From positions 620,001 to 684,000 of the forward strand of contig NZ_CP009501.1 in assembly GCF_000969885.1 (NCBI RefSeq): 64,000 nucleotides of DNA, read 5' to 3'. Both the position numbers and the translations under genes were made by a program. The DNA is from Methanosarcina thermophila TM-1. Lineage in GTDB: Archaea; Halobacteriota; Methanosarcinia; Methanosarcinales; Methanosarcinaceae. Below, one piece after another: positions 1 through 64,000 of the stretch; within the stretch, counting starts at the first letter, position 1, and each line of letters opens with the position of its first letter. The notes beneath the pieces are model-generated. The model searched no databases and was not told the DNA's origin. It saw only the letters and a program-made list of their open reading frames with translations.

Positions 1-2
1 CT

Positions 3-113
3 GTGGGAGCCATTTGGGCTGAGAAAGTAGTTATCCAGGCTAAAACTGTGAAAAAGCTGGATCAGGTAAAAATATTTATTTTATATTCTCATATACGTAA
101 GCAGGGGGAATAA
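3..113 (+). CDS. Possible 3' end of an upstream gene (partial)
   Basis: An open frame enters from the left edge and stops with TAA one base before the TTG start of the ferritin-like gene. The 36 visible codons (beginning V-G-A-I-W-A-E-K) are too few to assign. The tight spacing would fit translational coupling. An encapsulin shell gene is the partner one would expect here, but the visible residues do not prove it, and the frame may be non-coding. Confidence 0.2.
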   Translation: MGAIWAEKVVIQAKTVKKLDQVKIFILYSHIRKQGE

Positions 114-114
114 G

Positions 115-399
115 TTGTTATCCAAAATACCTGTCGATATTAAAAGCGTATCTGAAGAAGATATCGATAAAGAGATCATCAGAGCTGCGATCGTCGCCGA
201 GATTGATGCTATAAACCTTTATGAGCAGATGGCAAACTTAACAAAAAATACATATGTAAAAGACGTCCTCATGGATGTAGCAAAAGAGGAAAAAACCCAC
301 ATCGGAGAGTTTCAGGCCCTTTTACTCCAGTTTGATCCTCAATACAAAAAGGAAGTTGAAGCCGGAGCCAGAGATGCTGAAGAAGTACTATCTAAATAA
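115..399 (+). CDS. Ferritin-like protein of encapsulin-cargo (EncFtn/FLP) type
   Basis: This 94-residue helical protein closely resembles the N-terminal ferritin-like domain that I recall being fused to the Pyrococcus furiosus encapsulin (shared core AELDAINLYEQMA versus AEIDAINLYEQMA here). The expected iron ligands of the encapsulated-ferritin family are visible: E29 in the first helix, then E59 and H62 in E-E-K-T-H, with Y36 nearby. Family members dimerise to form a di-iron ferroxidase site and oxidise Fe(II) for storage in an encapsulin shell. The start is TTG with a GGGGG tract 5-10 nt upstream, and it begins M-L-S like the Pyrococcus protein. Here the domain stands alone; no shell gene lies downstream, since the next gene is convergent. 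Iron storage or oxidative-stress protection is inferred. Confidence 0.8.
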   Translation: MLSKIPVDIKSVSEEDIDKEIIRAAIVAEIDAINLYEQMANLTKNTYVKDVLMDVAKEEKTHIGEFQALLLQFDPQYKKEVEAGARDAEEVLSK

Positions 400-436
400 T
401 TTCTCTAGCTCAAGCCTTTTTACGGATATCTTCCTT

Positions 437-1210
437 TTACGGATATTTTATATCTGTACGCTTATCAGGATACGCTATCTTGCTTCGCTTGCAGATAAAG
501 GATTCTTCCAGGTCAGCTCCCATCTGCTGCGCCAGCCCAGACGGAATGCCCATTATCATTAATTCCGGAGGCAGCCAGGAATTCCCTGTTGGATCGACAG
601 GTCCGACAAAAGCCGAGTCTTTCGGCGCATTATCAGCCATGCCAGCCGGGAAAGTAATCATGGTAGCACAGGTTGGCCCACCTGGGATTATGGTTTTAAA
701 GAAGGGATCAGAACTGCTGAATTGAGCCAGCCCACAAAGATTTCTTATCTGCTCTGCGCCTGCAAAGACAATATATGATCTGACAATGTCAGGTTCGATC
801 TCGGCAGTACACGGAGCAATAACCGTGTATTTGCCGTGCGGAAGAATTTTTCCTGCTCGCTTTATCAGTTCATCGAACAGCTCAGGAGTTGCCTTCAAAT
901 GTTCAGCAGCGCCTCCACGGAAATCTGGCGTGCCCACAGTCACGAAGTACTTAAGTTTTGGATGCGGTTCTGAGAATCCAGTCCATACCAGTCCACCCGC
1001 GCAGCACTGCTCATGACCTGCTTCAATATAGAGGGGAGGTGTCTCTTTAAAGAGAGCGGAAATATAAACCGCCTTTGCTACACATCGGTCTACAGTGTAT
1101 GACGGAACAGCTCCTTCGGGGATCTCATCCGTCCCGTAAACACATAATGGGCGTAATTTTAACCTGCCGGCTTCTGTAAGCTTTTTTCCCAGTTCTTCAG
1201 GCTTTAACAT
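437..1210 (-). CDS. DUF169 family protein
   Basis: This protein of about 257 residues matches the DUF169 (COG2043) family, which is common in methanogens and anaerobes and has no established function. It has several conserved-looking cysteines (E-Q-C-C-A-G-G, A-P-C-T-A-E, G-P-T-C-A-T) and no signal peptide or membrane segment, so it is probably cytoplasmic. A TTG seven codons further upstream is possible, but the ATG at 1210 is preceded by GGTGG at good spacing and gives the natural start M-L-K-P-E-E-L. It follows the flavoprotein gene by about 43 bp on the same strand, so the two are probably co-transcribed. Confidence 0.8.
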   Translation of the reverse strand: MLKPEELGKKLTEAGRLKLRPLCVYGTDEIPEGAVPSYTVDRCVAKAVYISALFKETPPLYIEAGHEQCCAGGLVWTGFSEPHPKLKYFVTVGTPDFRGGAAEHLKATPELFDELIKRAGKILPHGKYTVIAPCTAEIEPDIVRSYIVFAGAEQIRNLCGLAQFSSSDPFFKTIIPGGPTCATMITFPAGMADNAPKDSAFVGPVDPTGNSWLPPELMIMGIPSGLAQQMGADLEESFICKRSKIAYPDKRTDIKYP

Positions 1211-1253
1211 AATTAACCACCGGTAAACCAATTGGATAATTCTATGCGAAATT

Positions 1254-1925
1254 TTATTCTTTTAACCAGCCTTTCTCCATCCAGTAATCACAATTATGTG
1301 TCCAGTCCTCTTTGTTGGCAAGAATTACGTGTTTGAACTGCTCCCTCCAGGCTTGCTGTCTTGCTTCCTGTTCAGGATATTGCCGCTTTTCCTCTATCGC
1401 TTTAACAAGATCTCTACCCATCTCACGCGATTTTATAATAGCTTCTTCCATTGCCGAAGGACCTTCTGACATTACACAGCCCACTCCCCCTATGGCTTTG
1501 CCTCCGCACTGCACTATATAATTATCCATTATACCAAGCACAAAATCGATTTCACCGCTGCCTGCGGTTGTTAAGGAAAGGCCATATTTTCCGTCAAAGA
1601 GTTGTTCGTGGACGATAAGCGGGCTTCTATCAAACAGGGTCTTTAGCTGGGCTGTAACATTAGTTATGTAATTGGGGCTGCTCAAAATTATACCGTCGGC
1701 AGCCAGCAACTTTTTCAGTACAGGCTCAAAGTCATCTTTTATTGCGCATACTCCTGTCTTATGGCAGGAATTGCATGCCATGCAGTAATTAATCTTCATC
1801 TTCGCAATATCAATTGATTCGATCTCTGCTCCTGCTTCTGCGGCTCCTTCAAGAGCGGCGTTTACAAGTTTCAAAGTGTTGCTCTGCTCGCCTCTTGGGC
1901 TTGACTGTATCCCGACTATCTTCAT
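1254..1925 (-). CDS. Iron-sulfur flavoprotein (Isf family)
   Basis: This 223-residue protein has a flavodoxin-like NADPH-dependent FMN reductase fold with an N-terminal FMN-binding loop (Q-S-S-P-R-G at residues 7-12). It also has the compact cysteine motif C48-x2-C51-x2-C54-x5-C60, which in Methanosarcina thermophila Isf ligates a [4Fe-4S] cluster. Isf-type proteins are dimers that accept electrons from ferredoxin and reduce O2 or H2O2; a protective role is known for the family and inferred here. The start ATG follows GAGGGG at good spacing. The DUF169 gene lies immediately downstream on the same strand. Confidence 0.85.
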   Translation of the reverse strand: MKIVGIQSSPRGEQSNTLKLVNAALEGAAEAGAEIESIDIAKMKINYCMACNSCHKTGVCAIKDDFEPVLKKLLAADGIILSSPNYITNVTAQLKTLFDRSPLIVHEQLFDGKYGLSLTTAGSGEIDFVLGIMDNYIVQCGGKAIGGVGCVMSEGPSAMEEAIIKSREMGRDLVKAIEEKRQYPEQEARQQAWREQFKHVILANKEDWTHNCDYWMEKGWLKE

Positions 1926-1962
1926 AAACTTCCCCTCGATTTATTTTTACAAAAAGTAACAG

Positions 1963-1976
1963 TACTATATTTAACT
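1963..1976 (-). promoter_or_regulatory. Candidate TATA box of the Isf/DUF169 pair
   Basis: On the minus strand the sequence GTTAAATATAGTAC lies about 40 bp upstream of the Isf start codon, where an archaeal TATA box would put the transcript start near 1940 and leave a short leader containing the GAGGGG site. This rests on motif and spacing only. Confidence 0.35.
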
Positions 1977-2203
1977 GAAGCTTTATTACCCCTTTTATAA
2001 CTTTTAAAAAGCGCTGGATGGCATGGATAACTGTAATATTGAAGTTTTAGCATTGTATAATATTTTTAATATTCTGGAATTTCTTAGCAATTCGAGATAT
2101 TTTTAGAGCTATACAAAAGTATAAGTGCCTGATAAATTTTTAGCAGGAAAACTTGAATATATGTAGAGAGTATTAACTATGTAAGTAATGGGGGGATGTA
2201 CTC

Positions 2204-2305
2204 ATGGCAAAAATGAAAAAATTTATAAAATATTTGATTTTAGGTATTTTCATTGGAATAATACTGATTTATCTCAAGTTTAAAAGAGTAGAAATAAAGG
2301 AATAA
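2204..2305 (+). CDS. Small single-pass membrane peptide (33 residues)
   Basis: This short ORF starts with ATG (M-A-K-M-K-K) and has a strong GGGGGG tract 7-13 nt upstream. A lysine-rich N-terminus is followed by a hydrophobic stretch of about 17 residues (Y-L-I-L-G-I-F-I-G-I-I-L-I-Y-L) and a charged tail, which suggests an inner-membrane micropeptide. A TATA-like TTGAATATATG lies about 50 bp upstream. Its architecture resembles the small peptides near 58.5 kb, although the sequences are not clearly alignable. Function is unknown. Confidence 0.5.
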   Translation: MAKMKKFIKYLILGIFIGIILIYLKFKRVEIKE

Positions 2306-2898
2306 ACGTTAAACAATTCTAAAAAATCTTTGAAAAATGTTCTTTCCAAATCTTTTATTTTTTAAAGTGTTTTTTTATTTACATCCAGTTAAGGATGTTT
2401 TTTCAGTCTAATATCAGAAAGGATTCTAAAAGATAACCCTTCAAGAAATAAGGAATCAGGGTTTAGAATTACTCTGGAATGCTCTAAGAATTCTAGAATA
2501 GCACGAGAGTAGATAACAATTTCTCAAGTTTTTATGATATCATGCTAAAATACCTTTAATTTATAGAGAATGATACAAATAAAATAATATATATGTCACA
2601 TTTTCAATATTCTTTATCATCGACGACTGTTAATTATAAATATTATTTTTTCTCTATTGTACTCTCCAATTGTCTGGGAAAGAGTCTAAAACTAATAAAT
2701 GATTAGCAATGTAATACTATTCCAAGAAATCCAGGACTTCCAGAAAATCCCGGACTTGGATTGATTTTTTATAGTCTCACATATTTTAATTAACCATTCC
2801 ATTAATGTGAGGCTCTGTTGTGAGTTGAGAGAAATAAAGTGCATAACTGCATTGAATTATAACTTAATTCACTGGAAAAAGCTGAGGTAGTTAGCAGC
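2306..2898. other. AT-rich intergenic region
   Basis: No convincing ORF or RNA was seen. The stretch contains short T-runs after the small peptide gene, which could terminate it, and the presumed promoter of the CrtI-like gene. A GAGGT about 11 nt before the ATG at 2899 is the likely ribosome binding site. Confidence 0.4.
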
Positions 2899-4353
2899 AT
2901 GAAAAAATACGATGCAATTATTGTCGGGGCGGGTATAAGCGGGCTTTTAGCGGCGCTTACGCTTTCAAAGCATGGAAAAAAGGTTCTTGTTCTTGAAAAA
3001 AGACGGTATCTGGGTGGAAACTGCAACAGCTACATGGTAGACGGCTATCAGGTGGACACTGGAGTACACGCGATAACTCATCTGGTTGAAGGACCCCTTA
3101 AAAGGCTGATGGATAACTACTTTGACTTTTTGCCGGTATTCGAGGACTACGGATATTACTATATCAGGACTGAAAACGGACTTACCAAGGTTCCTTCCAA
3201 CCTTAAAGATTTCATAACTTTTGATGTGCTTCCGAGAAAGGATAGAGTCCTGCTTTCACAAACCCTGACAAAAGCTTTTACCCTTTCTTCATTCGGGATA
3301 GACCTTTCTGACAAGTCAGTGTATGATTTCCTGCCTAAAGGTCTTTCAAAGGAAACCTATGATTTCGTAGATACGATGGCAGCTTTCCTATCAGGTCGGT
3401 CAATGAAAGAAACCTCTGCTCATCGAGTCCTGTCAGGAAGCAGTTTTGTCAGGGACAGCATTACCCAGGAACAATTTGAAGCGATGATCGGCAGACTGGA
3501 ACCAAAAAAACGGCAGTCAACGGAGTCTATCCTTGCTTCGATCCTTCCATCTCATCTTCACGCTTCCCTGCAGTCCAGGATGACCAAGGTTACCCAGCCT
3601 TTTACTTCCCTGGAAAGACTTGCAACGAATGAGGTGAACTACTCTCAGGGCTACCCAAGAAAAGGCTTAAAAGCCTTGCTCAACGCCATTCTTTATTCTC
3701 TGCCCGAGACCGTAGAGATTAAAAAAGAATGTGAGGTCAAATCCATCCGTGTGCAGGACGGAAAAGTTTCAGGCGTGGAAGCCGACGAGATTTATGCATC
3801 TGATCTTGTTATTTATACGGGCTTTGCAACTGAGCTCCCCAGACTTATAAAAGATCTTCCCCAAGAGTATATTGAAAATCTGAAAGGTATAGTCCGCAGC
3901 AAAAGCCTGACCATCTGGTTGGGACTGGAAAAAGAGCTTCCCGAATTCAATTACACAGGCTCAGAAATCTGGTTCAAAGATTTTGCTTACTGGGCAATGC
4001 CTATCAGTAACTATGACCCTTCGCTTGCCCCCAAGGATAAACAGCTTATAGGCTTTTCTTTCGTTATCGATGAGAATGAAAGCGAGGAAAAGGAGCTTAA
4101 GAAAGCCTACGAAACAATTTTCCGTGCCCATCCTGATCTGGAGAAGCATATAGAAATGCAGCACGAACAGATAATGATCCCTGAGAAAGCCGCAGTCACA
4201 ATTAATGGGAAATTCGCAGATATTCGAACTCCGGTCAAAAATCTCTATATTGCGGGCACAGATACTGATAAGCGCAGCATGGGGATTACCCGGGCTTCGT
4301 ACTCGATAATCGAACTTTTAAAGATCCTTAATGAAGACGGAAACCTTCATTAA
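2899..4353 (+). CDS. CrtI/phytoene dehydrogenase-like FAD-dependent oxidoreductase
   Basis: This 484-residue protein starts with a Rossmann FAD-binding motif (V-G-A-G-I-S-G-L at residues 10-17, followed by V-L-V-L-E-K-R and the GG doublet of L-G-G-N-C). It ends with the typical second FAD motif (N-L-Y-I-A-G-T-D, then a conserved small-residue helix), in the pattern of carotenoid desaturases/isomerases and related amine-oxidase-fold enzymes. Family members desaturate, saturate or isomerise polyprenoid chains. Methanosarcina makes isoprenoid lipids and methanophenazine, so an isoprenoid substrate is plausible but not shown. It stands alone, with no carotenoid genes nearby. Confidence 0.75.
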   Translation: MKKYDAIIVGAGISGLLAALTLSKHGKKVLVLEKRRYLGGNCNSYMVDGYQVDTGVHAITHLVEGPLKRLMDNYFDFLPVFEDYGYYYIRTENGLTKVPSNLKDFITFDVLPRKDRVLLSQTLTKAFTLSSFGIDLSDKSVYDFLPKGLSKETYDFVDTMAAFLSGRSMKETSAHRVLSGSSFVRDSITQEQFEAMIGRLEPKKRQSTESILASILPSHLHASLQSRMTKVTQPFTSLERLATNEVNYSQGYPRKGLKALLNAILYSLPETVEIKKECEVKSIRVQDGKVSGVEADEIYASDLVIYTGFATELPRLIKDLPQEYIENLKGIVRSKSLTIWLGLEKELPEFNYTGSEIWFKDFAYWAMPISNYDPSLAPKDKQLIGFSFVIDENESEEKELKKAYETIFRAHPDLEKHIEMQHEQIMIPEKAAVTINGKFADIRTPVKNLYIAGTDTDKRSMGITRASYSIIELLKILNEDGNLH

Positions 4354-4734
4354 ACTCCTTGCTCCGTGTTTAGTATACTTGTTTCCCTTTCTTTCTGGAT
4401 CGGCGCAGAGAACTTATTTTTAACCTCTTTCTCAATACCTTTTTCTATTCTTGGGATCCTGCTTGCCAGATCCCAGCTTAAAGGATTCGAAGATGCAAAT
4501 AATATTTATCTACATTTTTAATTTATCATCCGCGTGGATAAAATAAATTTCAAAAATTTATTATTTAATAACCTCTATAGACTTTTTTAATGTCAGATAT
4601 TTTCAGTCAAATACTTTTCAGGGTTTTATTATTATTTCAGAGGCTAAAAATCCTTGAACAGTGCTTTTTTTTCATGATAAAGCTAATATCCTCACATATC
4701 TATACATACTTGAGAGAGAACCTGGGGGCACGAA
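4354..4734. other. Intergenic region with a 7-bp inverted repeat
   Basis: No gene was seen. TGGGATC (4452-4458) and GATCCCA (4469-4475) form a perfect 7-bp inverted repeat with a 10-nt loop about 100 bp after the oxidoreductase stop. There is no adjacent U-tract. The remainder is AT-rich and should hold the promoter of the repeat-protein gene at 4735, which has a GGGGG ribosome binding site. Confidence 0.35.
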
Positions 4735-5616
4735 GTGATCATACCGCTCGATGAAAATGAGGCACTGGAACTGGGACTTAATCTGGTTGATGAGAAGAAT
4801 GAAGCCGAGATTAATGAAGTCCTTGACTATCTCTTCGAGCTTGTGCTGAAGTATGCAAAAGAAGGACAGGAAGATGACACAAAACGACTGATCGAATATA
4901 TTAAGAAGATAGGACAGGCGGCAGCTACTGCCGGACTTGAGTCGATCGTTGTTAATACCCTTCTACTTTTTCCTCAAGTTGCCAGAGAAGCATGCAAGCA
5001 GCATATGGAAAATGCACTTGTGAGCATAGCACTCGCGTTTGGAGAAATTGGAAAGTTCGCGGCGGGGAAAAGAATGAAAACTCCCGCAAAGATTGCAGCC
5101 TGCTGCCTTGGGGAGATGGGAAACACCGCGGCTTCTAGAGGAGCCAGAAAGGAAACAGTTGCAGTTATTTTTGCTCTTGGGGAAATTGGAAAAAGCGTTA
5201 CATGGCAGAGATTGGGAGATGTCGCAAGCAGTACAGTAGCCCTTATCGGGGAAGCCGGAAAAATTGCGGCAAGACAGAAATTTGAGGATGCAGCATTGAA
5301 TGCTGAGCTGTTGCTTCAGGAAATTGGAACAGGGGCTATTGAGAAAAACCTGAAAGAAACTGCGGATATAAGTTTTCGTTCTATCCGTGACATAGGAAAA
5401 ACTGCAGACAGGCAGGGACTTAATAGGGCTTTACTTCAGGCAGCCTATTCACTTGAAACAATTAAATTTAATGCCGAGGACCGCTATTTGATGAACGCAT
5501 CTATAATTGCCGAAGTGGCTCTCCTGCACTTTGAAAGATTGGAAATTCAAAGACTGGAAGAGAAGCTGTATAAATTTTCCAGATGTAAGAGGAAATATCC
5601 AGGTATGGGATTTTGA
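4735..5616 (+). CDS. 23-residue helical-repeat protein, paralogue 1
   Basis: This 293-residue protein starts at GTG, with GGGGG about 8 nt upstream. After an N-terminal segment of about 55 residues shared with its neighbours (acidic, D/N-E-x-E-A-x-E-L), it consists of nine consecutive repeats of exactly 23 residues, approximate consensus E-I-G-K-x-A-A-x4-L-E-x-A-x3-A-x3-L-G. The repeat phase runs without gaps from the K-I-G-Q-A-A unit to the T-I-K-F-N-A-E unit. It has no signal peptide or membrane segment. Such alanine-rich repeats should form an alpha-solenoid for protein binding, by analogy with HEAT-like proteins, but the period is shorter than TPR (34) or HEAT (about 37-47). Three paralogues follow within 6 kb. 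Function is not known. Confidence 0.75.
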   Translation: MIIPLDENEALELGLNLVDEKNEAEINEVLDYLFELVLKYAKEGQEDDTKRLIEYIKKIGQAAATAGLESIVVNTLLLFPQVAREACKQHMENALVSIALAFGEIGKFAAGKRMKTPAKIAACCLGEMGNTAASRGARKETVAVIFALGEIGKSVTWQRLGDVASSTVALIGEAGKIAARQKFEDAALNAELLLQEIGTGAIEKNLKETADISFRSIRDIGKTADRQGLNRALLQAAYSLETIKFNAEDRYLMNASIIAEVALLHFERLEIQRLEEKLYKFSRCKRKYPGMGF

Positions 5617-5791
5617 ACTTTTACATTCAGGTTAATAGTACCCTTATAAAGTTAAATTAAGGCAATCAGCTCAGTGTCAATTAATCCAGGCGTAGAATAG
5701 CAATATCTGCTCCAGGGAAAGAAGTGAAGGAAGAATTATCTGGCTTTAAGATGCCTTTTCCCGAAATAAGAATTTAAGTGGGGTGTTCTGA

Positions 5792-6622
5792 ACGTCTATT
5801 TTAAACGAAGCTGGGGCAACAGACCTCGGGCTAACTTCAGTTAAGGATAATGATGAGCTTGGTGTGCTACGATCAATAGATTTCCTTACAGAACGGGGAA
5901 CCGAATACATAAATAAGAAACTTGAGCCCGATGCAAAAAAGGCAATTATCAGTATAAGATATATAGGCAGCGCGGCTGCTTTCCAGAGGATGGAAATAGG
6001 GGTGTTTTTATCGCTTTTTTCACTTGGAAAGATGGCCAGAATTGCAAGAGAACAGGAGATGACCGATACCGGTTTAAGTATCCTTTATTCTCTATGCGCG
6101 ATTGGTAAAGCGGCAGTTGGGCAGAATATGGAGGCTGCTGTCAGGATTGCAGTCGCATACCTTGGAGAAATTGCAAATTCCGCATCGCTTCAGAAAATCG
6201 AGAGAGAGACTCTGGTCGCGGCTCTGGCTATAGGCTCTATAGGAACAGAAACTTTTGGACACCAGAGTATTAGAGTTCCGGACAATGGAGGATTTCTCCC
6301 TCCAAAATCATGTATTATCTTGTCCCAATCTCATGGAAAAGATGCAATTATCTTCTCAGGAGAATTTCCGGGCATTTTCAGCCTGTTTATTCAACAGGGA
6401 ACAGATATCGCCCTGAGCGCTCCTGCTCTCTCAGAAGATGAAATTTCTTACACGGACCTCAGTGATCTCGAAAATCTAATCATGAAAACTATCAGTTCTC
6501 TGGATACGATGGTTTTTGAAGTTAAAGAAAAGTTTTTAATAAGTCATATGCTTACGACAAAACTTGCTCTGGACACTCTCAATGGTTCTGAATATATACA
6601 TGAGGCTGAATCCTTGGATTGA
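5792..6622 (+). CDS. 23-residue helical-repeat protein, paralogue 2, with ACG in place of the start codon
   Basis: Homology to the paralogues starts at ACG 5792 (T-S-I-L-N-E-A-G-A, compare M-I-T-L-N-E-A-E-A in the protein at 8846), and TGGGGTG lies 7 nt before it, just as in the sister genes. A TGA lies immediately upstream in frame. Either ACG is a rare start, or the start was lost and translation begins at the in-frame GTG 5864. From ACG the protein has 276 residues. It has about five clear 23-residue units, then a diverged stretch of about 60 residues (roughly encoded by 6250-6440), then a C-terminus alignable with the paralogues. The gene may be decaying. Confidence 0.6.
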   Translation, partial: TSILNEAGATDLGLTSVKDNDELGVLRSIDFLTERGTEYINKKLEPDAKKAIISIRYIGSAAAFQRMEIGVFLSLFSLGKMARIAREQEMTDTGLSILYSLCAIGKAAVGQNMEAAVRIAVAYLGEIANSASLQKIERETLVAALAIGSIGTETFGHQSIRVPDNGGFLPPKSCIILSQSHGKDAIIFSGEFPGIFSLFIQQGTDIALSAPALSEDEISYTDLSDLENLIMKTISSLDTMVFEVKEKFLISHMLTTKLALDTLNGSEYIHEAESLD

Positions 6623-6786
6623 AAGTTTCATAAAGCTTAATTGCAAGCTGCACCAGTAGGCTTGTCTGAGTTTCAGTCCAGGAACTCCCTGGATTTCGGA
6701 TAAACCATTAAACTCAATACAGCTGAAAAGGGCTTAATTTACTGACAGGTTTTAAAAGCCAGAATTTCATCTTTTTTATTGACTGT

Positions 6787-6843
6787 GCCGCCGAATAAAG
6801 AAAAAGCTATATACCAGCTATTTAGGGTTTCTTCACCGGCGGC
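6787..6843. ncRNA. Candidate structured element with a GC-rich stem
   Basis: GCCGCCG (6787-6793) and CGGCGGC (6837-6843) are perfectly complementary. Inside them AGAAA and TTTCT can pair, and an AGCT...AGCT pair can form the apical hairpin. A nested GC-rich stem in an otherwise AT-rich gap is unusual. No oligo-T follows directly, so the polarity and whether it is an RNA leader, a small RNA or a DNA element cannot be decided. Confidence 0.3.
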
Positions 6844-7039
6844 TCTGCATGTTTTAATTATGCTTTAAGGACGAATTCTGATCTTTAAAATAATAAGAAT
6901 TTTAGAATTTAAGGCTCATTTTTCAGAATATATATTTCCAAATGATTTTATTATTCCAATTTATTATTCTTACGTGCTGTAATAAAATCAGAATTTATTT
7001 TTGCCGGGGCAACTTTACCAATCAGGGGGTTATTGGTTC

Positions 7040-8542
7040 ATGAAAAGCGAGTTAGTTCAGATTATTCTCATAATTTTTCTTATTATGCCTGGGATAGCCG
7101 TAGCCCAGGGTAATGCTTCTGTTATTATAGTAAATAACAGTGGGGAAGGAAACTATACTTCGATCCAGGAAGCTGTCAGGAATGCTCAGAACGGAGATAC
7201 AATTCTTGTAAGCCCTGGGGTGTACAGGGAAAATATAAAAGTAGATAAGGGGCTCACAATTCTCTCATATTCCACGCTTTCAGGCAGTCAGACTGACCGT
7301 ACCTATGTTATAAGCGCAATGCCTGGCAATGCTGTCTTCAATATCAGCGCAGGCAACGTGACAATAGAAGGTTTTCATATTGCAGGAGATCCCTCTGGTA
7401 CGGATAAGTACGGGAATGCAGGGTTTTACCTTGAAAATGTGCAGAACTGTACATTACGTGATAACGCACTGATGCTTAATGATCTGGGCATTGTTCTCAA
7501 GAATTCTCAGGGCAACTATCTTGAAGGAAACCTTGTAAGTCTTGGAAGTAAGGGAATTATGCTTGGCAATTCTGAGAATAATGTACTGTCAGAGAATCTG
7601 GTAGTGAAAAACGACCAGGGAGTTTCGTTGAACAATTCCTTTAACAATACTCTTATTAACAATACTGCAGATTCAAACGAAATAGGCATCTTCCTGGAAA
7701 TGTCACAGGGGAATAAACTTGCTTACAATCTCATTTTGAAAAATAAATACGGAATTCGGGGTCAGTTAGCAGGGACAAATGTTCTGACCAGTAATAATCT
7801 GTACCTCAACGACGTTGGAGTACATCTTAGTGATTCATCTAACAATTCGCTCTATGAGAATGAATTTATTAATGCGGTCAATGCCATAGATGAAGGAAAG
7901 AATATCTGGAACAGCAGTTCAGCAGGTAATTTCTGGGGAAATCATGAGAGGGCAGAAGCTGATGAGAACGGCATAATAGGCACGCCCTATGTTATTAACA
8001 TGACTGGTGGGGCTGCAGACTATATGCCTTTGATAAACAGGCTTTCCTCAGATGACAGTTCACAGAATCGGAACATCAAAGGTAATACCTTATTGACCCT
8101 GTTTAATAAGAAATACCCTCCGATTTTCCCAGGTACCCGGGAAAAAGGAGTTGTTATCGAGACGACTGAACTTGAGCAGATAAACAAATCCCTTGAAGAA
8201 GGACCGGTTTTTTTGAGACTCGGAGCTGAATGGTGCAGCGCCTGCCAGTCCATGAAACCTATCCTTGATGAGCTGGCAGCCGAGTACGGAGAAAATATAA
8301 CGATTATGTCCGTAAACATCAACCAGAACATCGAGCTTGCGACTTATTTTGATGTAGGCTATATCCCTGACTCTACCGTAATTATGGACATTGAGGATGG
8401 GAAGTACATTTACATGCAGCAGGATGGGAATATAACCACAGACAGAGTCAGAGCAAGAATTGTAGGATTACAGAATAAGGATGAATATGAAAAAGTTCTG
8501 AAACATGCCCTTGCCTATGAAGAAAAAAGAAAAACCGTATAA
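7040..8542 (+). CDS. Exported NosD-like beta-helix protein with C-terminal thioredoxin domain
   Basis: This 500-residue protein starts at ATG 7040, with GGGGG about 11 nt upstream; a TTG at 7001 would place 13 residues before the signal peptide and is less likely. Residues 1-23 form a signal peptide ending at A-V-A-Q. Residues of about 30-330 are a right-handed parallel beta-helix of PbH1/NosD type, seen as repeating N-x-(I/L)-x-x-N-x turns rich in N-N and L-x-x-N. After a linker, residues of about 375-480 form a thioredoxin domain with W398-C399-S-A-C402 and the conserved cis-proline-like Y-I-P-D. Beta-helix domains bind carbohydrates or partners outside the cell, and the CxxC suggests extracytoplasmic disulfide exchange. 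The combination is uncommon. It sits between repeat-protein paralogues 2 and 3. Confidence 0.8.
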   Translation: MKSELVQIILIIFLIMPGIAVAQGNASVIIVNNSGEGNYTSIQEAVRNAQNGDTILVSPGVYRENIKVDKGLTILSYSTLSGSQTDRTYVISAMPGNAVFNISAGNVTIEGFHIAGDPSGTDKYGNAGFYLENVQNCTLRDNALMLNDLGIVLKNSQGNYLEGNLVSLGSKGIMLGNSENNVLSENLVVKNDQGVSLNNSFNNTLINNTADSNEIGIFLEMSQGNKLAYNLILKNKYGIRGQLAGTNVLTSNNLYLNDVGVHLSDSSNNSLYENEFINAVNAIDEGKNIWNSSSAGNFWGNHERAEADENGIIGTPYVINMTGGAADYMPLINRLSSDDSSQNRNIKGNTLLTLFNKKYPPIFPGTREKGVVIETTELEQINKSLEEGPVFLRLGAEWCSACQSMKPILDELAAEYGENITIMSVNINQNIELATYFDVGYIPDSTVIMDIEDGKYIYMQQDGNITTDRVRARIVGLQNKDEYEKVLKHALAYEEKRKTV

Positions 8543-8845
8543 ATGGAATCTCTGGCAAAGTAGACTCAATCTGAACTCGACTTCAAAACCTGAGATTCCA
8601 TAAAAACGGAAAATACCCTTTTAAATGAACTGTCTCAATTACAAAATAGTAACACTAATAATCTCGTAACTTCATAGAGTAAGCCGGTCTTTAATTGCCT
8701 GTACGGGCTATATGCCCCACGCGAATTTACAACCGACAGTATGCGAAGAATGCGAGGCAGCAATTGAGAAATCACAGGGAGAGACCTGAGACTTAAAGTG
8801 TTATGACTTAAAGTGCTATATCATAAATAAAGAGGGGCAAAAAGA
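8543..8845. other. Intergenic region, possible coding relic
   Basis: No gene can be supported. Around 8711-8788 a short frame encodes a peptide with a C-x2-C pair (V-C-E-E-C-E), but it has no ribosome binding site and may be chance or a relic. AGAGGGG at 8831-8837 is the ribosome binding site of the next gene. Confidence 0.3.
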
Positions 8846-9730
8846 ATGATTACATTAAATGAGGCAGAGGCAGTTGAGGTAAGTTTATCTGCTGTTGACG
8901 AAGGAGATGAGACCAGAGCTTTCCAGGCTCTGGATTCCCTTACAGGGATTGCGGCAGATTTCCTTTCTGAAAATGAAGAGGCAGATGCCGAGAGAGTTAT
9001 TTTATCAATTGAGAGTGCTGCACACGCAGCTGCAGAAAGAGATATGGAACTTGTTGCCATCAATTCAGTTCTGTCCCTCGGGAAACTGGCAAGGGCAGCA
9101 GCAGATAAAGGATTTGATTCCGCCCTGAGCAAAGCCTTTATAGCAATAGGAAGAGTGGGAAAAACTGCTGCTGCACATTCGCTTGAAGCAGGCTCTAAGG
9201 TCGCTGCTTCAACCCTTCTGGAGATCTGGAAGTTTTCCTCCGAATCGTGGGATCAGGAAAAAATAATTACCATCTCTTTGCTTTTTAAAGAGATAGGAGC
9301 CTCTGCTGCCAAAAGTGGTATGGAGGAAGCCATACTCAGTGCAGTTACAGGTCTGGGAGAACTCGGGAAAAGGACTGCAGCAGATAACCTTGAACTTGAG
9401 ACTGTCAGTGCTCTGCTTTTGCTTGAGGAAGTAGGCAAGCTTGCTGCAGAGAATTACTTTGACGAAGCCCTTAGTTCAACAGCGCTTTCCATAGAGGATA
9501 TTGGAAAAATATGTAAAAAGAAGGGGCTCAGTGATGCGGTTTTACAATGCCAGTGGGCACTTGAGACCCTTCGAGTTCAGGCTGAGGAAAAAATGCTGAA
9601 TAACTCTTCAGTAGTGGCGGAACTGGCGCTGGATAATTTCACAGAAACAGGCTATATTGAATCTGAGGAAAAGTTGGAGAAGTTTCAGGAAATAAAAACC
9701 CTTCAGGAAAAAATTCAATCTAAGCTGTAA
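8846..9730 (+). CDS. 23-residue helical-repeat protein, paralogue 3
   Basis: This 294-residue protein starts at ATG, with AGAGGGG about 8 nt upstream. It has the same plan as the protein at 4735: an acidic N-terminal segment (L-N-E-A-E-A-V-E-V-S-L), nine gapless 23-residue units (from S-A-A-H-A-A-A-E to T-L-R-V-Q-A-E-E), then a charged C-terminal helix. The best-conserved units begin E-I-G, E-L-G-K, E-V-G-K and D-I-G-K. It is predicted to be all-alpha, cytoplasmic, with no catalytic motif. The equal repeat number in two paralogues argues that solenoid length is under selection. Function unknown. Confidence 0.75.
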   Translation: MITLNEAEAVEVSLSAVDEGDETRAFQALDSLTGIAADFLSENEEADAERVILSIESAAHAAAERDMELVAINSVLSLGKLARAAADKGFDSALSKAFIAIGRVGKTAAAHSLEAGSKVAASTLLEIWKFSSESWDQEKIITISLLFKEIGASAAKSGMEEAILSAVTGLGELGKRTAADNLELETVSALLLLEEVGKLAAENYFDEALSSTALSIEDIGKICKKKGLSDAVLQCQWALETLRVQAEEKMLNNSSVVAELALDNFTETGYIESEEKLEKFQEIKTLQEKIQSKL

Positions 9731-10140
9731 ACACAGGGCAGATGGCTATGTGATCAGGTTATTTCAGGAACCTATTACATAGCCACATCTTTACATTACC
9801 AAAATCTTAATATAATTGAGTTTTGGTTTTAATTAACAGTCTGACGGAAGCAGCTGAATTCAAAGAACAACCTTAAGCCTCTCAATCAGGAATTTTTTTT
9901 CATCCGGGAACTTAAAAGGTGCTCTAAAGAAGCAGGGCCTGTCAAAGTTGAGAGAAGTGCATGGAAACTATTAAAAGATTTCTTACTTACTTTAAACCAT
10001 AAGATTTAAATAAATTATTGAAGTATTTCCTCTAAAACAAAAGAATCACCCTGCTGATAAATGTTTGAGATTTCGAAATGGAATAACCATATTCATCTTC
10101 CATATTTCGTTGTGCACCCAGTATTCAACACAGCTGGTCA
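9731..10140. other. Intergenic region upstream of a candidate small RNA
   Basis: No ORF worth reporting. The AT-rich sequence between the repeat-protein gene and the hairpins at 10141 should contain any promoter of the putative small RNA, but no single strong TATA box stands out. Confidence 0.35.
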
Positions 10141-10236
10141 GGTAGGAGGAAGGTAAGGAGTCGAACCCTTCTTCCTACCGGAGGTTGGTCTTGCTCATGC
10201 AGGAGAACACGCAAGAAAGCCTGTATGAGTTTTTTT
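10141..10236 (+). ncRNA. Candidate small RNA with two stem-loops and an oligo-T end
   Basis: Stem 1 pairs GGTAGGAGGAAG (10141-10152) with CTTCTTCCTACC (10168-10179): 12 pairs including one G-U, loop of 15 nt. Stem 2 pairs CTCATGCAGG (10194-10203) with CCTGTATGAG (10220-10229): 10 pairs with one G-U, followed at once by seven T (10230-10236), a classic intrinsic-terminator shape. The G-U pairs preserve pairing only when the plus strand is the RNA. The nearest genes are about 400 bp upstream and 500 bp downstream, so this looks like an independent transcript and not a gene's terminator. The 5' end may lie further upstream. Confidence 0.45.
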
Positions 10237-10733
10237 GTTCATACAATATATATTATGCATGAAATGTATATAACTTTTTCTATTTTATCAATATGTAAAT
10301 TATACGAATGGTTCCTGCATACCATTTTTTGAAAAGGATATAAGAGAATCTTAAAGAGATAATATATTTAGTAATTCTTTACTATTTATAAGCGATTGAT
10401 CTACAACTTATCTGCGACTTATCTAATTGACTTACCTGTTCCATCAACTTCTAAATCGACTTATCTATTTCATCAACTTCTAAAATATCTATTTTTCAAG
10501 CTTTTATATATTCTAATCAGCGTTTACAGGGAATTTGTTAATTAAGCAGAGATTTAAAAGTTTTTTATTTATTTTCCAGCTTTTTAGAAGATTTTTTTAA
10601 AATAATTTCTCTGAAATTTCCAATATACTTTTAAAATTATAGGAAGCCTAATATCCGAGTAAACCTATATAAATAATTAAACTCTTAAAATGCGAAAACT
10701 TTTCAAAGGATTTTACTGGAAAGGGGTTTTAAT
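10237..10733. other. AT-rich intergenic region before paralogue 4
   Basis: No gene was seen. The region contains runs such as CTTATCTAnTTCATCAACTTCTAAA, partly repeated near 10420-10490 (two imperfect copies), and the promoter of the gene at 10734, whose ribosome binding site is AAGGGG. Confidence 0.35.
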
Positions 10734-11486
10734 ATGTTCTCAATGAACGAACAAAAGGCTATTGAACTTGGAGAATCTGGAGAGCGAGCGGTAAGAGAGC
10801 AGAATGAATATGATGCGCTCCAATATATTGACTATCTTCGGGAATTCGGGGAAGAGCTGCTTAATGCCGATCTAGAGAAGGATTTAAAAAGAGTCGTTAT
10901 CTCAATCCGGAACATTGGCAATAAAGCTGTCCAGAATAGGATGGATAACGTTGCGTACACAGCGCTTAGTGAACTTAAAATACTTTCTGAACCTGCACTT
11001 GACAAGAACTTCTCAAACGCAATGTGGTCTTTTTCAAAAGCTATACAGGAGATTGGAAAAGGAGCAGTACAGTTTCAGATGCTTGAACCTGCCCAAATTG
11101 CTATTGATGCGCTTAAGATGATAGGACTGGGCGCAGTTGAAAAGAGAATGGAAGTCGTAACCTTGTGGACTACCCTGGCTCTTGAGGAAATAGCTTACCT
11201 TGCAAAACGGCAGCAGCTTGAAGATTTCAGCAAGGCAGCAATGGACGCCAGAGAAGAGATTATAGAAGCCTCAGAATTAGCTAATTTCAAGACAAGAGAG
11301 GAAATAGAGAAATATCCCCAGCTCATTGCTCAGACTGTAAGTCAATATTCGGAGCTCCAGAATCTCCAGCCTGCAGGTTATGCAGCCAAGCCTAATGAAG
11401 AGTTCACAGAAGAGGAATTCTTTGAGGACGAAGGAGATACTGGGGAGCAGGAGCCCGAAACTGAGGCTGCCAAAAAGGAAAAGTGA
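10734..11486 (+). CDS. 23-residue helical-repeat protein, paralogue 4, with acidic tail
   Basis: This 250-residue protein starts at ATG with AAAGGGG 8 nt upstream. The N-terminus (M-N-E-Q-K-A-I-E-L-G) aligns with the other three paralogues. Five 23-residue units are clear, from N-I-G-N-K-A-V through E-I-A-Y-L-A-K. The rest is a different C-terminus: a short helical segment and an acidic, low-complexity tail (E-E-F-T-E-E-E-F-F-E-D-E and on) ending in K-K-E-K. It is a shorter member of the family with a tail of its own, which suggests a distinct partner. Soluble, no catalytic motif, function unknown. Confidence 0.7.
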   Translation: MFSMNEQKAIELGESGERAVREQNEYDALQYIDYLREFGEELLNADLEKDLKRVVISIRNIGNKAVQNRMDNVAYTALSELKILSEPALDKNFSNAMWSFSKAIQEIGKGAVQFQMLEPAQIAIDALKMIGLGAVEKRMEVVTLWTTLALEEIAYLAKRQQLEDFSKAAMDAREEIIEASELANFKTREEIEKYPQLIAQTVSQYSELQNLQPAGYAAKPNEEFTEEEFFEDEGDTGEQEPETEAAKKEK

Positions 11487-11539
11487 GCCCCTGATAATCA
11501 GTGAAATGAACCTGGGCTCCACGAGAAATTTTTGACTAT

Positions 11540-12145
11540 TTAGACAGCCATCTGTCTTTTTTTATAATTTCTGGAAATTTCCAGAAATCTCTCGATTATT
11601 TTCAGCCCACTTGGAGTAAGTACGGATTCCGGATGGAACTGCAAGCCATAGATCGGATACTGTACATGCTCCACCGCCATTATGCTTCCATCCTCTGCCC
11701 TGGCAGTTATTTTTATCCCCGGCGCAGGCTCGCTGATCTCAAGGGAATGATATCGGCCAGCCTCGAACGGACCTTCAAAGGCTGAGAAAAGTGCAGATTC
11801 CTCATGCATGATGATTTTTGAACTTTTTCCATGCACTGGTCCGACTTTGCTTCTTCTAACCAATCCGCCGAAAGCCACATTGATCGCCTGGTGCCCGAGG
11901 CAGACTCCAAGAAGAGGGATCTCTCTGCCCAGCTCCCTGATTATTTCCAGGCAGTTTCCTATATCTCTGGGATCCAGAGGGCTCCCCGGACCCGGTGAAA
12001 TAACAAGGGCATCAGGCTTTATTCTCCTTAGTTCTTCTAGAGAAATAGTATTGGGAAGTACGAGAGTATCTTTTTCGAAATAAGAAATATAGTCTACAAG
12101 ATTCCACACAAAGGAATCTTTATTGTTTATAAAAACAACCTTCAC
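11540..12145 (-). CDS. trpG: Anthranilate synthase component II (glutamine amidotransferase)
   Basis: This 201-residue class I glutamine amidotransferase supplies ammonia from glutamine to TrpE for anthranilate synthesis. Visible motifs are the oxyanion-loop S-P-G-P-G-S-P, the nucleophile in G-V-C-L-G-H-Q and the catalytic His/Glu in F-H-P-E-S. The start is GTG with GGGGGA about 9 nt upstream. It is the last gene of the trp operon, 124 bp after trpE. Confidence 0.92.
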   Translation of the reverse strand: MKVVFINNKDSFVWNLVDYISYFEKDTLVLPNTISLEELRRIKPDALVISPGPGSPLDPRDIGNCLEIIRELGREIPLLGVCLGHQAINVAFGGLVRRSKVGPVHGKSSKIIMHEESALFSAFEGPFEAGRYHSLEISEPAPGIKITARAEDGSIMAVEHVQYPIYGLQFHPESVLTPSGLKIIERFLEISRNYKKRQMAV

Positions 12146-12269
12146 CTTAAATTTCCCCCAAGTTTACAGTTTCTGGTATCTTTTCTCCTCGCTTTTCCTT
12201 TCAGGATTTTTTACTGAAAAACCTGTAATCTGGCTTTTTTGTTGTAATAAGCCTTTAATAATCCTTTTT

Positions 12270-13952
12270 TCATGTATTTAACCCCGGAATTGCTATATAA
12301 TTCTCTCCACCTATCGCTGCAAGCATTGCTGCCATTTTACGCTCAGTCTCCCGAAATTCATATTCCGGATCAGAGTCTGCTACAATTCCTGCCCCAGCCT
12401 GCACTGAGGCTCTATTACCTTTCACAAGCACGGTACGGATAACGATTGCAAAATCGGCATCCCCGTTCCAGCTGTAATAGCCTACTCCACCGCCGTAGAT
12501 TCCTCTGGGAGAAGTTTCAAGCTTGGAGATAATCTCCATTGCCCGGATTTTAGGAGCTCCAGAGAGCGTCCCTGCCGGGAATACAGCCCTGAAAGCATCG
12601 AACTGATCGCATTCCGGTCTCAGTTTTCCTGAAACCGTACTTTCTATGTGCTGGACATGGGAATACTTCAGAACCTTCATAAATTCGGAAACCTTTACTG
12701 AACCGCTTTCTGCAACCATTCGAACATCGTTTCTCCCAAGGTCGACAAGCATTACATGTTCAGCTCTTTCTTTCTCATCATGCAACATGCGTAAAGCAAA
12801 AGCTTCATCCTCGGCTTCGGTTTTTCCGCGTGGGCAGGTACCTGCAATTGGGTTTATAATCACGGTCCTTTTATGGACAGTTAACAGAGTTTCTGGGCTT
12901 GCCCCCACAATTGCCAGATCCCTGAACTCAAAAATATACATGTAAGGGCTCGGATTGATTGATCGAAGCCGCATATAAATTTCAAAAGGCGTCTGTTCAA
13001 GCCTGAACTCGAGTTTTCTGGAAAGGACTGCCTGAAAGATGTCTCCTGCAAAAATATGCTCTTTTGCCTGGAGTACAGATTTCTTGAACTCCTGTTCCCC
13101 AGTACGGCATTCAAAAGCCGATAATCCTGAAGATTCTGGTGCATCTAATACTGCACCTGACAGTCCGGTTTTTATCGAATCTCGGCAAAAGCTAGTTTCT
13201 TTGAGCATAGAATAGAGCTTCTCAGCATCCTGCAGGGCTTTTTCATAGATTTCCCCAGCATCAGAATCCGGGTTTACAAAAGGAGTAAGCACAATAAATA
13301 CTTCTTCAGCTACATGGTCAAATATGAATGTTTTTGAAACGAGCAGGTACTGGAGTTCGGGAATCTCGGATTCAAAGCCTTTTTCAACTCCAAGCCAGCT
13401 GTCATAGATAGCGTCATAAGCTGTATAGCCTATGGCGCCGCCCAGAAAGGTCTGCCTATCAAAACGCCGTGCATTAAGGATCTCCAGCCCATTTGCAGGA
13501 GGAAAAACCAGGCGCAGGCCATCGAAAGCATCCTTTCCGTGAGGTATTGGAGCTGTTAATTTTATATTTTTCAGTCCGGAGTTATCTTTCTCCTGCTTCT
13601 CTTCCTTCACGGCTTCAGATCCACAGGCTTCCTTGATTTTTGACCTGACTTCTTCAAAAAAGGGCAAAGCATCCGAGTTCAGAAGCTCAAGGGAAATTCT
13701 CCTATCATTTATTTCAATTACAGCATCCGGATCGCTTCCAACAAAGGAATACCTTGCCCGACTTGCCTGTTTTTCCACGGATTCCAGCAGGTAAGAATAG
13801 CCAGACTTTCCTGAATTCCGCAGGGTGCGGTAAAGTTCAAGGGGAGAACAGGTAATTGCATCTATTCTTGCAAGAAGCTGGATAAAGACTGGCTGGCTTA
13901 TGCCTGAAGCAAGCGCTTTGAATTCTTCTTTTCCAAGGTCAAAGGAAAGCAT
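12270..13952 (-). CDS. trpE: Anthranilate synthase component I
   Basis: This chorismate-binding enzyme of about 560 residues makes anthranilate from chorismate and ammonia. The C-terminal catalytic domain shows the family signatures I-A-G-T-C-P-R-G-K, D-L-G-R-N-D-V, P-A-G-T-L-S-G-A-P-K and Y-G-G-G-V-G-Y. The N-terminal region has the L-L-E-S motif of the tryptophan feedback site (S-Y-L-L-E-S-V-E). A GTG two codons upstream (13958) is possible, but GAGGTG sits 5 nt before the ATG at 13952, so that start is preferred. The gene overlaps the end of trpF slightly, implying translational coupling. Confidence 0.93.
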   Translation of the reverse strand: MLSFDLGKEEFKALASGISQPVFIQLLARIDAITCSPLELYRTLRNSGKSGYSYLLESVEKQASRARYSFVGSDPDAVIEINDRRISLELLNSDALPFFEEVRSKIKEACGSEAVKEEKQEKDNSGLKNIKLTAPIPHGKDAFDGLRLVFPPANGLEILNARRFDRQTFLGGAIGYTAYDAIYDSWLGVEKGFESEIPELQYLLVSKTFIFDHVAEEVFIVLTPFVNPDSDAGEIYEKALQDAEKLYSMLKETSFCRDSIKTGLSGAVLDAPESSGLSAFECRTGEQEFKKSVLQAKEHIFAGDIFQAVLSRKLEFRLEQTPFEIYMRLRSINPSPYMYIFEFRDLAIVGASPETLLTVHKRTVIINPIAGTCPRGKTEAEDEAFALRMLHDEKERAEHVMLVDLGRNDVRMVAESGSVKVSEFMKVLKYSHVQHIESTVSGKLRPECDQFDAFRAVFPAGTLSGAPKIRAMEIISKLETSPRGIYGGGVGYYSWNGDADFAIVIRTVLVKGNRASVQAGAGIVADSDPEYEFRETERKMAAMLAAIGGENYIAIPGLNT

Positions 13953-14649
13953 CGGCACACCTCACTTTTTCAATAAAGCTTTTGATTTTCATGGCATCTT
14001 TTTTCCCGCTGGTCTCAACCCCGGATGCTGTATCAACTGCATAAGGGGAAACAGCCCTGATCGCTTCCTGCACATTTTCGGGCTTGAGCCCGCCTGCAAG
14101 GATAAGAGGAAGCCTTGTTTGCTCTGAGATTCGCCTGCTCAGAGTCCAATCGTGCACGCAGCCTGTGCCTCCGGGCTTTCCAGATTTCGCCGTATCGAGC
14201 AGAATTGAATCTACAACTTCGGTTTCTTCCAGAAGGTTGACCTTCTCAAACAAGCTTGAAACCGAATTCATGTAAAGGGTTTTTTCACCTGTGGTTTTCC
14301 CATGTAAGGGCACAAATAGAGTTTTTATAATAGGGATGTTCGTTTTTTCTTTTATTATCTCGAGTTCTAAGAGGGGCAGTTCGGAATGGATCTGTACGAT
14401 ATCGGGATTTACTTTTTCAATCAGCTTTACAGCTGTATCCGAATTCTCAGGCATAATAACCAGTACAGCACTCAGGGTTTGAGGAACACTGGAAACCAGG
14501 TAAGCAGCAGTAGAGGAATCAAGCCTTCTTGGACTTTCGATAGGAACCTCTGTGATAAATCCCACTGCATCGGCTCCGTAGAGATCTGCGAGTTCTATTT
14601 CTTCAGGGGTGCGGATCCCACAGATTTTCGTTCTTGTTTTTAATTTCAA
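13939..14649 (-). CDS. trpF: Phosphoribosylanthranilate isomerase
   Basis: This (beta/alpha)8 enzyme converts N-(5-phosphoribosyl)anthranilate to the carboxyphenylamino-deoxyribulose phosphate. The motifs K-I-C-G-I-R near the start (catalytic Cys), the catalytic Asp in L-L-D-T-A-K and L-A-G-G-L-K-P-E-N-V near the end are visible. A frame extends to 14694, but the family begins just before K-x-C-G. A TTG at 14649 overlaps the TGA of trpD as TTGA, with GGGGGAGAGGG upstream, giving 236 residues, the normal length. Confidence 0.9.
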   Translation of the reverse strand: MKLKTRTKICGIRTPEEIELADLYGADAVGFITEVPIESPRRLDSSTAAYLVSSVPQTLSAVLVIMPENSDTAVKLIEKVNPDIVQIHSELPLLELEIIKEKTNIPIIKTLFVPLHGKTTGEKTLYMNSVSSLFEKVNLLEETEVVDSILLDTAKSGKPGGTGCVHDWTLSRRISEQTRLPLILAGGLKPENVQEAIRAVSPYAVDTASGVETSGKKDAMKIKSFIEKVRCADAFL

Positions 14650-15746
14650 GCCCTCTCCCCCGAAGCCGGGCTTAATATAGAAGTTCTGGAACAAACTTTG
14701 ATGTCTTTTCCCGAAAGACTTACCTTACTGCTCTGCCTGTAAAACCCTGAGGTAAAAGTCCTAAACTGGTTGAATTTAACCATGACTTTTCCGCTGTCAA
14801 TAGCATCCTCAGCGATAGGAATAGCCTGCCGTATAGAACTCACAATCCCGCTAACGTAAAGAGCTGCGGCAGCATTTATTATTACCAGATCCCTTTTCGG
14901 ACCTTTCTTGCCCTTGAAAATCTGCAGCAAATCCCTGGCATTTTCCTTCGGAGAGCCGCCTAAAACATCATCCAGGCTTGCTCTCAGTATACCCAGGGAT
15001 TCAGGGGTCAGGGTATAAGTCGAAACCTTCCCCTGTTTTAGTTCTGCAACATAGGTCTCACCCGTATTTGAAATTTCATCCATTCCATCTCCATGCACTA
15101 CAAGGGCATGTTCGGTTCCAAGTTCAGCAAGGGCAAAAGCTATTGGCTCGCAGAGTTTCTTATCAAAAACCCCTATAACCTGTCCTTTCGCACCTGCCGG
15201 GTTTGTAAGGGGTCCAAGAATATTGAATATCGTGCGGACTCCGAGCTTCTTCCTGACCCCCGCAACCCTTTTCATAGCAGGGTGGAAAACCGGAGCAAAC
15301 ATGAACCCTATTCCTATTTCTTCAATTGTCTGCTTGACGGGTTCAGGTGCCAGGTCAATTTTAATTCCCAGGGCTTCGAGCACATCCGAACTTCCTGACT
15401 TTGAAGTAGCAGCTCGGTTTCCGTGCTTGGCTACAGGTACGCCTGCAGCTGCTGTTACTATTGCTGCGGCTGTCGAAACATTAATTGTATTAAGCCCGTC
15501 CCCTCCTGTACCGCAGGTGTCTACAAGCCTGAAAGGTGTTCTGGGCTTGATTGTGTTTGCGGCTTTCTTCATTCCCCTTACAAAACCTGCAATTTCAGCG
15601 GGCTTCTCCCCTTTTGCCCTTAGGGCAAGCAAAAACATCCCGATCTCCTCATCATTTGCAGTGCTGAGGATTTTGTCTATTGCTGCTTCGGCTTCGTCTG
15701 GGCTCAGATCACAGCCTTCTTCCAGCTTTTTAATATACCTCTGCAT
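14646..15746 (-). CDS. trpD: Anthranilate phosphoribosyltransferase
   Basis: This 366-residue enzyme transfers phosphoribose from PRPP to anthranilate. Visible signatures are the PRPP loop D-T-C-G-T-G-G-D-G, K-H-G-N-R-A-A-T-S and N-I-L-G-P-L-T-N-P-A, plus the metal-binding H-G-D-G-M-D-E. The start ATG follows GGAGGCAGGAG. The stop overlaps the trpF start. It is slightly longer at the C-terminus than typical bacterial TrpD. Confidence 0.93.
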   Translation of the reverse strand: MQRYIKKLEEGCDLSPDEAEAAIDKILSTANDEEIGMFLLALRAKGEKPAEIAGFVRGMKKAANTIKPRTPFRLVDTCGTGGDGLNTINVSTAAAIVTAAAGVPVAKHGNRAATSKSGSSDVLEALGIKIDLAPEPVKQTIEEIGIGFMFAPVFHPAMKRVAGVRKKLGVRTIFNILGPLTNPAGAKGQVIGVFDKKLCEPIAFALAELGTEHALVVHGDGMDEISNTGETYVAELKQGKVSTYTLTPESLGILRASLDDVLGGSPKENARDLLQIFKGKKGPKRDLVIINAAAALYVSGIVSSIRQAIPIAEDAIDSGKVMVKFNQFRTFTSGFYRQSSKVSLSGKDIKVCSRTSILSPASGERA

Positions 15747-15852
15747 ATCTCCTGCCTCCTTTCAATTCCTGATCTTTCCCTTTCCAATCTGTTCCAGAAG
15801 CTTCGCAACTTTTCACGTCATTGACTTTCCTGGTTTTTTTCCAAAATCTCTT

Positions 15853-16644
15853 TTAACTGGCTCTCTTCATTCCGGATTTGAGTTCTTTTGCAAGAGCCTC
15901 CAGCCTTTCGTTCACGTCCTTTCCTTCTTCTATAATCTTGACAAAAGCCGAGCCGACTATGACCCCATCCGCTCCTGCTGCTCTAATTTCCTCTGCCTGT
16001 TTTCCCGTAGAGATCCCGAATCCTACAGCCTTCGGGAGTGTTGTTTGTATTCTAGAAAGCAACTCTTTTGTTGAGGACGAGACATCTTTCCTGGCACCCG
16101 TGACCCCTAACCTTGAGATAAGGTAGAGGAAACCTGAACCCTTTTCCAGGATCTTTCTAACTCTTGCTTCGGTTGTTGTGGGAGCAACCAGAAAGATAAG
16201 ATCAAGCCCATGCTTCTCACAGCTATATTTCAGGTCAGCCACTTCCTCAACAGGAATATCAGGCACTATCAATCCACTTATTCCGGCGTCAGCAGCCTGT
16301 TCTACAAATTTTTCCACTCCGTACCTGAACACAGGATTGTAGTAGGTCATGCAAACAAGCGGAATCCGGACCTTTAGGGCTTTAACAAGCTCAAAATAAC
16401 GTTCTGTATCCATGCCAGCTGCAAGTGCCCGCTGACCTGCTACCTGGATGGTTGGTCCGTCCGCTACAGGATCTGAAAAGGGGAAACCCAGTTCTATAAT
16501 GTCCGCTCCTCCGTTTACTAGAGCCTTAACAATCTCCCCTGTTTGCTCTGCGGTTGGATCTCCTGCCATTATGTAGCATATAAGGGCTCCTTCGTCCTTC
16601 TTTCTGAGTTCGGAGAATTTCTCGGAGATTTTTTGCCTTCTCAT
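15853..16644 (-). CDS. trpA: Tryptophan synthase alpha subunit
   Basis: This 263-residue TIM-barrel subunit cleaves indole-3-glycerol phosphate to indole and glyceraldehyde 3-phosphate. The catalytic Glu in E-L-G-F-P-F-S-D-P, the catalytic Asp in I-V-P-D-I-P, and the phosphate-binding G-F-G-I-S-T and V-G-S-A are all present. Its ATG follows the trpB stop after one base (TGA-G-ATG), with GGGGGGAG just inside trpB, so the subunits are translationally coupled. Confidence 0.93.
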   Translation of the reverse strand: MRRQKISEKFSELRKKDEGALICYIMAGDPTAEQTGEIVKALVNGGADIIELGFPFSDPVADGPTIQVAGQRALAAGMDTERYFELVKALKVRIPLVCMTYYNPVFRYGVEKFVEQAADAGISGLIVPDIPVEEVADLKYSCEKHGLDLIFLVAPTTTEARVRKILEKGSGFLYLISRLGVTGARKDVSSSTKELLSRIQTTLPKAVGFGISTGKQAEEIRAAGADGVIVGSAFVKIIEEGKDVNERLEALAKELKSGMKRAS

Positions 16645-16645
16645 C

Positions 16646-17920
16646 TCAGACTCCCCCCTTCAGGCTCAGGACAGTTTCCAGATCCTTATCCCCTCTTCCG
16701 GAAAGGTTTACAACCACTACCTCTCCCAGTTCTCCGGCTTCTGACGCTTTTTTCAGGTAAGCAAGGGCGTGAGAGGATTCAAGAGCAGGAATTATTCCTT
16801 CAAGCCTGCTCAGTTCATGAAAAGCTTCAAGGGCTTCGCTGTCGGTCGCATATCGGGCTGTAACCCTGCCGCTTTCAGAGAGATAAGCTAGTTCAGGCCC
16901 GACTCCTGAGTAATCAAGACCTGCTGAAACGGATTCGGATTCAAGGATCTGCCCGTTTTTATCCTGCAGCACCTTTGTTCTTGCTCCGTGCAGGATCCCT
17001 TCTTCACCTGCACAGAGGGAGGCTGAGTGGAAGGCTGCTTTTTCCGTGCACTTCAGGGCTTTTCCACCGGCTTCGACAGCAATCAGCTTGACTTCAGTAT
17101 TCTCTACAAAGGGATGGAAAATTCCCATTGCATTGCTTCCGCCGCCTGCGCACGCAATTATCGAATCGGGCATATGCCCCTCCTTTTGCAAAATCTGTTC
17201 TTTTACCTCGAGTCCTATAACGCTCTGGAAATCCCTTACAATTAAAGGATAAGGATGGGGACCTACAACCGAGCCTATGAGATAGTGCGTGTTTTCTATA
17301 TTCGTGACCCAATCCCTGAAAGCCTCGTTAATGGCATCCTTAAGGGTTTTTGAGCCAGTCTCCACGGGCTTTACTTCCGCACCCATGAGTTCCATACGAT
17401 AGACATTCATCTGCTGGCGTTTGACATCCTTGGCTCCCATGTACACAACAGTTTCAAGTCCGAGATTCGCCCCTGCCATAGCTGTTGCAGTTCCGTGCTG
17501 TCCTGCCCCGGTTTCGGCAATTAGCCTGGTTTTTCCCATATATTTTGCAAGCAGTGCCTGTCCGATGGCATTGTTTAACTTGTGGGCTCCTCCGTGCACG
17601 AGGTCTTCCCTTTTGAGATAGATTTTTGATCCGTATTTTTTGCTCAGATTCCGGGCAAAATAGAGTGGGGTCTTCCTGCCGGCAAATTCCCGCAGGTAAT
17701 AGTCAAGCTCGGCAAGGAATTCAGGGTCGTTTTTATACCGCTCATAACCTTCTTCCAGCTCTTCTAAGGCTGGCATGAGGATTTCAGGTACATATTGTCC
17801 CCCATAATTCCCGTATTTTCCTTTTACCTGGGTGGTCGTTCTGGAATATTCCTTCGAACCTGCAAGCTCATTTAAACATGAATCTTCTGTCGGAAATTTT
17901 GAAATTTTAATCCCTGTCAA
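16646..17920 (-). CDS. trpB: Tryptophan synthase beta subunit
   Basis: This PLP enzyme condenses indole with serine. It has the PLP lysine in H-K-L-N-N-A-I-G, the G-G-G-S-N-A phosphate cup and the R-E-D-L-V-H-G-G-A loop of canonical TrpB1. The frame is open to 18022, but that TTG lacks a ribosome binding site. A TTG at 17920 with AAGGGAG about 8 nt upstream gives 424 residues (start L-T-G-I-K-I-S-K), still about 25 longer than usual; the core starts near K-G-K-Y-G-N-Y-G-G. The true start is uncertain. A gap of more than 200 bp to trpC is unusual for an otherwise tight operon. Confidence 0.9.
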
Positions 17921-18147
17921 CTCAATTACTCCCTTATTATTTGTGCAATTCTGTAGCATGGCTTTGATATCGCATCTGGCAGCATGGTTTTTGGTATAAT
18001 GATTAAAGCAAAATCCAAGCAAAGTTCAGTTTGAATCTATCCTGAAAGAATCCTGAACAAATCTTAATGAACCTTGAATGGATTTTGAGAGGATTTTTCA
18101 ACCCTGTCCAGCAGGCTGAAAGCTCCGAAAAGTCTGAAAAATAGTTA

Positions 18148-18951
18148 TTAACGCCAGCAAATGCCCTGGACAAATTCTTTCGTTTTATCAAAAACAGAAT
18201 CACTTTCCATAAGTGCAGATCCTATGAGCACGGCATCTGCGCCTGCCTGGACTGCCCTCCGAACATCCTCTACTCTGTTCATCCCGCTTTCGCTTATTAT
18301 AAGGTGCCTGGTCCCATGGTCAAGGTCGTATTCCCGGATAAGAGGAGCCAGTTCTTCCGTGGTAGCGAGGTTAGTTTTAAGTGTCTCAAAGCTCCGGTTA
18401 TTTATTCCTATAATTCTTGCATCAGTTTTCAGGGCGGATTCAAGTTCTTCTCTGTTATGGACCTCAACCAGTGGCTCAAGTCCTTTTTCAAGGGCAAGCT
18501 CAACAAAAAGCTCAAGTTCTTCCCCAAGAATGCCTGCAATGAGAAGCACAAGATCACTTTCGGCTTCTTCAAGCTGTCTTTTGTCAATAATAAAGTCTTT
18601 TCTCAGAACAGGCAAACATACGGCTTTTCGGACTGTATCCAGGTTTTCAAGCGAACCCCGGAATACTCCGGGCTCAGTCAGAACAGACACTGCAACAGCA
18701 CCTGCTTCTTCCATCTCCCTGGCAAGCCTGGCTGCCATTTCAGGCGAAATATCCCTGAAAGTTCTCCCTGGTGATGCGGGCTTAATCTCTGCAATTACAG
18801 GCACCCGCCCGTCATTCTTTGCATCTGCCACCGCAGAGAAAAAATCCCTTTTCTCAAAGCCCGTACTCAGGTCTTCACGGCAGGTTTGTGACCCGAAAGC
18901 CTGTACGCGGGTTTTTGTTGTGTTGAGGATATGGAGGATTGAAGTGTGCAT
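18148..18951 (-). CDS. trpC: Indole-3-glycerol phosphate synthase
   Basis: This 267-residue (beta/alpha)8 enzyme makes indole-3-glycerol phosphate. The catalytic lysines and glutamates lie in I-A-E-I-K-P-A-S-P, L-R-K-D-F-I-I-D, G-L-E-P-L-V-E-V-H and I-G-I-N-N-R; the phosphate site is S-E-S-G and G-S-A-L-M. It is the first gene of the operon trpC-B-A-D-F-E-G. The start codon is preceded by GTGAT (weak match to the anti-Shine-Dalgarno), which forms part of a palindrome. Confidence 0.92.
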   Translation of the reverse strand: MHTSILHILNTTKTRVQAFGSQTCREDLSTGFEKRDFFSAVADAKNDGRVPVIAEIKPASPGRTFRDISPEMAARLAREMEEAGAVAVSVLTEPGVFRGSLENLDTVRKAVCLPVLRKDFIIDKRQLEEAESDLVLLIAGILGEELELFVELALEKGLEPLVEVHNREELESALKTDARIIGINNRSFETLKTNLATTEELAPLIREYDLDHGTRHLIISESGMNRVEDVRRAVQAGADAVLIGSALMESDSVFDKTKEFVQGICWR

Positions 18952-18957
18952 TGTTTA

Positions 18958-18987
18958 TCACTGATGTATATTTATGCTCATCAGTGA
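18958..18987 (-). promoter_or_regulatory. Palindrome at the trp operon start (putative operator or leader hairpin)
   Basis: TCACTGATG (18958-18966) and CATCAGTGA (18979-18987) form a perfect 9-bp inverted repeat with a 12-bp spacer, 7 bp upstream of the trpC ATG. With the candidate TATA box at 19001-19013 the transcript should start inside this element. It could bind a dimeric repressor at the start site. If the transcript begins upstream of it, it could instead form an RNA hairpin covering the GTGAT ribosome binding site. Confidence 0.45.
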
Positions 18988-19000
18988 CTAATGACGGACA

Positions 19001-19013
19001 TAGTATAAATAGA
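19001..19013 (-). promoter_or_regulatory. Candidate TATA box of the trp operon
   Basis: On the minus strand CTATTTATACTA resembles an archaeal TATA element. It lies about 50 bp upstream of the trpC ATG and about 25 bp from the centre of the palindrome. No tryptophan repressor gene is recognisable in this window. Confidence 0.4.
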
Positions 19014-19371
19014 TTTTGGGTAAGGTTGTGTAGTTTATGGAGTTAAGATCTTTCTACCCTCATTAAAAAAATCGGGGACTAAAATTGATGCATATCAATA
19101 AATAAGTCCCATTATTGCTTTGAATTGCAGCAATCTGATAATACTATATTTTCACATTACTTTCCACAGAAACAGATACCTCTCCGTGTACTGGTGATAT
19201 GAAGAGGTTGTATAAGCCCGGCTGCCTGTTAGAAAGAGAAGCCCAAGAATATAGTTTCTAATTATACCTTCTCAGGAAATTTTATACTATTATTCCAATT
19301 AGTGAGTATCTTATATTATGCCAATTGACAAAACGCAATTATTAGAAATCATTGAAAATCAGGTGATATAT

Positions 19372-19704
19372 ATGGCAATTTCTGGACAGTGGAATCTTCA
19401 TTATAGTTGGGGCTGCAGTGGAAGTTACATTCAGGTTGGGATAACTTTCAATAGTAATGGCACTTTCAGTATCCCATCACAAAACCTTGCTGGAAGATGG
19501 ACTCAAAACGATGGAATGATACTCTGGCAGTTTAATAACAATGCAAGTTACGGGGGAAATCTTGCTGGAAACGCAATGGTTGGTATAATGTCTACCTTTG
19601 CCGGATTAAATGGCTGCTGGTATGCAATAAAGGCAGGAAGCACAGTAATGCCGGCTGAAGAGGAAAAGGTAGAATTTGACGCAGCCGGCGAAGAGGTGAA
19701 ATAA
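19372..19704 (+). CDS. Hypothetical small beta-rich protein
   Basis: This protein of 110 residues starts at ATG 19372, which has a near-perfect AGGTGAT 5 nt upstream; a start at 19318 is possible but has no such site. It is rich in aromatic and Gly/Asn residues with alternating patterns (G-Q-W-N-L-H-Y-S-W-G-C, F-N-S-N-G-T-F, G-R-W-T-Q-N-D-G), suggesting a small beta-barrel or sandwich, and has two cysteines that could pair. The tail is acidic. No signal peptide. I do not recognise the family; a lipocalin-like ligand-binding fold is only a guess. Confidence 0.6.
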   Translation: MAISGQWNLHYSWGCSGSYIQVGITFNSNGTFSIPSQNLAGRWTQNDGMILWQFNNNASYGGNLAGNAMVGIMSTFAGLNGCWYAIKAGSTVMPAEEEKVEFDAAGEEVK

Positions 19705-19864
19705 CAAAAACAAGTGGATTATTTGAAAAGTTGTCAAAATGAGTATTTACCAGACATTTGCTCACAAAGCCTGTACATCCAAAGCATCCTTCTCGATTTC
19801 ATTATTAACGTTAATCCTCTAGATTTCAGTATTAGCATTAACCCTTCAGATTTCACTATCAACC

Positions 19865-20233
19865 TCAGCCCAGCACCTCTACCATTGTTTCTAGGCATTT
19901 GAGCATATTTGCATTTGTGGACATGCTGCTGTCAGGCTCTCCAAAGATCGAATTGGCAACTTCTATCATATCTCCCATGTATTCGAGGCTTGTATTGAGC
20001 TGTGCCCTATTTTCATTCAAGGAAATCAACGCAGTTTCCATTTCGCTCAGGTTTTCAGGAGCCTGTTCGATCTGTTCAGTTCCATTGTATGTTAATGCAG
20101 AATTCGTTTTCTCAATTTCATCCACCAGAATATTCTCCACTTTGTGATTTAATGCTACCGAAACTGGAAGCACCAGTAGCACAACCAGGAGAATTGCTGC
20201 TATCTGCAGGTAAAATCCCCGGCGTCTCTCCAT
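19865..20233 (-). CDS. Small anchored protein with exported coiled-coil domain
   Basis: This protein of 122 residues starts at ATG 20233 with GGGGGA about 7 nt upstream (a GTG at 20254 is less likely). M-E-R-R-R is followed by one hydrophobic helix (I-A-A-I-L-L-V-V-L-L-V-L-P-V-S-V-A-L), then a polar helical domain of about 85 residues with heptad-like leucines and several N-x-S/T sequons, consistent with an extracytoplasmic domain held by an N-terminal anchor. No family recognised. It is convergent with the gene at 19372. Confidence 0.6.
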   Translation of the reverse strand: MERRRGFYLQIAAILLVVLLVLPVSVALNHKVENILVDEIEKTNSALTYNGTEQIEQAPENLSEMETALISLNENRAQLNTSLEYMGDMIEVANSIFGEPDSSMSTNANMLKCLETMVEVLG

Positions 20234-20476
20234 AAGAATTTCCCCCACTGTCACTTATCTAGATTTAATAAAAGTTTCCTCCTTGGTAGGAAATAATCTA
20301 ATTAGTATATAAAAAATTAGTTATTCGTATAAAATTACAAATCAAGTATAACACATTGTAAAGAGCAAAGAATCCCTAAAAACCCTAGAGAAATGTTATC
20401 CAGCTTATTAGCTGTTAGCCTCAGTGAACGAAATATGATGGTGCCGTCAATAAACTGATACTTTTCCTCTAAATTA

Positions 20477-20575
20477 GCCCTCTTGAGCGAAGCGAAAAGG
20501 GCAGCGTGCTGTTGCACTTGCAGTGCAACTCCTAGAAAATCTTCGATTTTCTGTGATCCCGAAGCGCAATTCGGG
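20477..20575. repeat. Array of four consecutive hairpins upstream of the cyclophilin gene
   Basis: Four inverted repeats follow each other within 100 bp. A: GCCCTCTT/AAAAGGGC (20477-20502, one mismatch). B: GTTGCACT/AGTGCAAC (20511-20529, 8 bp, 3-nt loop). C: AGAAAATC/GATTTTCT (20534-20552, 8 bp, 3-nt loop). D: CCCGAA/TTCGGG (20558-20575). The regular spacing looks like a dispersed palindromic element or a structured RNA. The sequence around it (GAGCGAAGCGAAAAGG, GGCAGCGAAGC) is internally repetitive. Confidence 0.5.
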
Positions 20576-20693
20576 CGGTACGGAACTCGGGCAGCGAAGC
20601 ATTTACATGCAAGACGAACATAAAGTGCACAAAAAGCTGCCAGAAAGGTTTGCGCAATAAAGACTAAACCAAAAGACTATCAGAGGAAAATTA

Positions 20694-21161
20694 ATGGTTG
20701 TTTGGAAGGGAAAGAAAGTGGTCCTGCATACCACTATGGGCGATATAACAATTGAACTGTTTGAAGACATGCCAATTACGGCAGGAAATTTCGCAAAACT
20801 TGTTGAGCAAGGTTTCTATGATGGAGTTATTTTCCACAGGGTAATTGACAACTTCATGATTCAAGGCGGAGATCCGACAGGTACGGGCATGGGTGGACCT
20901 GGCTATACTATTCCGGATGAGTTTACAAACCACAACCGGAACGACAGAGGCACCATAGCAATGGCAAATGCAGGTCCCAATACCGGTGGCAGCCAGTTCT
21001 TTATAAACCTCGTGAATAACAATTATCTCGATAAAATGCACCCTGTTTTCGGGAAGGTAGTTGATGGCATGGATGTTGTGGATTCTATCGGTAAGGTGAA
21101 GACTGACCGCCAAGATCGTCCGAAAACTGAGGTAAAAATTATAAAGGCTGAACTGGTCTAA
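20694..21161 (+). CDS. Peptidyl-prolyl cis-trans isomerase, cyclophilin type
   Basis: This 155-residue single-domain cyclophilin accelerates proline isomerisation during folding. The active-site motifs are present: F-H-R-V, F-M-I-Q-G-G-D-P-T-G-T-G, and G-S-Q-F-F-I, followed by H-P-V-F-G-K-V. It has no signal peptide, so it is cytoplasmic. The ATG is preceded by GAGGAAA. The gene stands alone. Confidence 0.93.
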   Translation: MVVWKGKKVVLHTTMGDITIELFEDMPITAGNFAKLVEQGFYDGVIFHRVIDNFMIQGGDPTGTGMGGPGYTIPDEFTNHNRNDRGTIAMANAGPNTGGSQFFINLVNNNYLDKMHPVFGKVVDGMDVVDSIGKVKTDRQDRPKTEVKIIKAELV

Positions 21162-21375
21162 AATTTCTTTTATTTAAGGGTAATCCCTGCTCTTATTTTT
21201 ACTCTTTTTTATTTTTTAATTTTCTACTCTATTTTAATTTTTAACTTCTTTTAATTTTTAATTTCTTTTAATTTTTTAATCTTTTTAATTTTTAATCTTT
21301 TTTAATTTTTTAATCATTTTTACTCTTCTTTACTTTTTTTCTCTTTGTTCTTACTCTCTGTTTTCTTAACTTTTC
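21162..21375 (+). terminator. Long T-rich terminator region
   Basis: A stretch of about 200 bp composed almost entirely of T-runs broken by AA (repeats of the type CTTTTAATTTTTAAT) follows the cyclophilin stop codon. Oligo-T tracts terminate archaeal transcription without a hairpin. The internal similarity suggests the tract expanded by duplication. Confidence 0.6.
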
Positions 21376-21412
21376 TTTCTAATCGAAATTACTGACCGCA
21401 TTTTCGGATACA

Positions 21413-23164
21413 ATGATAAAAAAGCCCGTCCAATATGAATATAATTTCTTTTTGCGGAAATTGAAGCCTGCTGAATTTTCACAGGAGAAGAGATTTGTGT
21501 GGGAAACAGAAGAAGGATTAGATTTTCTGGCAAGTGAAACCCTTAAAGCCAGATATCTGCTTGAGGGAGAAAAGGATTGGAACGATATTTGTGAGAGAGT
21601 TGCAAAGGCAATAGCGACAAGTGAAAAAGAGTATCTGGAGTTTAAAGACCTAATCATCAAAAAAATCTTTCTTCCGAGCTCTCCCACGCTCATGAATGCG
21701 GGCACAGAATTCGGACAGCTTGCAGCCTGTTTTGTAATACCCGTTGAGGACAGCGTTGAGGAGATCTTTAATTCGATCAAAATCGCAGCCCTGATTCAAA
21801 AAACTGGAGGAGGCACAGGTTTTAATTTTTCAAAAATACGCTCTGGCTGTTCTTCCGGCTCCTGTGCTGATAAAGAAGAGATCGGTCCTGTATCCGTCAT
21901 GAAACTTTTCAATGAGGCAACTGAAATCGTAAAGCGATATGGAAAACGCCGGGGAGCCAATATGGGCATCCTTGATATTTCCCACAATGACATTCTTTCT
22001 TTTATCAGGGCAAAACGTGTAGAGGGAGAATTAAGCAATTTCAATATCTCGGTCATGATTCCTGACGCTTTCATGGAACTCGTTGAGGCTGATAGGGTCG
22101 ATGAAGTCTGGAACAGACAGACAGGTCTGACGGTTGGGCAGATCTTTTCTGAAATTGTTGAGGGAATCTGGAGAAACGGCGAACCAGGAGTTCTTTTTTA
22201 TGACCGCATAAATAGAGACAATTTCACGCCCGCACTTGGCGACATCTCGGCTACCAATCCTTGCGGGGAAGAACCGCTTCTGCCATTTGAATCCTGCAAC
22301 CTGGGTAGCATTAACCTTTCCCTTTTCGTTGTTGACGGAAAAGTAAACTGGGATTTTCTAAGGGAAGTAGCCGGAAAAGCTATCCGTTTCCTGGATAATG
22401 AAATTGACAAGAATGCATATCCTGTACCAGAGATCGAGGCTGCAACAAAAAAGACCCGGAAAGCAGGGCTTGGGGTAATGGGTTTCCATGATATGCTTTT
22501 GAAGCTTGGGTTGCCTTATGACTCCCTGGAAGCTCTTGAGCTTGCGGAAAAACTTATGGAACAGATTACCTGGGCTGCAATTCGGGAATCCAGAAAACTC
22601 GCTGCGGAAAAAGGACCTTTTCCGGAATTTGAGGACTCCACATGGGAACTTCCGATGAGAAATGCAGCATTAACTGCGATCGCCCCAACAGGCACAATTA
22701 GCATTCTTGCCAGTTGCTCTTCAGGAATTGAACCAGTTTTCAGCTGGGTATACAGGCGAACTCAGCTCTCAGGCAGGAAATTCACGCTTGTTCATCCTTT
22801 GTTTAAAGCACACTTTAAATCAAAACTGACCGAGACTGACTATAACTGGCTTCTTGAGCACGTCTATAAGTACGGTACCCTGCAGAACGTGGAAAAACCT
22901 GAACTCGTAAGTGAAGAAGAAAAGCGGCTCTTCAGGTCAGCCCTTGATATTGATTGGAAGGCTCATATTGATGTACAGGCGGCATTTCAAAAGCACTGTC
23001 ACGGCGGTATTTCGAAAACTATCAATATGCCTCATTCTGCAGGAAAAGAGGATATTAAGCAAGCTTTGATTTATGCCTGGAGGCATGGGCTCAAAGGACT
23101 TACCATCTACAGGACAGGAAGCAGGCAGTATGTGGTACTCAGCCTGCAAAAATCTCAAGACTAA
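21413..23164 (+). CDS. nrdJ: Adenosylcobalamin-dependent (class II) ribonucleotide reductase
   Basis: This 583-residue enzyme reduces ribonucleotides to deoxyribonucleotides with a B12-derived radical. Visible are the redox cysteine region G-Q-L-A-A-C-F, the T-G-G-G-T-G-F-N-F-S substrate loop, the radical cysteine in N-P-C-G-E-E, the partner cysteine in E-S-C-N-L-G-S-I-N-L and the P-T-G-T-I-S loop. There is no N-terminal ATP-cone, and the protein ends shortly after Y-R-T-G-S-R without the C-terminal C-x2-C pair that many class II enzymes use for re-reduction. The start is ATG 21413 with only a weak ribosome binding site. Confidence 0.9.
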   Translation: MIKKPVQYEYNFFLRKLKPAEFSQEKRFVWETEEGLDFLASETLKARYLLEGEKDWNDICERVAKAIATSEKEYLEFKDLIIKKIFLPSSPTLMNAGTEFGQLAACFVIPVEDSVEEIFNSIKIAALIQKTGGGTGFNFSKIRSGCSSGSCADKEEIGPVSVMKLFNEATEIVKRYGKRRGANMGILDISHNDILSFIRAKRVEGELSNFNISVMIPDAFMELVEADRVDEVWNRQTGLTVGQIFSEIVEGIWRNGEPGVLFYDRINRDNFTPALGDISATNPCGEEPLLPFESCNLGSINLSLFVVDGKVNWDFLREVAGKAIRFLDNEIDKNAYPVPEIEAATKKTRKAGLGVMGFHDMLLKLGLPYDSLEALELAEKLMEQITWAAIRESRKLAAEKGPFPEFEDSTWELPMRNAALTAIAPTGTISILASCSSGIEPVFSWVYRRTQLSGRKFTLVHPLFKAHFKSKLTETDYNWLLEHVYKYGTLQNVEKPELVSEEEKRLFRSALDIDWKAHIDVQAAFQKHCHGGISKTINMPHSAGKEDIKQALIYAWRHGLKGLTIYRTGSRQYVVLSLQKSQD

Positions 23165-23307
23165 AACACAGCGTTTAAATAGGGCTTTGTGCCCTTAAAG
23201 CTTATTAATTATACACAAAACAAGATCGGGAGAAAACTTATTAATTATTATTAGAAAGTATTATCTTACTAAAAATATATATACATTCCTTTCCTTCTAA
23301 ATAATCT

Positions 23308-24273
23308 ATGACTGCTGTTACTAATCATCATCTGGAACTGTTAATCGCTTGCATAATTTACGGTACTGTCGGAATCTACATGCAACACCTGGATGATATG
23401 TCCATTGGTTCGATTATTTTTTATAGAGTGCTATTCGGACTTTCAGCCATTATGCTTTATCTGGCAGTTACCGGAAATTTAAATCAACTCGCATTGAAAA
23501 GAAAGAAGAACTACCTGCTCCTCCTCGGGATCCTGTATGTTTTGCAAATGTTTTCATATTATTCAGCAATTCGCTATTTAGGAGCTTCTTCAGCCGTTCT
23601 GCTTCTTTATACAGATCCTATTTATCTAACAATCCTTGCCCCCCTCCTGCTTGGAGAAAAGAATACAGGAAAAACCATCTTTGCACTTTTCTTGGGCTTG
23701 ATAGGAGTCTTCTATGTAACAAGGCCAGAAGGAGGTTTTGAACAGCTTGAATTCGGGAGTGATTATCTTAAGGGAGTGCTTTTCGGGCTTGCAGGAGGCC
23801 TTTTCAGCAGCGGTGTAATAATCTCAGTTCGTTACCTCAGAGATGAATATAATGGGCTCACCCAGCTCTTCTGGCAAAGTGTAATCAGCCTGTTCTTCTT
23901 TTCACCATTTGCAGTTTCCGTTCCACGGAATGTGCTTGCTGAAAACCTTCCAGTCCTTGTACTCTTCGGGGTATTAATAACAGGCGTCGGGGCGGTGTTT
24001 TATATAAGGGGTGTAACAGGCGTGAACGCAGTTACAGCCAGCATCCTTACTCTGCTTGAGCCGGTCTCCTGTATATTTTTTGATTACACTATACTTGGAA
24101 ACCCGATTCACAGTGGGATGCTTACTGGCTGCATTTTCATCCTTGCGGCAGCAATTGTTATAAGCCTGGACGACTCGGTTTCTCTAAGAAAACTGTTTAT
24201 ATGGGACAGAATAACCTTCAACAAGGGAGCTTTTGTCAGAAGAAAACCGGTTTTAAGAGCACATAATAAGTAA
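23308..24273 (+). CDS. EamA/DMT-family transporter, copy 1
   Basis: This 321-residue membrane protein has ten predicted helices in two EamA half-repeats, characteristic of the drug/metabolite transporter superfamily. Signature elements include I-I-Y-G-T-V-G-I in helix 1, Y-Y-S-A-I-R-Y-L-G-A-S-S-A-V-L-L and the second-half L-T-L-L-E-P-V-S. A basic C-terminal tail of about 35 residues follows the last helix. The substrate is unknown; relatives export amino acids or metabolites. The neighbouring gene at 24379 is a paralogue, so this is a tandem duplication. Confidence 0.85.
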   Translation: MTAVTNHHLELLIACIIYGTVGIYMQHLDDMSIGSIIFYRVLFGLSAIMLYLAVTGNLNQLALKRKKNYLLLLGILYVLQMFSYYSAIRYLGASSAVLLLYTDPIYLTILAPLLLGEKNTGKTIFALFLGLIGVFYVTRPEGGFEQLEFGSDYLKGVLFGLAGGLFSSGVIISVRYLRDEYNGLTQLFWQSVISLFFFSPFAVSVPRNVLAENLPVLVLFGVLITGVGAVFYIRGVTGVNAVTASILTLLEPVSCIFFDYTILGNPIHSGMLTGCIFILAAAIVISLDDSVSLRKLFIWDRITFNKGAFVRRKPVLRAHNK

Positions 24274-24340
24274 AAGTTTCTTTTAATCTTTCTTTTACTT
24301 TATTTTTTATCTTTTATTAAAATTTTAATCTTTTCTTGCC
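24274..24340 (+). terminator. T-rich terminator after EamA copy 1
   Basis: Consecutive T-runs (TTTCTTTTAATCTTTCTTTTAC and similar) directly follow the stop codon, consistent with oligo-T termination. Copy 2 therefore probably has its own promoter. Confidence 0.45.
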
Positions 24341-24378
24341 CATAAAGGTATATATCAGCAAGCTTTTAACTCTCGTCC

Positions 24379-25251
24379 ATGCCTGTGCAAGAAAGCTCAT
24401 TAAAACCGCATTTTGAAGTTATAACTGGCAGCATAATTTACGGTACTATAGGGGTTTTTCTGAATATGACTGAAGATATGTCAGCAGGATCCCTCCTTTT
24501 CTCAAGGCTCTTTTTTGGCTTCTTTATCATTCTCTTTTACCTGTTGCTCAACAGAGAAATCGAGCAGCTAAGACCTAAAAAGAGAAGAAAGTACTTATTG
24601 CTCCTTGGCTTTTCAAATGCAGTAACAGGCATATGTTATTTTTCATCTATCCAATATAGTGGAGTCTCGGTAGCTGTCCTTCTGTTTTATACGGCTCCAA
24701 TATACGTTAATATACTAGCTCCACCCATTCTCGGGGAGAGTAGAAGCAGTAACAGCTTTCTATCCCTCCTGCTTGCAATCACGGGAGTTTTATTGATCGC
24801 CCGACCGTCAGAGATTCTGATTGATACAGGTTCTGACTTTCAGAAAGGGTTTATATTCGGGCTGCTATCAGGGCTATCATTCAGTGTGACTATAATAACA
24901 ATCCGATATCTCAGGAACGACTACACAGGAATAGCTCAGACTTTCTGGCTGACAGGTATAAGTCTTCTCTTTACACTGCCAGCCGCACTTGCCACCCCAC
25001 TTGCTGTTTTCGTAAAAAATCTAGACGTCCTGTTTTTCTTCGGCTTAACAATTACCCTTGCGGCTGTAATCTACCTTAAAGGGATCTCAGGAGTCAAGGC
25101 ACAGACAGGAAGTATTCTTGCCCTAATGGAGCCTGTCTCCGGAATTTTCTTTGATGTGACGATCCTTAAAACCCCTCTTTATATCTCGACTTTTCTGGGC
25201 TGTGCTCTGATCCTTGCAGCAGCGTATATTGTAAGTAAAAAAGATGGATAA
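24379..25251 (+). CDS. EamA/DMT-family transporter, copy 2
   Basis: This 290-residue protein with ten predicted helices is parallel to its upstream paralogue: I-I-Y-G-T-I-G-V-F near the start, S-G-V-S-V-A-V-L-L-F-Y-T-A-P-I-Y, and L-A-L-M-E-P-V-S-G-I-F-F in the second half. It lacks the basic tail of copy 1. No obvious ribosome binding site precedes the ATG, and a TATA-like GTATATATC lies about 30 bp upstream, so a short or absent leader is likely. Confidence 0.85.
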   Translation: MPVQESSLKPHFEVITGSIIYGTIGVFLNMTEDMSAGSLLFSRLFFGFFIILFYLLLNREIEQLRPKKRRKYLLLLGFSNAVTGICYFSSIQYSGVSVAVLLFYTAPIYVNILAPPILGESRSSNSFLSLLLAITGVLLIARPSEILIDTGSDFQKGFIFGLLSGLSFSVTIITIRYLRNDYTGIAQTFWLTGISLLFTLPAALATPLAVFVKNLDVLFFFGLTITLAAVIYLKGISGVKAQTGSILALMEPVSGIFFDVTILKTPLYISTFLGCALILAAAYIVSKKDG

Positions 25252-25433
25252 AAAAGTGGAACGAAAGTCTAAACCGCAAGAATGAGATCTACAGCTCCAT
25301 TAATAAGAAAGAAGATAGAATGAAGCCTGGTTCATATTAGAGATTTTCCGCAGGATCCTGGGCTTTGCCCAAAAGCTATTTACTAAAAGAGCCTCTATTT
25401 TTATCACAATGGTTTTGAAAATGCAGGAAAAGC

Positions 25434-26117
25434 ATGACTGAAGAAAGCCCAATTATCGAGCTTAAAAACCTAACAAAAATATATAAAAACGGAATGGAAT
25501 TTCGCGCGCTCGACAATGCAAATCTGAAAATTAAGAAAGGAGAATTTGTAGCAATTGTCGGGCCATCGGGTTCAGGCAAAAGCACTCTTATGCACCTTAT
25601 AGGTCTGCTCGACACTCCAAGTTTTGGGACACTCCTGATAGACGGCAAAGATGTAACGAAAATGTCGGATAAGGAGCGCTCCGAGATGCGGAACAGAATG
25701 CTCGGTTTTGTCTTCCAGTACCATCACCTGCTCCCAGATTTCACAGCCCTGGAAAATGTAGCGATGCCGCTCTTGATTGCGGGAAAAAGCAGGAAAGAAG
25801 CAAAAGAAATTGCCGAAAAACTTCTTAAGGAGGTTGGGCTTGAAGACCGGATGAATCATAAACCCAGTGAGCTTTCAGGAGGGCAGAACCAGAGGGTTGC
25901 AGTAGCAAGAGCACTGAGCTGCTCTCCTGCAATCGTGCTTGGGGACGAGCCTACAGGCAACCTTGATACAAAAACGGGTAACCTGATTTATGATTTGCTC
26001 AGGCGGCTGAACAGGCAGTATAATCAGACCTTTATCGTTGTTACTCATAACGAAGACCTGGCATCAAAAGCTGATAGGATTATCAGACTTGTGGATGGGA
26101 AAATTACAGATCAGTGA
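25434..26117 (+). CDS. ABC transporter ATP-binding protein, LolD/MacB type
   Basis: This 227-residue ATPase has Walker A G-P-S-G-S-G-K-S-T, signature L-S-G-G-Q-N-Q-R and Walker B I-V-L-G-D-E-P-T-G-N-L-D, with H-switch V-V-T-H-N. The Y-x-x-G pattern near the start (K-I-Y-K-N-G) and overall length place it in the LolD/MacB/FtsE group, which powers FtsX-type permeases. AGGAAA lies before the ATG. A fitting permease is encoded not next to it but at 29588, beyond the PPC, regulator and enolase genes. It is followed after 9 bp by the PPC-domain gene. Confidence 0.88.
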   Translation: MTEESPIIELKNLTKIYKNGMEFRALDNANLKIKKGEFVAIVGPSGSGKSTLMHLIGLLDTPSFGTLLIDGKDVTKMSDKERSEMRNRMLGFVFQYHHLLPDFTALENVAMPLLIAGKSRKEAKEIAEKLLKEVGLEDRMNHKPSELSGGQNQRVAVARALSCSPAIVLGDEPTGNLDTKTGNLIYDLLRRLNRQYNQTFIVVTHNEDLASKADRIIRLVDGKITDQ

Positions 26118-26126
26118 GGAGATAAA

Positions 26127-26582
26127 ATGGAATATGCAAAAGGAAGAATAGGCAGGGTGTTTACTGTCAGGATAGATCATGGGGATGACCTGATTCTGGA
26201 GCTGATTAAACTTGCTGAACTGGAGAACATAGAATCTGCTGTCTTTATGCTACTGGGAGCATTAAAAGAAGCAAAACTTGTTACGGGTCCAAAAGAAAAT
26301 AAAATCCCTCCTGAGCCTTTATGGTTCAGTTTCGGTGACGCCCACGAGATCCTGGGAATAGGAGATATTTTTTTAAAGGATGGAAAACCGAAGATCCATC
26401 TGCATACATGTGCAGGTAGAGGAGATAACGCAAAACTTGGGTGCTTGAGAGGTGAGAGCGAAGTTTTTATGGTAGTTGAGGCTTTCGTTTTCGAGCTGGA
26501 GGGCATTTCTGCCAGAAGAGTTGCAGATGAAGAGCAAGGTTTTGCTCCTGTGAATTTTGGGCGGGTCTCAGACCAGGAATAA
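26127..26582 (+). CDS. PPC/DUF296 domain protein
   Basis: This 151-residue protein consists of a single PPC (plant and prokaryote conserved, DUF296) domain, the trimeric fold also found in plant AT-hook proteins. Landmarks are R-I-D-H-G-D-D-L near the start, the G-A-L-K-E-A strand and the metal-site-like H-L-H-T-C-A-G-R-G region. Archaeal members are small cytoplasmic trimers, sometimes proposed to bind DNA; the role here is unknown. The GAGGAG site overlaps the stop of the ABC ATPase gene, so the two are co-translated. Confidence 0.8.
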   Translation: MEYAKGRIGRVFTVRIDHGDDLILELIKLAELENIESAVFMLLGALKEAKLVTGPKENKIPPEPLWFSFGDAHEILGIGDIFLKDGKPKIHLHTCAGRGDNAKLGCLRGESEVFMVVEAFVFELEGISARRVADEEQGFAPVNFGRVSDQE

Positions 26583-26679
26583 CACTCAGATAAAACAGGC
26601 GTTATTATCAGTGCCCGAAAATCTGGTTACAAAAAGAATTAAAAAATAGGCATGCAAAAGATCCGGTATTTTCTCAAGC

Positions 26680-27069
26680 TCAATTTTGCATCAATGTCTC
26701 CAGTTCACGAAGCCTTTTGAGTGCAGTTAATTTTTCTTTGTTGTCTTTTAAAAATTCTTCCTCAAGGGCTTTTATTATTTCAGTGAAGGGTACTGTTAAC
26801 TGATAGTACTTTACAGGTCTGCCTTTTCCTTTGTTCTTTTTTTCAGACCTTTCGTTCACCCAGCCTCTCTCTCGCAGGGGACGCATGGCTACACTTACTT
26901 CCGGTTGTCTCAGCCCTGAGACATGTTCAATATGAAGGGATCTTAACTCCTTGCAGTCTTTCAGACATACGAGCGCCGTGGCTTCCGTCCTCGGAAGTCC
27001 CAGGCTCTGGAGCATATCAATGATTGAATAATCTTTTTCGGTTAAATTAACTGGAGAATCGTCAGTCAT
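26680..27069 (-). CDS. Winged-helix transcriptional regulator, TrmB/ArsR-like
   Basis: This 129-residue protein has a winged helix in residues of about 15-95: the L-G-L-P-R-T-E-A-T-A-L-V-C-L pattern typical of TrmB-type domains, a recognition helix around Q-P-E-V-S-V-A-M-R-P-L, and a basic wing with K-K-N-K-G-K-G-R-P. A C-terminal helix with heptad leucines probably dimerises it. It has no ligand domain. There is no ribosome binding site, and a TATA-like AAAATATATAAAC lies about 25-35 bp upstream, which fits a leaderless transcript. Target genes are unknown; the convergent PPC/ABC genes and enolase are the neighbours. Confidence 0.75.
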   Translation of the reverse strand: MTDDSPVNLTEKDYSIIDMLQSLGLPRTEATALVCLKDCKELRSLHIEHVSGLRQPEVSVAMRPLRERGWVNERSEKKNKGKGRPVKYYQLTVPFTEIIKALEEEFLKDNKEKLTALKRLRELETLMQN

Positions 27070-27646
27070 CAGAAATGAATAATACTTTCATGTTTATATA
27101 TTTTATGTAGATAAAATTATTTTTTTAAATAAATTGGGCATTGTTAAAGAGTAAAATAATAATCAAACCCGATTAAAAACTTCCTTTGATAAGTTTCAAT
27201 ATAAAAACTTATATTTATAAATCTTCGAGAAAAAAATAAGTTTTGCAATCATGACCAAAGCCTCTAAAGCTGGTGTTCACAGGAAATGAAGATTCGTAAA
27301 ATCCGGAATACCTGAATTAAGGGTTGCCAAATAAGAGGATCTCCTGCAAACACTTGAGTAGAACATTCCTAAATAAATTTTCAAAGATTTATTAGGTTAC
27401 GGTATCAGATGCTTGAGGCAGCAATATCTCTGGGACTGGGAATTCAATACATATTCTTTATATGTTAATCAGGGTATCGTATGAGAAAATAACGTAAAAC
27501 TTAATTAAAATTATCTGCGTTAACCGGATAAAGAATTAAATACAATTCAAACATGCAACGTTTAATTTGAGGTTAAGCTTCAAATTAGGTTAAGCTTCAA
27601 ATAACAGAATATATGTATAGATAGATCAGAGATTAAAAAGGGTGAA
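27070..27646. other. Intergenic region with 17-bp tandem repeat before enolase
   Basis: No gene was seen. It contains promoters for the divergent regulator (left end) and enolase (right end). AGGTTAAGCTTCAAATt/a occurs twice in immediate tandem (27570-27586 and 27587-27603), about 45 bp upstream of the enolase ATG, so it lies in or near the leader. Confidence 0.45.
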
Positions 27647-28936
27647 ATGATGTCATATATCGGTCTACAGCAGGATTCTGGAGAATATAAGATCCAAAAG
27701 ATACATGCTCGGGAGATCCTGGATTCAAGGGGAAATCCCACAGTTGAAGTTGATGTGTTTACACCGAAGGGATTTGGCAGAGCCAGTGTTCCTTCAGGGG
27801 CTTCTACTGGTACAAATGAGGCTCTTGAGCTGCGGGATGAAGATCCTAACAGGTACGGAGGAAAAGGAGTTCTCACTGCAGTAAAGAATGTGAATACTAT
27901 CATCCAGAAGGAACTGCTGGGGCTCGATGTCCGAAATCAGCGAGAAATCGATGAGCTGATGATCGAGCTCGACGAGACCGATAATAAATCAAACCTCGGG
28001 GCAAATGCAATCCTTGGAGTATCCATGGCTGTTGCAAAAGCCGCTGCCGATTCTCTCAATATTCCTCTCTACCGTTATTTCGGAGGCTCAAACGCCTTCA
28101 CTCTGCCCGTGCCGACAATGAACGTCCTTAACGGGGGCAAGCACGCAGGCAATGAGCTTGCAATTCAGGAATTCATGATTCAGCCCAAAGGTGCTGAAAC
28201 CTTTTATGAAGCTATCCAGATGGGGGCAGAAATCTATCATGTGCTCGGAAAACTGCTGGAAAGGAAATATGGCAGATCTTCCACCAATGTAGGCTATGAA
28301 GGAGGATATGCTCCCAAAATGAGTGAGTCGGTCGAAGCCCTTGATGCCCTTGTCCAGGCTATTGAGGAGGCTGGCTACACCGATACCGAGGTTACTATAG
28401 GGATTGATGCTGCAGCTTCCGAATTTTACGAAGACGAACTCTACACTATTGACGGAAAAAAGCTCACTGCTCCTGAACTGATGGATTATTATATTGAACT
28501 TGTGAATACCTATCCAATCCTCTCAATTGAAGATCCTTTCTATGAGGAAGCCTTTGATGATTTCGAAGCTCTGACCAACGAGCTCTGGGACACGATTATT
28601 GTTGGTGACGACCTTTTTGTTACAAACATTGAAAGGCTTTCAAAAGGCGTTGATATGGGAGCAGGAAATGCTCTTCTTTTAAAGATCAACCAGATCGGAA
28701 CACTTTCCGAGGCTTTTGATGCCGCAAGCATGGCTTCCAGGAACGGCTATACCGTAATAGTAAGCCACCGCTCTGCCGAAACCGAAGACACCACAATTTC
28801 GGACCTCTCAGTCGCTATTGGCGCAGAAATGATTAAGACCGGCGCCCCAGCCCGCGGAGAGAGGACTGCAAAATACAACCAGCTTCTCAGAATCGAGGAA
28901 GACCTGGGCGAAGTTGCACATTATGTGCAGCTCTAA
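27647..28936 (+). CDS. eno: Enolase
   Basis: This 429-residue enzyme interconverts 2-phosphoglycerate and phosphoenolpyruvate in glycolysis/gluconeogenesis. Visible features are [12 protein letters not shown], the S-G-A-S-T-G loop, metal ligands in [14 protein letters not shown] and V-G-D-D, the catalytic lysine in L-L-K-I-N-Q and the signature [14 protein letters not shown] precedes a double ATG-ATG start; either may be used. Confidence 0.95.
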
Positions 28937-29045
28937 TTTTTCAATTTCCTATTTTAATTTCTATTAATCTCTATTTTAATTTCCATTTTAATTTTCCATA
29001 TTAATTTCCTATTTAAATCTTTTTTTAACTTTATTTTTCTGAATT
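28937..29045 (+). terminator. T-rich repetitive terminator after enolase
   Basis: Repeats of the type CTATTTTAATTTC, ending in TTTTTTT, directly follow the enolase stop. They resemble the long T-rich tracts after the cyclophilin and EamA genes and probably terminate the eno transcript. Confidence 0.55.
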
Positions 29046-29214
29046 TTCTCTTTTTATGCTTCTTAGATTTATTACAACACTGTGCATTCTCCTAAATAGT
29101 CCTTTGAGTTTATTTCCTGAAAGTACTGGAAACTAATTTATAATTAGCTTCACAAGAATAATTACAGGAATAATATCAGAAACCTGAAATCTTTGAAAAA
29201 TCTCAAGCCAGAGC

Positions 29215-29330
29215 CGAATCTAAATAAGATCCGAATCCACATAAAGTCGAATCTAAATAAAAGTCGAATCCAAACAGAATTCGAATCTAAATAAAAGCCG
29301 AATCTAAGTAAGAGGAATCTAAGTAAGAGC
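29215..29330. repeat. Minisatellite, about seven copies of a 16-17-bp unit
   Basis: The unit CGAATCTAAATAAAAGT recurs with small changes at 29215, 29232, 29248, 29265, 29282, 29299 and 29315. There is no spacer between copies, so this is not a CRISPR array. It lies in the 650-bp gap between enolase and the permease gene. Confidence 0.7.
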
Positions 29331-29481
29331 CAGGAAAATAAAATATATTTACTAATATTTTGAGATTATGAAGGCTTCATTTTTCTGTAAATTGTAAAAA
29401 TAGTCGCTCACTGAAACTGGCTTGAGAACTTCTTGTACATACAGAATCATTCATATGGAGTTTATCAGATAGAGTCCATCC

Positions 29482-29587
29482 AGAATAGGGATTCATACTG
29501 ATGATCTACAGATAGGATTCATACTGTGATGGATCTACAAGATAGGGATTCATACTTTGATGAGTCTACAAGATAGGAGTTTATGAC
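29482..29587. repeat. Three and a half tandem copies of a 28-31-bp unit running into a ribosome binding site
   Basis: The unit AGATAGGGATTCATACT followed by a variable GATGATCTACA part begins at 29482, 29510, 29540 and (partial) 29571. The last partial copy supplies the AGGAG ribosome binding site of the permease gene at 29588, so copy number directly sets the leader length of that gene. Confidence 0.65.
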
Positions 29588-30757
29588 ATGTACGAACTGG
29601 AAATTGCCTTGAGGCAGGTTTTCTCCAGAAGAAGGCAAACTTTCTTTGCCATACTGGCAGTTGCCCTTGCAGTAGCTGTCATTACGGTAATGATGGCTAT
29701 GCTCACTGGTTTTCAGGCGGAGCTTGTACAGTCAAGCATTGAGAATAATCCGCATATTGTCATAACTCCTCAAAATGAGGAAGAAGAGTATATTCATCTT
29801 TACAAGTATAATTCAGCCCGGTTTGCGGAAATGAAAGGAGTCATAGCGGTATCTCCCAAGTATCTAGGTCAGGCAGCCCTGGAATACAGGGACAATGCCG
29901 AAGGAATTTCGCTTCAGGGGATTGACCCTGAGGCTGAAGATAGGGTTATGCGAGTAAGCGAGGATGTAATAGAAGGAAATTTCCTATCGCTTGCCCATAC
30001 AAGAAATGGGATTGTGCTTGGAGACAAACTTGCAGAAAATCTTGAAGTCCAGACCGGAGATCGTGTGAATGCGGTTTTTCCAGGTGTGGAAACTACTTCT
30101 TTTAAGGTGCTGGGTCTTATTCATACCGGAACTGGTGCAGATGAGGTAACAGCCTATGCAAGGCTCGATTCAGTGCAGCATTTTTTTAATAAACCGGGCG
30201 TTGTGAGCACGATAGGCATCAGGGTTGCAGATCCATACCAGGCTGAGGCTATTGCAGCCTCAATTGAAAGGGAATCCGGGTTTGATGCTGTCAGTTGGCT
30301 TGAAGCAAATGCTGAAATCCTGAATCTTCTGAATACCCAGAAGATCTTTGTAAACATATTCTATTTATTGATTTATGGAATAGCAGGTTTTGGGATAGCA
30401 AATACCCTGATTACAATTGTTGCCCAGAGAACCCCAGAAATCGGAATCCTGAAAGCCATGGGAGCTTCTCAGAAGAGCATAATGACAATCTTCCTTTTCC
30501 AGTCCTTGATTCTCGGAGCAATAGGGCTTTTGTTCGGCATTGTTCTTGGCTACATTACAACTATAGCGCTCCAGAACTACGAAATCGAGGTTCCGCAGGA
30601 AATGTATTTCGGGCTCCAAACTTTGCCTCTTGAAGTCGAGCCCCTTAATTTTTTATATGCGGCTATCTTCGCTTTCATAATCAATATAATTTCAGGAATC
30701 TACCCTGCTCGGAAAGCTGCAAAACTCGATCCTGTAGAAGCTATTGAGAGCGCTTGA
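29588..30757 (+). CDS. ABC transporter permease, MacB/FtsX type
   Basis: This 389-residue protein has one N-terminal membrane helix (F-F-A-I-L-A-V-A-L-A-V-A), a large extracytoplasmic domain (about residues 40-255) and three C-terminal helices (I-F-Y-L-L-I-Y-G-I-A-G-F-G, F-L-F-Q-S-L-I-L-G-A-I-G, F-L-Y-A-A-I-F-A-F), the standard FtsX/MacB topology. The E-I-G-I-L-K-A-M-G-A-S coupling motif and the terminal Y-P-A-R-K-A-A-K-L-D-P-V-E-A-I are diagnostic. It probably works with the ATPase at 25434. Lipoprotein or peptide export is typical of the family; the substrate here is unknown. Confidence 0.88.
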   Translation: MYELEIALRQVFSRRRQTFFAILAVALAVAVITVMMAMLTGFQAELVQSSIENNPHIVITPQNEEEEYIHLYKYNSARFAEMKGVIAVSPKYLGQAALEYRDNAEGISLQGIDPEAEDRVMRVSEDVIEGNFLSLAHTRNGIVLGDKLAENLEVQTGDRVNAVFPGVETTSFKVLGLIHTGTGADEVTAYARLDSVQHFFNKPGVVSTIGIRVADPYQAEAIAASIERESGFDAVSWLEANAEILNLLNTQKIFVNIFYLLIYGIAGFGIANTLITIVAQRTPEIGILKAMGASQKSIMTIFLFQSLILGAIGLLFGIVLGYITTIALQNYEIEVPQEMYFGLQTLPLEVEPLNFLYAAIFAFIINIISGIYPARKAAKLDPVEAIESA

Positions 30758-30876
30758 TGTAATACCGTTATCAAAAATGCTTTCTCAGAAATCTTACACC
30801 AAAATTCTTACCTGATATATTGCCCAAAAAACGTTATCCCAAAAATCTTACAGAGAATCTTTCCGGCAGCTAAATT

Positions 30877-31709
30877 TCAAATAATTCCTATCATTTTCAG
30901 CCCTACATAGATCATGAGAAGCACAAACAAATGCTTCAAGTGTTCCGGGTTTACCACATGGGCAATATCCGCCCCCTTTCTTGCTCCAAAAAATCCTGGG
31001 ATTACAAGCAAAATCCAGTCAATGAGATTGATATATCCAAGAGAATACGGAGGAAGCCCAGGCTGACCTATACCATTGATTATATATCCTATCGACCCTC
31101 CAAAAGAGGTAAACATTATTACTGCAGACGAAGTTCCTACAGCTTTTCGCATATCAAAATGCAGAAAAATAAGCATGATCGGAATTGCAATTACTCCTCC
31201 GCCGATCCCAAGTAGCCCTGAGAAAAAGCCTATGGAAACTCCGGCAAGAATATAAAGCATTTGATTAGAGCTTATTTCACCATTTTCTCGAACTGCAGGC
31301 GTCACATAGATTTTGAGCGCTCCTATTATGACCACGATTCCAAAAATTGTGCTCAAGGTTAAAGCTGATAACCTGGAAGCTACAGCCGCTCCCCCAAAAC
31401 TGGTAATCGAACCTACAATTCCCATAAGCGTTGCCTGTTTCCACTGGACTGCGTGCTTCTCATGATATTTTAAAGCAACGCTTATGGAGTTCAACAGGAT
31501 TACAAAAAGGCTTGTGCCGAGAGCTATCCGTATAGCTATATCAGGCTCTAGCCCGGTTTCCTGCAAAAGCCAGTCTGGACAGGAGTCATAATAAAGCCCC
31601 CTCCTACACCAAGCAAGCCCGAAATAACGCCTGTAAACGCACCTGTGAGAATTAAAATTCCAAGATAAAGAGGATCTGCAGGAGTCATTTCAATCCAGTG
31701 TTTTTCCAT
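30877..31709 (-). pseudogene. TauE/SafE-family permease with a frameshift
   Basis: From ATG 31709 one frame encodes an N-terminus ending G-L-L-G-V-G-G-G-F-I-M-T-P-V-Q and then runs into a TAG. The next frame, from about 31575, continues W-L-L-Q-E-T-G-L-E-P-D-I-A-I-R and encodes the remaining 229 residues, including the second-half motif G-L-L-G-I-G-G-G-V. Together they make the normal length (about 277) of this sulfite/anion exporter family. A one-base deletion near 31575-31580 explains the break. It is either a recent pseudogene or a sequencing error. Confidence 0.75.
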
Positions 31710-32201
31710 TTCGGTTTCCGAATTCAGGAACAGCCAGATTTAAGAAGAGGTTTCTGGCTGCTCTCTAAAAGGGGTTGCAAGTTTATTTAAGTTAACAGGC
31801 TCATATAGATGAAATAAAGTGCTGTTGCTCATATTCAAATAAAAATAGCTGGAATTGGCAGAGAGGTTGTACCTGAAAGGATAAATCATAGGTTAAGAGG
31901 ATAACTGTTTTTCTTAAATAGTTTCCCTACGGGGACGGTCTTACTTTATTACCTGTCTAATTTCCCAGTGTTTAAAATCAGATAGTTTATTTAAAACTGT
32001 TTTATTGTTAAAACAAACTATTTCAGTCAAACCCTGCCGTCTGTCTGAATAATCATTCTGTCTGGATAACCATTATTTTACAACGAATTACTCGATTTAC
32101 AATGAACAGGATTATAAACTGCCCACCACGTAGGTTTATGAATTATCCGCAACAAACAGATTTATAAATTGATTATCGTAATGGGTCTAAGAGGCGTTTT
32201 T
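31710..32201. other. Intergenic region
   Basis: No gene was seen. GTTTTA/TAAAAC forms a short perfect inverted repeat near 32000-32015. The right end carries the leader of the ThyX-like gene, with GAGG about 8 nt before its ATG. Confidence 0.35.
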
Positions 32202-32846
32202 ATGATTAGAATGAAATTACACGGCACATACAATATCTATTATGCTATTCTCGGCATGCGGAACCCCATGAACTCCTGGCATCTTATGGACAGCAGTGAG
32301 CCTGATGAGGCAGGGAACTGCAAGCTCGGAGAAAAGGATCTGAACCTGGCTCAGCGCCTGACCCTTGCAGGGACCGAACACAGTAAGTTTTTAAGGTTCA
32401 TCACGGTCTGTTTTGATATCACAGCCCCACTCTACTGGTGGAAAGAGTTTGATACCTACAAGTTCGCAGAAAAGAACTCCACTTCAACAATGCACAAGCT
32501 GACCAGCAAGGAGCTTGCTCCCCACGATTTTTCCTATGATATGCTGACCGATTACAGGGAAGCCCAGATCCGGCACCTGAATGACCTTATTAAAGCCTAC
32601 AACTCCCGCGAAGGCGACAGCGAAGAGGATAACGCATACCGGAAAGCAGTTTTCAGGGAACTTGTCCAGGACCTGCCGAGTGCATACAACCAGAAAAGAA
32701 CAGTTATAACGAATTACGCTGAACTCCGCAATATTTACTTCCAGCGCCGCTATCACAAGCTTGACGAGTGGAGGGATTTCTGCAACTGGATTAAAGAGAC
32801 GCTGCCGTATGCAGAAGAGCTCATCTGCCTGGAAAAGAAAGAATAA
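32202..32846 (+). CDS. ThyX-like fold protein lacking the catalytic signature
   Basis: This protein of 214 residues starts at ATG 32202, which has GAGG 8 nt upstream; a TTG at 32169 is less likely. The order of elements resembles flavin-dependent thymidylate synthase: H-S-K-F-L-R-F near residue 60, then W-W-K-E-F-D-T-Y-K-F-A-E-K-N-S-T-S-T-M where ThyX has its R-H-R-x7-S-x-R signature, and a C-terminal Y-A-E-L-R-N-I-Y-F-Q-R-R resembling the ThyX N-L-R-x2-x-H-F-x-x-x-R helix. The arginines of the signature are replaced. The assignment is by pattern only; if right, it is a non-canonical paralogue, possibly binding nucleotide or flavin. Confidence 0.5.
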   Translation: MIRMKLHGTYNIYYAILGMRNPMNSWHLMDSSEPDEAGNCKLGEKDLNLAQRLTLAGTEHSKFLRFITVCFDITAPLYWWKEFDTYKFAEKNSTSTMHKLTSKELAPHDFSYDMLTDYREAQIRHLNDLIKAYNSREGDSEEDNAYRKAVFRELVQDLPSAYNQKRTVITNYAELRNIYFQRRYHKLDEWRDFCNWIKETLPYAEELICLEKKE

Positions 32847-33383
32847 AATCGAAATATCTTTTCAGTAGTCCCGGCTGGAAAGAATTGATCTTAGAAACCT
32901 TGCTGGGAATGGATTAATAGAACTCCAGGCTCTCACCGGTCATACCCATGACCGGCTTTTCCCTAAAATTTTAATAAAAATAATACTCAGTTGCCTTTAT
33001 CAGCTTTATATTGCAGGTTTTTGAAGCTTAAATAGCGATCTAATCGGATTAATAGATTTTATTAGCTTAATTTGATGTTTCAATGGGTTTTCTGAGTTCT
33101 TATTATACTCATTATTGCTTTTTTGCATTCTCTGGGTGTATTTTATTGAGGATAGATGGATAAAAAACTAAAGGCTTATATATTTAGGATGCTTGCTACT
33201 GTCCTGTATATCATTGTAAATCGGAACTTTACTTCATGTTTTTCTCGTGTGTACTCTTATTTAGTTATTCTCTTTTACTGAGAAGCGGAGTATGAACGTA
33301 TATAATGAAGCAGGAATAGTCTGAAAGCCTCTTTGCGAATAAATAAATATATCGAACATTTTACAGATAGTTTAAGAGATAAA
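32847..33383. other. Intergenic region
   Basis: ACCGGTCATACCCATGACCGG at 32937-32957 contains complementary ends (CCGGTCAT/ATGACCGG) and is followed by a T/A-rich run, so it may terminate the ThyX-like gene. No gene was seen in the rest; the promoter of the permease at 33384 must lie here. Confidence 0.4.
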
Positions 33384-34718
33384 ATGACAGAGCTTGAAAA
33401 AACAATTTCCTTCAGTCGGGGTATGGGACTTGCAGTCTGCATGCTTATAGGGACAGGCATTCTGGCATTGCCAGGACTGGCGCTTGATGCAGGCACGGTA
33501 CATGAAGCAATCCTGGGCTGGTTCCTTATAGCCATTGCAGCAGTCCCTCTTATTGCGATCTGTTCCCGCCTTGGCTTGAGATTTCCTTCAACAGCCGGGC
33601 TTGCAGGATATGCTGAAGAGGCTGTGGGACCCTGGGGAGGATATGCAGTTTCCTATCTTGTAGGGGGCTCATTCTTTTTCGGGCTTCCTGCGGTTGCCCT
33701 TATAGGCAGCGAGTATATGGGGCAGCTTTTCCAACTATCCGGAGCAGAAACAGCGCTTTTTGCAATCCTGCTTGTAACCCTGATGTTTCTTTCCAACCTG
33801 GCGGGAATGAAGGTTATTTCCATGATCAATTATGCGGCTCTGGCTGTTCTCTTCCTGCTTATCAGCCTGCTCATTGCCTTTAACCTTGATTTTCTGGGCT
33901 CGGGGTTCGCAATTGCCAGCGAGGCTGCTAACAGTGGAGGGAAAATAGACCTGAATAACATCTGGAAAGTTGCAGCCCTGCTTTTCTGGGCTTTTCTGGG
34001 CTGGGAAAACCTTTCTTTCTCGTTGGGAGAGATAAAAGATCCTGAGAAAAATGTTCCGCGCCTATACTGGCTGAGTTTTGTTCTTGTGACCTCTATTTAC
34101 CTTATGCTTGCCCTTATCAGCGCGGGAGCCAGTGCTTCAGGCACAACCCTTGAGGGTGCAGCCGGGCTATCCAGCCTTGTATTTTTTACGCCCGGAGGAG
34201 ATCTGCTTATCTGGCTCATGATAGTGGTTATTGCAGCCAATGCCTGTTCCTGGAATTTTACTGCAAGCCGCCTGCTCTATTCAGGGGGCAGGACAGGCAT
34301 CTTCCCTGAGATGTTTGGAAAACTTTCAGCAGGGAATATTCCTGTAGCCAGTCTGGTTGGGCTGTATATTCTTTCAATCATCCTGATTTGCGGAAGCTAT
34401 CTCCTCAAAATTCCCGTATCAGCCATGATGTTGCTCGTAAACCAGAACTTTGTTTTCCTCTACGCCTTCATTATAATCGCTTACTGGAAAACCGAAACAG
34501 GCTGGAGGAAATGGATCTTTTCAGTTCTTTCACTCATGTCCCTGAGTTTTTTAATCTCAGGATTTACCTGGAAGGTTGCATATCCAATCTTTCTGATTGG
34601 CTCTGGTTATTTCAGGTTTCTCAGGAGTATGGATAAGGCTCCTGTATCCAGAGTCCCTGTGCAGGGAATCCCTGCATCAGGAAGTTCTGAATCCAAAAAT
34701 CCCGTATCAGGAAAATAA
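33384..34718 (+). CDS. APC-superfamily amino acid permease
   Basis: This membrane protein of about 444 residues has twelve predicted helices. The start is taken as ATG 33384 (M-T-E-L-E-K-T-I-S); a TTG 17 codons upstream is open but lacks a ribosome binding site. The helix 1 break G-T-G-I-L-A-L-P-G matches the substrate-binding unwound helix of APC transporters, and E-I-K-D-P-E-K-N-V-P-R is typical of the YjeH/amino acid exporter branch. The C-terminal tail has imperfect P-V-S/P-A-S repeats. Substrate not determinable. Confidence 0.82.
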   Translation: MTELEKTISFSRGMGLAVCMLIGTGILALPGLALDAGTVHEAILGWFLIAIAAVPLIAICSRLGLRFPSTAGLAGYAEEAVGPWGGYAVSYLVGGSFFFGLPAVALIGSEYMGQLFQLSGAETALFAILLVTLMFLSNLAGMKVISMINYAALAVLFLLISLLIAFNLDFLGSGFAIASEAANSGGKIDLNNIWKVAALLFWAFLGWENLSFSLGEIKDPEKNVPRLYWLSFVLVTSIYLMLALISAGASASGTTLEGAAGLSSLVFFTPGGDLLIWLMIVVIAANACSWNFTASRLLYSGGRTGIFPEMFGKLSAGNIPVASLVGLYILSIILICGSYLLKIPVSAMMLLVNQNFVFLYAFIIIAYWKTETGWRKWIFSVLSLMSLSFLISGFTWKVAYPIFLIGSGYFRFLRSMDKAPVSRVPVQGIPASGSSESKNPVSGK

Positions 34719-34756
34719 AATGCTTTGTAAATAGAAAATAAAATGTTTTGTAAATA
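34711..34756. repeat. 23-bp tandem duplication spanning a stop codon
   Basis: GAAAATAAAATGcTTTGTAAATA and GAAAATAAAATGtTTTGTAAATA follow each other directly. The first copy contains the TAA of the amino acid permease gene, so the duplication happened at the gene end without altering the protein. Confidence 0.7.
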
Positions 34757-35052
34757 GAGAAAATGGTTATTGGCTGTGGATCCCTTTATGATCATTCATA
34801 CGCCCCTAACGCAAGGACAAAGACTTCGAGAACAACCTCCTGAATTTTGAAGAAGAGGTATTACTTCTTCAGACTGTCCTCTCAGGTTTTCAACACTTTT
34901 TTCTTCTCAATCCGCTTGAATTTATATGCGGCAGGCACGAAGACTATATTTTCTTCAACAGCCTTGTAATAAGAGATTGGGCTCCAGAATCTTATTCCGT
35001 GTCAATTTGAGCCTGAGTACTTATGAAAATTCATAAACAAAAGGAATTAAAA

Positions 35053-35871
35053 ATGGATGACGTACTCCTCACGATTTTTCGGGTAAGCATGCTCGAGACT
35101 TTCTACGTTACAGGCTCTCTTATTCTTGCAGGCATAATACTCGGTCTTATTGAGAATCGTGCCAACTTCTACGTCCAGAGAACCTTTGGCAGGAAAGGAA
35201 TTCTGGTTACAGCCTGGATAGGCACCCCCATCCATGAACTCGGACACCTGCTGATGTGCTACATTTTCAGGCATAAAATAAACAAATTCAAGCTTTTCGA
35301 CCGTAAAGCAAAAGATGGAGTCCTTGGATACGTTAACCACAGCTGGAATTCAAAAAGTCTTTACCAGAATATAGGAAACTTTTTCATAGGCATGGGTCCG
35401 GTCTTCAGCGGGACTGCAGCCCTTATTTTCGGGATGCACCTGCTCCTGCCAGACTCCTTTGCCAGGGTTGCCGGCTATCTTTCCCTTGAACCTGCCCAGC
35501 CTGACCAGTATATGTTGACAAAAATCTTCACCCTTACTGCTGACCTCTTTGGAAGCATTTTCTCGGCAGAAAACCTTATTTCTCTCAATTTCTGGATCTA
35601 CTTCGCCCTGGCAATCTGCATCTCTTCCCATATAGCCCTGAGCTGGGAAGATCTTAAAGGGGCAGGCAGGGGTCTGATTACGATCTTCACCTTTATTTTG
35701 CTGGTAAATCTGGTTGCCCTCTTTCTCAATGCTGATTTTTCCTGGCTTTTTGCGGATATTCTGGCTTTGAATGTATATCTTGTGGCTTTTTCAATGATTT
35801 CGATTATTTTCTCATTGATCAGGCTGGTTTTGAGTGCTTTTGCGTATTATCTGGGTTACAGATTTTCCTGA
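35053..35871 (+). CDS. Membrane protein with HEXXH motif
   Basis: This protein of about 272 residues starts at ATG 35053, with AAGGA upstream (ATG 35023, ten residues longer, is an alternative). It has about six membrane helices. The motif T-P-I-H-E-L-G-H-L-L lies at the start of the second helix region and matches the HExxH zinc site of membrane metallopeptidases such as M50-like proteins. A second zinc ligand is not obvious. Intramembrane protease activity is plausible, but the motif alone does not prove it. It stands alone. Confidence 0.65.
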   Translation: MDDVLLTIFRVSMLETFYVTGSLILAGIILGLIENRANFYVQRTFGRKGILVTAWIGTPIHELGHLLMCYIFRHKINKFKLFDRKAKDGVLGYVNHSWNSKSLYQNIGNFFIGMGPVFSGTAALIFGMHLLLPDSFARVAGYLSLEPAQPDQYMLTKIFTLTADLFGSIFSAENLISLNFWIYFALAICISSHIALSWEDLKGAGRGLITIFTFILLVNLVALFLNADFSWLFADILALNVYLVAFSMISIIFSLIRLVLSAFAYYLGYRFS

Positions 35872-35959
35872 TATGGAATAGTTAGAATCTCTCTAATGCG
35901 GTCAGGTAGACTGTTACCTTTCCGGCTGCATAAAAAATGCAAACTTGGTGGGAAGAAAA

Positions 35960-36418
35960 TCAAAATCCATGCTGCTTCCCTGTCATTTCTTCGATTTCTA
36001 TCTTAATCACGCACAGCCTGTTAACTTTCCATTCCACAAACTCAAAAGGTCCCTTTTTCCCGTAGTGTTCGGAAAGAACAGTAAGTCCTTCCACCTTTTC
36101 ATTGTAATCTTCAACAAACTTCGCCTGTCCGTTCCCTACAACACTCCTGTAGCGGACATTGTATTTGCAAATATCCCCGGCTGTTATGATTTCAGCCTCG
36201 GCATCGGCTTCAAAAGCGACTCTGGGATTCCTGTTAAGTATTTCGATCTTCTTACCTTCGCGGGAACAGTGGAGATAAATTTTGTTATCTTTATATCCGA
36301 AAGCCATCGGGATAATATATGGCATGTCTGAATCTGATAGAGCGAGCCGAAGGAATTGTGCTTTTGAGAGAATCGCTTCGATTTGCTGCTGGTTCTGAAT
36401 AAATTCTTTGTTTCCCAT
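35960..36418 (-). CDS. NimA-like flavin-binding protein (PNPOx fold)
   Basis: This protein of about 152 residues starts at M-G-N-K-E-F (36418); the frame is open a further 32 codons, but those codons do not fit the family. The split-barrel FMN-binding fold is indicated by F-L-R-L-A-L-S-D-S-D-M-P-Y-I-I-P-M-A-F-G-Y, I-Y-L-H-C-S-R-E-G-K-K and the Y-R-S-V-V-G-N-G-Q-A strand. Relatives include nitroimidazole-resistance and other pyridoxamine 5'-phosphate oxidase-like proteins. The physiological substrate is unknown. Confidence 0.8.
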   Translation of the reverse strand: MGNKEFIQNQQQIEAILSKAQFLRLALSDSDMPYIIPMAFGYKDNKIYLHCSREGKKIEILNRNPRVAFEADAEAEIITAGDICKYNVRYRSVVGNGQAKFVEDYNEKVEGLTVLSEHYGKKGPFEFVEWKVNRLCVIKIEIEEMTGKQHGF

Positions 36419-36540
36419 TGCATTCACGCTGTGGATCTGTTTCTTAATTGAATCTGTTTTCTTAATTACCTGTAGTAGAAGCTTCTTTTTTATACAAAAT
36501 ATGTTTGCTAACATTCAGGTTTTTTAATAGCAGTTTCCCC

Positions 36541-36608
36541 TTTACTTTTTCACTATAATCTTTAACGAACCTTGCCTGTCCGTTTTCAACAACGCTCCTG
36601 CAGGCGGA
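36541..36608 (-). pseudogene. Fragment of a second NimA-like gene
   Basis: About 65 bp just upstream of the intact NimA-like gene closely match its region near 36095-36160 (shared core CTTTAACGAACCTTGCCTGTCC versus the gene's CTTCAACAAACTTCGCCTGTCC). On the minus strand it encodes a relic of the V-V-x-N-G-Q-A-x-F-V strand. This is what remains of a tandem copy. Confidence 0.6.
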
Positions 36609-36657
36609 TAGTTAAACTAAACATCCAGTACTGCATTATAAGAAGTAATGGGGGACC

Positions 36658-37380
36658 ATGATTATGGGAGCCAATAAGAAAATTATGATTAAGATAATCA
36701 AAGATGGACCGTATCGGGTTACAGGTGGAGTGCCGCTTCTCGAACAGGCAATTGTCACAGATGACAATGGCAACACCAGAGAATTAATTGATATAAAGGA
36801 ATACCCCCGGCAGAATACCTATATCTTATGCCGCTGCGGTTCATCCAATAACAAACCCTACTGTGATGGAGCCCATCGCAAAATCGGTTTTGATGGTAGC
36901 GAAACTGCCAGCAGAAGGCCTTACATGGAAAGAGCGGAAACATTCGAGAGTCCTGATCTAAAAATCACCGATGTCTACGAGCTTTGCGATCATTCCCGTT
37001 TCTGCCAGCGGTCTGGCGGAATTAGGAATCTTATACAAAAATCAGACGATCCGGAAGCCCGACAAACCGCCATAGAAGAAGCAATGATCTGCCCATCTGG
37101 ACGGCTGGTTCTGTGGGACAAAAAGACAGGCAAACCCTTTGAGAAAGAATTTGAACCATCTATTGTACTGGTTCACGATAAACAAAAAGGTTGTGAAGGT
37201 CCTCTTTGGGTTCGAGGCTATATCCCCATTGAATCTGCAGATGGCAGCATGTACGAATCCCGGAATAGAGTTACCCTCTGTCGCTGTGGGAAGTCAGAGA
37301 ACAAGCCCTACTGCGACGGCAGTCACTGGATGACCCGCGAGCAAAAGCTGGAGTTCAGGAAGAAGTGGGGTCTGGAATGA
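36658..37380 (+). CDS. Double CDGSH iron-sulfur protein
   Basis: This 240-residue protein has two CDGSH-type domains: C-R-C-G-S-S-N-N-K-P-Y-C-D-G-A-H at about residues 58-73 and C-R-C-G-K-S-E-N-K-P-Y-C-D-G-S-H at about 210-225, each giving the three-Cys/one-His ligands of a pH-labile [2Fe-2S] cluster. Between them is a cysteine-bearing region (C-D-H-S-R-F-C at about 110 and I-C-P-S-G at about 143) resembling the divergent mono-cluster ferredoxin-like domain often paired with CDGSH. The start ATG follows GGGGGACC. An electron-transfer or redox-sensing role is inferred. Confidence 0.87.
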   Translation: MIMGANKKIMIKIIKDGPYRVTGGVPLLEQAIVTDDNGNTRELIDIKEYPRQNTYILCRCGSSNNKPYCDGAHRKIGFDGSETASRRPYMERAETFESPDLKITDVYELCDHSRFCQRSGGIRNLIQKSDDPEARQTAIEEAMICPSGRLVLWDKKTGKPFEKEFEPSIVLVHDKQKGCEGPLWVRGYIPIESADGSMYESRNRVTLCRCGKSENKPYCDGSHWMTREQKLEFRKKWGLE

Positions 37381-37520
37381 GTGAATTCATTGATTCATGG
37401 TGGTTATTAACTTGCGGAAGTAGTCTCGCATAACGCTCAGGCGAACATCTCGGGTTTTGCACACCACAAAACAACGGCGTTTATCTCCAAAGTAAGAAAA
37501 TTGAAGGAGCGTATTTATTT

Positions 37521-37949
37521 ATGGAACACATTACCGATGCAACTGAATCAATAGAAGACTTCTTTGCCCGCTACACCAGGTATCTTACAGAGGGAGATAT
37601 TGAAGAGCTTGTGAATATTTACAACTATCCTGCACTTGCCGTAACGGCTAACGGATGTCTCTCAATCACCGAGCCACAGCAGTCCCGTGATTTTTTCAGC
37701 CAGGGGCAGGAATTTTACCGTTCTCGAGGGATCCATGGGGTTCGGGCTCGCAATATTGTCACATGCATTGAGGTTCCTGGCATCTGGATAGGGCATCTCA
37801 TTCTAGAAAATCTCGATGAGTCTGGTTCTCCGGTTGGTGAGGAGCATAACGCGTATCAGGTGGTAACGCTGCAAGACGGAACTCGCCTTATCGCGGTCTC
37901 TACTCCACTGGACACCTACAATCCTGACCAGAATAGCAGCGTTAAGTAG
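37521..37949 (+). CDS. NTF2/SnoaL-like protein
   Basis: This 142-residue protein starts at ATG with AAGGAG 7 nt upstream. The helix-rich N-terminus (S-I-E-D-F-F-A-R-Y-T-R-Y-L-T-E-G-D-I-E) followed by strands (Y-N-Y-P-A-L-A-V, W-I-G-H-L-I-L, R-L-I-A-V-S-T-P) is typical of the cone-shaped NTF2-like fold, whose members bind small ligands or act as isomerases. No catalytic residues can be assigned. It lies between the CDGSH and MFS genes. Confidence 0.65.
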   Translation: MEHITDATESIEDFFARYTRYLTEGDIEELVNIYNYPALAVTANGCLSITEPQQSRDFFSQGQEFYRSRGIHGVRARNIVTCIEVPGIWIGHLILENLDESGSPVGEEHNAYQVVTLQDGTRLIAVSTPLDTYNPDQNSSVK

Positions 37950-38092
37950 AGAAAACAATATATTTTTTACCAAGCAAAAGTGCCGGGTTGGCTCTCGGGC
38001 AGGACGGAGCCGCATAAGATGCTATATCAAATGTTGCTATTTTGACTACTCGCAACCTCCATCATCAACGGTAGATACAGGGAATATCGCGA

Positions 38093-39418
38093 ATGAAAAC
38101 GTTTTATCGGCTTTTAGGAGTAGCTTTTATTGCTATTACCACTACTAATTTTGTGTGGTTTGCCCTGACTTACTGGGCATATCTTACGACTAAATCCGTA
38201 ATCTCAACCTCTGTGATGGCTGGCGTTTATCTGGTGGCAGCAGCGCTTTCCTCCAATTGGTTTGGCTCAATAGTAGACCGCTATAAGAAAAAGCACGCCA
38301 TGATAGGATCAAGCCTTGCCACACTGCTTCTTTTTACCTCGGGTTTAGTGCTTTTCTACCTGAGTACCGAAGCTGATTTCGCTACAGTGACAAGCCTCCG
38401 TTTCTGGATCTTTGTTCTTATTCTCCTTCCAGGGGTGATAGCCGGAGGCATATACAGCATCGCCATCTCTACCCTGGTAGCTTTCCTTGTTCCTGAGGAT
38501 AGGCGCGATCGAGCTAATGGGCTTTTTGGCACGGTCATGGGCATCTCCTTTACCATCACATCAGTAGCCAGCGGTCTTGCCCTCGCTTTTGCCGGCATGC
38601 CTTTTGTGCTGTTTACTGCCATCATTTTCACACTTTTTTCTGCCCTGATGCTCTGGCTTATACCCGTTCCAGAAGAAACCACCTTTAATCCAGTACAGGG
38701 CAATCTGAGAAAAATGGATATTAAAGGTACGATTGAAGTGATTAAAGCCATACCAGGTCTTTTTGCCCTCATATTCTTCACTACTTTCAACAATTTTCTG
38801 GGTGGAGTGTTTGTAGCTCTTATGGATGCCTATGGTCTGAGCCTAGTGACGGTTCAGGTCTGGGGTCTGCTGTATGGCATTCTAAGCCTTGGCTTTATCC
38901 TTGGAGGCTTCTATATCACAAAAAAGGGGTTGGGAGGAAATCCCGTACGCAATTTATTTCGCATTAATATCATTCTCTGGGCAGTGTGTATTTTTTTCCC
39001 TATTCAGCCTTCTATAGTGCTTCTGGCTGCAGGAGTTCTCATTTACATGTTTTTTGTTCCCTTTGTCGAAGCCATAGAACAAACTATTTTTCAGAAAGTC
39101 GTGCCAAAGGAACGCCTGGGTCGGGTATTTGGGTTTGCGTATAGCATTGAGCTGGCCGCCTCACCACTCACTGCATTTTTCATCGGCCCGATCGCTCAGT
39201 TTGTATTTATCCCGTTCATGACCACTGGTCGAGGTGTAGAGTTAATTGGCAGCTGGTTTGGCGTGGGAGCTGGAAGAGGTATTGCACTGGTGTTCATACT
39301 CACAGGATTCATTGGACTTATTGTTACTCTCTCAGTTATGCACTTGCAGCCCTACAAGCTCCTTGCTGCCAGATATAATGAACCTGCAAACCTTGAGGAT
39401 GAAGGAAAAGAGAAATAA
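38093..39418 (+). CDS. Major facilitator superfamily transporter
   Basis: This 441-residue protein has twelve predicted helices in two halves. The cytoplasmic loop between helices 2 and 3 (W-F-G-S-I-V-D-R-Y-K-K-K) is the MFS motif A, and the loop after the middle contains R-R-D-R-A-N-G-L-F-G, seen in drug-efflux-type MFS proteins. AGGGA lies 7 nt before the ATG. Efflux of a small molecule is likely; the substrate is unknown. Confidence 0.85.
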   Translation: MKTFYRLLGVAFIAITTTNFVWFALTYWAYLTTKSVISTSVMAGVYLVAAALSSNWFGSIVDRYKKKHAMIGSSLATLLLFTSGLVLFYLSTEADFATVTSLRFWIFVLILLPGVIAGGIYSIAISTLVAFLVPEDRRDRANGLFGTVMGISFTITSVASGLALAFAGMPFVLFTAIIFTLFSALMLWLIPVPEETTFNPVQGNLRKMDIKGTIEVIKAIPGLFALIFFTTFNNFLGGVFVALMDAYGLSLVTVQVWGLLYGILSLGFILGGFYITKKGLGGNPVRNLFRINIILWAVCIFFPIQPSIVLLAAGVLIYMFFVPFVEAIEQTIFQKVVPKERLGRVFGFAYSIELAASPLTAFFIGPIAQFVFIPFMTTGRGVELIGSWFGVGAGRGIALVFILTGFIGLIVTLSVMHLQPYKLLAARYNEPANLEDEGKEK

Positions 39419-39558
39419 AACCTTTATTTTGGTCAAAACCCACAAATAAGCTTATGATCAATTTTTAGTTTCTTAAGTAACTAATATATGCACCGAATAT
39501 CTATAAAACTAAATTTAAATTATCCAGACTTTACGCCTATAAATCTATAAACTCTTTA

Positions 39559-39635
39559 TATTTTTAATTACCATCTCAATATAAGATTGTTTAACTTTCT
39601 CTATTTTTAATTACCATCTCAATATAAGATTGTTT
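39559..39635. repeat. Two identical 34-bp direct repeats
   Basis: TATTTTTAATTACCATCTCA and the following 14 bases occur identically at 39559-39592 and 39602-39635, separated by 9 bp. With only two copies and such a short spacer this is a tandem duplication, not a CRISPR array. It lies in the 510-bp gap between the MFS and MarR genes, which otherwise holds no gene. Confidence 0.7.
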
Positions 39636-39796
39636 TAACCTGCGGGTGGATTATGAGACTTGATGATATCCTCGGAATCTCTATTGAATGCGATTAATGA
39701 CAAATTCTGTATAAAAATAAATTCTTTGTAAAATTAAATCCATTATCTTACGCTCCAAATTTTAATATAGTAAAACAGCTTATCTAGGTTTTAATT

Positions 39797-39816
39797 ATAG
39801 TTTCATTAGAAACTAT
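39797..39816. promoter_or_regulatory. Palindrome upstream of the marR-MATE pair (putative MarR operator)
   Basis: ATAGTTT-CATTAG-AAACTAT is a perfect 7-bp inverted repeat with a 6-bp centre, about 117 bp upstream of the MarR start. The half-site TAGTTTC recurs at about 39467 and 39849. MarR regulators commonly bind such palindromes and autoregulate with an adjacent efflux gene; binding here is inferred. Confidence 0.35.
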
Positions 39817-39932
39817 TATATACTAAGAAACCTATCAGGGGATCAGATTAGTTTCAAGCGTAACAATTTCATAAGTTTGCTTTTTCTCAAAATAAACTTA
39901 TCTAGTTCATAAATAGTTGTAAAGGATAAATT

Positions 39933-40406
39933 ATGGAAATTTCAGGAGAGACAGACCCAAGGGAAATATTAGGTCCGATTGCCCACATCTACCGAAGTCA
40001 TCTTGCATACATGGTAAAGGAGCTTGAAGCTTACGGGGTTGGAAGCGGACAATTTGAGTTTTTACTGATTCTATATCATAAAGATGGCGTCTCTCAGGAA
40101 ACTCTTGCAAAAATTCTGAAAGTGAGCAAAGCAAAAAGTGCCAGAGCGATCCAGAGCTTGGAAAAGGAAGGTTATGTATACAGGCAAAGGGACGAAAGTG
40201 ATCTTCGAGCTTACAGAGTTTACCTCACTGAAAAAGGAAAGGAAATGAGAGACATCATTCTTGAAAAATTAATTTCTTTTATGGATATTCTCCTTTCGGA
40301 TTTTACCCTGGAAGAGAGAGAAATTTTCAGGCTGCTCCTTCATAAAGCAGCAATTAGATTTTTTGATCCCGAGTTCGAGCATCCGACTGACACGCCTATG
40401 AACTGA
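39933..40406 (+). CDS. MarR-family transcriptional regulator
   Basis: This 157-residue winged-helix regulator has the recognition helix region E-T-L-A-K-I-L-K-V-S-K-A-K-S-A-R-A-I and the wing with R-Q-R-D-E-S-D-L-R-A-Y-R, the D-x-R signature of MarR proteins. N- and C-terminal helices form the dimer. AAAGGA precedes the ATG. It is followed after 45 bp by a MATE efflux gene, so it probably represses that gene in response to a toxic ligand. Confidence 0.88.
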   Translation: MEISGETDPREILGPIAHIYRSHLAYMVKELEAYGVGSGQFEFLLILYHKDGVSQETLAKILKVSKAKSARAIQSLEKEGYVYRQRDESDLRAYRVYLTEKGKEMRDIILEKLISFMDILLSDFTLEEREIFRLLLHKAAIRFFDPEFEHPTDTPMN

Positions 40407-40451
40407 AGTAAAAATGAACAACATAAAGTAAAAGATTGCAGAGAAGAAAAA

Positions 40452-41858
40452 ATGGATAAAAAAAGTGAATTTTTGGGTAAAGAAAGTATCAGAAAGCTTC
40501 TTTTTAAGCTTTCAGCTCCTATAGTTGTCGGAATGCTGGTACAGGCTTTCTATAATGTTGTGGATACCTTTTTCGTTGGAATGGCATATGGAACAGAGAG
40601 CGTCCAGGCTATAGGCGGGCTATCTATAGCTTTTCCGATTCAGATGATAGTCATAGCTTTCGGAATCGTACTCGGAACAGGGGGCTCTTCTATAATTTCA
40701 CGCGCCCTTGGAGCACGCGAGTATGAGAAAGCCGAAAGAGTACTTGGAAATATTTTTTCCCTGAGCTTAATATTAAGCGTGCTTGTAGGCATTCCCTGTC
40801 TTTATTATCTTGATACGATTTTGAAGGTTTTCGGAGCAACTGCTGGAGTTCTGCCCTATGCCAGAGATTATCTTCAAATTATAATTGCAGGAGGCACTAC
40901 CTTTGTCTTTGGAGTGGCTGCTCAGCATGTTGTCCGCTCTGAAGGAAATGCCCGCCTTGCAATGAATGCTATGCTGGTAGGAGGCGGTCTCAATATTTTC
41001 CTTGACCCATTTTTCATGTTTGGCTTTGGAATGGGTGTGAAGGGTGCTGCAATTGCAACTGTATTATCCCAGGTTGTAGTGTCTGTCTGGCTCCTGCTTT
41101 ACTACCTTAAAGGAAAAGGAGCTGTACATTTTAGGTCAGAAACCCTGAAGCCTGATCTGAAAATTGTTAAGGAAATAGGGGCTATCGGTATCGGGTCTTT
41201 TATAATGCAGTGCTCGAATAGTATCATGATGATTTTCGTTTACAATGCACTTGCAACGCATGGGGGAGACACCGCTATTGCCGTTTTTGGTGTAATAATG
41301 AGGATAAACTCGTTCATTTTCATGTCCCTTCTGGGCATGGCTTTCGGTCTGCAACCTATTGCAGGATTTAACTATGGGGCTAAGAAATATGGAAGGATAG
41401 CCGAAGCCGTAAAATTATCTCTTGCAGTGACAACAACTATTGGGGTTCTTGGTCTGCTTTTCATTTTCTACTTCAGAGCGCAGCTTCTACAGTTGTTCAG
41501 TTCAGACCCGCATTATCTGGAGCTTGGGAAGAATGCAATGGTGATCATGCTTCTGGGTATGCCTCTAGTAGGTCTGAACATAATAACCTCAACCCTCTTC
41601 CAGGCTCTGGGAAAAGCCAGACCCGCTTTCCTTCTTTCTATTAGCCGGCAGCTCCTCTTCCTGATTCCGGCTGTTACTGTCCTTCCCAATCTCTATGGAC
41701 TTAATGGAGTCTGGGCGGCTTTCCCGGTTGCGGATTTCCTGGCATTTACCCTTTCCGGATTTCTGCTTTCCAGAATATACAGATTCTTCAAAGAATACAA
41801 AGATTCCTTAAAAGCTGGTACTGGATCAGAGGTTGCAGATAAAATATCTTCAATCTGA
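40452..41858 (+). CDS. MATE-family efflux transporter
   Basis: This 468-residue protein has twelve predicted helices in two six-helix lobes. Typical MATE sequence features are P-I-V-V-G-M-L-V-Q-A-F-Y-N-V-V-D-T-F-F-V-G in helix 1, the R-S-E-G-N loop and Q-P-I-A-G-F-N-Y-G at the start of the second lobe. Cation-coupled export of drugs or metabolites is the family role. It is in an operon with the MarR gene. Confidence 0.9.
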   Translation: MDKKSEFLGKESIRKLLFKLSAPIVVGMLVQAFYNVVDTFFVGMAYGTESVQAIGGLSIAFPIQMIVIAFGIVLGTGGSSIISRALGAREYEKAERVLGNIFSLSLILSVLVGIPCLYYLDTILKVFGATAGVLPYARDYLQIIIAGGTTFVFGVAAQHVVRSEGNARLAMNAMLVGGGLNIFLDPFFMFGFGMGVKGAAIATVLSQVVVSVWLLLYYLKGKGAVHFRSETLKPDLKIVKEIGAIGIGSFIMQCSNSIMMIFVYNALATHGGDTAIAVFGVIMRINSFIFMSLLGMAFGLQPIAGFNYGAKKYGRIAEAVKLSLAVTTTIGVLGLLFIFYFRAQLLQLFSSDPHYLELGKNAMVIMLLGMPLVGLNIITSTLFQALGKARPAFLLSISRQLLFLIPAVTVLPNLYGLNGVWAAFPVADFLAFTLSGFLLSRIYRFFKEYKDSLKAGTGSEVADKISSI

Positions 41859-41866
41859 CATTTCAT

Positions 41867-41969
41867 AAAGATGTTCAGATTAAGACAAGCTACCTCTAAA
41901 GGAGTAGATCTAGCAACATATGATAAAAGATATTCAAATCAGGACAAGCACCTCTAAGGGAATGGATCT
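41867..41969. repeat. Two imperfect 44-bp direct repeats
   Basis: AAAGATGTTCAGATTAAGAC...AGTAGATCT (41867-41911) and AAAGATATTCAAATCAGGAC...AATGGATCT (41926-41969) are similar along their length, including the shared GACAAGC(t)ACCTCTAA core. They lie between the convergent MATE and VWA genes, and no ORF is involved. Confidence 0.55.
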
Positions 41970-42004
41970 GAAAATCGATGTAATAGGAAGGAATTCAATC
42001 CTTC

Positions 42005-43690
42005 TTAATTTCCAGCTTCATCGGGACAGGCAGCTTTCTGTTCCCTGTATTCTATAAGCCTTACAAAACCGCCACTGCCTTTAGAATCGGGTTCCATTTC
42101 CACAAAATAAGTATAATCCGAAATTGCGGAAAGCCCTCCTGCTCCTCTGCTGCCCACAATCAGCGAGTAAACCTTTGCATTATACTTCTTTTTTGCCTCT
42201 TCCCAGCGGGCAAGTACAAGCTCATCAGAGACTTCGGATTTGCCGTCGGTTATAAAGAGCAGGTCTGCTCCCTGAAAATCTTTCTCTTTCAAGGATTTTA
42301 AGCCCGAGGCAAGGGCGGTGTTGAAGTCCGTTCCTCCGCCAAAGGTATAGAGCAGAAAATTCAGGAATTTCTCAGACATTTTTTTCCTGCTGCTGAGTTC
42401 AATCTCAAGATGCTGGCTTGTAGAGGCAAAAAGAATAACCTTCATATCCCGTTGCTGGGAGAGCATCCGCTTTGCCATAGCCAGCACAGCAGCCTTGGCA
42501 AGAGTCTGTGGGGCTCCGTGCATAGAACCTGAGGTATCCACAAGCACTATCATAGGACCTCTGGGTTTTATATGGGGAGGACCTGTGTAATGCTTTCCGA
42601 GTAGCTGATAACTCAGGAGCTTTCCTTCAAGCATATCGGCATAGAATTTCTTTTTCAGGGTAGGGTTGAGGAGTTTTGCAGCTTCCATTGGCAGCAAGTT
42701 ATCGATGGAATCAGAAAAACACACGGTCTGGATCCGGTCTTTTCCGAAAGGTGAGAGTCGTATGCGGTCCGAGGGTGGGTCGAATTCACGCTTGCCTATA
42801 AAATCCACAATTTTTCGCAGGTCAGGGCTTTTCTCAAAAAAGGTCGAATAGTTCTTAAGCATTTTAAGCTGCACGTAGAAAGGTTCTTTCTTAAGCTCTT
42901 TTACGGAATAGCTCCAGTTGCGCTGAGGAAAAAGCAGAGCAAGCGTGTCGAATAGCTCCAGGTTTTCTTCCATCTCTGACACGAATTCATTCATTCTCCG
43001 ATATAATCCTTCCATTACTCTTTCCAGAAGCTCCTGGTAGCCATCCGTCTGCATGAATGCCAGGACAGCCTCGGTCAGGGCAAATTCTACAGAATTTCTC
43101 TTTTCCTGACCATTCCTGCCTGAAAACTCCACAAATAGGTTATTTCCCCATATTAGGAAGGTTTCTTTCAAGATTTCTTCGAATTGTTTCAGAAGCTTAT
43201 TCATTCCGGCATCGAGTTCCTTAAGATACTCTATACCCGAAATACTGGTTGAGGAATCTGAAAAGCGTTCCATTATCTCATAAACCAGAGGCAGGAGAAT
43301 TTTCAGGCTTGCAATACCGGCTCCCCGGCTTTTTTTTGCAATTTTCCGGAGTTTGGGCCAGGGTTTTGAACTTCTCAACGTTAGAAGAATTGGATAAAAA
43401 GCTCCGAAAGTCCCTATGAACCTCGCAGAGTCCTTTATCTCATAAGGCTGCCCAAAAAGAATTTCGAGAGTAAGGACCTCAGCTATCCTTTCCCGCAAAG
43501 GGCGAGGGATAGTCCGGGGAAAGGCTATCGTGCTCCTTAGATCTCTTTCCAGCACGGCAACAGTTTGATTCTGGAGAATTAGCAAATTCTGCAGGTTTTT
43601 GTTTCCTGAGACTTCATTTTCTGAGAAAGAGGAATAAGCTTCAGACGAGGCTGTCTTCGGAATATTCGAGAAGCCTCTATAGTCTTGCAT
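42005..43690 (-). CDS. VWA-domain protein, ViaA-like
   Basis: This 561-residue protein has a helical N-terminal half of about 370 residues and a C-terminal von Willebrand A domain with an intact MIDAS metal site (V-D-T-S-G-S-M at about residue 372, plus F-G-G-G-T-D-F and I-T-D-G-K-S). This is the layout of ViaA, the partner of the MoxR ATPase RavA. The start ATG has GAGGT 6 nt upstream. It follows the ATPase gene by 46 bp on the same strand, so they should form one system that remodels or loads cofactor into a client complex; the client is not evident. Confidence 0.82.
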   Translation of the reverse strand: MQDYRGFSNIPKTASSEAYSSFSENEVSGNKNLQNLLILQNQTVAVLERDLRSTIAFPRTIPRPLRERIAEVLTLEILFGQPYEIKDSARFIGTFGAFYPILLTLRSSKPWPKLRKIAKKSRGAGIASLKILLPLVYEIMERFSDSSTSISGIEYLKELDAGMNKLLKQFEEILKETFLIWGNNLFVEFSGRNGQEKRNSVEFALTEAVLAFMQTDGYQELLERVMEGLYRRMNEFVSEMEENLELFDTLALLFPQRNWSYSVKELKKEPFYVQLKMLKNYSTFFEKSPDLRKIVDFIGKREFDPPSDRIRLSPFGKDRIQTVCFSDSIDNLLPMEAAKLLNPTLKKKFYADMLEGKLLSYQLLGKHYTGPPHIKPRGPMIVLVDTSGSMHGAPQTLAKAAVLAMAKRMLSQQRDMKVILFASTSQHLEIELSSRKKMSEKFLNFLLYTFGGGTDFNTALASGLKSLKEKDFQGADLLFITDGKSEVSDELVLARWEEAKKKYNAKVYSLIVGSRGAGGLSAISDYTYFVEMEPDSKGSGGFVRLIEYREQKAACPDEAGN

Positions 43691-43736
43691 TTCGAAACCT
43701 CATTTAAGTTTCCTGCTTTGAGATCATTCAATAAGT

Positions 43737-45251
43737 TTATCTGAGCTTAAATCGGGAGCTAATTCCCTTCATAAAACTATTGACAGTACTGCTCGAATCG
43801 GGTACGGGAATTTTTTCCATTTCTTTTTTCTCTACTTCTTTTTTCCCCGTTTCCTGTCTTCCCTCTTCTTTTACAGGCGCAGATTCAGGATGTATTTTCC
43901 TGTCCTGCAGTCCGAGCATTGACTGGCTTTTTGAAATAAGGTCATTGAGCTCGGACAGTTCGGTACTTCGAGTGTCATGCAGGAGGAGAGCTTCATTTCT
44001 ATCAAGAGTAGAAAGCCAGATATTCGCCTCCATCAGGCTTTTAAGGAGTTCCCTTTCTTCTTCAAGCCTGTGCTTTACGCGTTCCACCCTATCAGCAAGG
44101 GCTCTCAGTTCTTTTTCAAAAACTTCTCTCTGAGCCTGGGTCAGTGTACTCGCTTTCCCAGCCGCTTCCTGAAGCGAATCGATTTCCCTGACAAGATTGT
44201 CATAGGGATAAATCCTTGAGGAACCTTCCGTTTTCAGAGTGTAGCTATGATTCGGGTGGGAGGTATGGTGAGTTTCAATCTCCTGTCTCAGTCGAAATTC
44301 TTCTCCGCAGCTATCACAGACAACCTTTACAGGAAGTTCATTTTTCAGGGCAATGCTTATCGCAGCCTGGAGGTCTTCAGCTTCCTGACGCAGTTTTTCT
44401 GTACTGATGCCGCCTGAGATTGCGCACTCGAAAACTGTCCTGTGGATGGTTTCCCGCTCTTCAGGCAGGTTCCAGAGCATATGCTGAAGCAGAAGCACCA
44501 TTGTCCTGTCCACGGCCGGGCATCCGCTGCTGCAGGCTGCAACCTTGAGAACCTGAACAACTTTTCTCCAGCGCCGGTCCGAGATTGCGATTTCCTGAAG
44601 CTGAAGGCTTTTTCGGAGTTCGGTTATTATTATCTCAACATCAGGGTCAACAGGAAGGGTCTTTGAGCGCTCCCGAACCTCATATATCTCGGAAATCCTG
44701 AGCCTTGCAGCAGGCATGAAATCTTCAGGACTCCTGAAAAGCAGGTCTCGGAAATTCTCCTCATCCTGGATATAGGAAAGCCTATACCTGAATAAAAAGC
44801 GGTCATAAAGGGCTTCAAGACTCTCGTCCTCATCAGGAAGCTCATTGGATGCCCCGAAAACCGAAAGCAGAGGCACATCTACAAGTTCCCTCCCATTGTG
44901 GTATTTGTGCTCGTTGAGAATGGTCAGCAGGCTGTTCAGGATGGCGCTGCTGGCTTTAAAAATCTCGTCCAGTAAAGCAATATGGGCAGTTGGAAGGCAG
45001 CCATCGATTTTCCGGCGGAACTCATCTTCTTCCAAGGCTTTTAAGGAAAGCGGACCAAAAATCTCTTCAGGGGTGGAAAAGCTTGTCAGGAGATAGTTGA
45101 AGAAATTACCACCTTCGATCAACTGGCAGATACTCTTCGCAAGCTGTGTTTTTGCCGTTCCAGGGGGCCCCAGGAAGAGGAGGTTTTCCCCGGACAGCAC
45201 GGCAAGGAGAGAGCCGTTGATCTCGGCTTCCCGCTCTTTAAAATATTCCAT
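43737..45251 (-). CDS. MoxR/RavA-type AAA+ ATPase
   Basis: The ATPase core has Walker A G-P-P-G-T-A-K-T (about residue 33), Walker B A-L-L-D-E-I-F, sensor G-A-S-N-E and a C-terminal helical region with long coiled-coil segments and a C-x2-C/H-x-H zinc-finger-like stretch (C-D-S-C-G-E-E-F...H-H-T-S-H). ATG 45251 gives 504 residues but leaves the N-terminal helix short. The frame is open upstream, and GGAGGT (45294-45299) is placed 6 nt before an in-frame CTG at 45287, adding L-K-E-K-L-L-E-I-K-S-A-F, which fits the family. The start is therefore uncertain and may be CTG. Confidence 0.85.
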   Translation of the reverse strand: MEYFKEREAEINGSLLAVLSGENLLFLGPPGTAKTQLAKSICQLIEGGNFFNYLLTSFSTPEEIFGPLSLKALEEDEFRRKIDGCLPTAHIALLDEIFKASSAILNSLLTILNEHKYHNGRELVDVPLLSVFGASNELPDEDESLEALYDRFLFRYRLSYIQDEENFRDLLFRSPEDFMPAARLRISEIYEVRERSKTLPVDPDVEIIITELRKSLQLQEIAISDRRWRKVVQVLKVAACSSGCPAVDRTMVLLLQHMLWNLPEERETIHRTVFECAISGGISTEKLRQEAEDLQAAISIALKNELPVKVVCDSCGEEFRLRQEIETHHTSHPNHSYTLKTEGSSRIYPYDNLVREIDSLQEAAGKASTLTQAQREVFEKELRALADRVERVKHRLEEERELLKSLMEANIWLSTLDRNEALLLHDTRSTELSELNDLISKSQSMLGLQDRKIHPESAPVKEEGRQETGKKEVEKKEMEKIPVPDSSSTVNSFMKGISSRFKLR

Positions 45252-45299
45252 AAACGCGGATTTGATCTCAAGAAGCTTTTCTTTCAGGGGCAGACCTCC

Positions 45300-45832
45300 G
45301 GAAGCATGAGTGGAAAATATATTTTTTTCGGATTTTCTCTGAAGTATTTAGCCTGATTCTATTTTGATACTATTTTAAGTCTTCCAATTGGGTCAACTAT
45401 TGAAAGATAAAATAACCCTAGGTGATTTACTGAAGAGGTCAAAATCCAGAGAAATCAGAAGAAGCTTGTAAAACCTGAAGAAATCTGGAGATTCTGTTTT
45501 TCTTAGCTTAGCTCAATACCATCTGCTTATAAGGTTGAGAGAAACAGGTTCAGGCAGTGGGGAGGGTTCTTTTTCTTAGATTGGCTCACTACCCTATATA
45601 TAAGGAGATGATTTAAGGAGTTGATTTAAATATTTTTAAAAAGTTAATTTAGCTCATAGAATATAATTTGAATGACGGATAAAGAGTTTAATCAAATAAA
45701 ACATAATAAATATATTTATAGAAAACTTATTAACATATTATTGAAAGTCTTAATTTTGGATTCCATGCTGGATATTAAAAATATAGATTACGCTGGCTGC
45801 ATAAATTCCAGACTTTTGCAGGAGTTCTGAAC
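45300..45832. other. Intergenic region with an imperfect direct repeat
   Basis: No gene was seen. TTCTgTTTTTCTTAGcTtaGCTCAaTACC (from 45492) and TTCTTTTTCTTAGATTGGCTCACTACC (from 45568) are imperfect copies, each followed by TATAAGG or ATATAAGGAG. The promoters of the divergent ATPase and ABC genes must lie here. Confidence 0.4.
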
Positions 45833-46019
45833 ATGATCGAGGTAAAGAATCTTTCTAAGTTTTATGGAAGTACAAAAGCAGTGGATAATGTTTCACTTTC
45901 TGTAAGGAGAGGTGAGCTCTTTGGCCTCCTGGGTCCAAATGGCTCAGGAAAAACCACGATGATTAAGATGCTTACAGGCCAGATAAAACCAACGTCTGGT
46001 TCTCTCAGGGTTCATGGTA
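45833..46019 (+). pseudogene. ABC transporter ATP-binding subunit, 5' fragment
   Basis: The first 62 codons encode a normal ABC ATPase start (Walker [10 protein letters not shown], then [14 protein letters not shown]). The sequence then jumps into a permease in another frame. Signature, Walker B and H-loop are absent. A frame continues to 46225 but encodes no ABC residues. A deletion has removed the rest of this gene together with the start of the next. Confidence 0.8.
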
Positions 46020-47198
46020 GGAGCTTTCGGGCTTATGGGCAGGGAGTTTATGAATCGGCGTTTCGGGCAGGCAAGCCTTATCGCATACTCTTCAAGGACG
46101 CTTCCGGTTTCCGAGAGACTTATTTTTGCAAATTTCCTAGTAAAAGACGTAGTGTATTACTTTATCTTCTACATACTGCCTTTCATTGCGGGTTTTGCGT
46201 TTGCTGCAGCTTTTGTCCCGTCTGAAGGTTTCCATTCTTCTGTTACCCTTCTCATCCTCCTTCTTACACTCTCACTTTCCTTTATGATCGGGCTCTCGCT
46301 GGTATTTTTCCTATCTACGATTTATGCACATTCTGGAAAGCTGTTGATTTCGGGCTTACTGGCTATTCCCATTTTCTTGCTCTTTATTTCAGGAAATCTG
46401 GATTCCAGTAGTTTTTACAGTTTACCAAGCCTTTCTTTTTTCCTGTTTCCTTCAAAAAACCAGCTTCTGCTTTCTTCCGTGCTTATAATTGTGTCTTCGG
46501 TTTTATCCCTGCTTTTCCTGAAGGTAGACTTTCCCCAGGCTGAAAAAAGCTTTCCAAACTCATTTTCTAAGCTTTGCGGGGAGTTTGGTTCTTACAGGTA
46601 TGCAGTTTTTATTGCAAAGGATCTCCTTGACCTGAAAAAGAGTGAAGGAGGGCTCGGAAAGTTAATATTTTCCTTCCTGATTCCTGCGATTCTTCTCTGG
46701 ATGCTCCTTTCAGCCCTGGGAACAGTTCTCCCGGCATTGAATACTTTAATCCTGTTTTCCCTTGTCCTGGGAGTGCTTTCTTCCTCAATGTATTACTGGC
46801 TTACAGAATACGATATCTTTGCCTCGTATGCTTTCCTTCCCCTGAAGGTTTCGGACATTATAAGGAGCAAACTTAACAGCTACCTTTTCCTGAATCTGGT
46901 TCCGCTTCTACTGCTTGTCCCTCTTACCTTCACAAAAGACCCTGATGTTTTGCTGCCAGCCCTGCTGCTTTTCATCTCTGTTTCCCTTTATATGGTTTCA
47001 ATACTTGTTTACCTGACAGGTCTTTCCCCTTCCCTAAACCTCTACAACGGCAGGACTTTTGCACTTTATACGCTGTCTGTAATGCCACTTTTGATAGTGA
47101 ATATTATCCTGTCGATGTTTGGTTCCCTTTATGTGCTTGTAAACCTCCTGCTTCTGCTTCTTGCCTTCTACCTGCTCAGGAAAAGTTTCAGGAAATAG
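46014..47198 (+). pseudogene. ABC-2 type permease lacking its N-terminus
   Basis: 394 codons encode a multi-spanning membrane protein (about nine helices) that begins abruptly at [16 protein letters not shown], a segment that in ABC-2 exporters lies after the first half of the protein. The ATG at 46014 lies inside the deletion junction and has no ribosome binding site. Without a functional ATPase this is most likely a relic, although the reading frame has stayed open, so the deletion may be recent. Confidence 0.75.
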
Positions 47199-47809
47199 GA
47201 TGGGATTGAAAGCCCGCATTTCTGACTATTCCTGCTGGTTGAATAGAGATCAATTATTGCACAGCGCAGGGGCAAAGAATAAAACTTGCTGCGAATAAAA
47301 GCCCATCGAAAAAAATTATAATCGATATGTAACCTTTATTCAACCTTTATGAATCTGATTTTTTGACATCGAATATTCTGAGGCTCTTTTGATACCTGTT
47401 TTCGTAATAGTTTTCTCTTACAATTATTTAGTAAATTGGTGATAACTATTATTAATAGTAATATTAAGATTTTCAATAAATTATCAGTAATTTTATGATA
47501 ATTTTAATAAATATTATTTAACAGTATAGTTATCAATTATTTTTTAATAGTAAAATTATAATTATTATTTAATAATAGAGTTATTAATTATTATTAACAG
47601 TTCTTTTAACAAATGTTTTTAATAATTGGCTGTGATATTGACTTTTTGAGAGCTTTTTTGAGATAAGTTGTGTAGACTTGAAGTGTTAAGGCTGGAAATT
47701 GACGGATTTAATTAGAGATCAAAAGTTGTTGAAAAATGTGAAGTGAGTTAAGAATTAATGCGTTTATTCTTTTATAGGAATATCAGATAAACAAATTTTT
47801 GGACAGGAA
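47199..47809. other. Very AT-rich intergenic region
   Basis: No gene was seen. From about 47420 to 47640 the sequence is nearly all A/T, with many repeats of the kind TTATTAATA and AATTATTATTTAATA. It could be a structural or unwinding region, but no origin-type repeats or replication gene are present. Confidence 0.4.
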
Positions 47810-47822
47810 ACTTATTTATAAC
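47810..47822 (+). promoter_or_regulatory. TATA box of the small basic protein gene
   Basis: ACTTATTTATAAC is a near-ideal archaeal TATA element. It predicts a transcript start near 47845 and a leader of roughly 35 nt carrying the GAGGTG ribosome binding site. Confidence 0.45.
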
Positions 47823-47878
47823 TTCAAGACAGTATAATCAGATACTTATAGAAAATATCGGAACAGAGGTGTTTCTAT

Positions 47879-48013
47879 ATAGCAAAATGTTCTACAACAG
47901 CCGATAGTTCAAAGGCTGGGGCTGCCGGTGGGAAGCCGCAGGCAAAAGCCCGAGCTGAGAAGCCGGCAAAGAAGGATGCCAAAGCATCAAAAAAAGGAAA
48001 AAAAGGAAAGTAA
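47879..48013 (+). CDS. Small Lys/Ala-rich basic protein with ATA in place of the start codon
   Basis: A 44-codon frame reads (M)-A-K-C-S-T-T-A-D-S-S-K-A-G and ends in a strongly basic tail (K-K-D-A-K-A-S-K-K-G-K-K-G-K). No ATG, GTG or TTG exists in frame after the upstream stop, but GAGGTG lies 7 nt before ATA 47879, and x-A-K is a typical N-terminus. So ATA either serves as the start or is a mutated ATG. The composition suggests nucleic-acid binding, but no family is recognised. Confidence 0.45.
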   Translation: MAKCSTTADSSKAGAAGGKPQAKARAEKPAKKDAKASKKGKKGK

Positions 48014-48062
48014 TTGATGTAAGTCAATTCCCCAAGCAGTAGCTTATCACCAGCCGATATCC

Positions 48063-48172
48063 GAAAAATACATGGAGCACAACTGGAAAATACATGGAGC
48101 ACAACCGGAAAATACATGGAGCACAACCGGAAAATACATGGAACACAGCCGGAGAATACATGGAGCACACCG
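48063..48172. repeat. 22-bp tandem repeat, five copies
   Basis: GGAAAATACATGGAGCACAA plus CC repeats with exact 22-bp periodicity at 48063, 48085, 48107, 48129 and 48151, with few substitutions. Copies are directly adjacent, so it is a minisatellite and not CRISPR. Since 22 is not a multiple of three, it is unlikely to be protein-coding. It lies between the small basic protein gene and the 3' end of the marker 8 gene. Confidence 0.8.
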
Positions 48173-48299
48173 AAGATATGGAGTAATAAATATTAACGCC
48201 TTTTATGTAGTACAAATTTTAAAAAATACTATGTGAAAGGTGGTAAAATAGATAAGCTACTGCCTGAACTACTTCCTTCAAACTCGAATTTTAAGTTAT

Positions 48300-49151
48300 T
48301 TATATCAGATTTTTGGGCTGTTTATGTGAGGGCAGCACAGGCAGCTTAATAGTGTTTATAAGGATTGGGCTTTGAATATCCTTTGCCCTTTCAATCACAA
48401 GTCCTTTTCCTTTCTGGGTGAGGGCAAAAAGCGGAATTGCAGCCGCAACCTGCACAAGAGGTTTTGCTAATTCCCGAATATATTTTGAAGCACAGCTGAT
48501 TACAATATCCGAATTTTCCAGAATACCCTCAGCTTCTTCTTTGCTAACTCCTGTAACATGTACCGCAATTATTATAAGGTCAAGCCCGAGTTCGTTTTCA
48601 AGCTTTCGCAACTCTTTGGCGGTTTCCGCAAAAGCCACGGTTACTGCAATCTTTCGGTACCCGAGTTCGGCAGCTTTCTTTGCTCCTCTAACAGGGTCAA
48701 TAGCCGCAGTTGAAGGATCGAGTACGGTTCCGCCAAATTTCTGGATTCCCTCGATTACACCGCCGATTGGCTCAGTTTCTATAAGGCCAGACATCCTGCC
48801 TCCTATGCCCTGGACAAGTGCAGGGTTGCTGGCAATGACAGTGCCTGCTCCGTCACAGGCAGTTACGGTCGTATCAAGAAAACCACGCCTGAGACAGGAC
48901 ATCATGATTTCCGATGCCCCGAAAGCCACATAGGTATCAAGCTCAAGGAGTTTTCGCCCTGGGGTAAACATTCCTACATCGCGAATCCGGGACTCGATGC
49001 TCTTTTTAACATCTTCCCTGGTGATATTCTGGACTCCTCTCAGCTTGGCAAAAAGAGGACACCACTCGATTTCCGGCTCCCCTACTTCTACAACCCTGCC
49101 GTCTTTTACGACCACTCTTGCTTTTCCCAGCAATTCCATTACATGAGGCAT
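48300..49151 (-). CDS. Methanogenesis marker protein 8 (DUF2099), copy 1
   Basis: This protein of about 283 residues starts M-P-H-V-M-E-L-L-G-K. It matches the family known as methanogenesis marker 8/DUF2099, present throughout methanogens and of unproven function. Features are the conserved W-C-P-L-F-A-K, the G-A-G-T-V-I and G-G-R-M-S-G-L loops, and I-S-C-A-S-K-Y near the C-terminus. It has no membrane segment. A GTG three codons upstream is also open. The 5' flank consists of three 15-bp tandem repeats with only a weak GAGTG ribosome binding site. A paralogue lies at 51444. Confidence 0.8.
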   Translation of the reverse strand: MPHVMELLGKARVVVKDGRVVEVGEPEIEWCPLFAKLRGVQNITREDVKKSIESRIRDVGMFTPGRKLLELDTYVAFGASEIMMSCLRRGFLDTTVTACDGAGTVIASNPALVQGIGGRMSGLIETEPIGGVIEGIQKFGGTVLDPSTAAIDPVRGAKKAAELGYRKIAVTVAFAETAKELRKLENELGLDLIIIAVHVTGVSKEEAEGILENSDIVISCASKYIRELAKPLVQVAAAIPLFALTQKGKGLVIERAKDIQSPILINTIKLPVLPSHKQPKNLI

Positions 49152-49195
49152 ATAATACACTCTATTATAATATACTCTATTATAATCACTCTATT
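49152..49195 (-). repeat. Three tandem 14-15-bp repeats forming the promoter/leader of marker 8 copy 1
   Basis: On the minus strand the unit AATAGAGTGTATTAT recurs three times (49152-49166, 49167-49181, 49182-49195), ending at the start codon. Each copy carries a TATA-like and a GAGTG-like element, so promoter and ribosome binding site are embedded in the repeat. Confidence 0.6.
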
Positions 49196-49494
49196 AATTT
49201 TTCATTCTGGCGATGACAATTCCATCACAATACATTTTGTTAATAAATCTGCTAAACATAAGAAATGCTGTGCTATTAAGTATGAGAAATAAAGTTGGAT
49301 ACAGATAATGCCATGAGGTTTACCTGTTCTTTCCTCTAAGGTATTCATTTATGCAATATCTGATATGTTAACATGGATAAGGAGCAGAATGATAGATGCA
49401 GGCGATAAAGCCGTTAAAACAAATGATAAAATTGAGATAATCAGGTGAGGATGACGAAACTGAAATAATGAAGCTGAAATAAAAAATACAGGAT
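49196..49494. other. Intergenic region between MTH865 and marker 8 copy 1
   Basis: Nothing recognisable apart from AT-rich sequence. It must contain the end of the MTH865 transcript and upstream promoter elements of marker 8 copy 1. Confidence 0.3.
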
Positions 49495-49734
49495 TTATAT
49501 CCCTGCTCTATCTACTATTGTGTCTGCAACCTCTTTTGCATTCTTGAACGGAAAATCCTCTGCAGTCAGCAGTTTACCTGCTTCTCCGGCAGTAACTTCA
49601 AGGTCTCCTGCTTTGCATGTAGTGTCTGCACCCGCTGGAAAGGCAGCAAGCAATTCTTCAGGTGTGTTTATGGGAAACTTTGCATCTTTAAGCCCTGCAA
49701 CAATCTGTCTGTGAATCTCATCTCTTACAGTCAT
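49495..49734 (-). CDS. MTH865-family protein
   Basis: This 79-residue protein matches the MTH865 family of small archaeal helical proteins with an EF-hand-like fold but no calcium loops. It reads [11 protein letters not shown], then [12 protein letters not shown]-x-G, and ends in an amphipathic helix (A-K-E-V-A-D-T-I-V). It has GAGGGA before the ATG. The function of the family is unknown. It is preceded by an unusually long purine-rich leader. Confidence 0.85.
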
Positions 49735-50010
49735 TGTTTATCCCTCTGTTCTCTTGTTCTTTTGCTTTTCTTTGCTTTTCTTTTCCTTATTTTCTTTTAT
49801 TTTTTCTTTGTTTTCCTTTTTTTCCTTATTTTACTATTTTTCTGTTATTTTGGCTCCTTTTTGCTTTTTTCGTTTTTCATTCTCCTCGTTTTTCGTTCCT
49901 CGTTTTTCTCTTTCCTTGTTTTTCGTCTTCCTTCTCGTACTCGTCCACAGTTACTTTTCTGCTTCTTTAAAGTTAGATATTAGCGAGGAAAATGGAATAA
50001 ATCTTCTACA
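49735..50010 (-). promoter_or_regulatory. Long purine-rich 5' leader of the MTH865 gene
   Basis: On the minus strand about 270 nt between the predicted start site and the ATG consist mostly of A and G (runs such as AAGGAAAAGAAAAGCAAAG). As RNA it would be unstructured and rich in Shine-Dalgarno-like GGA motifs. The composition looks like slippage-expanded sequence. Confidence 0.4.
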
Positions 50011-50030
50011 ATCTAATATTATCAGGTTAT

Positions 50031-50079
50031 TGATATATACTTAATCGGCATTTGAGTGTAGTTACTACACTCTAGTGTA
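50031..50079 (-). promoter_or_regulatory. Promoter of MTH865 with upstream palindromic operator
   Basis: On the minus strand GTATATATCA (50031-50040) is a strong TATA box with CGATTAA as BRE. Directly upstream, GAGTGTAG-TTA-CTACACTC (50054-50072) is a perfect 8-bp palindrome with a 3-bp centre, and a further AGTGTA (50074-50079) makes three AGTGTA half-sites in a row. The position just upstream of the BRE is typical of an archaeal activator site. The regulator encoded at 50289 is the obvious candidate to bind it. Confidence 0.5.
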
Positions 50080-50288
50080 TTGCAGCATTCCTTTGTAATC
50101 AGACTGGAACAGGACTGGATTTCTGTAATAAGAGGAATGAGTTTGATGGGAGGAGCTTGATATGAAAAAAGACAGAGAGAATTTATTGAGAAACAGTAAA
50201 AAGTTTCGACTATCCCGAAAATAGTAGCAGAAATTCAGCAATTTTGCAGTTAATGATTAAAATAATAATTTCGACCTGGAAAGAGAAA

Positions 50289-51146
50289 TCAAATCGGGCT
50301 CTTTTCCCCGGCTCTGGAGAGTAACTCTGCGGGCTTCTGCACCTGGGATGTTTGAAGTGAAGCATAGATCTCGTTTAAGCCTTGCAGGATTTTGAAACCT
50401 TTTTCAGTAATCATATAATCTCCTCTTTCGTGCTGTTGCATTATCAGTCCGCTAGCGATGAGTCTCTGGAGATGGAAAAGCAGGTTTCCTCCTCTAAGGC
50501 CTGTCAGCTCGGAAAAAGCCGAAAAACTTTTCGTTTCAAATGCAATGGCTTTAAGCATCTCAAGACGCTGCGGGTTTGAGACCGGCTCAAGGATTTCGCT
50601 CATAACAGCGCAGGTCTTAAGGGCTGCAATGCTGGGTTTCTGCTCCTGATTTTCTGCATAAATTTTCATGGAGCGCATTAAATTGACTTGTTTTACCAGC
50701 AGGCTTGAGACTTCGGAAAAGCATTTTTCACATTTACTGTAAGGGGCTCCGCATCTCAATTCTTCAAGTTGTTTTTTACTGTTTGAGATCAAATTGTCCT
50801 CGACATTACTTCGTTTTATCAGTTCTGCATTCTGCCTCAGGACAGCTGTAAATGCCTGGGTGCAGCTTTCCTTTTGAGGGCACTTCTTTATCATGTTCCA
50901 TTCAAGCCCGGTGTCGATATCTTCATAAAGGTGATTGAGAAGCGCATTTGAGTAGTTTTCTCTCAGGCTCTCGAAGGCAGCTTCAAAACGCAGCCTGTTG
51001 GTATATTGCATAACTTTCTTAATGTCATTATGCATCTCGGAAAGTTTTTCCTTTATAGCCTGCACTTCCACCATTTCCTGGGTCTCAGAGATCGCCTGGC
51101 TCTCAGGTTGTTTTTCCTTCTTACGTCCGCTGTTTCTATTATTCAT
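50289..51146 (-). CDS. Winged-helix regulator with N-terminal cysteine-bearing helical domain
   Basis: This protein of about 285 residues starts M-N-N-R-N-S-G-R-K-K; a longer frame to 51266 is unlikely because it starts at an unsupported TTG. Residues of about 20-180 form a helical, partly coiled-coil domain with C89 and C95 (K-C-P-Q-K-E-S-C) and C132, C139, C142 (R-C-G-A-P-Y-S-K-C-E-K-C), a possible metal or Fe-S site. Residues of about 185-260 are an ArsR-type winged helix (N-P-Q-R-L-E-M-L-K-A-I, recognition helix G-G-N-L-L-F-H-L-Q-R-L). There is no clear ribosome binding site. It is probably a redox- or metal-responsive regulator of neighbouring genes (inferred). Confidence 0.75.
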   Translation of the reverse strand: MNNRNSGRKKEKQPESQAISETQEMVEVQAIKEKLSEMHNDIKKVMQYTNRLRFEAAFESLRENYSNALLNHLYEDIDTGLEWNMIKKCPQKESCTQAFTAVLRQNAELIKRSNVEDNLISNSKKQLEELRCGAPYSKCEKCFSEVSSLLVKQVNLMRSMKIYAENQEQKPSIAALKTCAVMSEILEPVSNPQRLEMLKAIAFETKSFSAFSELTGLRGGNLLFHLQRLIASGLIMQQHERGDYMITEKGFKILQGLNEIYASLQTSQVQKPAELLSRAGEKSPI

Positions 51147-51246
51147 AATTTTTATGTATTCGCTTCTATTATTAAAGTTTCTGCTACAACTTTTAAGGTC
51201 ATTCGAATATACAGGTCGCGCAGGCTGAAGGTGCAGTCCAGAAACT

Positions 51247-51443
51247 TGACTAAAGTGCCTTCCCAAGAAAAGAATGAGGTAAAAAGGGAAAGGGAAAATA
51301 AAAAGGGAAACAAAAAGGAAAAAACAAAATTAATAGAAGAATAAACTAAAGAGAAAAAATAAAAAACACAGAATAATAAAAACAAAGAGTAACAAAAACA
51401 AAGAATAATAAAACAAAGAATAAAAAGAAAGTATAATTCGTTT
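51247..51443 (-). terminator. T-rich terminator of marker 8 copy 2
   Basis: On the minus strand the sequence after the marker 8 stop is almost uninterrupted T-runs (CTTTGTTTTATTATTC repeats). This fits oligo-T termination and isolates the regulator gene downstream, whose promoter must lie at the end of this tract. Confidence 0.5.
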
Positions 51444-52292
51444 TTACTTCAACTCTCTTGGCTGCTTGTTTTCAGGCAGCACCGGCAGAGGCATGGTATT
51501 TATCAGAATCGGGCTTTTGATATCCTTTGCCCTTTCGACTACAAGTTCCTTTCCTTTCTGGGTAAGGGCGAAAAGCGGGACCGCAGTTCCCACCTGAGCG
51601 AGCGGTTTTACAATGTCCCTAACCCACTTTGAGGCGCAACTGGTTGTGATATCAGCGTTTTCAACAAGAATCCTGGCTTCTTCTTCGTTAAAACCTGTGA
51701 TATGCACACCAATTATTATAAGGTCAAGCCCGAGTTCGGATTCAAGCTCTCGCAACTCTTTTGCGGTTTCTGCGAAAGCCACGGTTACTGCGATTTTTTT
51801 GTATCCCAGTTCAGCTGCCTTTTTCACGCCTGCAACCGGATCTATTTTCGCAGTCGAGGGGTCAAGCACAATCCCGCCGCGCTCTGTAATCCCATTGATT
51901 ATTCCGTCAATCGGCTCGGTTTCGACAAGCCCTGACATCCTGCCTCCCATGCCCTGAACAAGGGTGGGGTTATTGGAAATTACTGTTCCTGCACCTTCGC
52001 AGGCGGTCACGGTTGTATCAAGCAGACCCCTGCTCAGCCCTGTCATCATGACTTCCGACGCCCCGAACCCTACAAAGTCTTCAAGTTCAAGCCTGCGTTT
52101 ATCCGTGAACATCCCGAAATCGGCTATCCTGAATTCCATATTTTTCCTTACTTCTTCCGGGGTTATCTTCTGGATTCCGCGTATCTTGGCAAAGAGAGGG
52201 CACCAATCGATTTCAGGCTCCCCGACTTCAATAACCTTCCCATCTTCTACGACTACTCTTGTTTTTCCAAGCAATTCTATTATATGAGGCAT
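51444..52292 (-). CDS. Methanogenesis marker protein 8 (DUF2099), copy 2
   Basis: This 282-residue paralogue of the protein at 48300 is highly similar over its whole length (M-P-H-V-I-E-L-L-G-K-T-R-V-V-V, W-C-P-L-F-A-K-I-R-G, G-M-G-G-R-M-S-G-L, T-S-C-A-S-K-W). The start ATG has GGAG upstream. Two copies flanking MTH865 and the regulator suggest a segmental duplication with insertion or a functional cluster. Cytoplasmic; biochemical role unproven. Confidence 0.82.
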   Translation of the reverse strand: MPHIIELLGKTRVVVEDGKVIEVGEPEIDWCPLFAKIRGIQKITPEEVRKNMEFRIADFGMFTDKRRLELEDFVGFGASEVMMTGLSRGLLDTTVTACEGAGTVISNNPTLVQGMGGRMSGLVETEPIDGIINGITERGGIVLDPSTAKIDPVAGVKKAAELGYKKIAVTVAFAETAKELRELESELGLDLIIIGVHITGFNEEEARILVENADITTSCASKWVRDIVKPLAQVGTAVPLFALTQKGKELVVERAKDIKSPILINTMPLPVLPENKQPRELK

Positions 52293-52548
52293 GGCTACTC
52301 CTTCATATTAGCAAAATAACATTATTAAGGAACTGAGATCCGATAAAAATAGCATTTAAGGTTTGTGTCTATTTATATAATAGCTTTTGGATTTAGGGTT
52401 TTGATTTAAGATAATCTGTTTAATGTTTTAATTGATTCAACCTTATTGCTACTTTTTAGATTTCAGCCTGCTAACAATAGTCTGAAAAAGACTTTTTAAA
52501 ACTGGAGGGTAGTTTGGAGCTTGAGGATTGCTGAGGTTGGAAATAACT

Positions 52549-53256
52549 TTAGTTTTCATTGTCATCAGTTCCGTCAAGCTCTTTCAATTTCTTCTCGCAA
52601 AAACTAATTATCCTTGGGTCTTCAATTGCTTTTCCAATAGATAGAGATTGCTTCAAAAATTCAATTGCTTTTCTGGTCTCTCCCAGACGAATGTATGCGT
52701 TCCCCAGATTTCCAAGGACTGTGCCCTCTACTCTCCTGTCTCCTATTTCTCTGGAAATCTTTAAAGCCTGTTCATAATACTCAATTACTTTTCTGGGCTC
52801 TCCCAGATGACTGTATGCTATCCCCAGATTTCCGAGGACAGTTTCATGAGTCTGTTTGTCTTTGAGAACTGGTTCGTCTTTGAAATGGTCATCAGGAAGT
52901 AATTTTTTGTAAATTTCAATTAGTGTCTTCGGATTTCCCCAGAGATCCAGAAGAGTTGGGAGATCGCATCTCCATATGATATCGGCTGCAAAATCATACT
53001 CTCCAGCTTCGCAAGCGTGGTAATGGGCTTCTATTACTGGTTGAAGGTCTTCTTTCTTGGTGGGATTTTTTGGTAGTGGAAGAGAAAGGTAGTATTTTAC
53101 TGCAAGCATATGTACTTCTTTTTTGTCTTTGAGATCCCCATAGGAAAATTCCTGAATTAAGGGGTGTAACCAGTAACTTCCATTATGGTCGGTTTCGATA
53201 AGGGACTTATCAACGAGTTTCTTAACAGTGTCTATTGGGGTATTTTCCGTAAACAT
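52549..53256 (-). pseudogene. TPR half of a STAND NTPase split by an in-frame stop
   Basis: The frame continues that of the upstream NTPase; only TAA-GAT separates them (S-M-K-G-L-stop-D-M-F-T-E-N). It encodes a winged-helix-like segment (L-V-D-K-S-L-I-E...Y-W-L-H-P-L-I-Q-E-F), a helical region and at least two TPR units of kinesin-light-chain type (G-N-L-G-I-A-Y-S-H-L-G-E, G-N-L-G-N-A-Y-I-R-L-G-E). Reinitiation at ATG 53256 would still make this half as a separate 235-residue protein, so a functional split is possible. Confidence 0.7.
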
Positions 53257-53259
53257 ATC

Positions 53260-54648
53260 TTAGAGACCTTTCATACTCACAGGCTCACGATAGACTGAAA
53301 TGCGCTCAAGAAACTCTTTTTCATCTCCTGCCAGTTTATCGAATAATCTTCTCGCCTTTTTGATAGTATCCTCTTTTTCTTTTTGATAAATAATTAAATC
53401 AGCAAGTATGTCTTTTGCCCCAAATTCTTTTACAAGCATCAAAAGCAATTTTAAGGCAAGAGGATGACCATCCACACCTGTAGCCAGTTCTTCCAGCTTT
53501 TGAGGCTCCACTTCACCAAGCCCATTTCTAGCAAGGTAGTCAACTGCAAAATCCGTTCTCAAACCATTGAGATGCTGTTTTTCTTCATCTTCCACCACAT
53601 CTATCAGACTTTCCCCATTTTCGAATATGGGCAAAACTCGACTTGTTATAATGACTTTTGCGTTGTGGGTATTGTGTCGCAAGGAAAAAAAGAGAAGTTC
53701 AATTTCTTTGTATGTATAATTTTGGTCTGCAAGAATGGTGCTCAAATCATCGAAAATTAGCCAGATTTCGCTCCTTCTATGAAGTTCGCCAGTGAGTTTG
53801 TCAATATCAGTTTTTCCGGGTTCTCTTCTCTCCGCTTTAAAAGATACAATTTCAGGAGCATTCATGTAAGCAGCGAGTTTCTCAAGAATATCACCCAGTT
53901 TTGCATCCTGATTATCATAGAAGCTGAACCAGAAAGGTCCAGGGACGTTTACAGGTCTGAGGTCTACAAGAGCTCTTGCTAGAGTGGACTTGCCGACACC
54001 ACCAACTCCGCTGATTAGTAAAATCTGGTGACTTTCGAGGTATGTAAGGGCTTTTATTAATTCTTCTGAACGGTTTTCGCTAACGAACTCTTTCAATCGT
54101 CTTGGATACGGCGTTAGCGTTGAAGGATTATAGCGGCTCAGAATTTCCTGATTTGCTGCTTCTTTTCTTCTTTGGTCAAGATATTCAATGATTTTGATGT
54201 ATTCATCGCCGGAAGGCGTGTTGAAGTTTAAAAAAGTATTGTAGTTTCCCACCGCGAGTTGATCAATATTCTCTATATTGAAATTTATGATTGGTTGAAT
54301 TTCTCTAGCAAAGTCTGAATTTTCATTGAGCAGTTTCAGGATTTCCTGCTGAAGCTCTTCTTTTGCTTTTGGATCATCGGGGCTTCCGGAGACTTTTTTA
54401 AGTGCCCTCTCAAGGGATTCACCCATTCTAGGGTTTATTTTGTCCAGCAAAGCCTTTGCTCTCTTCAAACCTGCGAAACCGAGTTTTTCAATGCCTCTTT
54501 CTAAAAGCATATCTTTGCTTTTATCTACTACAGCTTTGCCTCCCGCATAAATAAACGGCAGGGCTGGAGCGAGAAGATCTGTTGCTCGCTGGGCTAGAAA
54601 AGGCTGGATCCATAAACTCCTCCGAATTCTTTTTGACATTGGAGGCAT
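53260..54648 (-). pseudogene. NB-ARC/STAND NTPase half of the split gene
   Basis: 462 codons. An N-terminal helical region of about 120 residues is followed by a linker with G-N-Y-N-T-F-L-N-F-N, and then by an NB-ARC-type NTPase with P-loop G-V-G-G-V-G-K-S-T, Walker B I-W-L-I-F-D-D, sensor T-S-R and the G-H-P-L-A-L-K motif. The first half of a winged helix follows before TAA at 53260. Intact relatives (about 698 residues when joined) are signal-transducing ATPases used in regulation or antiphage defence. TAA excludes pyrrolysine read-through, which needs UAG. Confidence 0.75.
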
Positions 54649-54749
54649 TACAAAATAAATCTTGCTGTTTTGAGCGGATGAAAAGAAGAAATTTTAGATT
54701 TCGACTTTTCCAGATCTCGATTAGATAAAATTTACAAACTTCATCTTTT

Positions 54750-56222
54750 TTGCAAAATTTACGTGAAGGCCGCTCTCCTGCGTCGAATCTTGCACAGGAT
54801 ATGGAAGCAAATGACACAGAGGCTTTTCAACAGGCTTTAGAACAGGATGGATTCACAGTACAGGAAGGTGAACTGGCTTACTTTGATTTACTCAGGTTAT
54901 TGGAGGAAGGAGTATTGCCTTCTGCATACGGAAATAATCCTACCACAAAATATGTGATATATTTTGTTCCACCGGCTCCAGGTTATGAAGTAGAGGAACA
55001 GATGTCTGAAATAGCCAGTACGCTTGGGGTGAGCGGGAACACAACTCCATTCTGGAACCTCCGTCCTGACGAAGCAGTTGTTTTTGTGGGAAGAACACCT
55101 CCGGAATGCAGGTATTTCAGTTATGATAATATGTTAATGCGCAGAACAATTGGAAATGAGAGGAGATGGATCTTTTCCAACTTAGTAGATACGATAAACA
55201 ACCTTGTTATCAAAACCGAAGGAACGCCAGATGGAGCTTCCGGAGATCCTTTCAACCAGACTACAATAATAATCATTACTGCTGATAGAGGCATTGACCA
55301 GCGCATCCGGGATGCTGCCGAGTCTGCAGGATACTCAAACAATACAATTAACACCCAGGTGCTGCCCTCGGTCATGCTGAACATGGGTTTGGATAATGAT
55401 TCCGTTACATTTGCATCATTTATCCGCCCAGCCTTATTCAATGATACCCAGGCTGGTGACGATTACATTAATAATACACCTGCAACTATTTTCCGCATTA
55501 CTCCCAACAATACAACAGAACTGGATCCATATGATTATCCGGAATTAAGGATTCGTGGGACCGGACAAACAGAGTTTGAGCTTATGGATGATCTCGAAGA
55601 GCTAAGGGTTGCAATTCTCGAAAAATACAACAAGTCAAATGCAACAGAGCTCCCGACCAGTCAGGGAGGCCCTATAGGGAGTGATGCTATTCAGAGAGGA
55701 ATTAACGCCGTAGGTCCTACCAACGATGAATGCTATCTATGGACAGCAAACCAGACTATCTTTTCGCCGACACCTCCTTTCTTTGACACTTCGGAATACT
55801 ATCCTTTCCTGCGAGACCCGGCAATTACTTTAGGTAATGATACCGATGAATTCATAATTGTATATGGGGTCAACCATGTAGCTGCAGGAAAGGCGACGTA
55901 CTCTAATTTTGCAATATACGGAGCTGATGTGTTTAACGGCGTTATAGCAATCACAAATGAGGATTTCAATGGATCTGCTGAGGAATACCTCCCTGATAAT
56001 CCCAATGCGAAATATCTTTATGTCTACAAGCTATCCAGAAACTGCAGTGAGGATGATCAATACTGCTACGAAGTTCCTTATGGTCAGGGAGTTCACGGTA
56101 TAGAGCTGGATCAGCCGCTTTTCATTGGCTGGAGAGCCTACCTGGAAAACGCTACAAAAACCGGGCCAGCTTACTCAGAGATCGTGTACGATAGGGCTAT
56201 AAAGTTTGATCCAAAAAGTTAA
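54750..56222 (+). CDS. Secreted-type protein of unknown family, no signal peptide
   Basis: The frame of 490 codons opens with TTG and no ribosome binding site (ATG 54801, M-E-A-N-D-T, is the next candidate). The protein is acidic and rich in N-x-S/T sequons, and has few lysines, like Methanosarcina surface proteins. It has a patterned core: W-N-L-R-P-D-E-A-V-V-F-V-G-R-T-P-P-E-C-R-Y-F-S-Y and L-N-M-G-L-D-N-D. It lacks any signal peptide, so the 5' end has probably been lost, perhaps in the rearrangement that also damaged the divergent NTPase gene. I do not recognise a named family. Confidence 0.6.
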   Translation: MQNLREGRSPASNLAQDMEANDTEAFQQALEQDGFTVQEGELAYFDLLRLLEEGVLPSAYGNNPTTKYVIYFVPPAPGYEVEEQMSEIASTLGVSGNTTPFWNLRPDEAVVFVGRTPPECRYFSYDNMLMRRTIGNERRWIFSNLVDTINNLVIKTEGTPDGASGDPFNQTTIIIITADRGIDQRIRDAAESAGYSNNTINTQVLPSVMLNMGLDNDSVTFASFIRPALFNDTQAGDDYINNTPATIFRITPNNTTELDPYDYPELRIRGTGQTEFELMDDLEELRVAILEKYNKSNATELPTSQGGPIGSDAIQRGINAVGPTNDECYLWTANQTIFSPTPPFFDTSEYYPFLRDPAITLGNDTDEFIIVYGVNHVAAGKATYSNFAIYGADVFNGVIAITNEDFNGSAEEYLPDNPNAKYLYVYKLSRNCSEDDQYCYEVPYGQGVHGIELDQPLFIGWRAYLENATKTGPAYSEIVYDRAIKFDPKS

Positions 56223-56537
56223 GGTAAAATGGAAATGGAACTGAATATAGGAACGTTAAGGCGAGTTTAAGCTCTGGTTGAGGCGTATTACCTCCAACAA
56301 AATTTTTCATTTTTTATATTTTACTATTTTTAGATTTCCACTTTATAGTCAGGGATTTTTAGTTTCATCACATACTTTGTGGTTGTCTGGGTTCTAGAAA
56401 TCAGTGATTCAAAACTGTTGTTGTTTAAAAAAAGAAACTATACATTGCTCAACGGAAGAAAAAAGTTGGAGGAATCAGAGAATAGAAATCCCCTGACCAT
56501 TTAAGTTAGTAAACAATGACTCTAAACTGTGCAGAGT
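56223..56537. other. Intergenic region between convergent genes
   Basis: No gene or repeat worth reporting. T-runs after 56300 may terminate the secreted-type protein gene. Confidence 0.3.
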
Positions 56538-57839
56538 TCAGAGCTGCGGGCGCCTGTCAATGATTCTCTTTGCCTTGCCTGCAGTTCTCTCGATGCTACC
56601 TTTCTCAAGGAGTTCGACGTTTGTGCGGATGTTCAGGACGGACTTGAGTTCACGCTGGACGTAGTCCTGAACGGCTTTGAGGTCCTTGAGTTCGCCGGTA
56701 AAGGCGTTGTCTTCTAGCTCGACTTCGATTGTGAGTTCGTCGAGCATGTGTCTGTTGCGGTCAAGGATTAACCGGAAGTGATCGCCCACCTGCGGAATCC
56801 GGGAGATGACATCCTGGATCTGAGAGGGGAAAACATTGATTCCTCTCACGATCAGCATGTCGTCAGCCCTGCCCATGAGGCGGGAAATTTTTGTGGTGGT
56901 TCTGCCGCATTCGCATTCGGATTCAAGAAGTTTTGCCATATCGCCTGTGCGGTACCTGATGTTGCAGAAGCCTTCCTTGTTGATGGAGGTGAGGACAAGT
57001 TCTCCTTTTTCGCCTTCTGAGACCTGCTCTCCGTTTTCATCAAGGACTTCGACAAGGAAATTATCGCTCCAGATGTGCAGCCCGTTCTGCTCCTGGCACT
57101 CAAAACCTATTCCAGGTCCAAACATCTCGGATAGTCCGTAGCAGTCATAGGCTTTGAGGTTGAGCCTCTTTTCAAGCTGTTTGCGCGTATTTTCCGACCA
57201 GGGCTCACCACCGAAGATAGCGGCTTTCAATGAGAGCTTGTCTATAATGCCGAGTTCTTCAGCCGTTTCGGCAAGGTAAAAGGCATACGAAGGTGTGCAG
57301 TGCACAGCCGTTACCCCGAAGTCGATCATCATCTCTAGCTGCCGGGCGGTATTTCCGGTCGCAGCCGGCACGACCATTGCGCCCATCCTTTCAACGCCGT
57401 AGTGGAAACCCAGGCCTCCTGTAAAGAGCCCATAATTCATGGAGTTCTGGATTATATCGCCTGCAGAAAGGCCTATCATTGTGAGATCCCTGGCAATCAA
57501 ATCTGACCAGGTCTCAATATCCTTTGCCGTATACCCTACGACTGTAGGCTTCCCGCTTGTGCCGGACGAGGCGTGGATACGCACTATGTCTTCTTTTCTG
57601 GCAGCAAAGAGCCCGAAAGGATAGTTTTCCCGAAGGTTGGCTTTCCGGGTAAAAGGCACTTTACGGATATCATCAAGAGTTTTAACATCCTCGGGAGTGA
57701 CTCCAGCTTCCTTGAATTTCTGCCTATAAAAAGGAACATTTTCATAAACCAGCTTTAAGCTCTTTTTAAGGCGTTTAAGCTGTAATTTCTTCATTTCTTC
57801 GGGATTCATTGTTTCGTATTTCGGCTGCCAGTATTTCAT
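56538..57839 (-). CDS. Phenylacetate-CoA ligase family enzyme
   Basis: This adenylate-forming enzyme of about 433 residues starts at ATG 57839 (M-K-Y-W-Q-P-K-Y-E) with AAGG upstream; the frame is open 27 codons further, but without signals. The AMP-binding P-loop S-S-G-T-S-G-K-P-T, G-G-E-P-W-S, Y-G-L-S-E-M-F-G-P-G and R-T-G-D-M place it in the PaaK group. These activate aryl acids (phenylacetate, indoleacetate) to CoA thioesters with ATP. In methanogens such enzymes may recover aromatic acids for amino acid synthesis; the substrate is inferred. Confidence 0.88.
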   Translation of the reverse strand: MKYWQPKYETMNPEEMKKLQLKRLKKSLKLVYENVPFYRQKFKEAGVTPEDVKTLDDIRKVPFTRKANLRENYPFGLFAARKEDIVRIHASSGTSGKPTVVGYTAKDIETWSDLIARDLTMIGLSAGDIIQNSMNYGLFTGGLGFHYGVERMGAMVVPAATGNTARQLEMMIDFGVTAVHCTPSYAFYLAETAEELGIIDKLSLKAAIFGGEPWSENTRKQLEKRLNLKAYDCYGLSEMFGPGIGFECQEQNGLHIWSDNFLVEVLDENGEQVSEGEKGELVLTSINKEGFCNIRYRTGDMAKLLESECECGRTTTKISRLMGRADDMLIVRGINVFPSQIQDVISRIPQVGDHFRLILDRNRHMLDELTIEVELEDNAFTGELKDLKAVQDYVQRELKSVLNIRTNVELLEKGSIERTAGKAKRIIDRRPQL

Positions 57840-58026
57840 TAACAGAACCTTCTTTTTTATTTGTGAAACCATTCTCAGGTCATAAATTTTAATGTATAAT
57901 GCCATGTCTCTGCATGGCATGATATATTAAATAATCTAATCAATAATATAAAATGTTTGGAAAAATCCTTCTGTACTGTAATCGTTAATAGATATAAACG
58001 TTGTTGAGGTGAAGAGGTTTTAAATT

Positions 58027-58158
58027 ATGGAGTTAGCAGATTTAAAAGAACCGAATTTTATTTGCTGCGTAAGATTCGGCAGTTTAGATCCCATAAAAAA
58101 GCAACACTGTTTTCTGAGAGTAACGCATATCTTCTTTTTCAAAAGTAGTCCTAACTAA
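58027..58158 (+). CDS. Possible small protein (43 residues)
   Basis: ATG 58027 follows AGAGGT at good spacing. The peptide (M-E-L-A-D-L-K-E-P-N-F-I-C-C) has three cysteines and a basic, aromatic C-terminus. There is no homologue I recognise, and it may be a spurious frame. Confidence 0.3.
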   Translation: MELADLKEPNFICCVRFGSLDPIKKQHCFLRVTHIFFFKSSPN

Positions 58159-58229
58159 TAAACTTATACAATTCTTTGTAAAATTCTAATATAAAAAAAC
58201 AAAATAAAAAAGGAATTTAAGATATTTTA

Positions 58230-58559
58230 TTAATACTTGAGCGGATTAGAACCATATCTTGTGCCAGTTCTTTTTTCACCTTCTTCTCTTACTTCAGATT
58301 CCTGTACTTTTGCCTTAGATTCGTATACTTTTGATTTTAATCCTTCCACCTTTGCTTTAAGCCCCTCTGCTTTTGTTTTAAAGCCCTCTACCTTTGTTTT
58401 AAAAACTTCTGCTTTTGTTCTAGATCCTTCTTCTTTTGTTTTAAATTTATTGCACAAACAGCAGCCTTCTTTGCAGCGTGAGATGTGTATATGTTTTACA
58501 ACACTGACAAATCCTATTGCGGCCAAAATATAAACTATTACTTTCTTAAGTGTATCCAT
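58230..58559 (-). CDS. Small membrane-anchored protein with Cys motif and heptad repeats
   Basis: This 109-residue protein starts at ATG with GGGGGATT 6 nt upstream. One N-terminal membrane helix (V-I-V-Y-I-L-A-A-I-G-F-V-S-V-V) is followed by C-K-E-G-C-C-L-C, then by about seven tandem 7-residue units of the type K-T-K-V-E-G-F that should form a coiled coil, seen in DNA as 21-bp repeats at about 58290-58440. The tail is charged. It is a candidate membrane scaffold with a metal-binding or palmitoyl-like Cys cluster; function unknown. A shorter copy lies just upstream. Confidence 0.65.
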   Translation of the reverse strand: MDTLKKVIVYILAAIGFVSVVKHIHISRCKEGCCLCNKFKTKEEGSRTKAEVFKTKVEGFKTKAEGLKAKVEGLKSKVYESKAKVQESEVREEGEKRTGTRYGSNPLKY

Positions 58560-58655
58560 GTTAATCCCCCAAAATTATTTGTATCTTTTTGTTTATGAAA
58601 TTTATTCATAAAATGGTAAAGTTCTTCGGAGCCATAGAAGGCTACCAACCACTTA

Positions 58656-58742
58656 TCAAGTCTTGACGTGTATATGTTTTACAATATAAACAAGCCCTAT
58701 TGCGGCTAAAATACCAACTGCTATTTTCTTAAGTGTATCCAT
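58656..58742 (-). CDS. Truncated tandem copy of the small membrane protein (28 residues)
   Basis: M-D-T-L-K-K-I-A-V-G-I-L-A-A-I-G-L-V-Y-I-V-K-H-I-H-V-K-T matches the first 27 residues of the protein at 58559 and has the same GGGGGATC ribosome binding site. The upstream 80-90 bp are also duplicated, including GTTTATGAArTTTATTCATAAAAT, the presumed promoter. The copy stops right after the helix and so lacks the Cys motif and coiled coil. It could act as a micropeptide or simply be a relic. Confidence 0.55.
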   Translation of the reverse strand: MDTLKKIAVGILAAIGLVYIVKHIHVKT

Positions 58743-58865
58743 ATTGATCCCCCAAAACTATTATTGTATCTCATTGTTTATGAAGTTTATTCATAAAATA
58801 ATAAAGTTCTTAGGAACAAAGAAAGCTGCCAACTATACATTAAGGTTTACTGATTATTATCAGGC

Positions 58866-58922
58866 TGATATATCAATAGCAGTGTATGAAGGATAACAGC
58901 TTTTTATCCGGTTGATATATCA
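58866..58922. promoter_or_regulatory. Two TGATATATCA palindromes flanking a hairpin
   Basis: The 10-bp palindrome TGATATATCA occurs at 58866-58875 and 58913-58922. Between them GGATAA (58891-58896) and TTATCC (58904-58909) form a 6-bp stem. The layout, 125-180 bp upstream of the minus-strand small membrane genes and next to the cas1 relic, suggests an operator or the end of a rearranged segment. Confidence 0.35.
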
Positions 58923-58940
58923 TTAGAAACATACACATTT

Positions 58941-59590
58941 TTACTTTTGGCTTGAAACCAATACTTCCCACTTATTCACCTTTTCCATAGTATGGCTATT
59001 AGGAGTAAACGGCTTATCTGACTTTGCATTCTGCTTCATGTAACGAAATATCCCTTTAGAAAATCCTAACTTTTACCTGTCAACATAAGAAATATTGAGA
59101 ATCTCTTGTCTTATATCATAAGGAGCAATAATTTTAATTTCATGTTCAAGCTTAACCATATCCAGTTATTCCTTTTTGCTGGTAAGGTAATGGGCTAGTT
59201 CCCCAATATTCCGAAAGATAACATAACCCTAAGTTCTTTTCTCTCCTTGATAACTCACTTTTTTATTCAGCATATTGGAAAGCTATTAACAATCTTCCTG
59301 GCTCCAGTTAGTTTTAACCTGAGATTTTAATTCTAAGTTTTATGAAATCTTTACTTTACAGCCCCGTTTTCAACCAAGCTGATAACTGTCAGGTCAACAA
59401 GGAACCTGAAAGGCTCCTGAAGGTTATATACTAAGCTGTCTTTCTTGGGTTTATCCCATGCCAAAATCCTACGTGGGGATCTAACCTTAGTATTTATGGC
59501 TCTCAAGCATTCAGACTGTAGAATCTTTACATCGTGCAAAACAATGTTAATGAGCGTAATCCTGAACTCCAAAATGTCTTCGTTTACTCA
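58941..59590 (-). pseudogene. Decayed cas1 (CRISPR integrase), C-terminal two thirds
   Basis: Translated on the minus strand in shifting frames, this stretch gives L-Q-S-E-C-L-R-A-I-N-T, K-D-S-L-V-Y-N-L-Q-E-P-F-R-F-L-V-D-L, L-D-M-V-K-L-E-H-E-I, Y-D-I-R-Q-E-I-L-N-I-S-Y-V-D and K-L-G-F-S-K-G...Y-M-K-Q-N-A-K, in the order found in Cas1 proteins. Several in-frame stops (TAG, TAA) and frameshifts interrupt it. The N-terminal part, other cas genes and any CRISPR repeats are missing in this window. Confidence 0.75.
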
Positions 59591-59704
59591 AAAAATTAAG
59601 CAAAGTACCTGGCCCAGTGCAAAATAGGAAAATTTAATTGCTATTATTTAACTAAGTGAAATAGTTTGTAATCGTGATATATCTAATGCTGACGGGGATG
59701 AATA

Positions 59705-62700
59705 GTGATCTCAGAATTAGCTTTGAGTCTTCTTGCTAACATATTATCTGATACCGCCAAGGAAACCCTTGGCAAACATTATGATCCTTCTTTGAAAGCA
59801 TATAAAAATGCAATTAAAAGTTTAAGCGATAAGTATAGATTAAATATTACTCAAATTGAAACTTTTTTGCATCAAGAAAATGTAAAGGTAGCAATCAAAG
59901 AATATCTAGAGAATCCAAATAACCATGATTTATTAAATAGTTTAACTGATGAGTTTCTGTCCTCATTTAATGAAAATAAATTTCTGAAAGAGCGTGAAAG
60001 TTCAATCTTAAGTGAGTTTTTTGAATTTTTATATACTGAGATTAAAAAAGATCCAGAACTTAGAAACTATCTTCAACATTATCTAATAACTGAAATTCAT
60101 CATGGAGTTCAAGAACTGTCTCAAGGAGCTCAGGAAACAAATCAAGGAATTCGGGAAATATCCTTCAAAATTGACGAACTATGTTTGTCTTTGAAAAATC
60201 TTACATCTCGTGGACAAAAAATTGGAGAGGCAGATATAGATATAGGGAGACAAATTGATAGGGATATAAAAGAATGGCTTGAAGGAAATAAAGAGTTCTA
60301 TATTATTTATCTGGGTATTTTGGGACTTGAACAATCAGTTGAAGTAAGTGCAAATTATAATATAGAACTGCTGGAAAGAAAAAAGCTTATAGCTCTATTA
60401 AAAAGTGAGCTTAGGGAACTGGGGGATTATATTAAAATTATTGAAGTGTCTAACTCGAACGATTTGATTCTCTGTGTAAAATACTTTAGTAACATTTTTG
60501 AAGCAGCTTCAGTAGCTTTGGGTGCTAAGAGTTGTTTTAAAATAGTTATTGGAACAGTAGAATTAAGTGACTATAATAATTGCTATAAAAATATAATTAA
60601 AGAATGCCAAGATTTAAAAGAATGCAAATTCTGTTACGAATGGGAGTCTATTGGAAAAATATCAACGCCATTTGTTATTGCTGCAGATACTGTTGTTAAT
60701 AGTATGACCTTAGGGATGAGAAAATACTTTATGGAAAAGAACTTCGAATACATTGATAGAAGAAAGGATAAAAAATATTATTTAATAAATAAAGAAAGTT
60801 TAATAAAGGAGAGAAAAGTTTCGGAATTTATCAAGTCTATTGGGCAACAAAGGGTTGACTACAATGGAGCATTAATAGATAGGCTATTTGTTCCACCAGA
60901 TGAATTCGAGGAAATAAAAGAAAAACTCAATAATGATAGAATAGTGTTTATTACTGGACCGCCAGGATATGGAAAGACATATACAGCTATAAGATTGATG
61001 TGGGAATGGTACTCCAGAGAAAATAATATTTGCTTTCCAGAGTGGGTCCCTGGTAAAGAATATGAACAAAGAAAAGAAGTTAGAGAAAAGTTAGCAAATA
61101 TCGATGCGATACTAAGACCACATCATATATACTATTTTGAGGATCCTTTCGGAAAAACAAAGTATGAGGGTAGAGACGATTTAAAGCAAAGAATAGGTCA
61201 TATTATCGATTCTGTTAAAGGAAAATCGGATACATATGTTATAATTACATCAAGAAAAGATATTTTTCAAGAATTCGAGAAAGAGATTTATTTCCCTGAG
61301 GAAGTAAGGAAATTCGAAAAAGAATTGAACATTATAAAACCCTCTTACAATCATTTTAAAAGAATAGAAATTCTTGAGAAGTGGGCAGAAGAAAAAGGAT
61401 GTGAATGGCTAGAACATCAAGAACTGAGAAATTTAATTATTGAGAAGTTAAAAAATGAGAATAAATTGCCAACGCCTCTTAACATCTATGATTTTGTTGT
61501 TGCAACTGCAGGAAAGCAGCTAGCGATTGATAAAGAAAATGCAAAAGAAGAATTGCGAAAATTTTATGAAAAAGAGATAGAGCCAAAGATAGATAAAAAT
61601 TCGCAAGCAACTGAAAAAGCGTTTGCGGACGAAATTAAAGAATTATATAAGTCTAAAAGATACGATAGAATCTACTTTCTCTCAATAATTTTTATATCGC
61701 AGCTATCTTACTCATACTTTAGTTGTGATTTTGTCAAAAAGCAATATAACATATTAAAGAAAAGAAATAGAGACAAAGACTTTAGAGATTTCAACAAAGT
61801 TTTAAAAGAAGAGTATAGAATTAAATTAGTTAAAGAGAACCTATTCAACGGACAGGAAGAAAAATATTCTTTAGAGTTCGCTCATCCTTCTTACTCAAAC
61901 GCTCTTAACTATATACTTGATCACGATGGGTGCAAAGAGTATTTCTGTGATGTGTTAAACCAGCTTATAGAGGAGGAGTACGCTGCTGGGGGCGTTGCAT
62001 GGATAATTGTACACTTTTATAATAAATTTTCATATGATGAACAAAAAGAATTAATTTCTAAACTTGAGGAGAATAAATATGCATTTGGAGATGCTACTTT
62101 AGCGATAATAGAAAAATATGGTGAATTGCCTCTTAACGTAAGAAGTTTAGTATTTAAATTTGTTAACAATCTATGTGAGTCCGAGTTCATAATAAGAAGG
62201 ATGGGAAAAGATTATCATAAATTGTCTAAGGATGTAAAAGATCTGATAATAAATATTGCAAGCAATATATACGCTAGTGGGGATGTCTTTAATGAAATGG
62301 GCAGATACACTCTATTACCTAAAGAGTTGATGGATTTAATATATAAGATCTCAGAGAATATTGTCGACACTGGTGACATTGGGTGGGGAATTGTAAAGAA
62401 TTATGGACAAAATGAGAATTATAGGAATGAATTAGTACCTTTACTTGATCTACTTAAAGAGAACAAAATCGGCTGCAGAGGTCTTGTATCAGCAATACTA
62501 CAGAACTATAATAACTTACCTAAACATGTACAGGATTTAATATTCACTCTTAAAAGTAACGAAGATGTCGCAGGGAGTATTGCATGGGGAATCATTAGAA
62601 ATTATAATAATTTACCTGAAAATGTAAGAAATCTAGTTCCAAGTGTCATAGATAATATAGAGACCAGTAAATATATTGGGGATCTTGTATGGATTGGAAT

Positions 62701-62884
62701 AGAAATAATTGAGAATTACGGTAGATATCCTGAAGAAATAACATGCCTAATAGAAAAAGAAAAGCTTCAATATGGGCTTAATGAGCTCAGAAGGTTATTA
62801 TTAGAATCCCAAGATAGAGACTGTATAATTAAGGCGAGGGAATTTGAACAATATATTAAAATTGTGCCTCCAAACTATAGATGA
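59705..62884 (+). CDS. Large STAND-type P-loop NTPase with C-terminal helical repeats (putative defence protein)
   Basis: This 1059-residue protein starts at GTG with CGGGGATG upstream. Residues 1-170 are helical with a coiled-coil-like Q-E-L-S-Q-G-A-Q-E-T-N-Q-G stretch. Residues of about 195-355 are an alpha/beta domain with some resemblance to nucleotide cyclase-type folds (weak). A P-loop I-T-G-P-P-G-Y-G-K-T lies at about 416, an acidic Y-Y-F-E-D-P-F-G at about 476 and an I-I-T-S-R sensor at about 513, as in nSTAND3-like ATPases. Residues of about 755-1030 contain repeats of about 37 residues built on W-x-I-I-x-N-Y-x-x-L-P-x-x-V-x-x-L-I. Base composition is far more AT-rich than its neighbours, which suggests horizontal transfer. 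A sensor-ATPase defence role is inferred. Confidence 0.75.
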   Translation: MISELALSLLANILSDTAKETLGKHYDPSLKAYKNAIKSLSDKYRLNITQIETFLHQENVKVAIKEYLENPNNHDLLNSLTDEFLSSFNENKFLKERESSILSEFFEFLYTEIKKDPELRNYLQHYLITEIHHGVQELSQGAQETNQGIREISFKIDELCLSLKNLTSRGQKIGEADIDIGRQIDRDIKEWLEGNKEFYIIYLGILGLEQSVEVSANYNIELLERKKLIALLKSELRELGDYIKIIEVSNSNDLILCVKYFSNIFEAASVALGAKSCFKIVIGTVELSDYNNCYKNIIKECQDLKECKFCYEWESIGKISTPFVIAADTVVNSMTLGMRKYFMEKNFEYIDRRKDKKYYLINKESLIKERKVSEFIKSIGQQRVDYNGALIDRLFVPPDEFEEIKEKLNNDRIVFITGPPGYGKTYTAIRLMWEWYSRENNICFPEWVPGKEYEQRKEVREKLANIDAILRPHHIYYFEDPFGKTKYEGRDDLKQRIGHIIDSVKGKSDTYVIITSRKDIFQEFEKEIYFPEEVRKFEKELNIIKPSYNHFKRIEILEKWAEEKGCEWLEHQELRNLIIEKLKNENKLPTPLNIYDFVVATAGKQLAIDKENAKEELRKFYEKEIEPKIDKNSQATEKAFADEIKELYKSKRYDRIYFLSIIFISQLSYSYFSCDFVKKQYNILKKRNRDKDFRDFNKVLKEEYRIKLVKENLFNGQEEKYSLEFAHPSYSNALNYILDHDGCKEYFCDVLNQLIEEEYAAGGVAWIIVHFYNKFSYDEQKELISKLEENKYAFGDATLAIIEKYGELPLNVRSLVFKFVNNLCESEFIIRRMGKDYHKLSKDVKDLIINIASNIYASGDVFNEMGRYTLLPKELMDLIYKISENIVDTGDIGWGIVKNYGQNENYRNELVPLLDLLKENKIGCRGLVSAILQNYNNLPKHVQDLIFTLKSNEDVAGSIAWGIIRNYNNLPENVRNLVPSVIDNIETSKYIGDLVWIGIEIIENYGRYPEEITCLIEKEKLQYGLNELRRLLLESQDRDCIIKAREFEQYIKIVPPNYR

Positions 62885-62916
62885 TAGGTATATAATAGTT
62901 AGAAAGGAGACAAACT

Positions 62917-63419
62917 ATGGAAGAATTTATAATCCGTAATGCAAAGCAGAATGACCTCTCAATAATTCTATCACTTTTCACAGAAGCTTATAGAGAAAAT
63001 TATATTTCTCATGGAGAGATACAATTAGGAATTGCTGATAACAAGAATTCATTGAATCCAGATGGTTTAATCATAAAAAAAAAGAACTGGAAACCTTGTT
63101 GGATTCTCCAAAATCCTTTGTAAGAGTTGCATATAATCAGTCAAAGAATATTATTATTGGTGTGGCAGTTTCTAGTATTATCTCGGAATATCCTTGGAGT
63201 AAAAAATATGGGGTTATAGCCGATATTGTAGTCGATTCCAATTTTAGACGTATGGGCGTAGGAAAAAAACTAGTTGAAGATGCAGAAAATCTATTAAAAA
63301 CGAACTTTGTCAAAGATATATTTATAGAAATTAACAATGATAATACTATATCAAAGTCTTTTTTTTCTAAATTAAGCTATAGGATAATATCGGTAACTGC
63401 ATGTAAACGAATTGACTAA
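62917..63419 (+). pseudogene. GNAT acetyltransferase with frameshift in an A9 tract
   Basis: The first frame (62917-63123) encodes I-I-R-N-A-K-Q-N-D-L-S-I-I-L and reaches an A9 run at 63075-63083, after which homology moves to the other frame (E-L-E-T-L-L-D-S-P-K-S-F-V-R-V-A-Y). That frame contains V-D-S-N-F-R-R-M-G-V-G-K-K-L-V, the acetyl-CoA-binding R-x-x-G-x-G signature, and ends normally. The joined length is about 167 residues. It lies 32 bp after the STAND gene and shares its AT-rich composition. It could be a mutation, a sequencing error in the homopolymer, or slippage-controlled expression. Confidence 0.7.
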
Positions 63420-63699
63420 AATGTCAATTCGTAATTATAAAGCTGATCCAAAAACTCAAAACTATATTTTTGAATCTCGAGTTTAGAGTTATCAATCAGG
63501 CGGTTGGTCATGAAAAATAAGTTGAAACTTTACAAATTTTAAGAATAAAATTAATTCTTAGAAATTAAAACTTTAGTTTCTTTCTTTAATTTCTAACCTT
63601 AAAACCTAACCCTAAACTTTAAAACTTGCCTCTCAAATCTTAAAATTTAGCCTCCTAATCTTAAAGCTTAAGACCCTCATTAGCCTCAATATCCCTCTC
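63420..63699. other. AT-rich intergenic region with CTTAAAACC-type repeats
   Basis: No gene was seen. Between 63590 and 63670 short motifs such as CTTAAAACcTA and CTTAAAnTTAGCCT recur irregularly. They lack the regular repeat-spacer structure of a CRISPR array. Confidence 0.35.
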
Positions 63700-63830
63700 T
63701 GAGACCAAGTTTTCCCAAGACTTAACTCTCTCCAAACATGGTTGTTAAGTAAAAGGCTATCACTTTTGCATTTTGTTTCATGTAGTGTTAACCGCCTTAG
63801 AAAAATCTAACTTTACTCAGATTCAAACAA
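63700..63830 (-). pseudogene. Second, more decayed cas1 fragment
   Basis: On the minus strand the sequence gives K-L-D-F-S-K-A, then after a frameshift H-Y-M-K-Q-N-A-K, then H-V-W-R-E-L-S-L-G. It aligns at DNA level with the cas1 relic at 58941-59065, for example TTTTGCATTTTGTTTCATGT versus CTTTGCATTCTGCTTCATGT. The orientation is the same as in the first relic, so the two bracket the STAND/GNAT island. Sequence beyond 63830 shows no clear cas1 similarity. Confidence 0.6.
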
Positions 63831-64000
63831 GACAAGCTATAATAAGCATTATAATTACCATTATAAGTCGCTTGTAGAAAATAAAACGAGCAACATTACC
63901 TACAGCTTTTAGTTTTTGGCATCATAGGTCGCCTTATAAAGAATAAAGCCATAATAAATAGAAAAGTTAAAAATTAAAAAGTAGTTATGACAGGACTCTG

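Follow-up and report, generated by a model that had tools for sequence, protein, structure and literature searches.

Described Helical Repeats and the Genes of the Window

The canonical HEAT unit consists of two helices in about 30-47 residues, and the TPR, ARM, Sel1 and PPR solenoids accommodate two or three helices in 34-42 residues. Designed helical repeat proteins are likewise made of two-helix units, and leucine-rich repeats (LRR) consist of a strand and a conserved Leu/Asn pattern in 20-29 residues. To our knowledge, the natural helical solenoids have two or three helices per unit. A term search of the review PMC11514114 brought up no one-helix class.

The proteins considered here are encoded in a 64-kb window, that is, the whole stretch of Methanosarcina thermophila TM-1 DNA that was analysed (bases 620001-684000 in a genome of 3.13 Mb assembled as one contig). 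The original prediction had pointed to four paralogues at 4735-11486 with a common period; all four are there, on the + strand and forming one family, and autocorrelation confirmed the period that they share (z values of 4.6-9.2). Protein A (4735-5616, +; 293 aa, GTG start) presents an N-terminal cap and about nine recognisable 23-residue units, protein B (5792-6622, +; 276 aa, ACG start) the cap and six units followed by a low-confidence C-terminal tail, protein C (8846-9730, +; 294 aa) a cap helix followed by ten helices spaced exactly 23 residues apart and by C-terminal helices, and protein D (10734-11486, +; 250 aa) the cap and roughly five clear units, ending in an acidic tail. Two further paralogues lie outside the window, E at 958234-959091 of the genome (- strand) and F at 289357-290232 (+ strand). 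The family proteins are acidic (pI 4.5-5.7), with an alanine content of 10-15%, and no membrane segment was seen on inspection of their sequences.

The listed open reading frame of protein B starts at 5864, and comparison with orthologues carries the homology upstream to an ACG at 5792 (5792-5794), which has a TGA upstream and the sequence GGGGTG six bases before it. The corresponding codon in orthologues is ATG, GTG or again ACG, the last being common to several Methanosarcina genomes, which is unusual for a shared start codon. Codons 2-24 look to be under purifying selection when orthologues are compared; because the changes there are mostly synonymous rather than amino-acid changes (e.g., 6 to 1, 10 to 3, 12 to 5), the stretch between 5792 and 5864 is most likely translated. 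Part of the C-terminal tail of B is variable among orthologues. Because the reading frame of B is conserved end to end, neither a frameshift nor a pseudogene was accepted as an explanation.

The 23-Residue Unit

In the autocorrelation of self-similarity, lags 23 and 46 were the top two in all six proteins (A-F). The z values of lag 23 relative to shuffles were 9.2 for A, 4.6 for B, 8.0 for C, 4.9 for D, 8.2 for E and 6.1 for F, and the value at this lag was reached at any lag by at most 0.05% of 2000 shuffles. The excess similarity declines smoothly with lag from 23 to 184, with means over lag multiples of 0.86, 0.87, 0.66, 0.63, 0.35 and 0.34, with no advantage of even over odd multiples. As there is no preference for even multiples, the unit is one of 23 residues and not of 46, each unit being equivalent to its neighbour. 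Its commonest residues are E1, A7, L11, G or E at position 12 and E13 in the first part, followed by I14, G15, K16, A18, A19 and L, M or F at position 23.

The most regular description can be given for protein C, whose gapless ten-unit array (8909-9598, +), defined from the unit table and the AlphaFold2 helices, covers residues 22-251 in one register and with zero insertions. Units were also located in a fixed 23-residue register with a matrix built solely from units found in distant DUF2254 proteins, the threshold being set at 99% of the null. This procedure gave nine positions in A, eight in C, six consecutive units plus one out-of-register peak in B, and eight in D, although only four or five of these last are clear; in C, two of the ten modelled helices have poor motifs. 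An earlier count of exactly nine units in two of the proteins is consequently approximate, as nine fits A, whereas C has eight units by the matrix and ten modelled helices. The description of one member as five clear units plus an acidic tail agrees with D. Protein B, which had been taken as partly diverged, is not merely so, since six regular units are followed by a low-confidence tail of about 115 residues.

Predicted Fold

With 42 family sequences as input, AlphaFold2 modelled protein C with high confidence as a regular all-helical solenoid (mean pLDDT 92.9, pTM 0.90). The model opens with a short cap helix and closes with two further helices; between them, ten helices of some 20 residues start every 23 residues (22-41, 45-64, 68-87, 91-110, 114-130, 137-156, 160-179, 183-202, 206-226 and 229-248). 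Each 23-residue unit contributes one 20-residue helix and a 3-residue loop, and there are zero strands. The repetitive solenoid with one helix per 23 residues that had been named as one possible outcome for the protein at 8846-9730 is therefore what the prediction returned, and this modelled array of regularly stacked helices formed from tandem repeats is, as a prediction, that of an alpha-solenoid. Because the loops are only 3 residues long, neighbouring helices would run in alternating (antiparallel) direction. In the model of protein B the same cap and six units were obtained at high to moderate confidence, and the tail has a pLDDT below 50.

The nearest solved folds are designed helical repeat proteins (DHR54 5cwl, 8fin and 7rdr). 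Among the 50 matches listed, nearly all of the top ones are man-made proteins of this kind, and the query-normalised TM does not exceed 0.58; relative to target length, 8fin reaches a TM of 0.81-0.83, with an rmsd of 2.5 over about 170 columns. Natural TPR proteins (LGN-type) stand lower among the weak fold matches, with TM near 0.3, no natural HEAT protein occurs within the top 50, and the viral fold library gave zero matches at E 0.001. The TPR, ARM, Sel1 and PPR solenoids have stacked helices in common with the window proteins, but no sequence match. At the level of family models, the window proteins had zero matches above chance in Pfam, NCBIfam and PADLOC; Rfam gave no match and no relative was found in viral contigs. 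The view that the period belongs to no known repeat class is thereby upheld for the window proteins, with regard to these three model collections and to the one-helix solenoid that is predicted.

Kinship with DUF2254 Membrane Proteins

When 393 genomes of the phylum, representing 136 genera, were searched, significant matches turned up in 25 of the genera, the window's own included, with strong full-length members only in the latter and in one sister genus; a second sister genus with members was added by a family-wide search. The ten best distant matches, which were the ones examined, are frames of 404-575 residues, all with an N-terminal DUF2254 domain (PF10011) above the Pfam cut-off and, after this membrane domain, a C-terminal run of 23-residue units of identical type. 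The repeat is thus not confined to the family, being also found at the C-terminus of archaeal DUF2254 proteins from other genera and families of the phylum. In the DUF2254 proteins, the PF10011 match falls on the membrane part (model positions about 5-170), outside the repeats. The window proteins lack this membrane domain, and PF10011 matched neither these proteins nor anything else in their genome.

The repeats on both sides share the approximate consensus E-x-A-x3-A-x3-L-G-E-I-G-K-x-A-A-x3-G-L in the same register, and the matrix made from the DUF2254 repeats locates the units of the window proteins in register. When the family profile was compared with the ten DUF2254 proteins it scored 72-136 bits, with ungapped alignments of up to 188 residues. 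In the controls, period-preserving scrambles did not exceed 18.6 bits and reversed sequences 16.0, and only 2 of 200 scrambles that preserved the 23-residue period and the composition registered at all. In some DUF2254 proteins the profile match extends into the N-terminal cap, and in one of them (L097) a weaker match pairs the N-terminal cap region with the segment after the membrane domain. We take the window proteins and the DUF2254 C-termini to be related by descent, beyond the repeat alone; judged by sequence, the soluble proteins look like the DUF2254 cytosolic domain minus its membrane part, and the membrane form may be the ancestral one of the two. Some other Methanosarcina (L107, L110) encode long DUF2254 proteins, about 900 residues in length, whose 23-residue units are degenerate; such proteins are absent from the window's genome.

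Other origins of the repeat have to be weighed against this background. The proteins are helical and rich in alanine (10-15%), and the period could in principle be a by-product of that composition, with no true repeat behind it; yet shuffling each protein does not yield the period, and scrambled units with both period and composition preserved do not rise above 18.6 bits, compared with the 72-136 of the DUF2254 proteins, so that such a possibility was rejected and has a negligible chance of being correct. The same can be said of an assignment to the LRR, which include 23-residue forms with the motif EIGKL. The family profile does match the leptospiral LRR protein LIC11098 (4u08) in a 23-residue register, with a whole-sequence E of 1.8e-5, but no stretch is individually significant (best i-Evalue 0.081), the asparagine and strand pattern of the LRR is absent and the model is all-helical; the match was put down to the common EIGKL rhythm at 23 residues. 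Unlikely, but deserving more weight than these two, is that the units are ordinary HEAT/PBS-lyase-type repeats that diverged too much to be recognised by Pfam. The HEAT and PBS-lyase HEAT-like families (PF03130, PF13646) are also all-helical solenoids with an A-L-G-x-I-G-like motif, the one seen here being similar to the HEAT_PBS consensus; a few members show weak HEAT_PBS/HEAT_2 matches, and the DUF2254 relative L103 lies above the HEAT_PBS cut-off (35.7 bits vs 20.9). However, no HEAT match to the window proteins appears even at E 10, the lowest value among 42 family members is E 0.011, and natural HEAT proteins do not appear in the top 50 fold matches. The architecture also differs, the prediction being a single uninterrupted 20-residue helix in every 23 residues, with G-x-x-G within the helix and no super-period of 46, in place of the two helices per about 30-47 residues of HEAT. 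As regards current annotation, the score of L103 means that this repeat may be found labelled as HEAT.

What emerges is a single-helix repeat within the alpha-solenoid class that is undescribed in the family databases searched, and its link to DUF2254 is unexpected. That it constitutes a natural solenoid class with a single-helix unit and all units equivalent, existing both as a DUF2254 tail and as an ancient free-standing Methanosarcina family, is the reading that we hold to be somewhat favoured. Equivalent one-helix units would generate a rod whose two layers are alike, with no distinction between a convex and a concave layer.

Age of the Paralogues and Gene Order

Well-assembled Methanosarcina genomes usually carry six to twelve copies of the family. 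In the tree, the groups A-F and an additional one, X, are separate, each with 99-100% bootstrap, while the deeper branching is weakly supported, with long branches meeting there. The groups A-F each contain sequences from Methanosarcina and from a sister genus, and X was sampled from sister genera only. The tree thus indicates that the six paralogue groups split before Methanosarcina and its sister genera diverged, and the tandem expansion contemplated in the original prediction is not a recent one. Orthologues in syntenic loci are 59-92% identical for A, 57-89% for C and 54-91% for D.

The order A-B-C is kept in nearly all Methanosarcina loci with enough sequence. In many loci D and the trp genes follow downstream, D adjoining trpG in most, with trpG convergent to D. 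Between B and C of the window, positions 7040-8542 encode a protein in which NosD-type beta-helix repeats are fused to a thioredoxin domain; this gene occupies that place in one Methanosarcina clade and is absent from it in the others. Paralogue X, which lies between C and D, is intact in sister genera (L072-L074) and shortened or interrupted by stops in several Methanosarcina genomes (L040, L046, L049, L052). A remnant of X was sought between C and D in the window and not found.

Proposed Function and Significance

The explanation that we propose, with a probability of roughly 0.6, is that the window proteins are soluble cytosolic solenoids of single-helix repeats, kin to the cytosolic domain of DUF2254 proteins, which serve as binding scaffolds or adaptors. 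In this model, units of a 20-residue helix and a 3-residue loop, all nearly equivalent, would point in alternating directions and pile up into a rod, corresponding to the cytosolic C-terminal domain of DUF2254 without the membrane part, and the rod would offer a long surface for binding. Each paralogue has retained a distinct sequence and ending from a time before the origin of the genus, and probably has a binding partner of its own. The repeat, the predicted fold, the paralogy, the kinship with DUF2254 proteins and the long conservation are computational results. By analogy with other solenoids, the role is most likely that of a binding scaffold or adaptor, with the cytosolic location and the partner binding of the window proteins themselves inferred; a catalytic or nucleic-acid-binding role may also be envisaged, although the proteins are acidic. 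Comparison of the loci disclosed no operon partner common to the paralogues, E and F standing alone. Searches of the literature on the repeat and the domain, and on M. acetivorans locus tags (the latter guessed, which made for a weak search) returned no function, partner, expression or phenotype.

A more specific role would be the regulation of DUF2254 membrane proteins, with the window proteins competing or co-assembling with their cytosolic domain. Repeat and cap are common to both, and several Methanosarcina genomes also encode a long DUF2254 protein, its units being degenerate. Against this, the window's genome keeps all the paralogues and has zero DUF2254 matches, and the same holds for other complete genomes of the genus (e.g., G075). 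Such regulation is improbable, a little more so than the HEAT assignment, and as a general role it is unlikely because the window's genome has no DUF2254 protein.

A unit of one helix makes the simplest solenoid conceivable, one that resembles the constructs of protein designers. The repeat delimits a protein family that has had no family model and of which most well-assembled Methanosarcina genomes contain about six to twelve copies. It also provides a structural and evolutionary handle on archaeal DUF2254, a membrane family of unknown function.

Follow-up and report, generated by a model that had tools for sequence, protein, structure and literature searches.

The MTH865-family gene of Methanosarcina thermophila TM-1 carries, directly upstream of its putative BRE/TATA, a 33-bp element with three half-sites, which is conserved in a fixed register to the promoter and co-occurs both with this gene and with the gene of a winged-helix regulator. 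That regulator is encoded nearby, at 50289 of the window (the whole 64,000-nucleotide stretch of DNA analyzed here), and we consider it likely that it binds the element as its operator, most probably activating MTH865. The target belongs to the family by its match to PF07747 (E-value 4.6e-32; 110 bits vs. a gathering score of 25) and also matched the solved structure 1iio (E-value 1.1e-28). MTH865 is without known function, its genes are among the most highly expressed of Methanoperedens plasmids, and the portion of that study available to us names no regulator for it (PMC9674854).

The original prediction had described a palindrome plus another AGTGTA beside the MTH865 BRE/TATA, and we found both at the positions given in Table 1. 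On the plus strand the palindrome continues as TAGTGTA, so that the minus strand reads, in order, TACACT-AG-AGTGTA-GTAAC-TACACT-CAAATGCC-GATTAAG-TATATATC. All three half-sites, which are identical to one another in the TM-1 genome, lie upstream of the MTH865 BRE/TATA on the minus strand; the centers of the inner two are 11 bp apart, and the outer one sits 8 bp further, across a 2-bp gap. The operator abuts the BRE, and its center is about 26.5 bp above that of the TATA box. Following archaeal promoter rules, we infer that 50033–50047 functions as BRE and TATA box.

Table 1. Features of the predicted operator and its surroundings (positions within the window).
Feature	Position	Strand	Basis or remark
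MTH865-family gene (PF07747), 79 aa	49495..49734	-	Pfam match; solved relative 1iio
Putative MTH865 BRE/TATA, minus-strand sequence CGATTAAG-TATATAT	50033..50047	-	Near-invariant in 15 genus orthologs
Putative TATA box of the MTH865 gene	50033-50039	-	
Predicted 33-bp operator, TACACT-AG-AGTGTA-GTAAC-TACACT-CAAATGCC	50047..50079	-	Matrix and gap-free alignment, 15 genus orthologs
Exact 8+3+8 palindrome, GAGTGTAG-TTA-CTACACTC	50054..50072	.	Sequence reading, genome search
Palindrome part GAGTGTAG	50054-50061		
Palindrome part TTA	50062-50064		
Palindrome part CTACACTC	50065-50072		
Inner half-site AGTGTA	50055-50060		
Inner half-site TACACT	50066-50071		
Third half-site AGTGTA, BRE-distal	50074..50079	+	Column reads TRYAST in relatives
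Regulator gene: helical N-terminal domain with four invariant Cys, C-terminal ArsR-like winged helix	50289..51146	-	Alignment, model, domain searches
Methanogenesis marker 8 copy 1 (TIGR03275)	48300..49151	-	Neighbor, outside the regulon
15-bp repeats before marker 8 copy 1	49151..49194	-	Candidate second operator, rejected

A genome-wide search, which had been proposed as a check on the palindrome, located it, allowing up to three mismatches, in four places of the 3.13-Mb genome (one exact, three with 3 mismatches), while its reversed control gave 12; the 19-bp palindrome is accordingly unique to this site, being neither frequent in unrelated places nor a dispersed repeat. Within the 64-kb window the operator scored 26.8 with a leave-one-out matrix, vs. 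7.4 for the next best position. We found no further match to the operator and BRE together at up to three mismatches in the TM-1 genome, and the BRE/TATA string by itself had one other match, at two mismatches. On these searches, MTH865 would be the single recognizable target of the operator in TM-1. The 7-mer GAGTGTA was not enriched in the window (six occurrences vs. 3.25 expected, a number reached in 13 of 100 shuffles), and it is because of its conservation across genomes that we regard the element as non-random.

To follow the element within the genus we used a set of 30 Methanosarcina genomes, TM-1 included, 15 of which carry an MTH865 ortholog with at least 80% identity. In all 15 the element aligned without gaps at a fixed distance from the BRE/TATA, with TACASTGGAATGCATTAACTACATTYCAGTGCCGATTAAGTATATATC as the majority sequence of the operator. 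As the distance from the TATA box to the ATG varies from 119 to 309 bp among these orthologs, the conservation of the operator is local. The longest leader, of 309 nt, is that of TM-1 (119–165 nt in the 14 relatives), and its added length corresponds to a low-complexity tract rich in purines (minus strand, 49760–49960). The claim of three half-sites rather than two was borne out: in the third one, TRYAST, the T, A, and T at positions 1, 4, and 6 are fixed in 15/15 sites, with a single site ending in AAT instead of AST, and by this conservation we judge it to be a genuine part of the operator. The half-site sequence itself differs, being AGTGTA in TM-1 and mostly AATGCA or AATGTA elsewhere. A change in the recognition helix as the cause of this difference was unsupported, as the corresponding stretch of the regulator, GGNLLFHLQ, is unchanged.

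We then searched the 30 genomes with a joint operator–BRE pattern, allowing up to three mismatches, and obtained 32 matches in 19 genomes and none with the reversed control. By our own assignment, 14 of the matches precede MTH865, 11 precede a gene for a small two-CxxC protein, and 7 are located in genomes G016 and G017; the pattern misses the MTH865 site of G010, which the alignment of 15 orthologs includes. An earlier pattern, GGAATGYA-N5-TRCATTCC with two mismatches, was discarded as too loose, with matches in 30/30 genomes and several counts near those of the control. A match to the joint pattern was present in 17 of the 18 genomes encoding a regulator with at least 60% identity, vs. 2 of the 12 without one (p = 2e-5, ignoring relatedness). 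Genome G004 has the regulator and no recognizable site. The seven operator–promoter units of G016 and G017, where a close regulator is absent, include L125, L126, L139, L140, and L144; these five, which we examined, stand before apparently decayed remnants or no clear gene, and the promoter may have spread there through duplication.

The second class of sites came up when the matrix built from the 15 sites was run over the loci then in hand, as its one other class of matches lay upstream of regulator orthologs that do not adjoin MTH865. At such loci the element is found in a divergent promoter, in the same register to the BRE/TATA, which would drive a two-CxxC protein of 39–44 residues (truncated to 28 in G019), for example MVKCGICGGEAPKQPCITEEGNCDLCGKKVALAEE. 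In G003 the promoter of this gene keeps the element even though the gene is far from the regulator (L103). Next to the regulators of G004, G005, and G028 the sites have diverged past recognition by the matrix, and no site with a score of at least 3 was found for the two-CxxC copies of G014 and G020 or for the second copy of G012. Neither Pfam nor NCBIfam offered a confident family for this 40-residue protein, which is highly conserved in Methanosarcina (L040–L042, L046, L047, L147–L149, L152–L154, and L156, among others). As a second target in the TM-1 genome itself the gene was rejected, no match to it having been found there.

Looking past the genus, we scanned 84,980 species genomes, found 125 relatives of the regulator, and analyzed the best 80 of these 125 loci. 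An MTH865 reading frame, detected in distant loci with a purpose-built profile, was present in 50 of them, adjacent and divergent in 45. The titles of the best 80 of the 125 relatives name Methanoperedens, Methanolobus, Methanococcoides, Methanohalophilus, Methanothrix, and Methanogenium, as well as bins labeled Methanobacteriaceae and Methanomassiliicoccus, metagenome labels that are possibly wrong. We scored the 310 bp preceding each of 55 distant regulators with a matrix derived exclusively from Methanosarcina sites. A score of at least 10 was reached at 38 of these loci, the other 17 falling below 10; of 936 control windows taken from these loci 8 reached it, and after column shuffling none of five matrices reached it at any of the 55. 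L182, whose regulator and MTH865 genes do not adjoin each other, and L214, a fragment at a contig edge, were omitted from this test. The 12 loci of presumed paralogs, chosen by rank (L215–L226), all scored below −5, and inspection by eye of seven paralog upstream regions revealed no common operator, save for a site-like stretch upstream of one relative from G017 (44% identical, with a stop).

An even sample of 119 genomes of the phylum gave a similar pairing of genes. Thirty genomes matched the regulator profile, 19 of them at an E-value of 1e-80 or less, a cut placed by visual judgment where the E-values jump from 3e-81 to 6e-55; setting aside G018 and G024, whose matches are a paralog with ~40% identity, left 17. 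MTH865 lies within 700 bp of the regulator in 16 of these 17 genomes, divergently in 15 and co-directionally in TM-1, vs. none of the 11 genomes with weaker matches. The best matrix match was located 108–127 bp from the match start, on the opposite strand, for 14 of the 17 regulators and at 80 bp for one more. Five of the 17 sites scored at least 10 and several keep well only the BRE-proximal half, so the pairing of the genes is the stronger evidence at such depth. The full dyad appears clearest in the Methanosarcinaceae and nearer relatives, and a placement of the operator between MTH865 and a divergent regulator is apparently the ancestral layout. Not every MTH865 gene would be under such control: of the 43 sampled genomes in which PF07747 matched, 27 lack a close regulator next to MTH865, and none of the second MTH865 copies analyzed (54–72% identical; L016–L030) matches the matrix at a score of 9 or more.

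The arrangement is also found on two Methanothermobacter plasmids, pFV1 (L257) and NZ_CP113502 (L258), where the MTH865 gene has the operator before its TATA box, in the same place and with a good dyad (ACTGTACTTAGTACATT); on both, regulator sequence adjoins the site and is read in more than one frame. The predicted regulator site beside the MTH865 BRE/TATA, read by the product of the gene at 50289, thus gains support from co-occurrence in the genus and in methanogen families, and from the presence of site and MTH865 on both plasmids.

We also analyzed 65 distinct sites for symmetry. Complementarity was 55% about the expected dyad axis and 45% about the next best of the axes tested, and the excess of pairing beyond the column composition was small (34 of 1000 shuffles were as high). 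Strong base-pair covariation across the dyad, which we had expected, was thus weak, suggesting that both half-sites are kept through shared constraint and not through visible compensation. A TATA-like anchor was set on 42 of the 45 divergent loci, 7 of these 42 being visibly mis-anchored, and 40 of the 45 were kept for the test (L161, L164, L197, L200, and L205 were dropped); as the TATA box was picked via the right half-site, the conservation of that half is partly selected.

The regulator gene had been placed near the element, and its 3′ end is ~210 bp away. A structure model (pLDDT 81, pTM 0.45) gives the protein an N-terminal domain made up mostly of helices and, at the C terminus, a winged helix, in an arrangement made uncertain by the low pTM. 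The winged helix is nearest to ArsR-type proteins, e.g., BigR and NolR (best Foldseek value 8.2e-4), and HTH_5 of Pfam was found in 43 of 44 relatives at an E-value of 0.01, which identifies it as an ArsR-type winged helix. An NCBIfam metalloregulator model matches 44/44 relatives at an E-value of 0.01 or less, with the window regulator under the curated cut-off of that model (17.9 vs. 55 bits). Four cysteines, C90, C96, C140, and C143 (numbering of window:50289-51149), are invariant in 44/44 aligned relatives and are likely the sensor, responding to metal or to thiol/redox state. In a tree that took three of the 12 presumed paralogs, the Methanosarcina regulators form one supported group apart from L216 and L219, and L224, the third paralog, falls elsewhere on a long branch. 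Autoregulation by way of the operator was rejected for TM-1, as no such site was found in the region upstream of its regulator gene, where the best matrix scores of two scans were −8.0 and −5.6. That region (51147–51200) and the regulator upstreams of L147–L210 share a second conserved stretch near the ATG, approximately TGACYTTTAAAGKT...GAAACYTTTWA, which may be the BRE/TATA of the regulator gene, with a leaderless start.

We propose that a dimer of the regulator would read the inverted half-sites AGTGTA and TACACT, whose centers lie one helical turn (11 bp) apart, the spacing anticipated if a winged-helix dimer binds along one face of the DNA. The third half-site, 2 bp further out, could be occupied by an additional subunit or by part of another dimer. 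From its position at about −53, against the BRE, the regulator would most likely recruit TFB/TBP and switch MTH865 on, with the four cysteines of its N-terminal domain sensing metal or thiol/redox state; in several Methanosarcina the operator would also serve the promoter of the two-CxxC protein. A wider picture, which we offer tentatively and think rather less likely to hold than not in its entirety, is that of a cysteine-sensing switch kept with essentially one target, MTH865, across methanogens of classes I and II and ANME archaea and disseminated in part by plasmids, in the form of a regulator–operator–MTH865 cassette, with the zinc-ribbon-like 40-residue protein captured as a second target in Methanosarcina, and MTH865 and the mini-protein acting as effectors in the response to metal or redox stress. 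The plasmid cassette in this picture is weakened by the broken frames of the regulator on both plasmids.

The same regulator at the same site might instead repress, blocking TFB/TBP at the BRE and leaving the DNA upon oxidation or metal binding, as ArsR-type proteins do. The likeness of its DNA-binding domain to ArsR/SmtB repressors, the end of the 33-bp element at the BRE, and a good TATA box that looks able to work unaided are all compatible with this, but we consider it unlikely: the half-sites are wholly upstream of the BRE, the usual position for archaeal activators and that of EarA and Tar as far as the consulted parts of those reports describe them (PMC5512572, PMC6737238), and repressors more often overlap the BRE/TATA or the start. 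This position is the reason for which we favor activation. That the palindrome is bound by another factor, with the regulator gene as a bystander, is quite improbable. Binding by this protein is read from sequence, and in several Methanosarcina its gene is not adjacent to MTH865; yet those non-adjacent regulators adjoin another copy of the same element, save for the drifted copies, regulator and element co-occur across distant lineages, and the loci of presumed paralogs lack the element. We give still less weight to the idea that the inverted repeat acts as RNA, e.g., as a terminator of the regulator transcript, which would fit its position past the stop codon of the regulator gene, on that gene's strand, but not the keeping of the element before MTH865 where the upstream gene is divergent or different, nor its fixed register to the TATA box.

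It is equally hard to credit that the regulon takes in marker 8 copy 1. The original prediction had noted the same GAGTGTA in the 15-bp repeats before that gene and suggested that one regulator could bind both places. The repeats (units 49151–49165 and 49166–49180, with a 15-bp period) and the shared GAGTGTA do exist, but they are no operator, as the best matrix score at 49100–49260 is −7.5 vs. 26.8 at the operator, and binding of both places by one regulator is contradicted. Moreover, we examined 100 bp of upstream sequence from each of 15 other marker-8 genes without finding GAGTGTA, TACACTC, GAGTATA, or ATAGAGT. When stretches running up to the ATG were compared by eye, without alignment, RGGTG (mostly AAGGTGTG or AGGGTGTG) was seen immediately before the start codon in 14 of the 15, likely a Shine-Dalgarno-like ribosome-binding site, and the TM-1 GAGTGTA falls in this segment; the exception is the closest marker-8 relative, L228, which reads GAGAGTGAAGTGTATTTAT and comes from a genome with only a 40% identical paralog of the regulator. 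In the window the MTH865–regulator pair is flanked by two copies of marker 8 (48300–52292). Genomes G006 and G018, whose marker 8 is 93 and 88% identical, have the two copies side by side, ~165–175 bp apart, and no MTH865 match was found in either, so the pair was either inserted in TM-1 or lost in G006 and G018.

MTH865 has a solved structure, 1iio, and no known function, and the signal of its deeply conserved, nearly single-target candidate regulator would tell when the cell needs the protein. The predicted operator is compact, includes a third half-site at a constant spacing from the BRE, and lends itself to phylogenetic testing in archaea, and a regulon of two genes, MTH865 and the 40-residue two-CxxC protein, is experimentally approachable in Methanosarcina strains that allow gene removal.

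Regulators of this kind are known in archaea. EarA, the winged-helix activator of the archaellum in Methanococcus maripaludis, has four 6-bp sites directly upstream of the BRE and is thought to aid the recruitment of TFB, according to the part of the report that we consulted (PMC5512572). The operator described here is likewise immediately upstream of the BRE/TATA. The target of EarA is the fla operon, with a weak BRE; we liken the two systems by the position of their sites, and among the NCBIfam matches of our regulator no model is named EarA. The 6-bp EarA consensus is reportedly TACATA, close to the TACATT half-site of the operator. Tar (TK0271) of Thermococcus kodakarensis also binds a palindrome upstream of the BRE/TATA and activates in vitro, but its site is TGGACA-N8-TGTCCA, it serves three operons for amino acid synthesis, and the portion of the report at hand describes no third half-site (PMC6737238). 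The ArsR/SmtB family (BigR, NolR, SmtB) shares the fold of the DNA-binding domain, whereas the window regulator has an extra helical N-terminal domain with the four invariant cysteines. MsvR is a redox-linked winged-helix regulator of methanogens, and 2 of the 44 relatives match its NCBIfam model weakly (best E-value 8.7e-4). A V4R sensor domain defines MsvR, which has a different binding box; no V4R was found among the Pfam families of the 44 relatives at an E-value of 0.01. A literature search that scarcely covered subscription journals yielded no account of the regulator, the operator, or their link to MTH865. Thus, one-component regulators whose sites lie above the BRE are an already known kind of archaeal system, and what appears new here is this instance of regulator and operator, its breadth, and its nearly single-target character.
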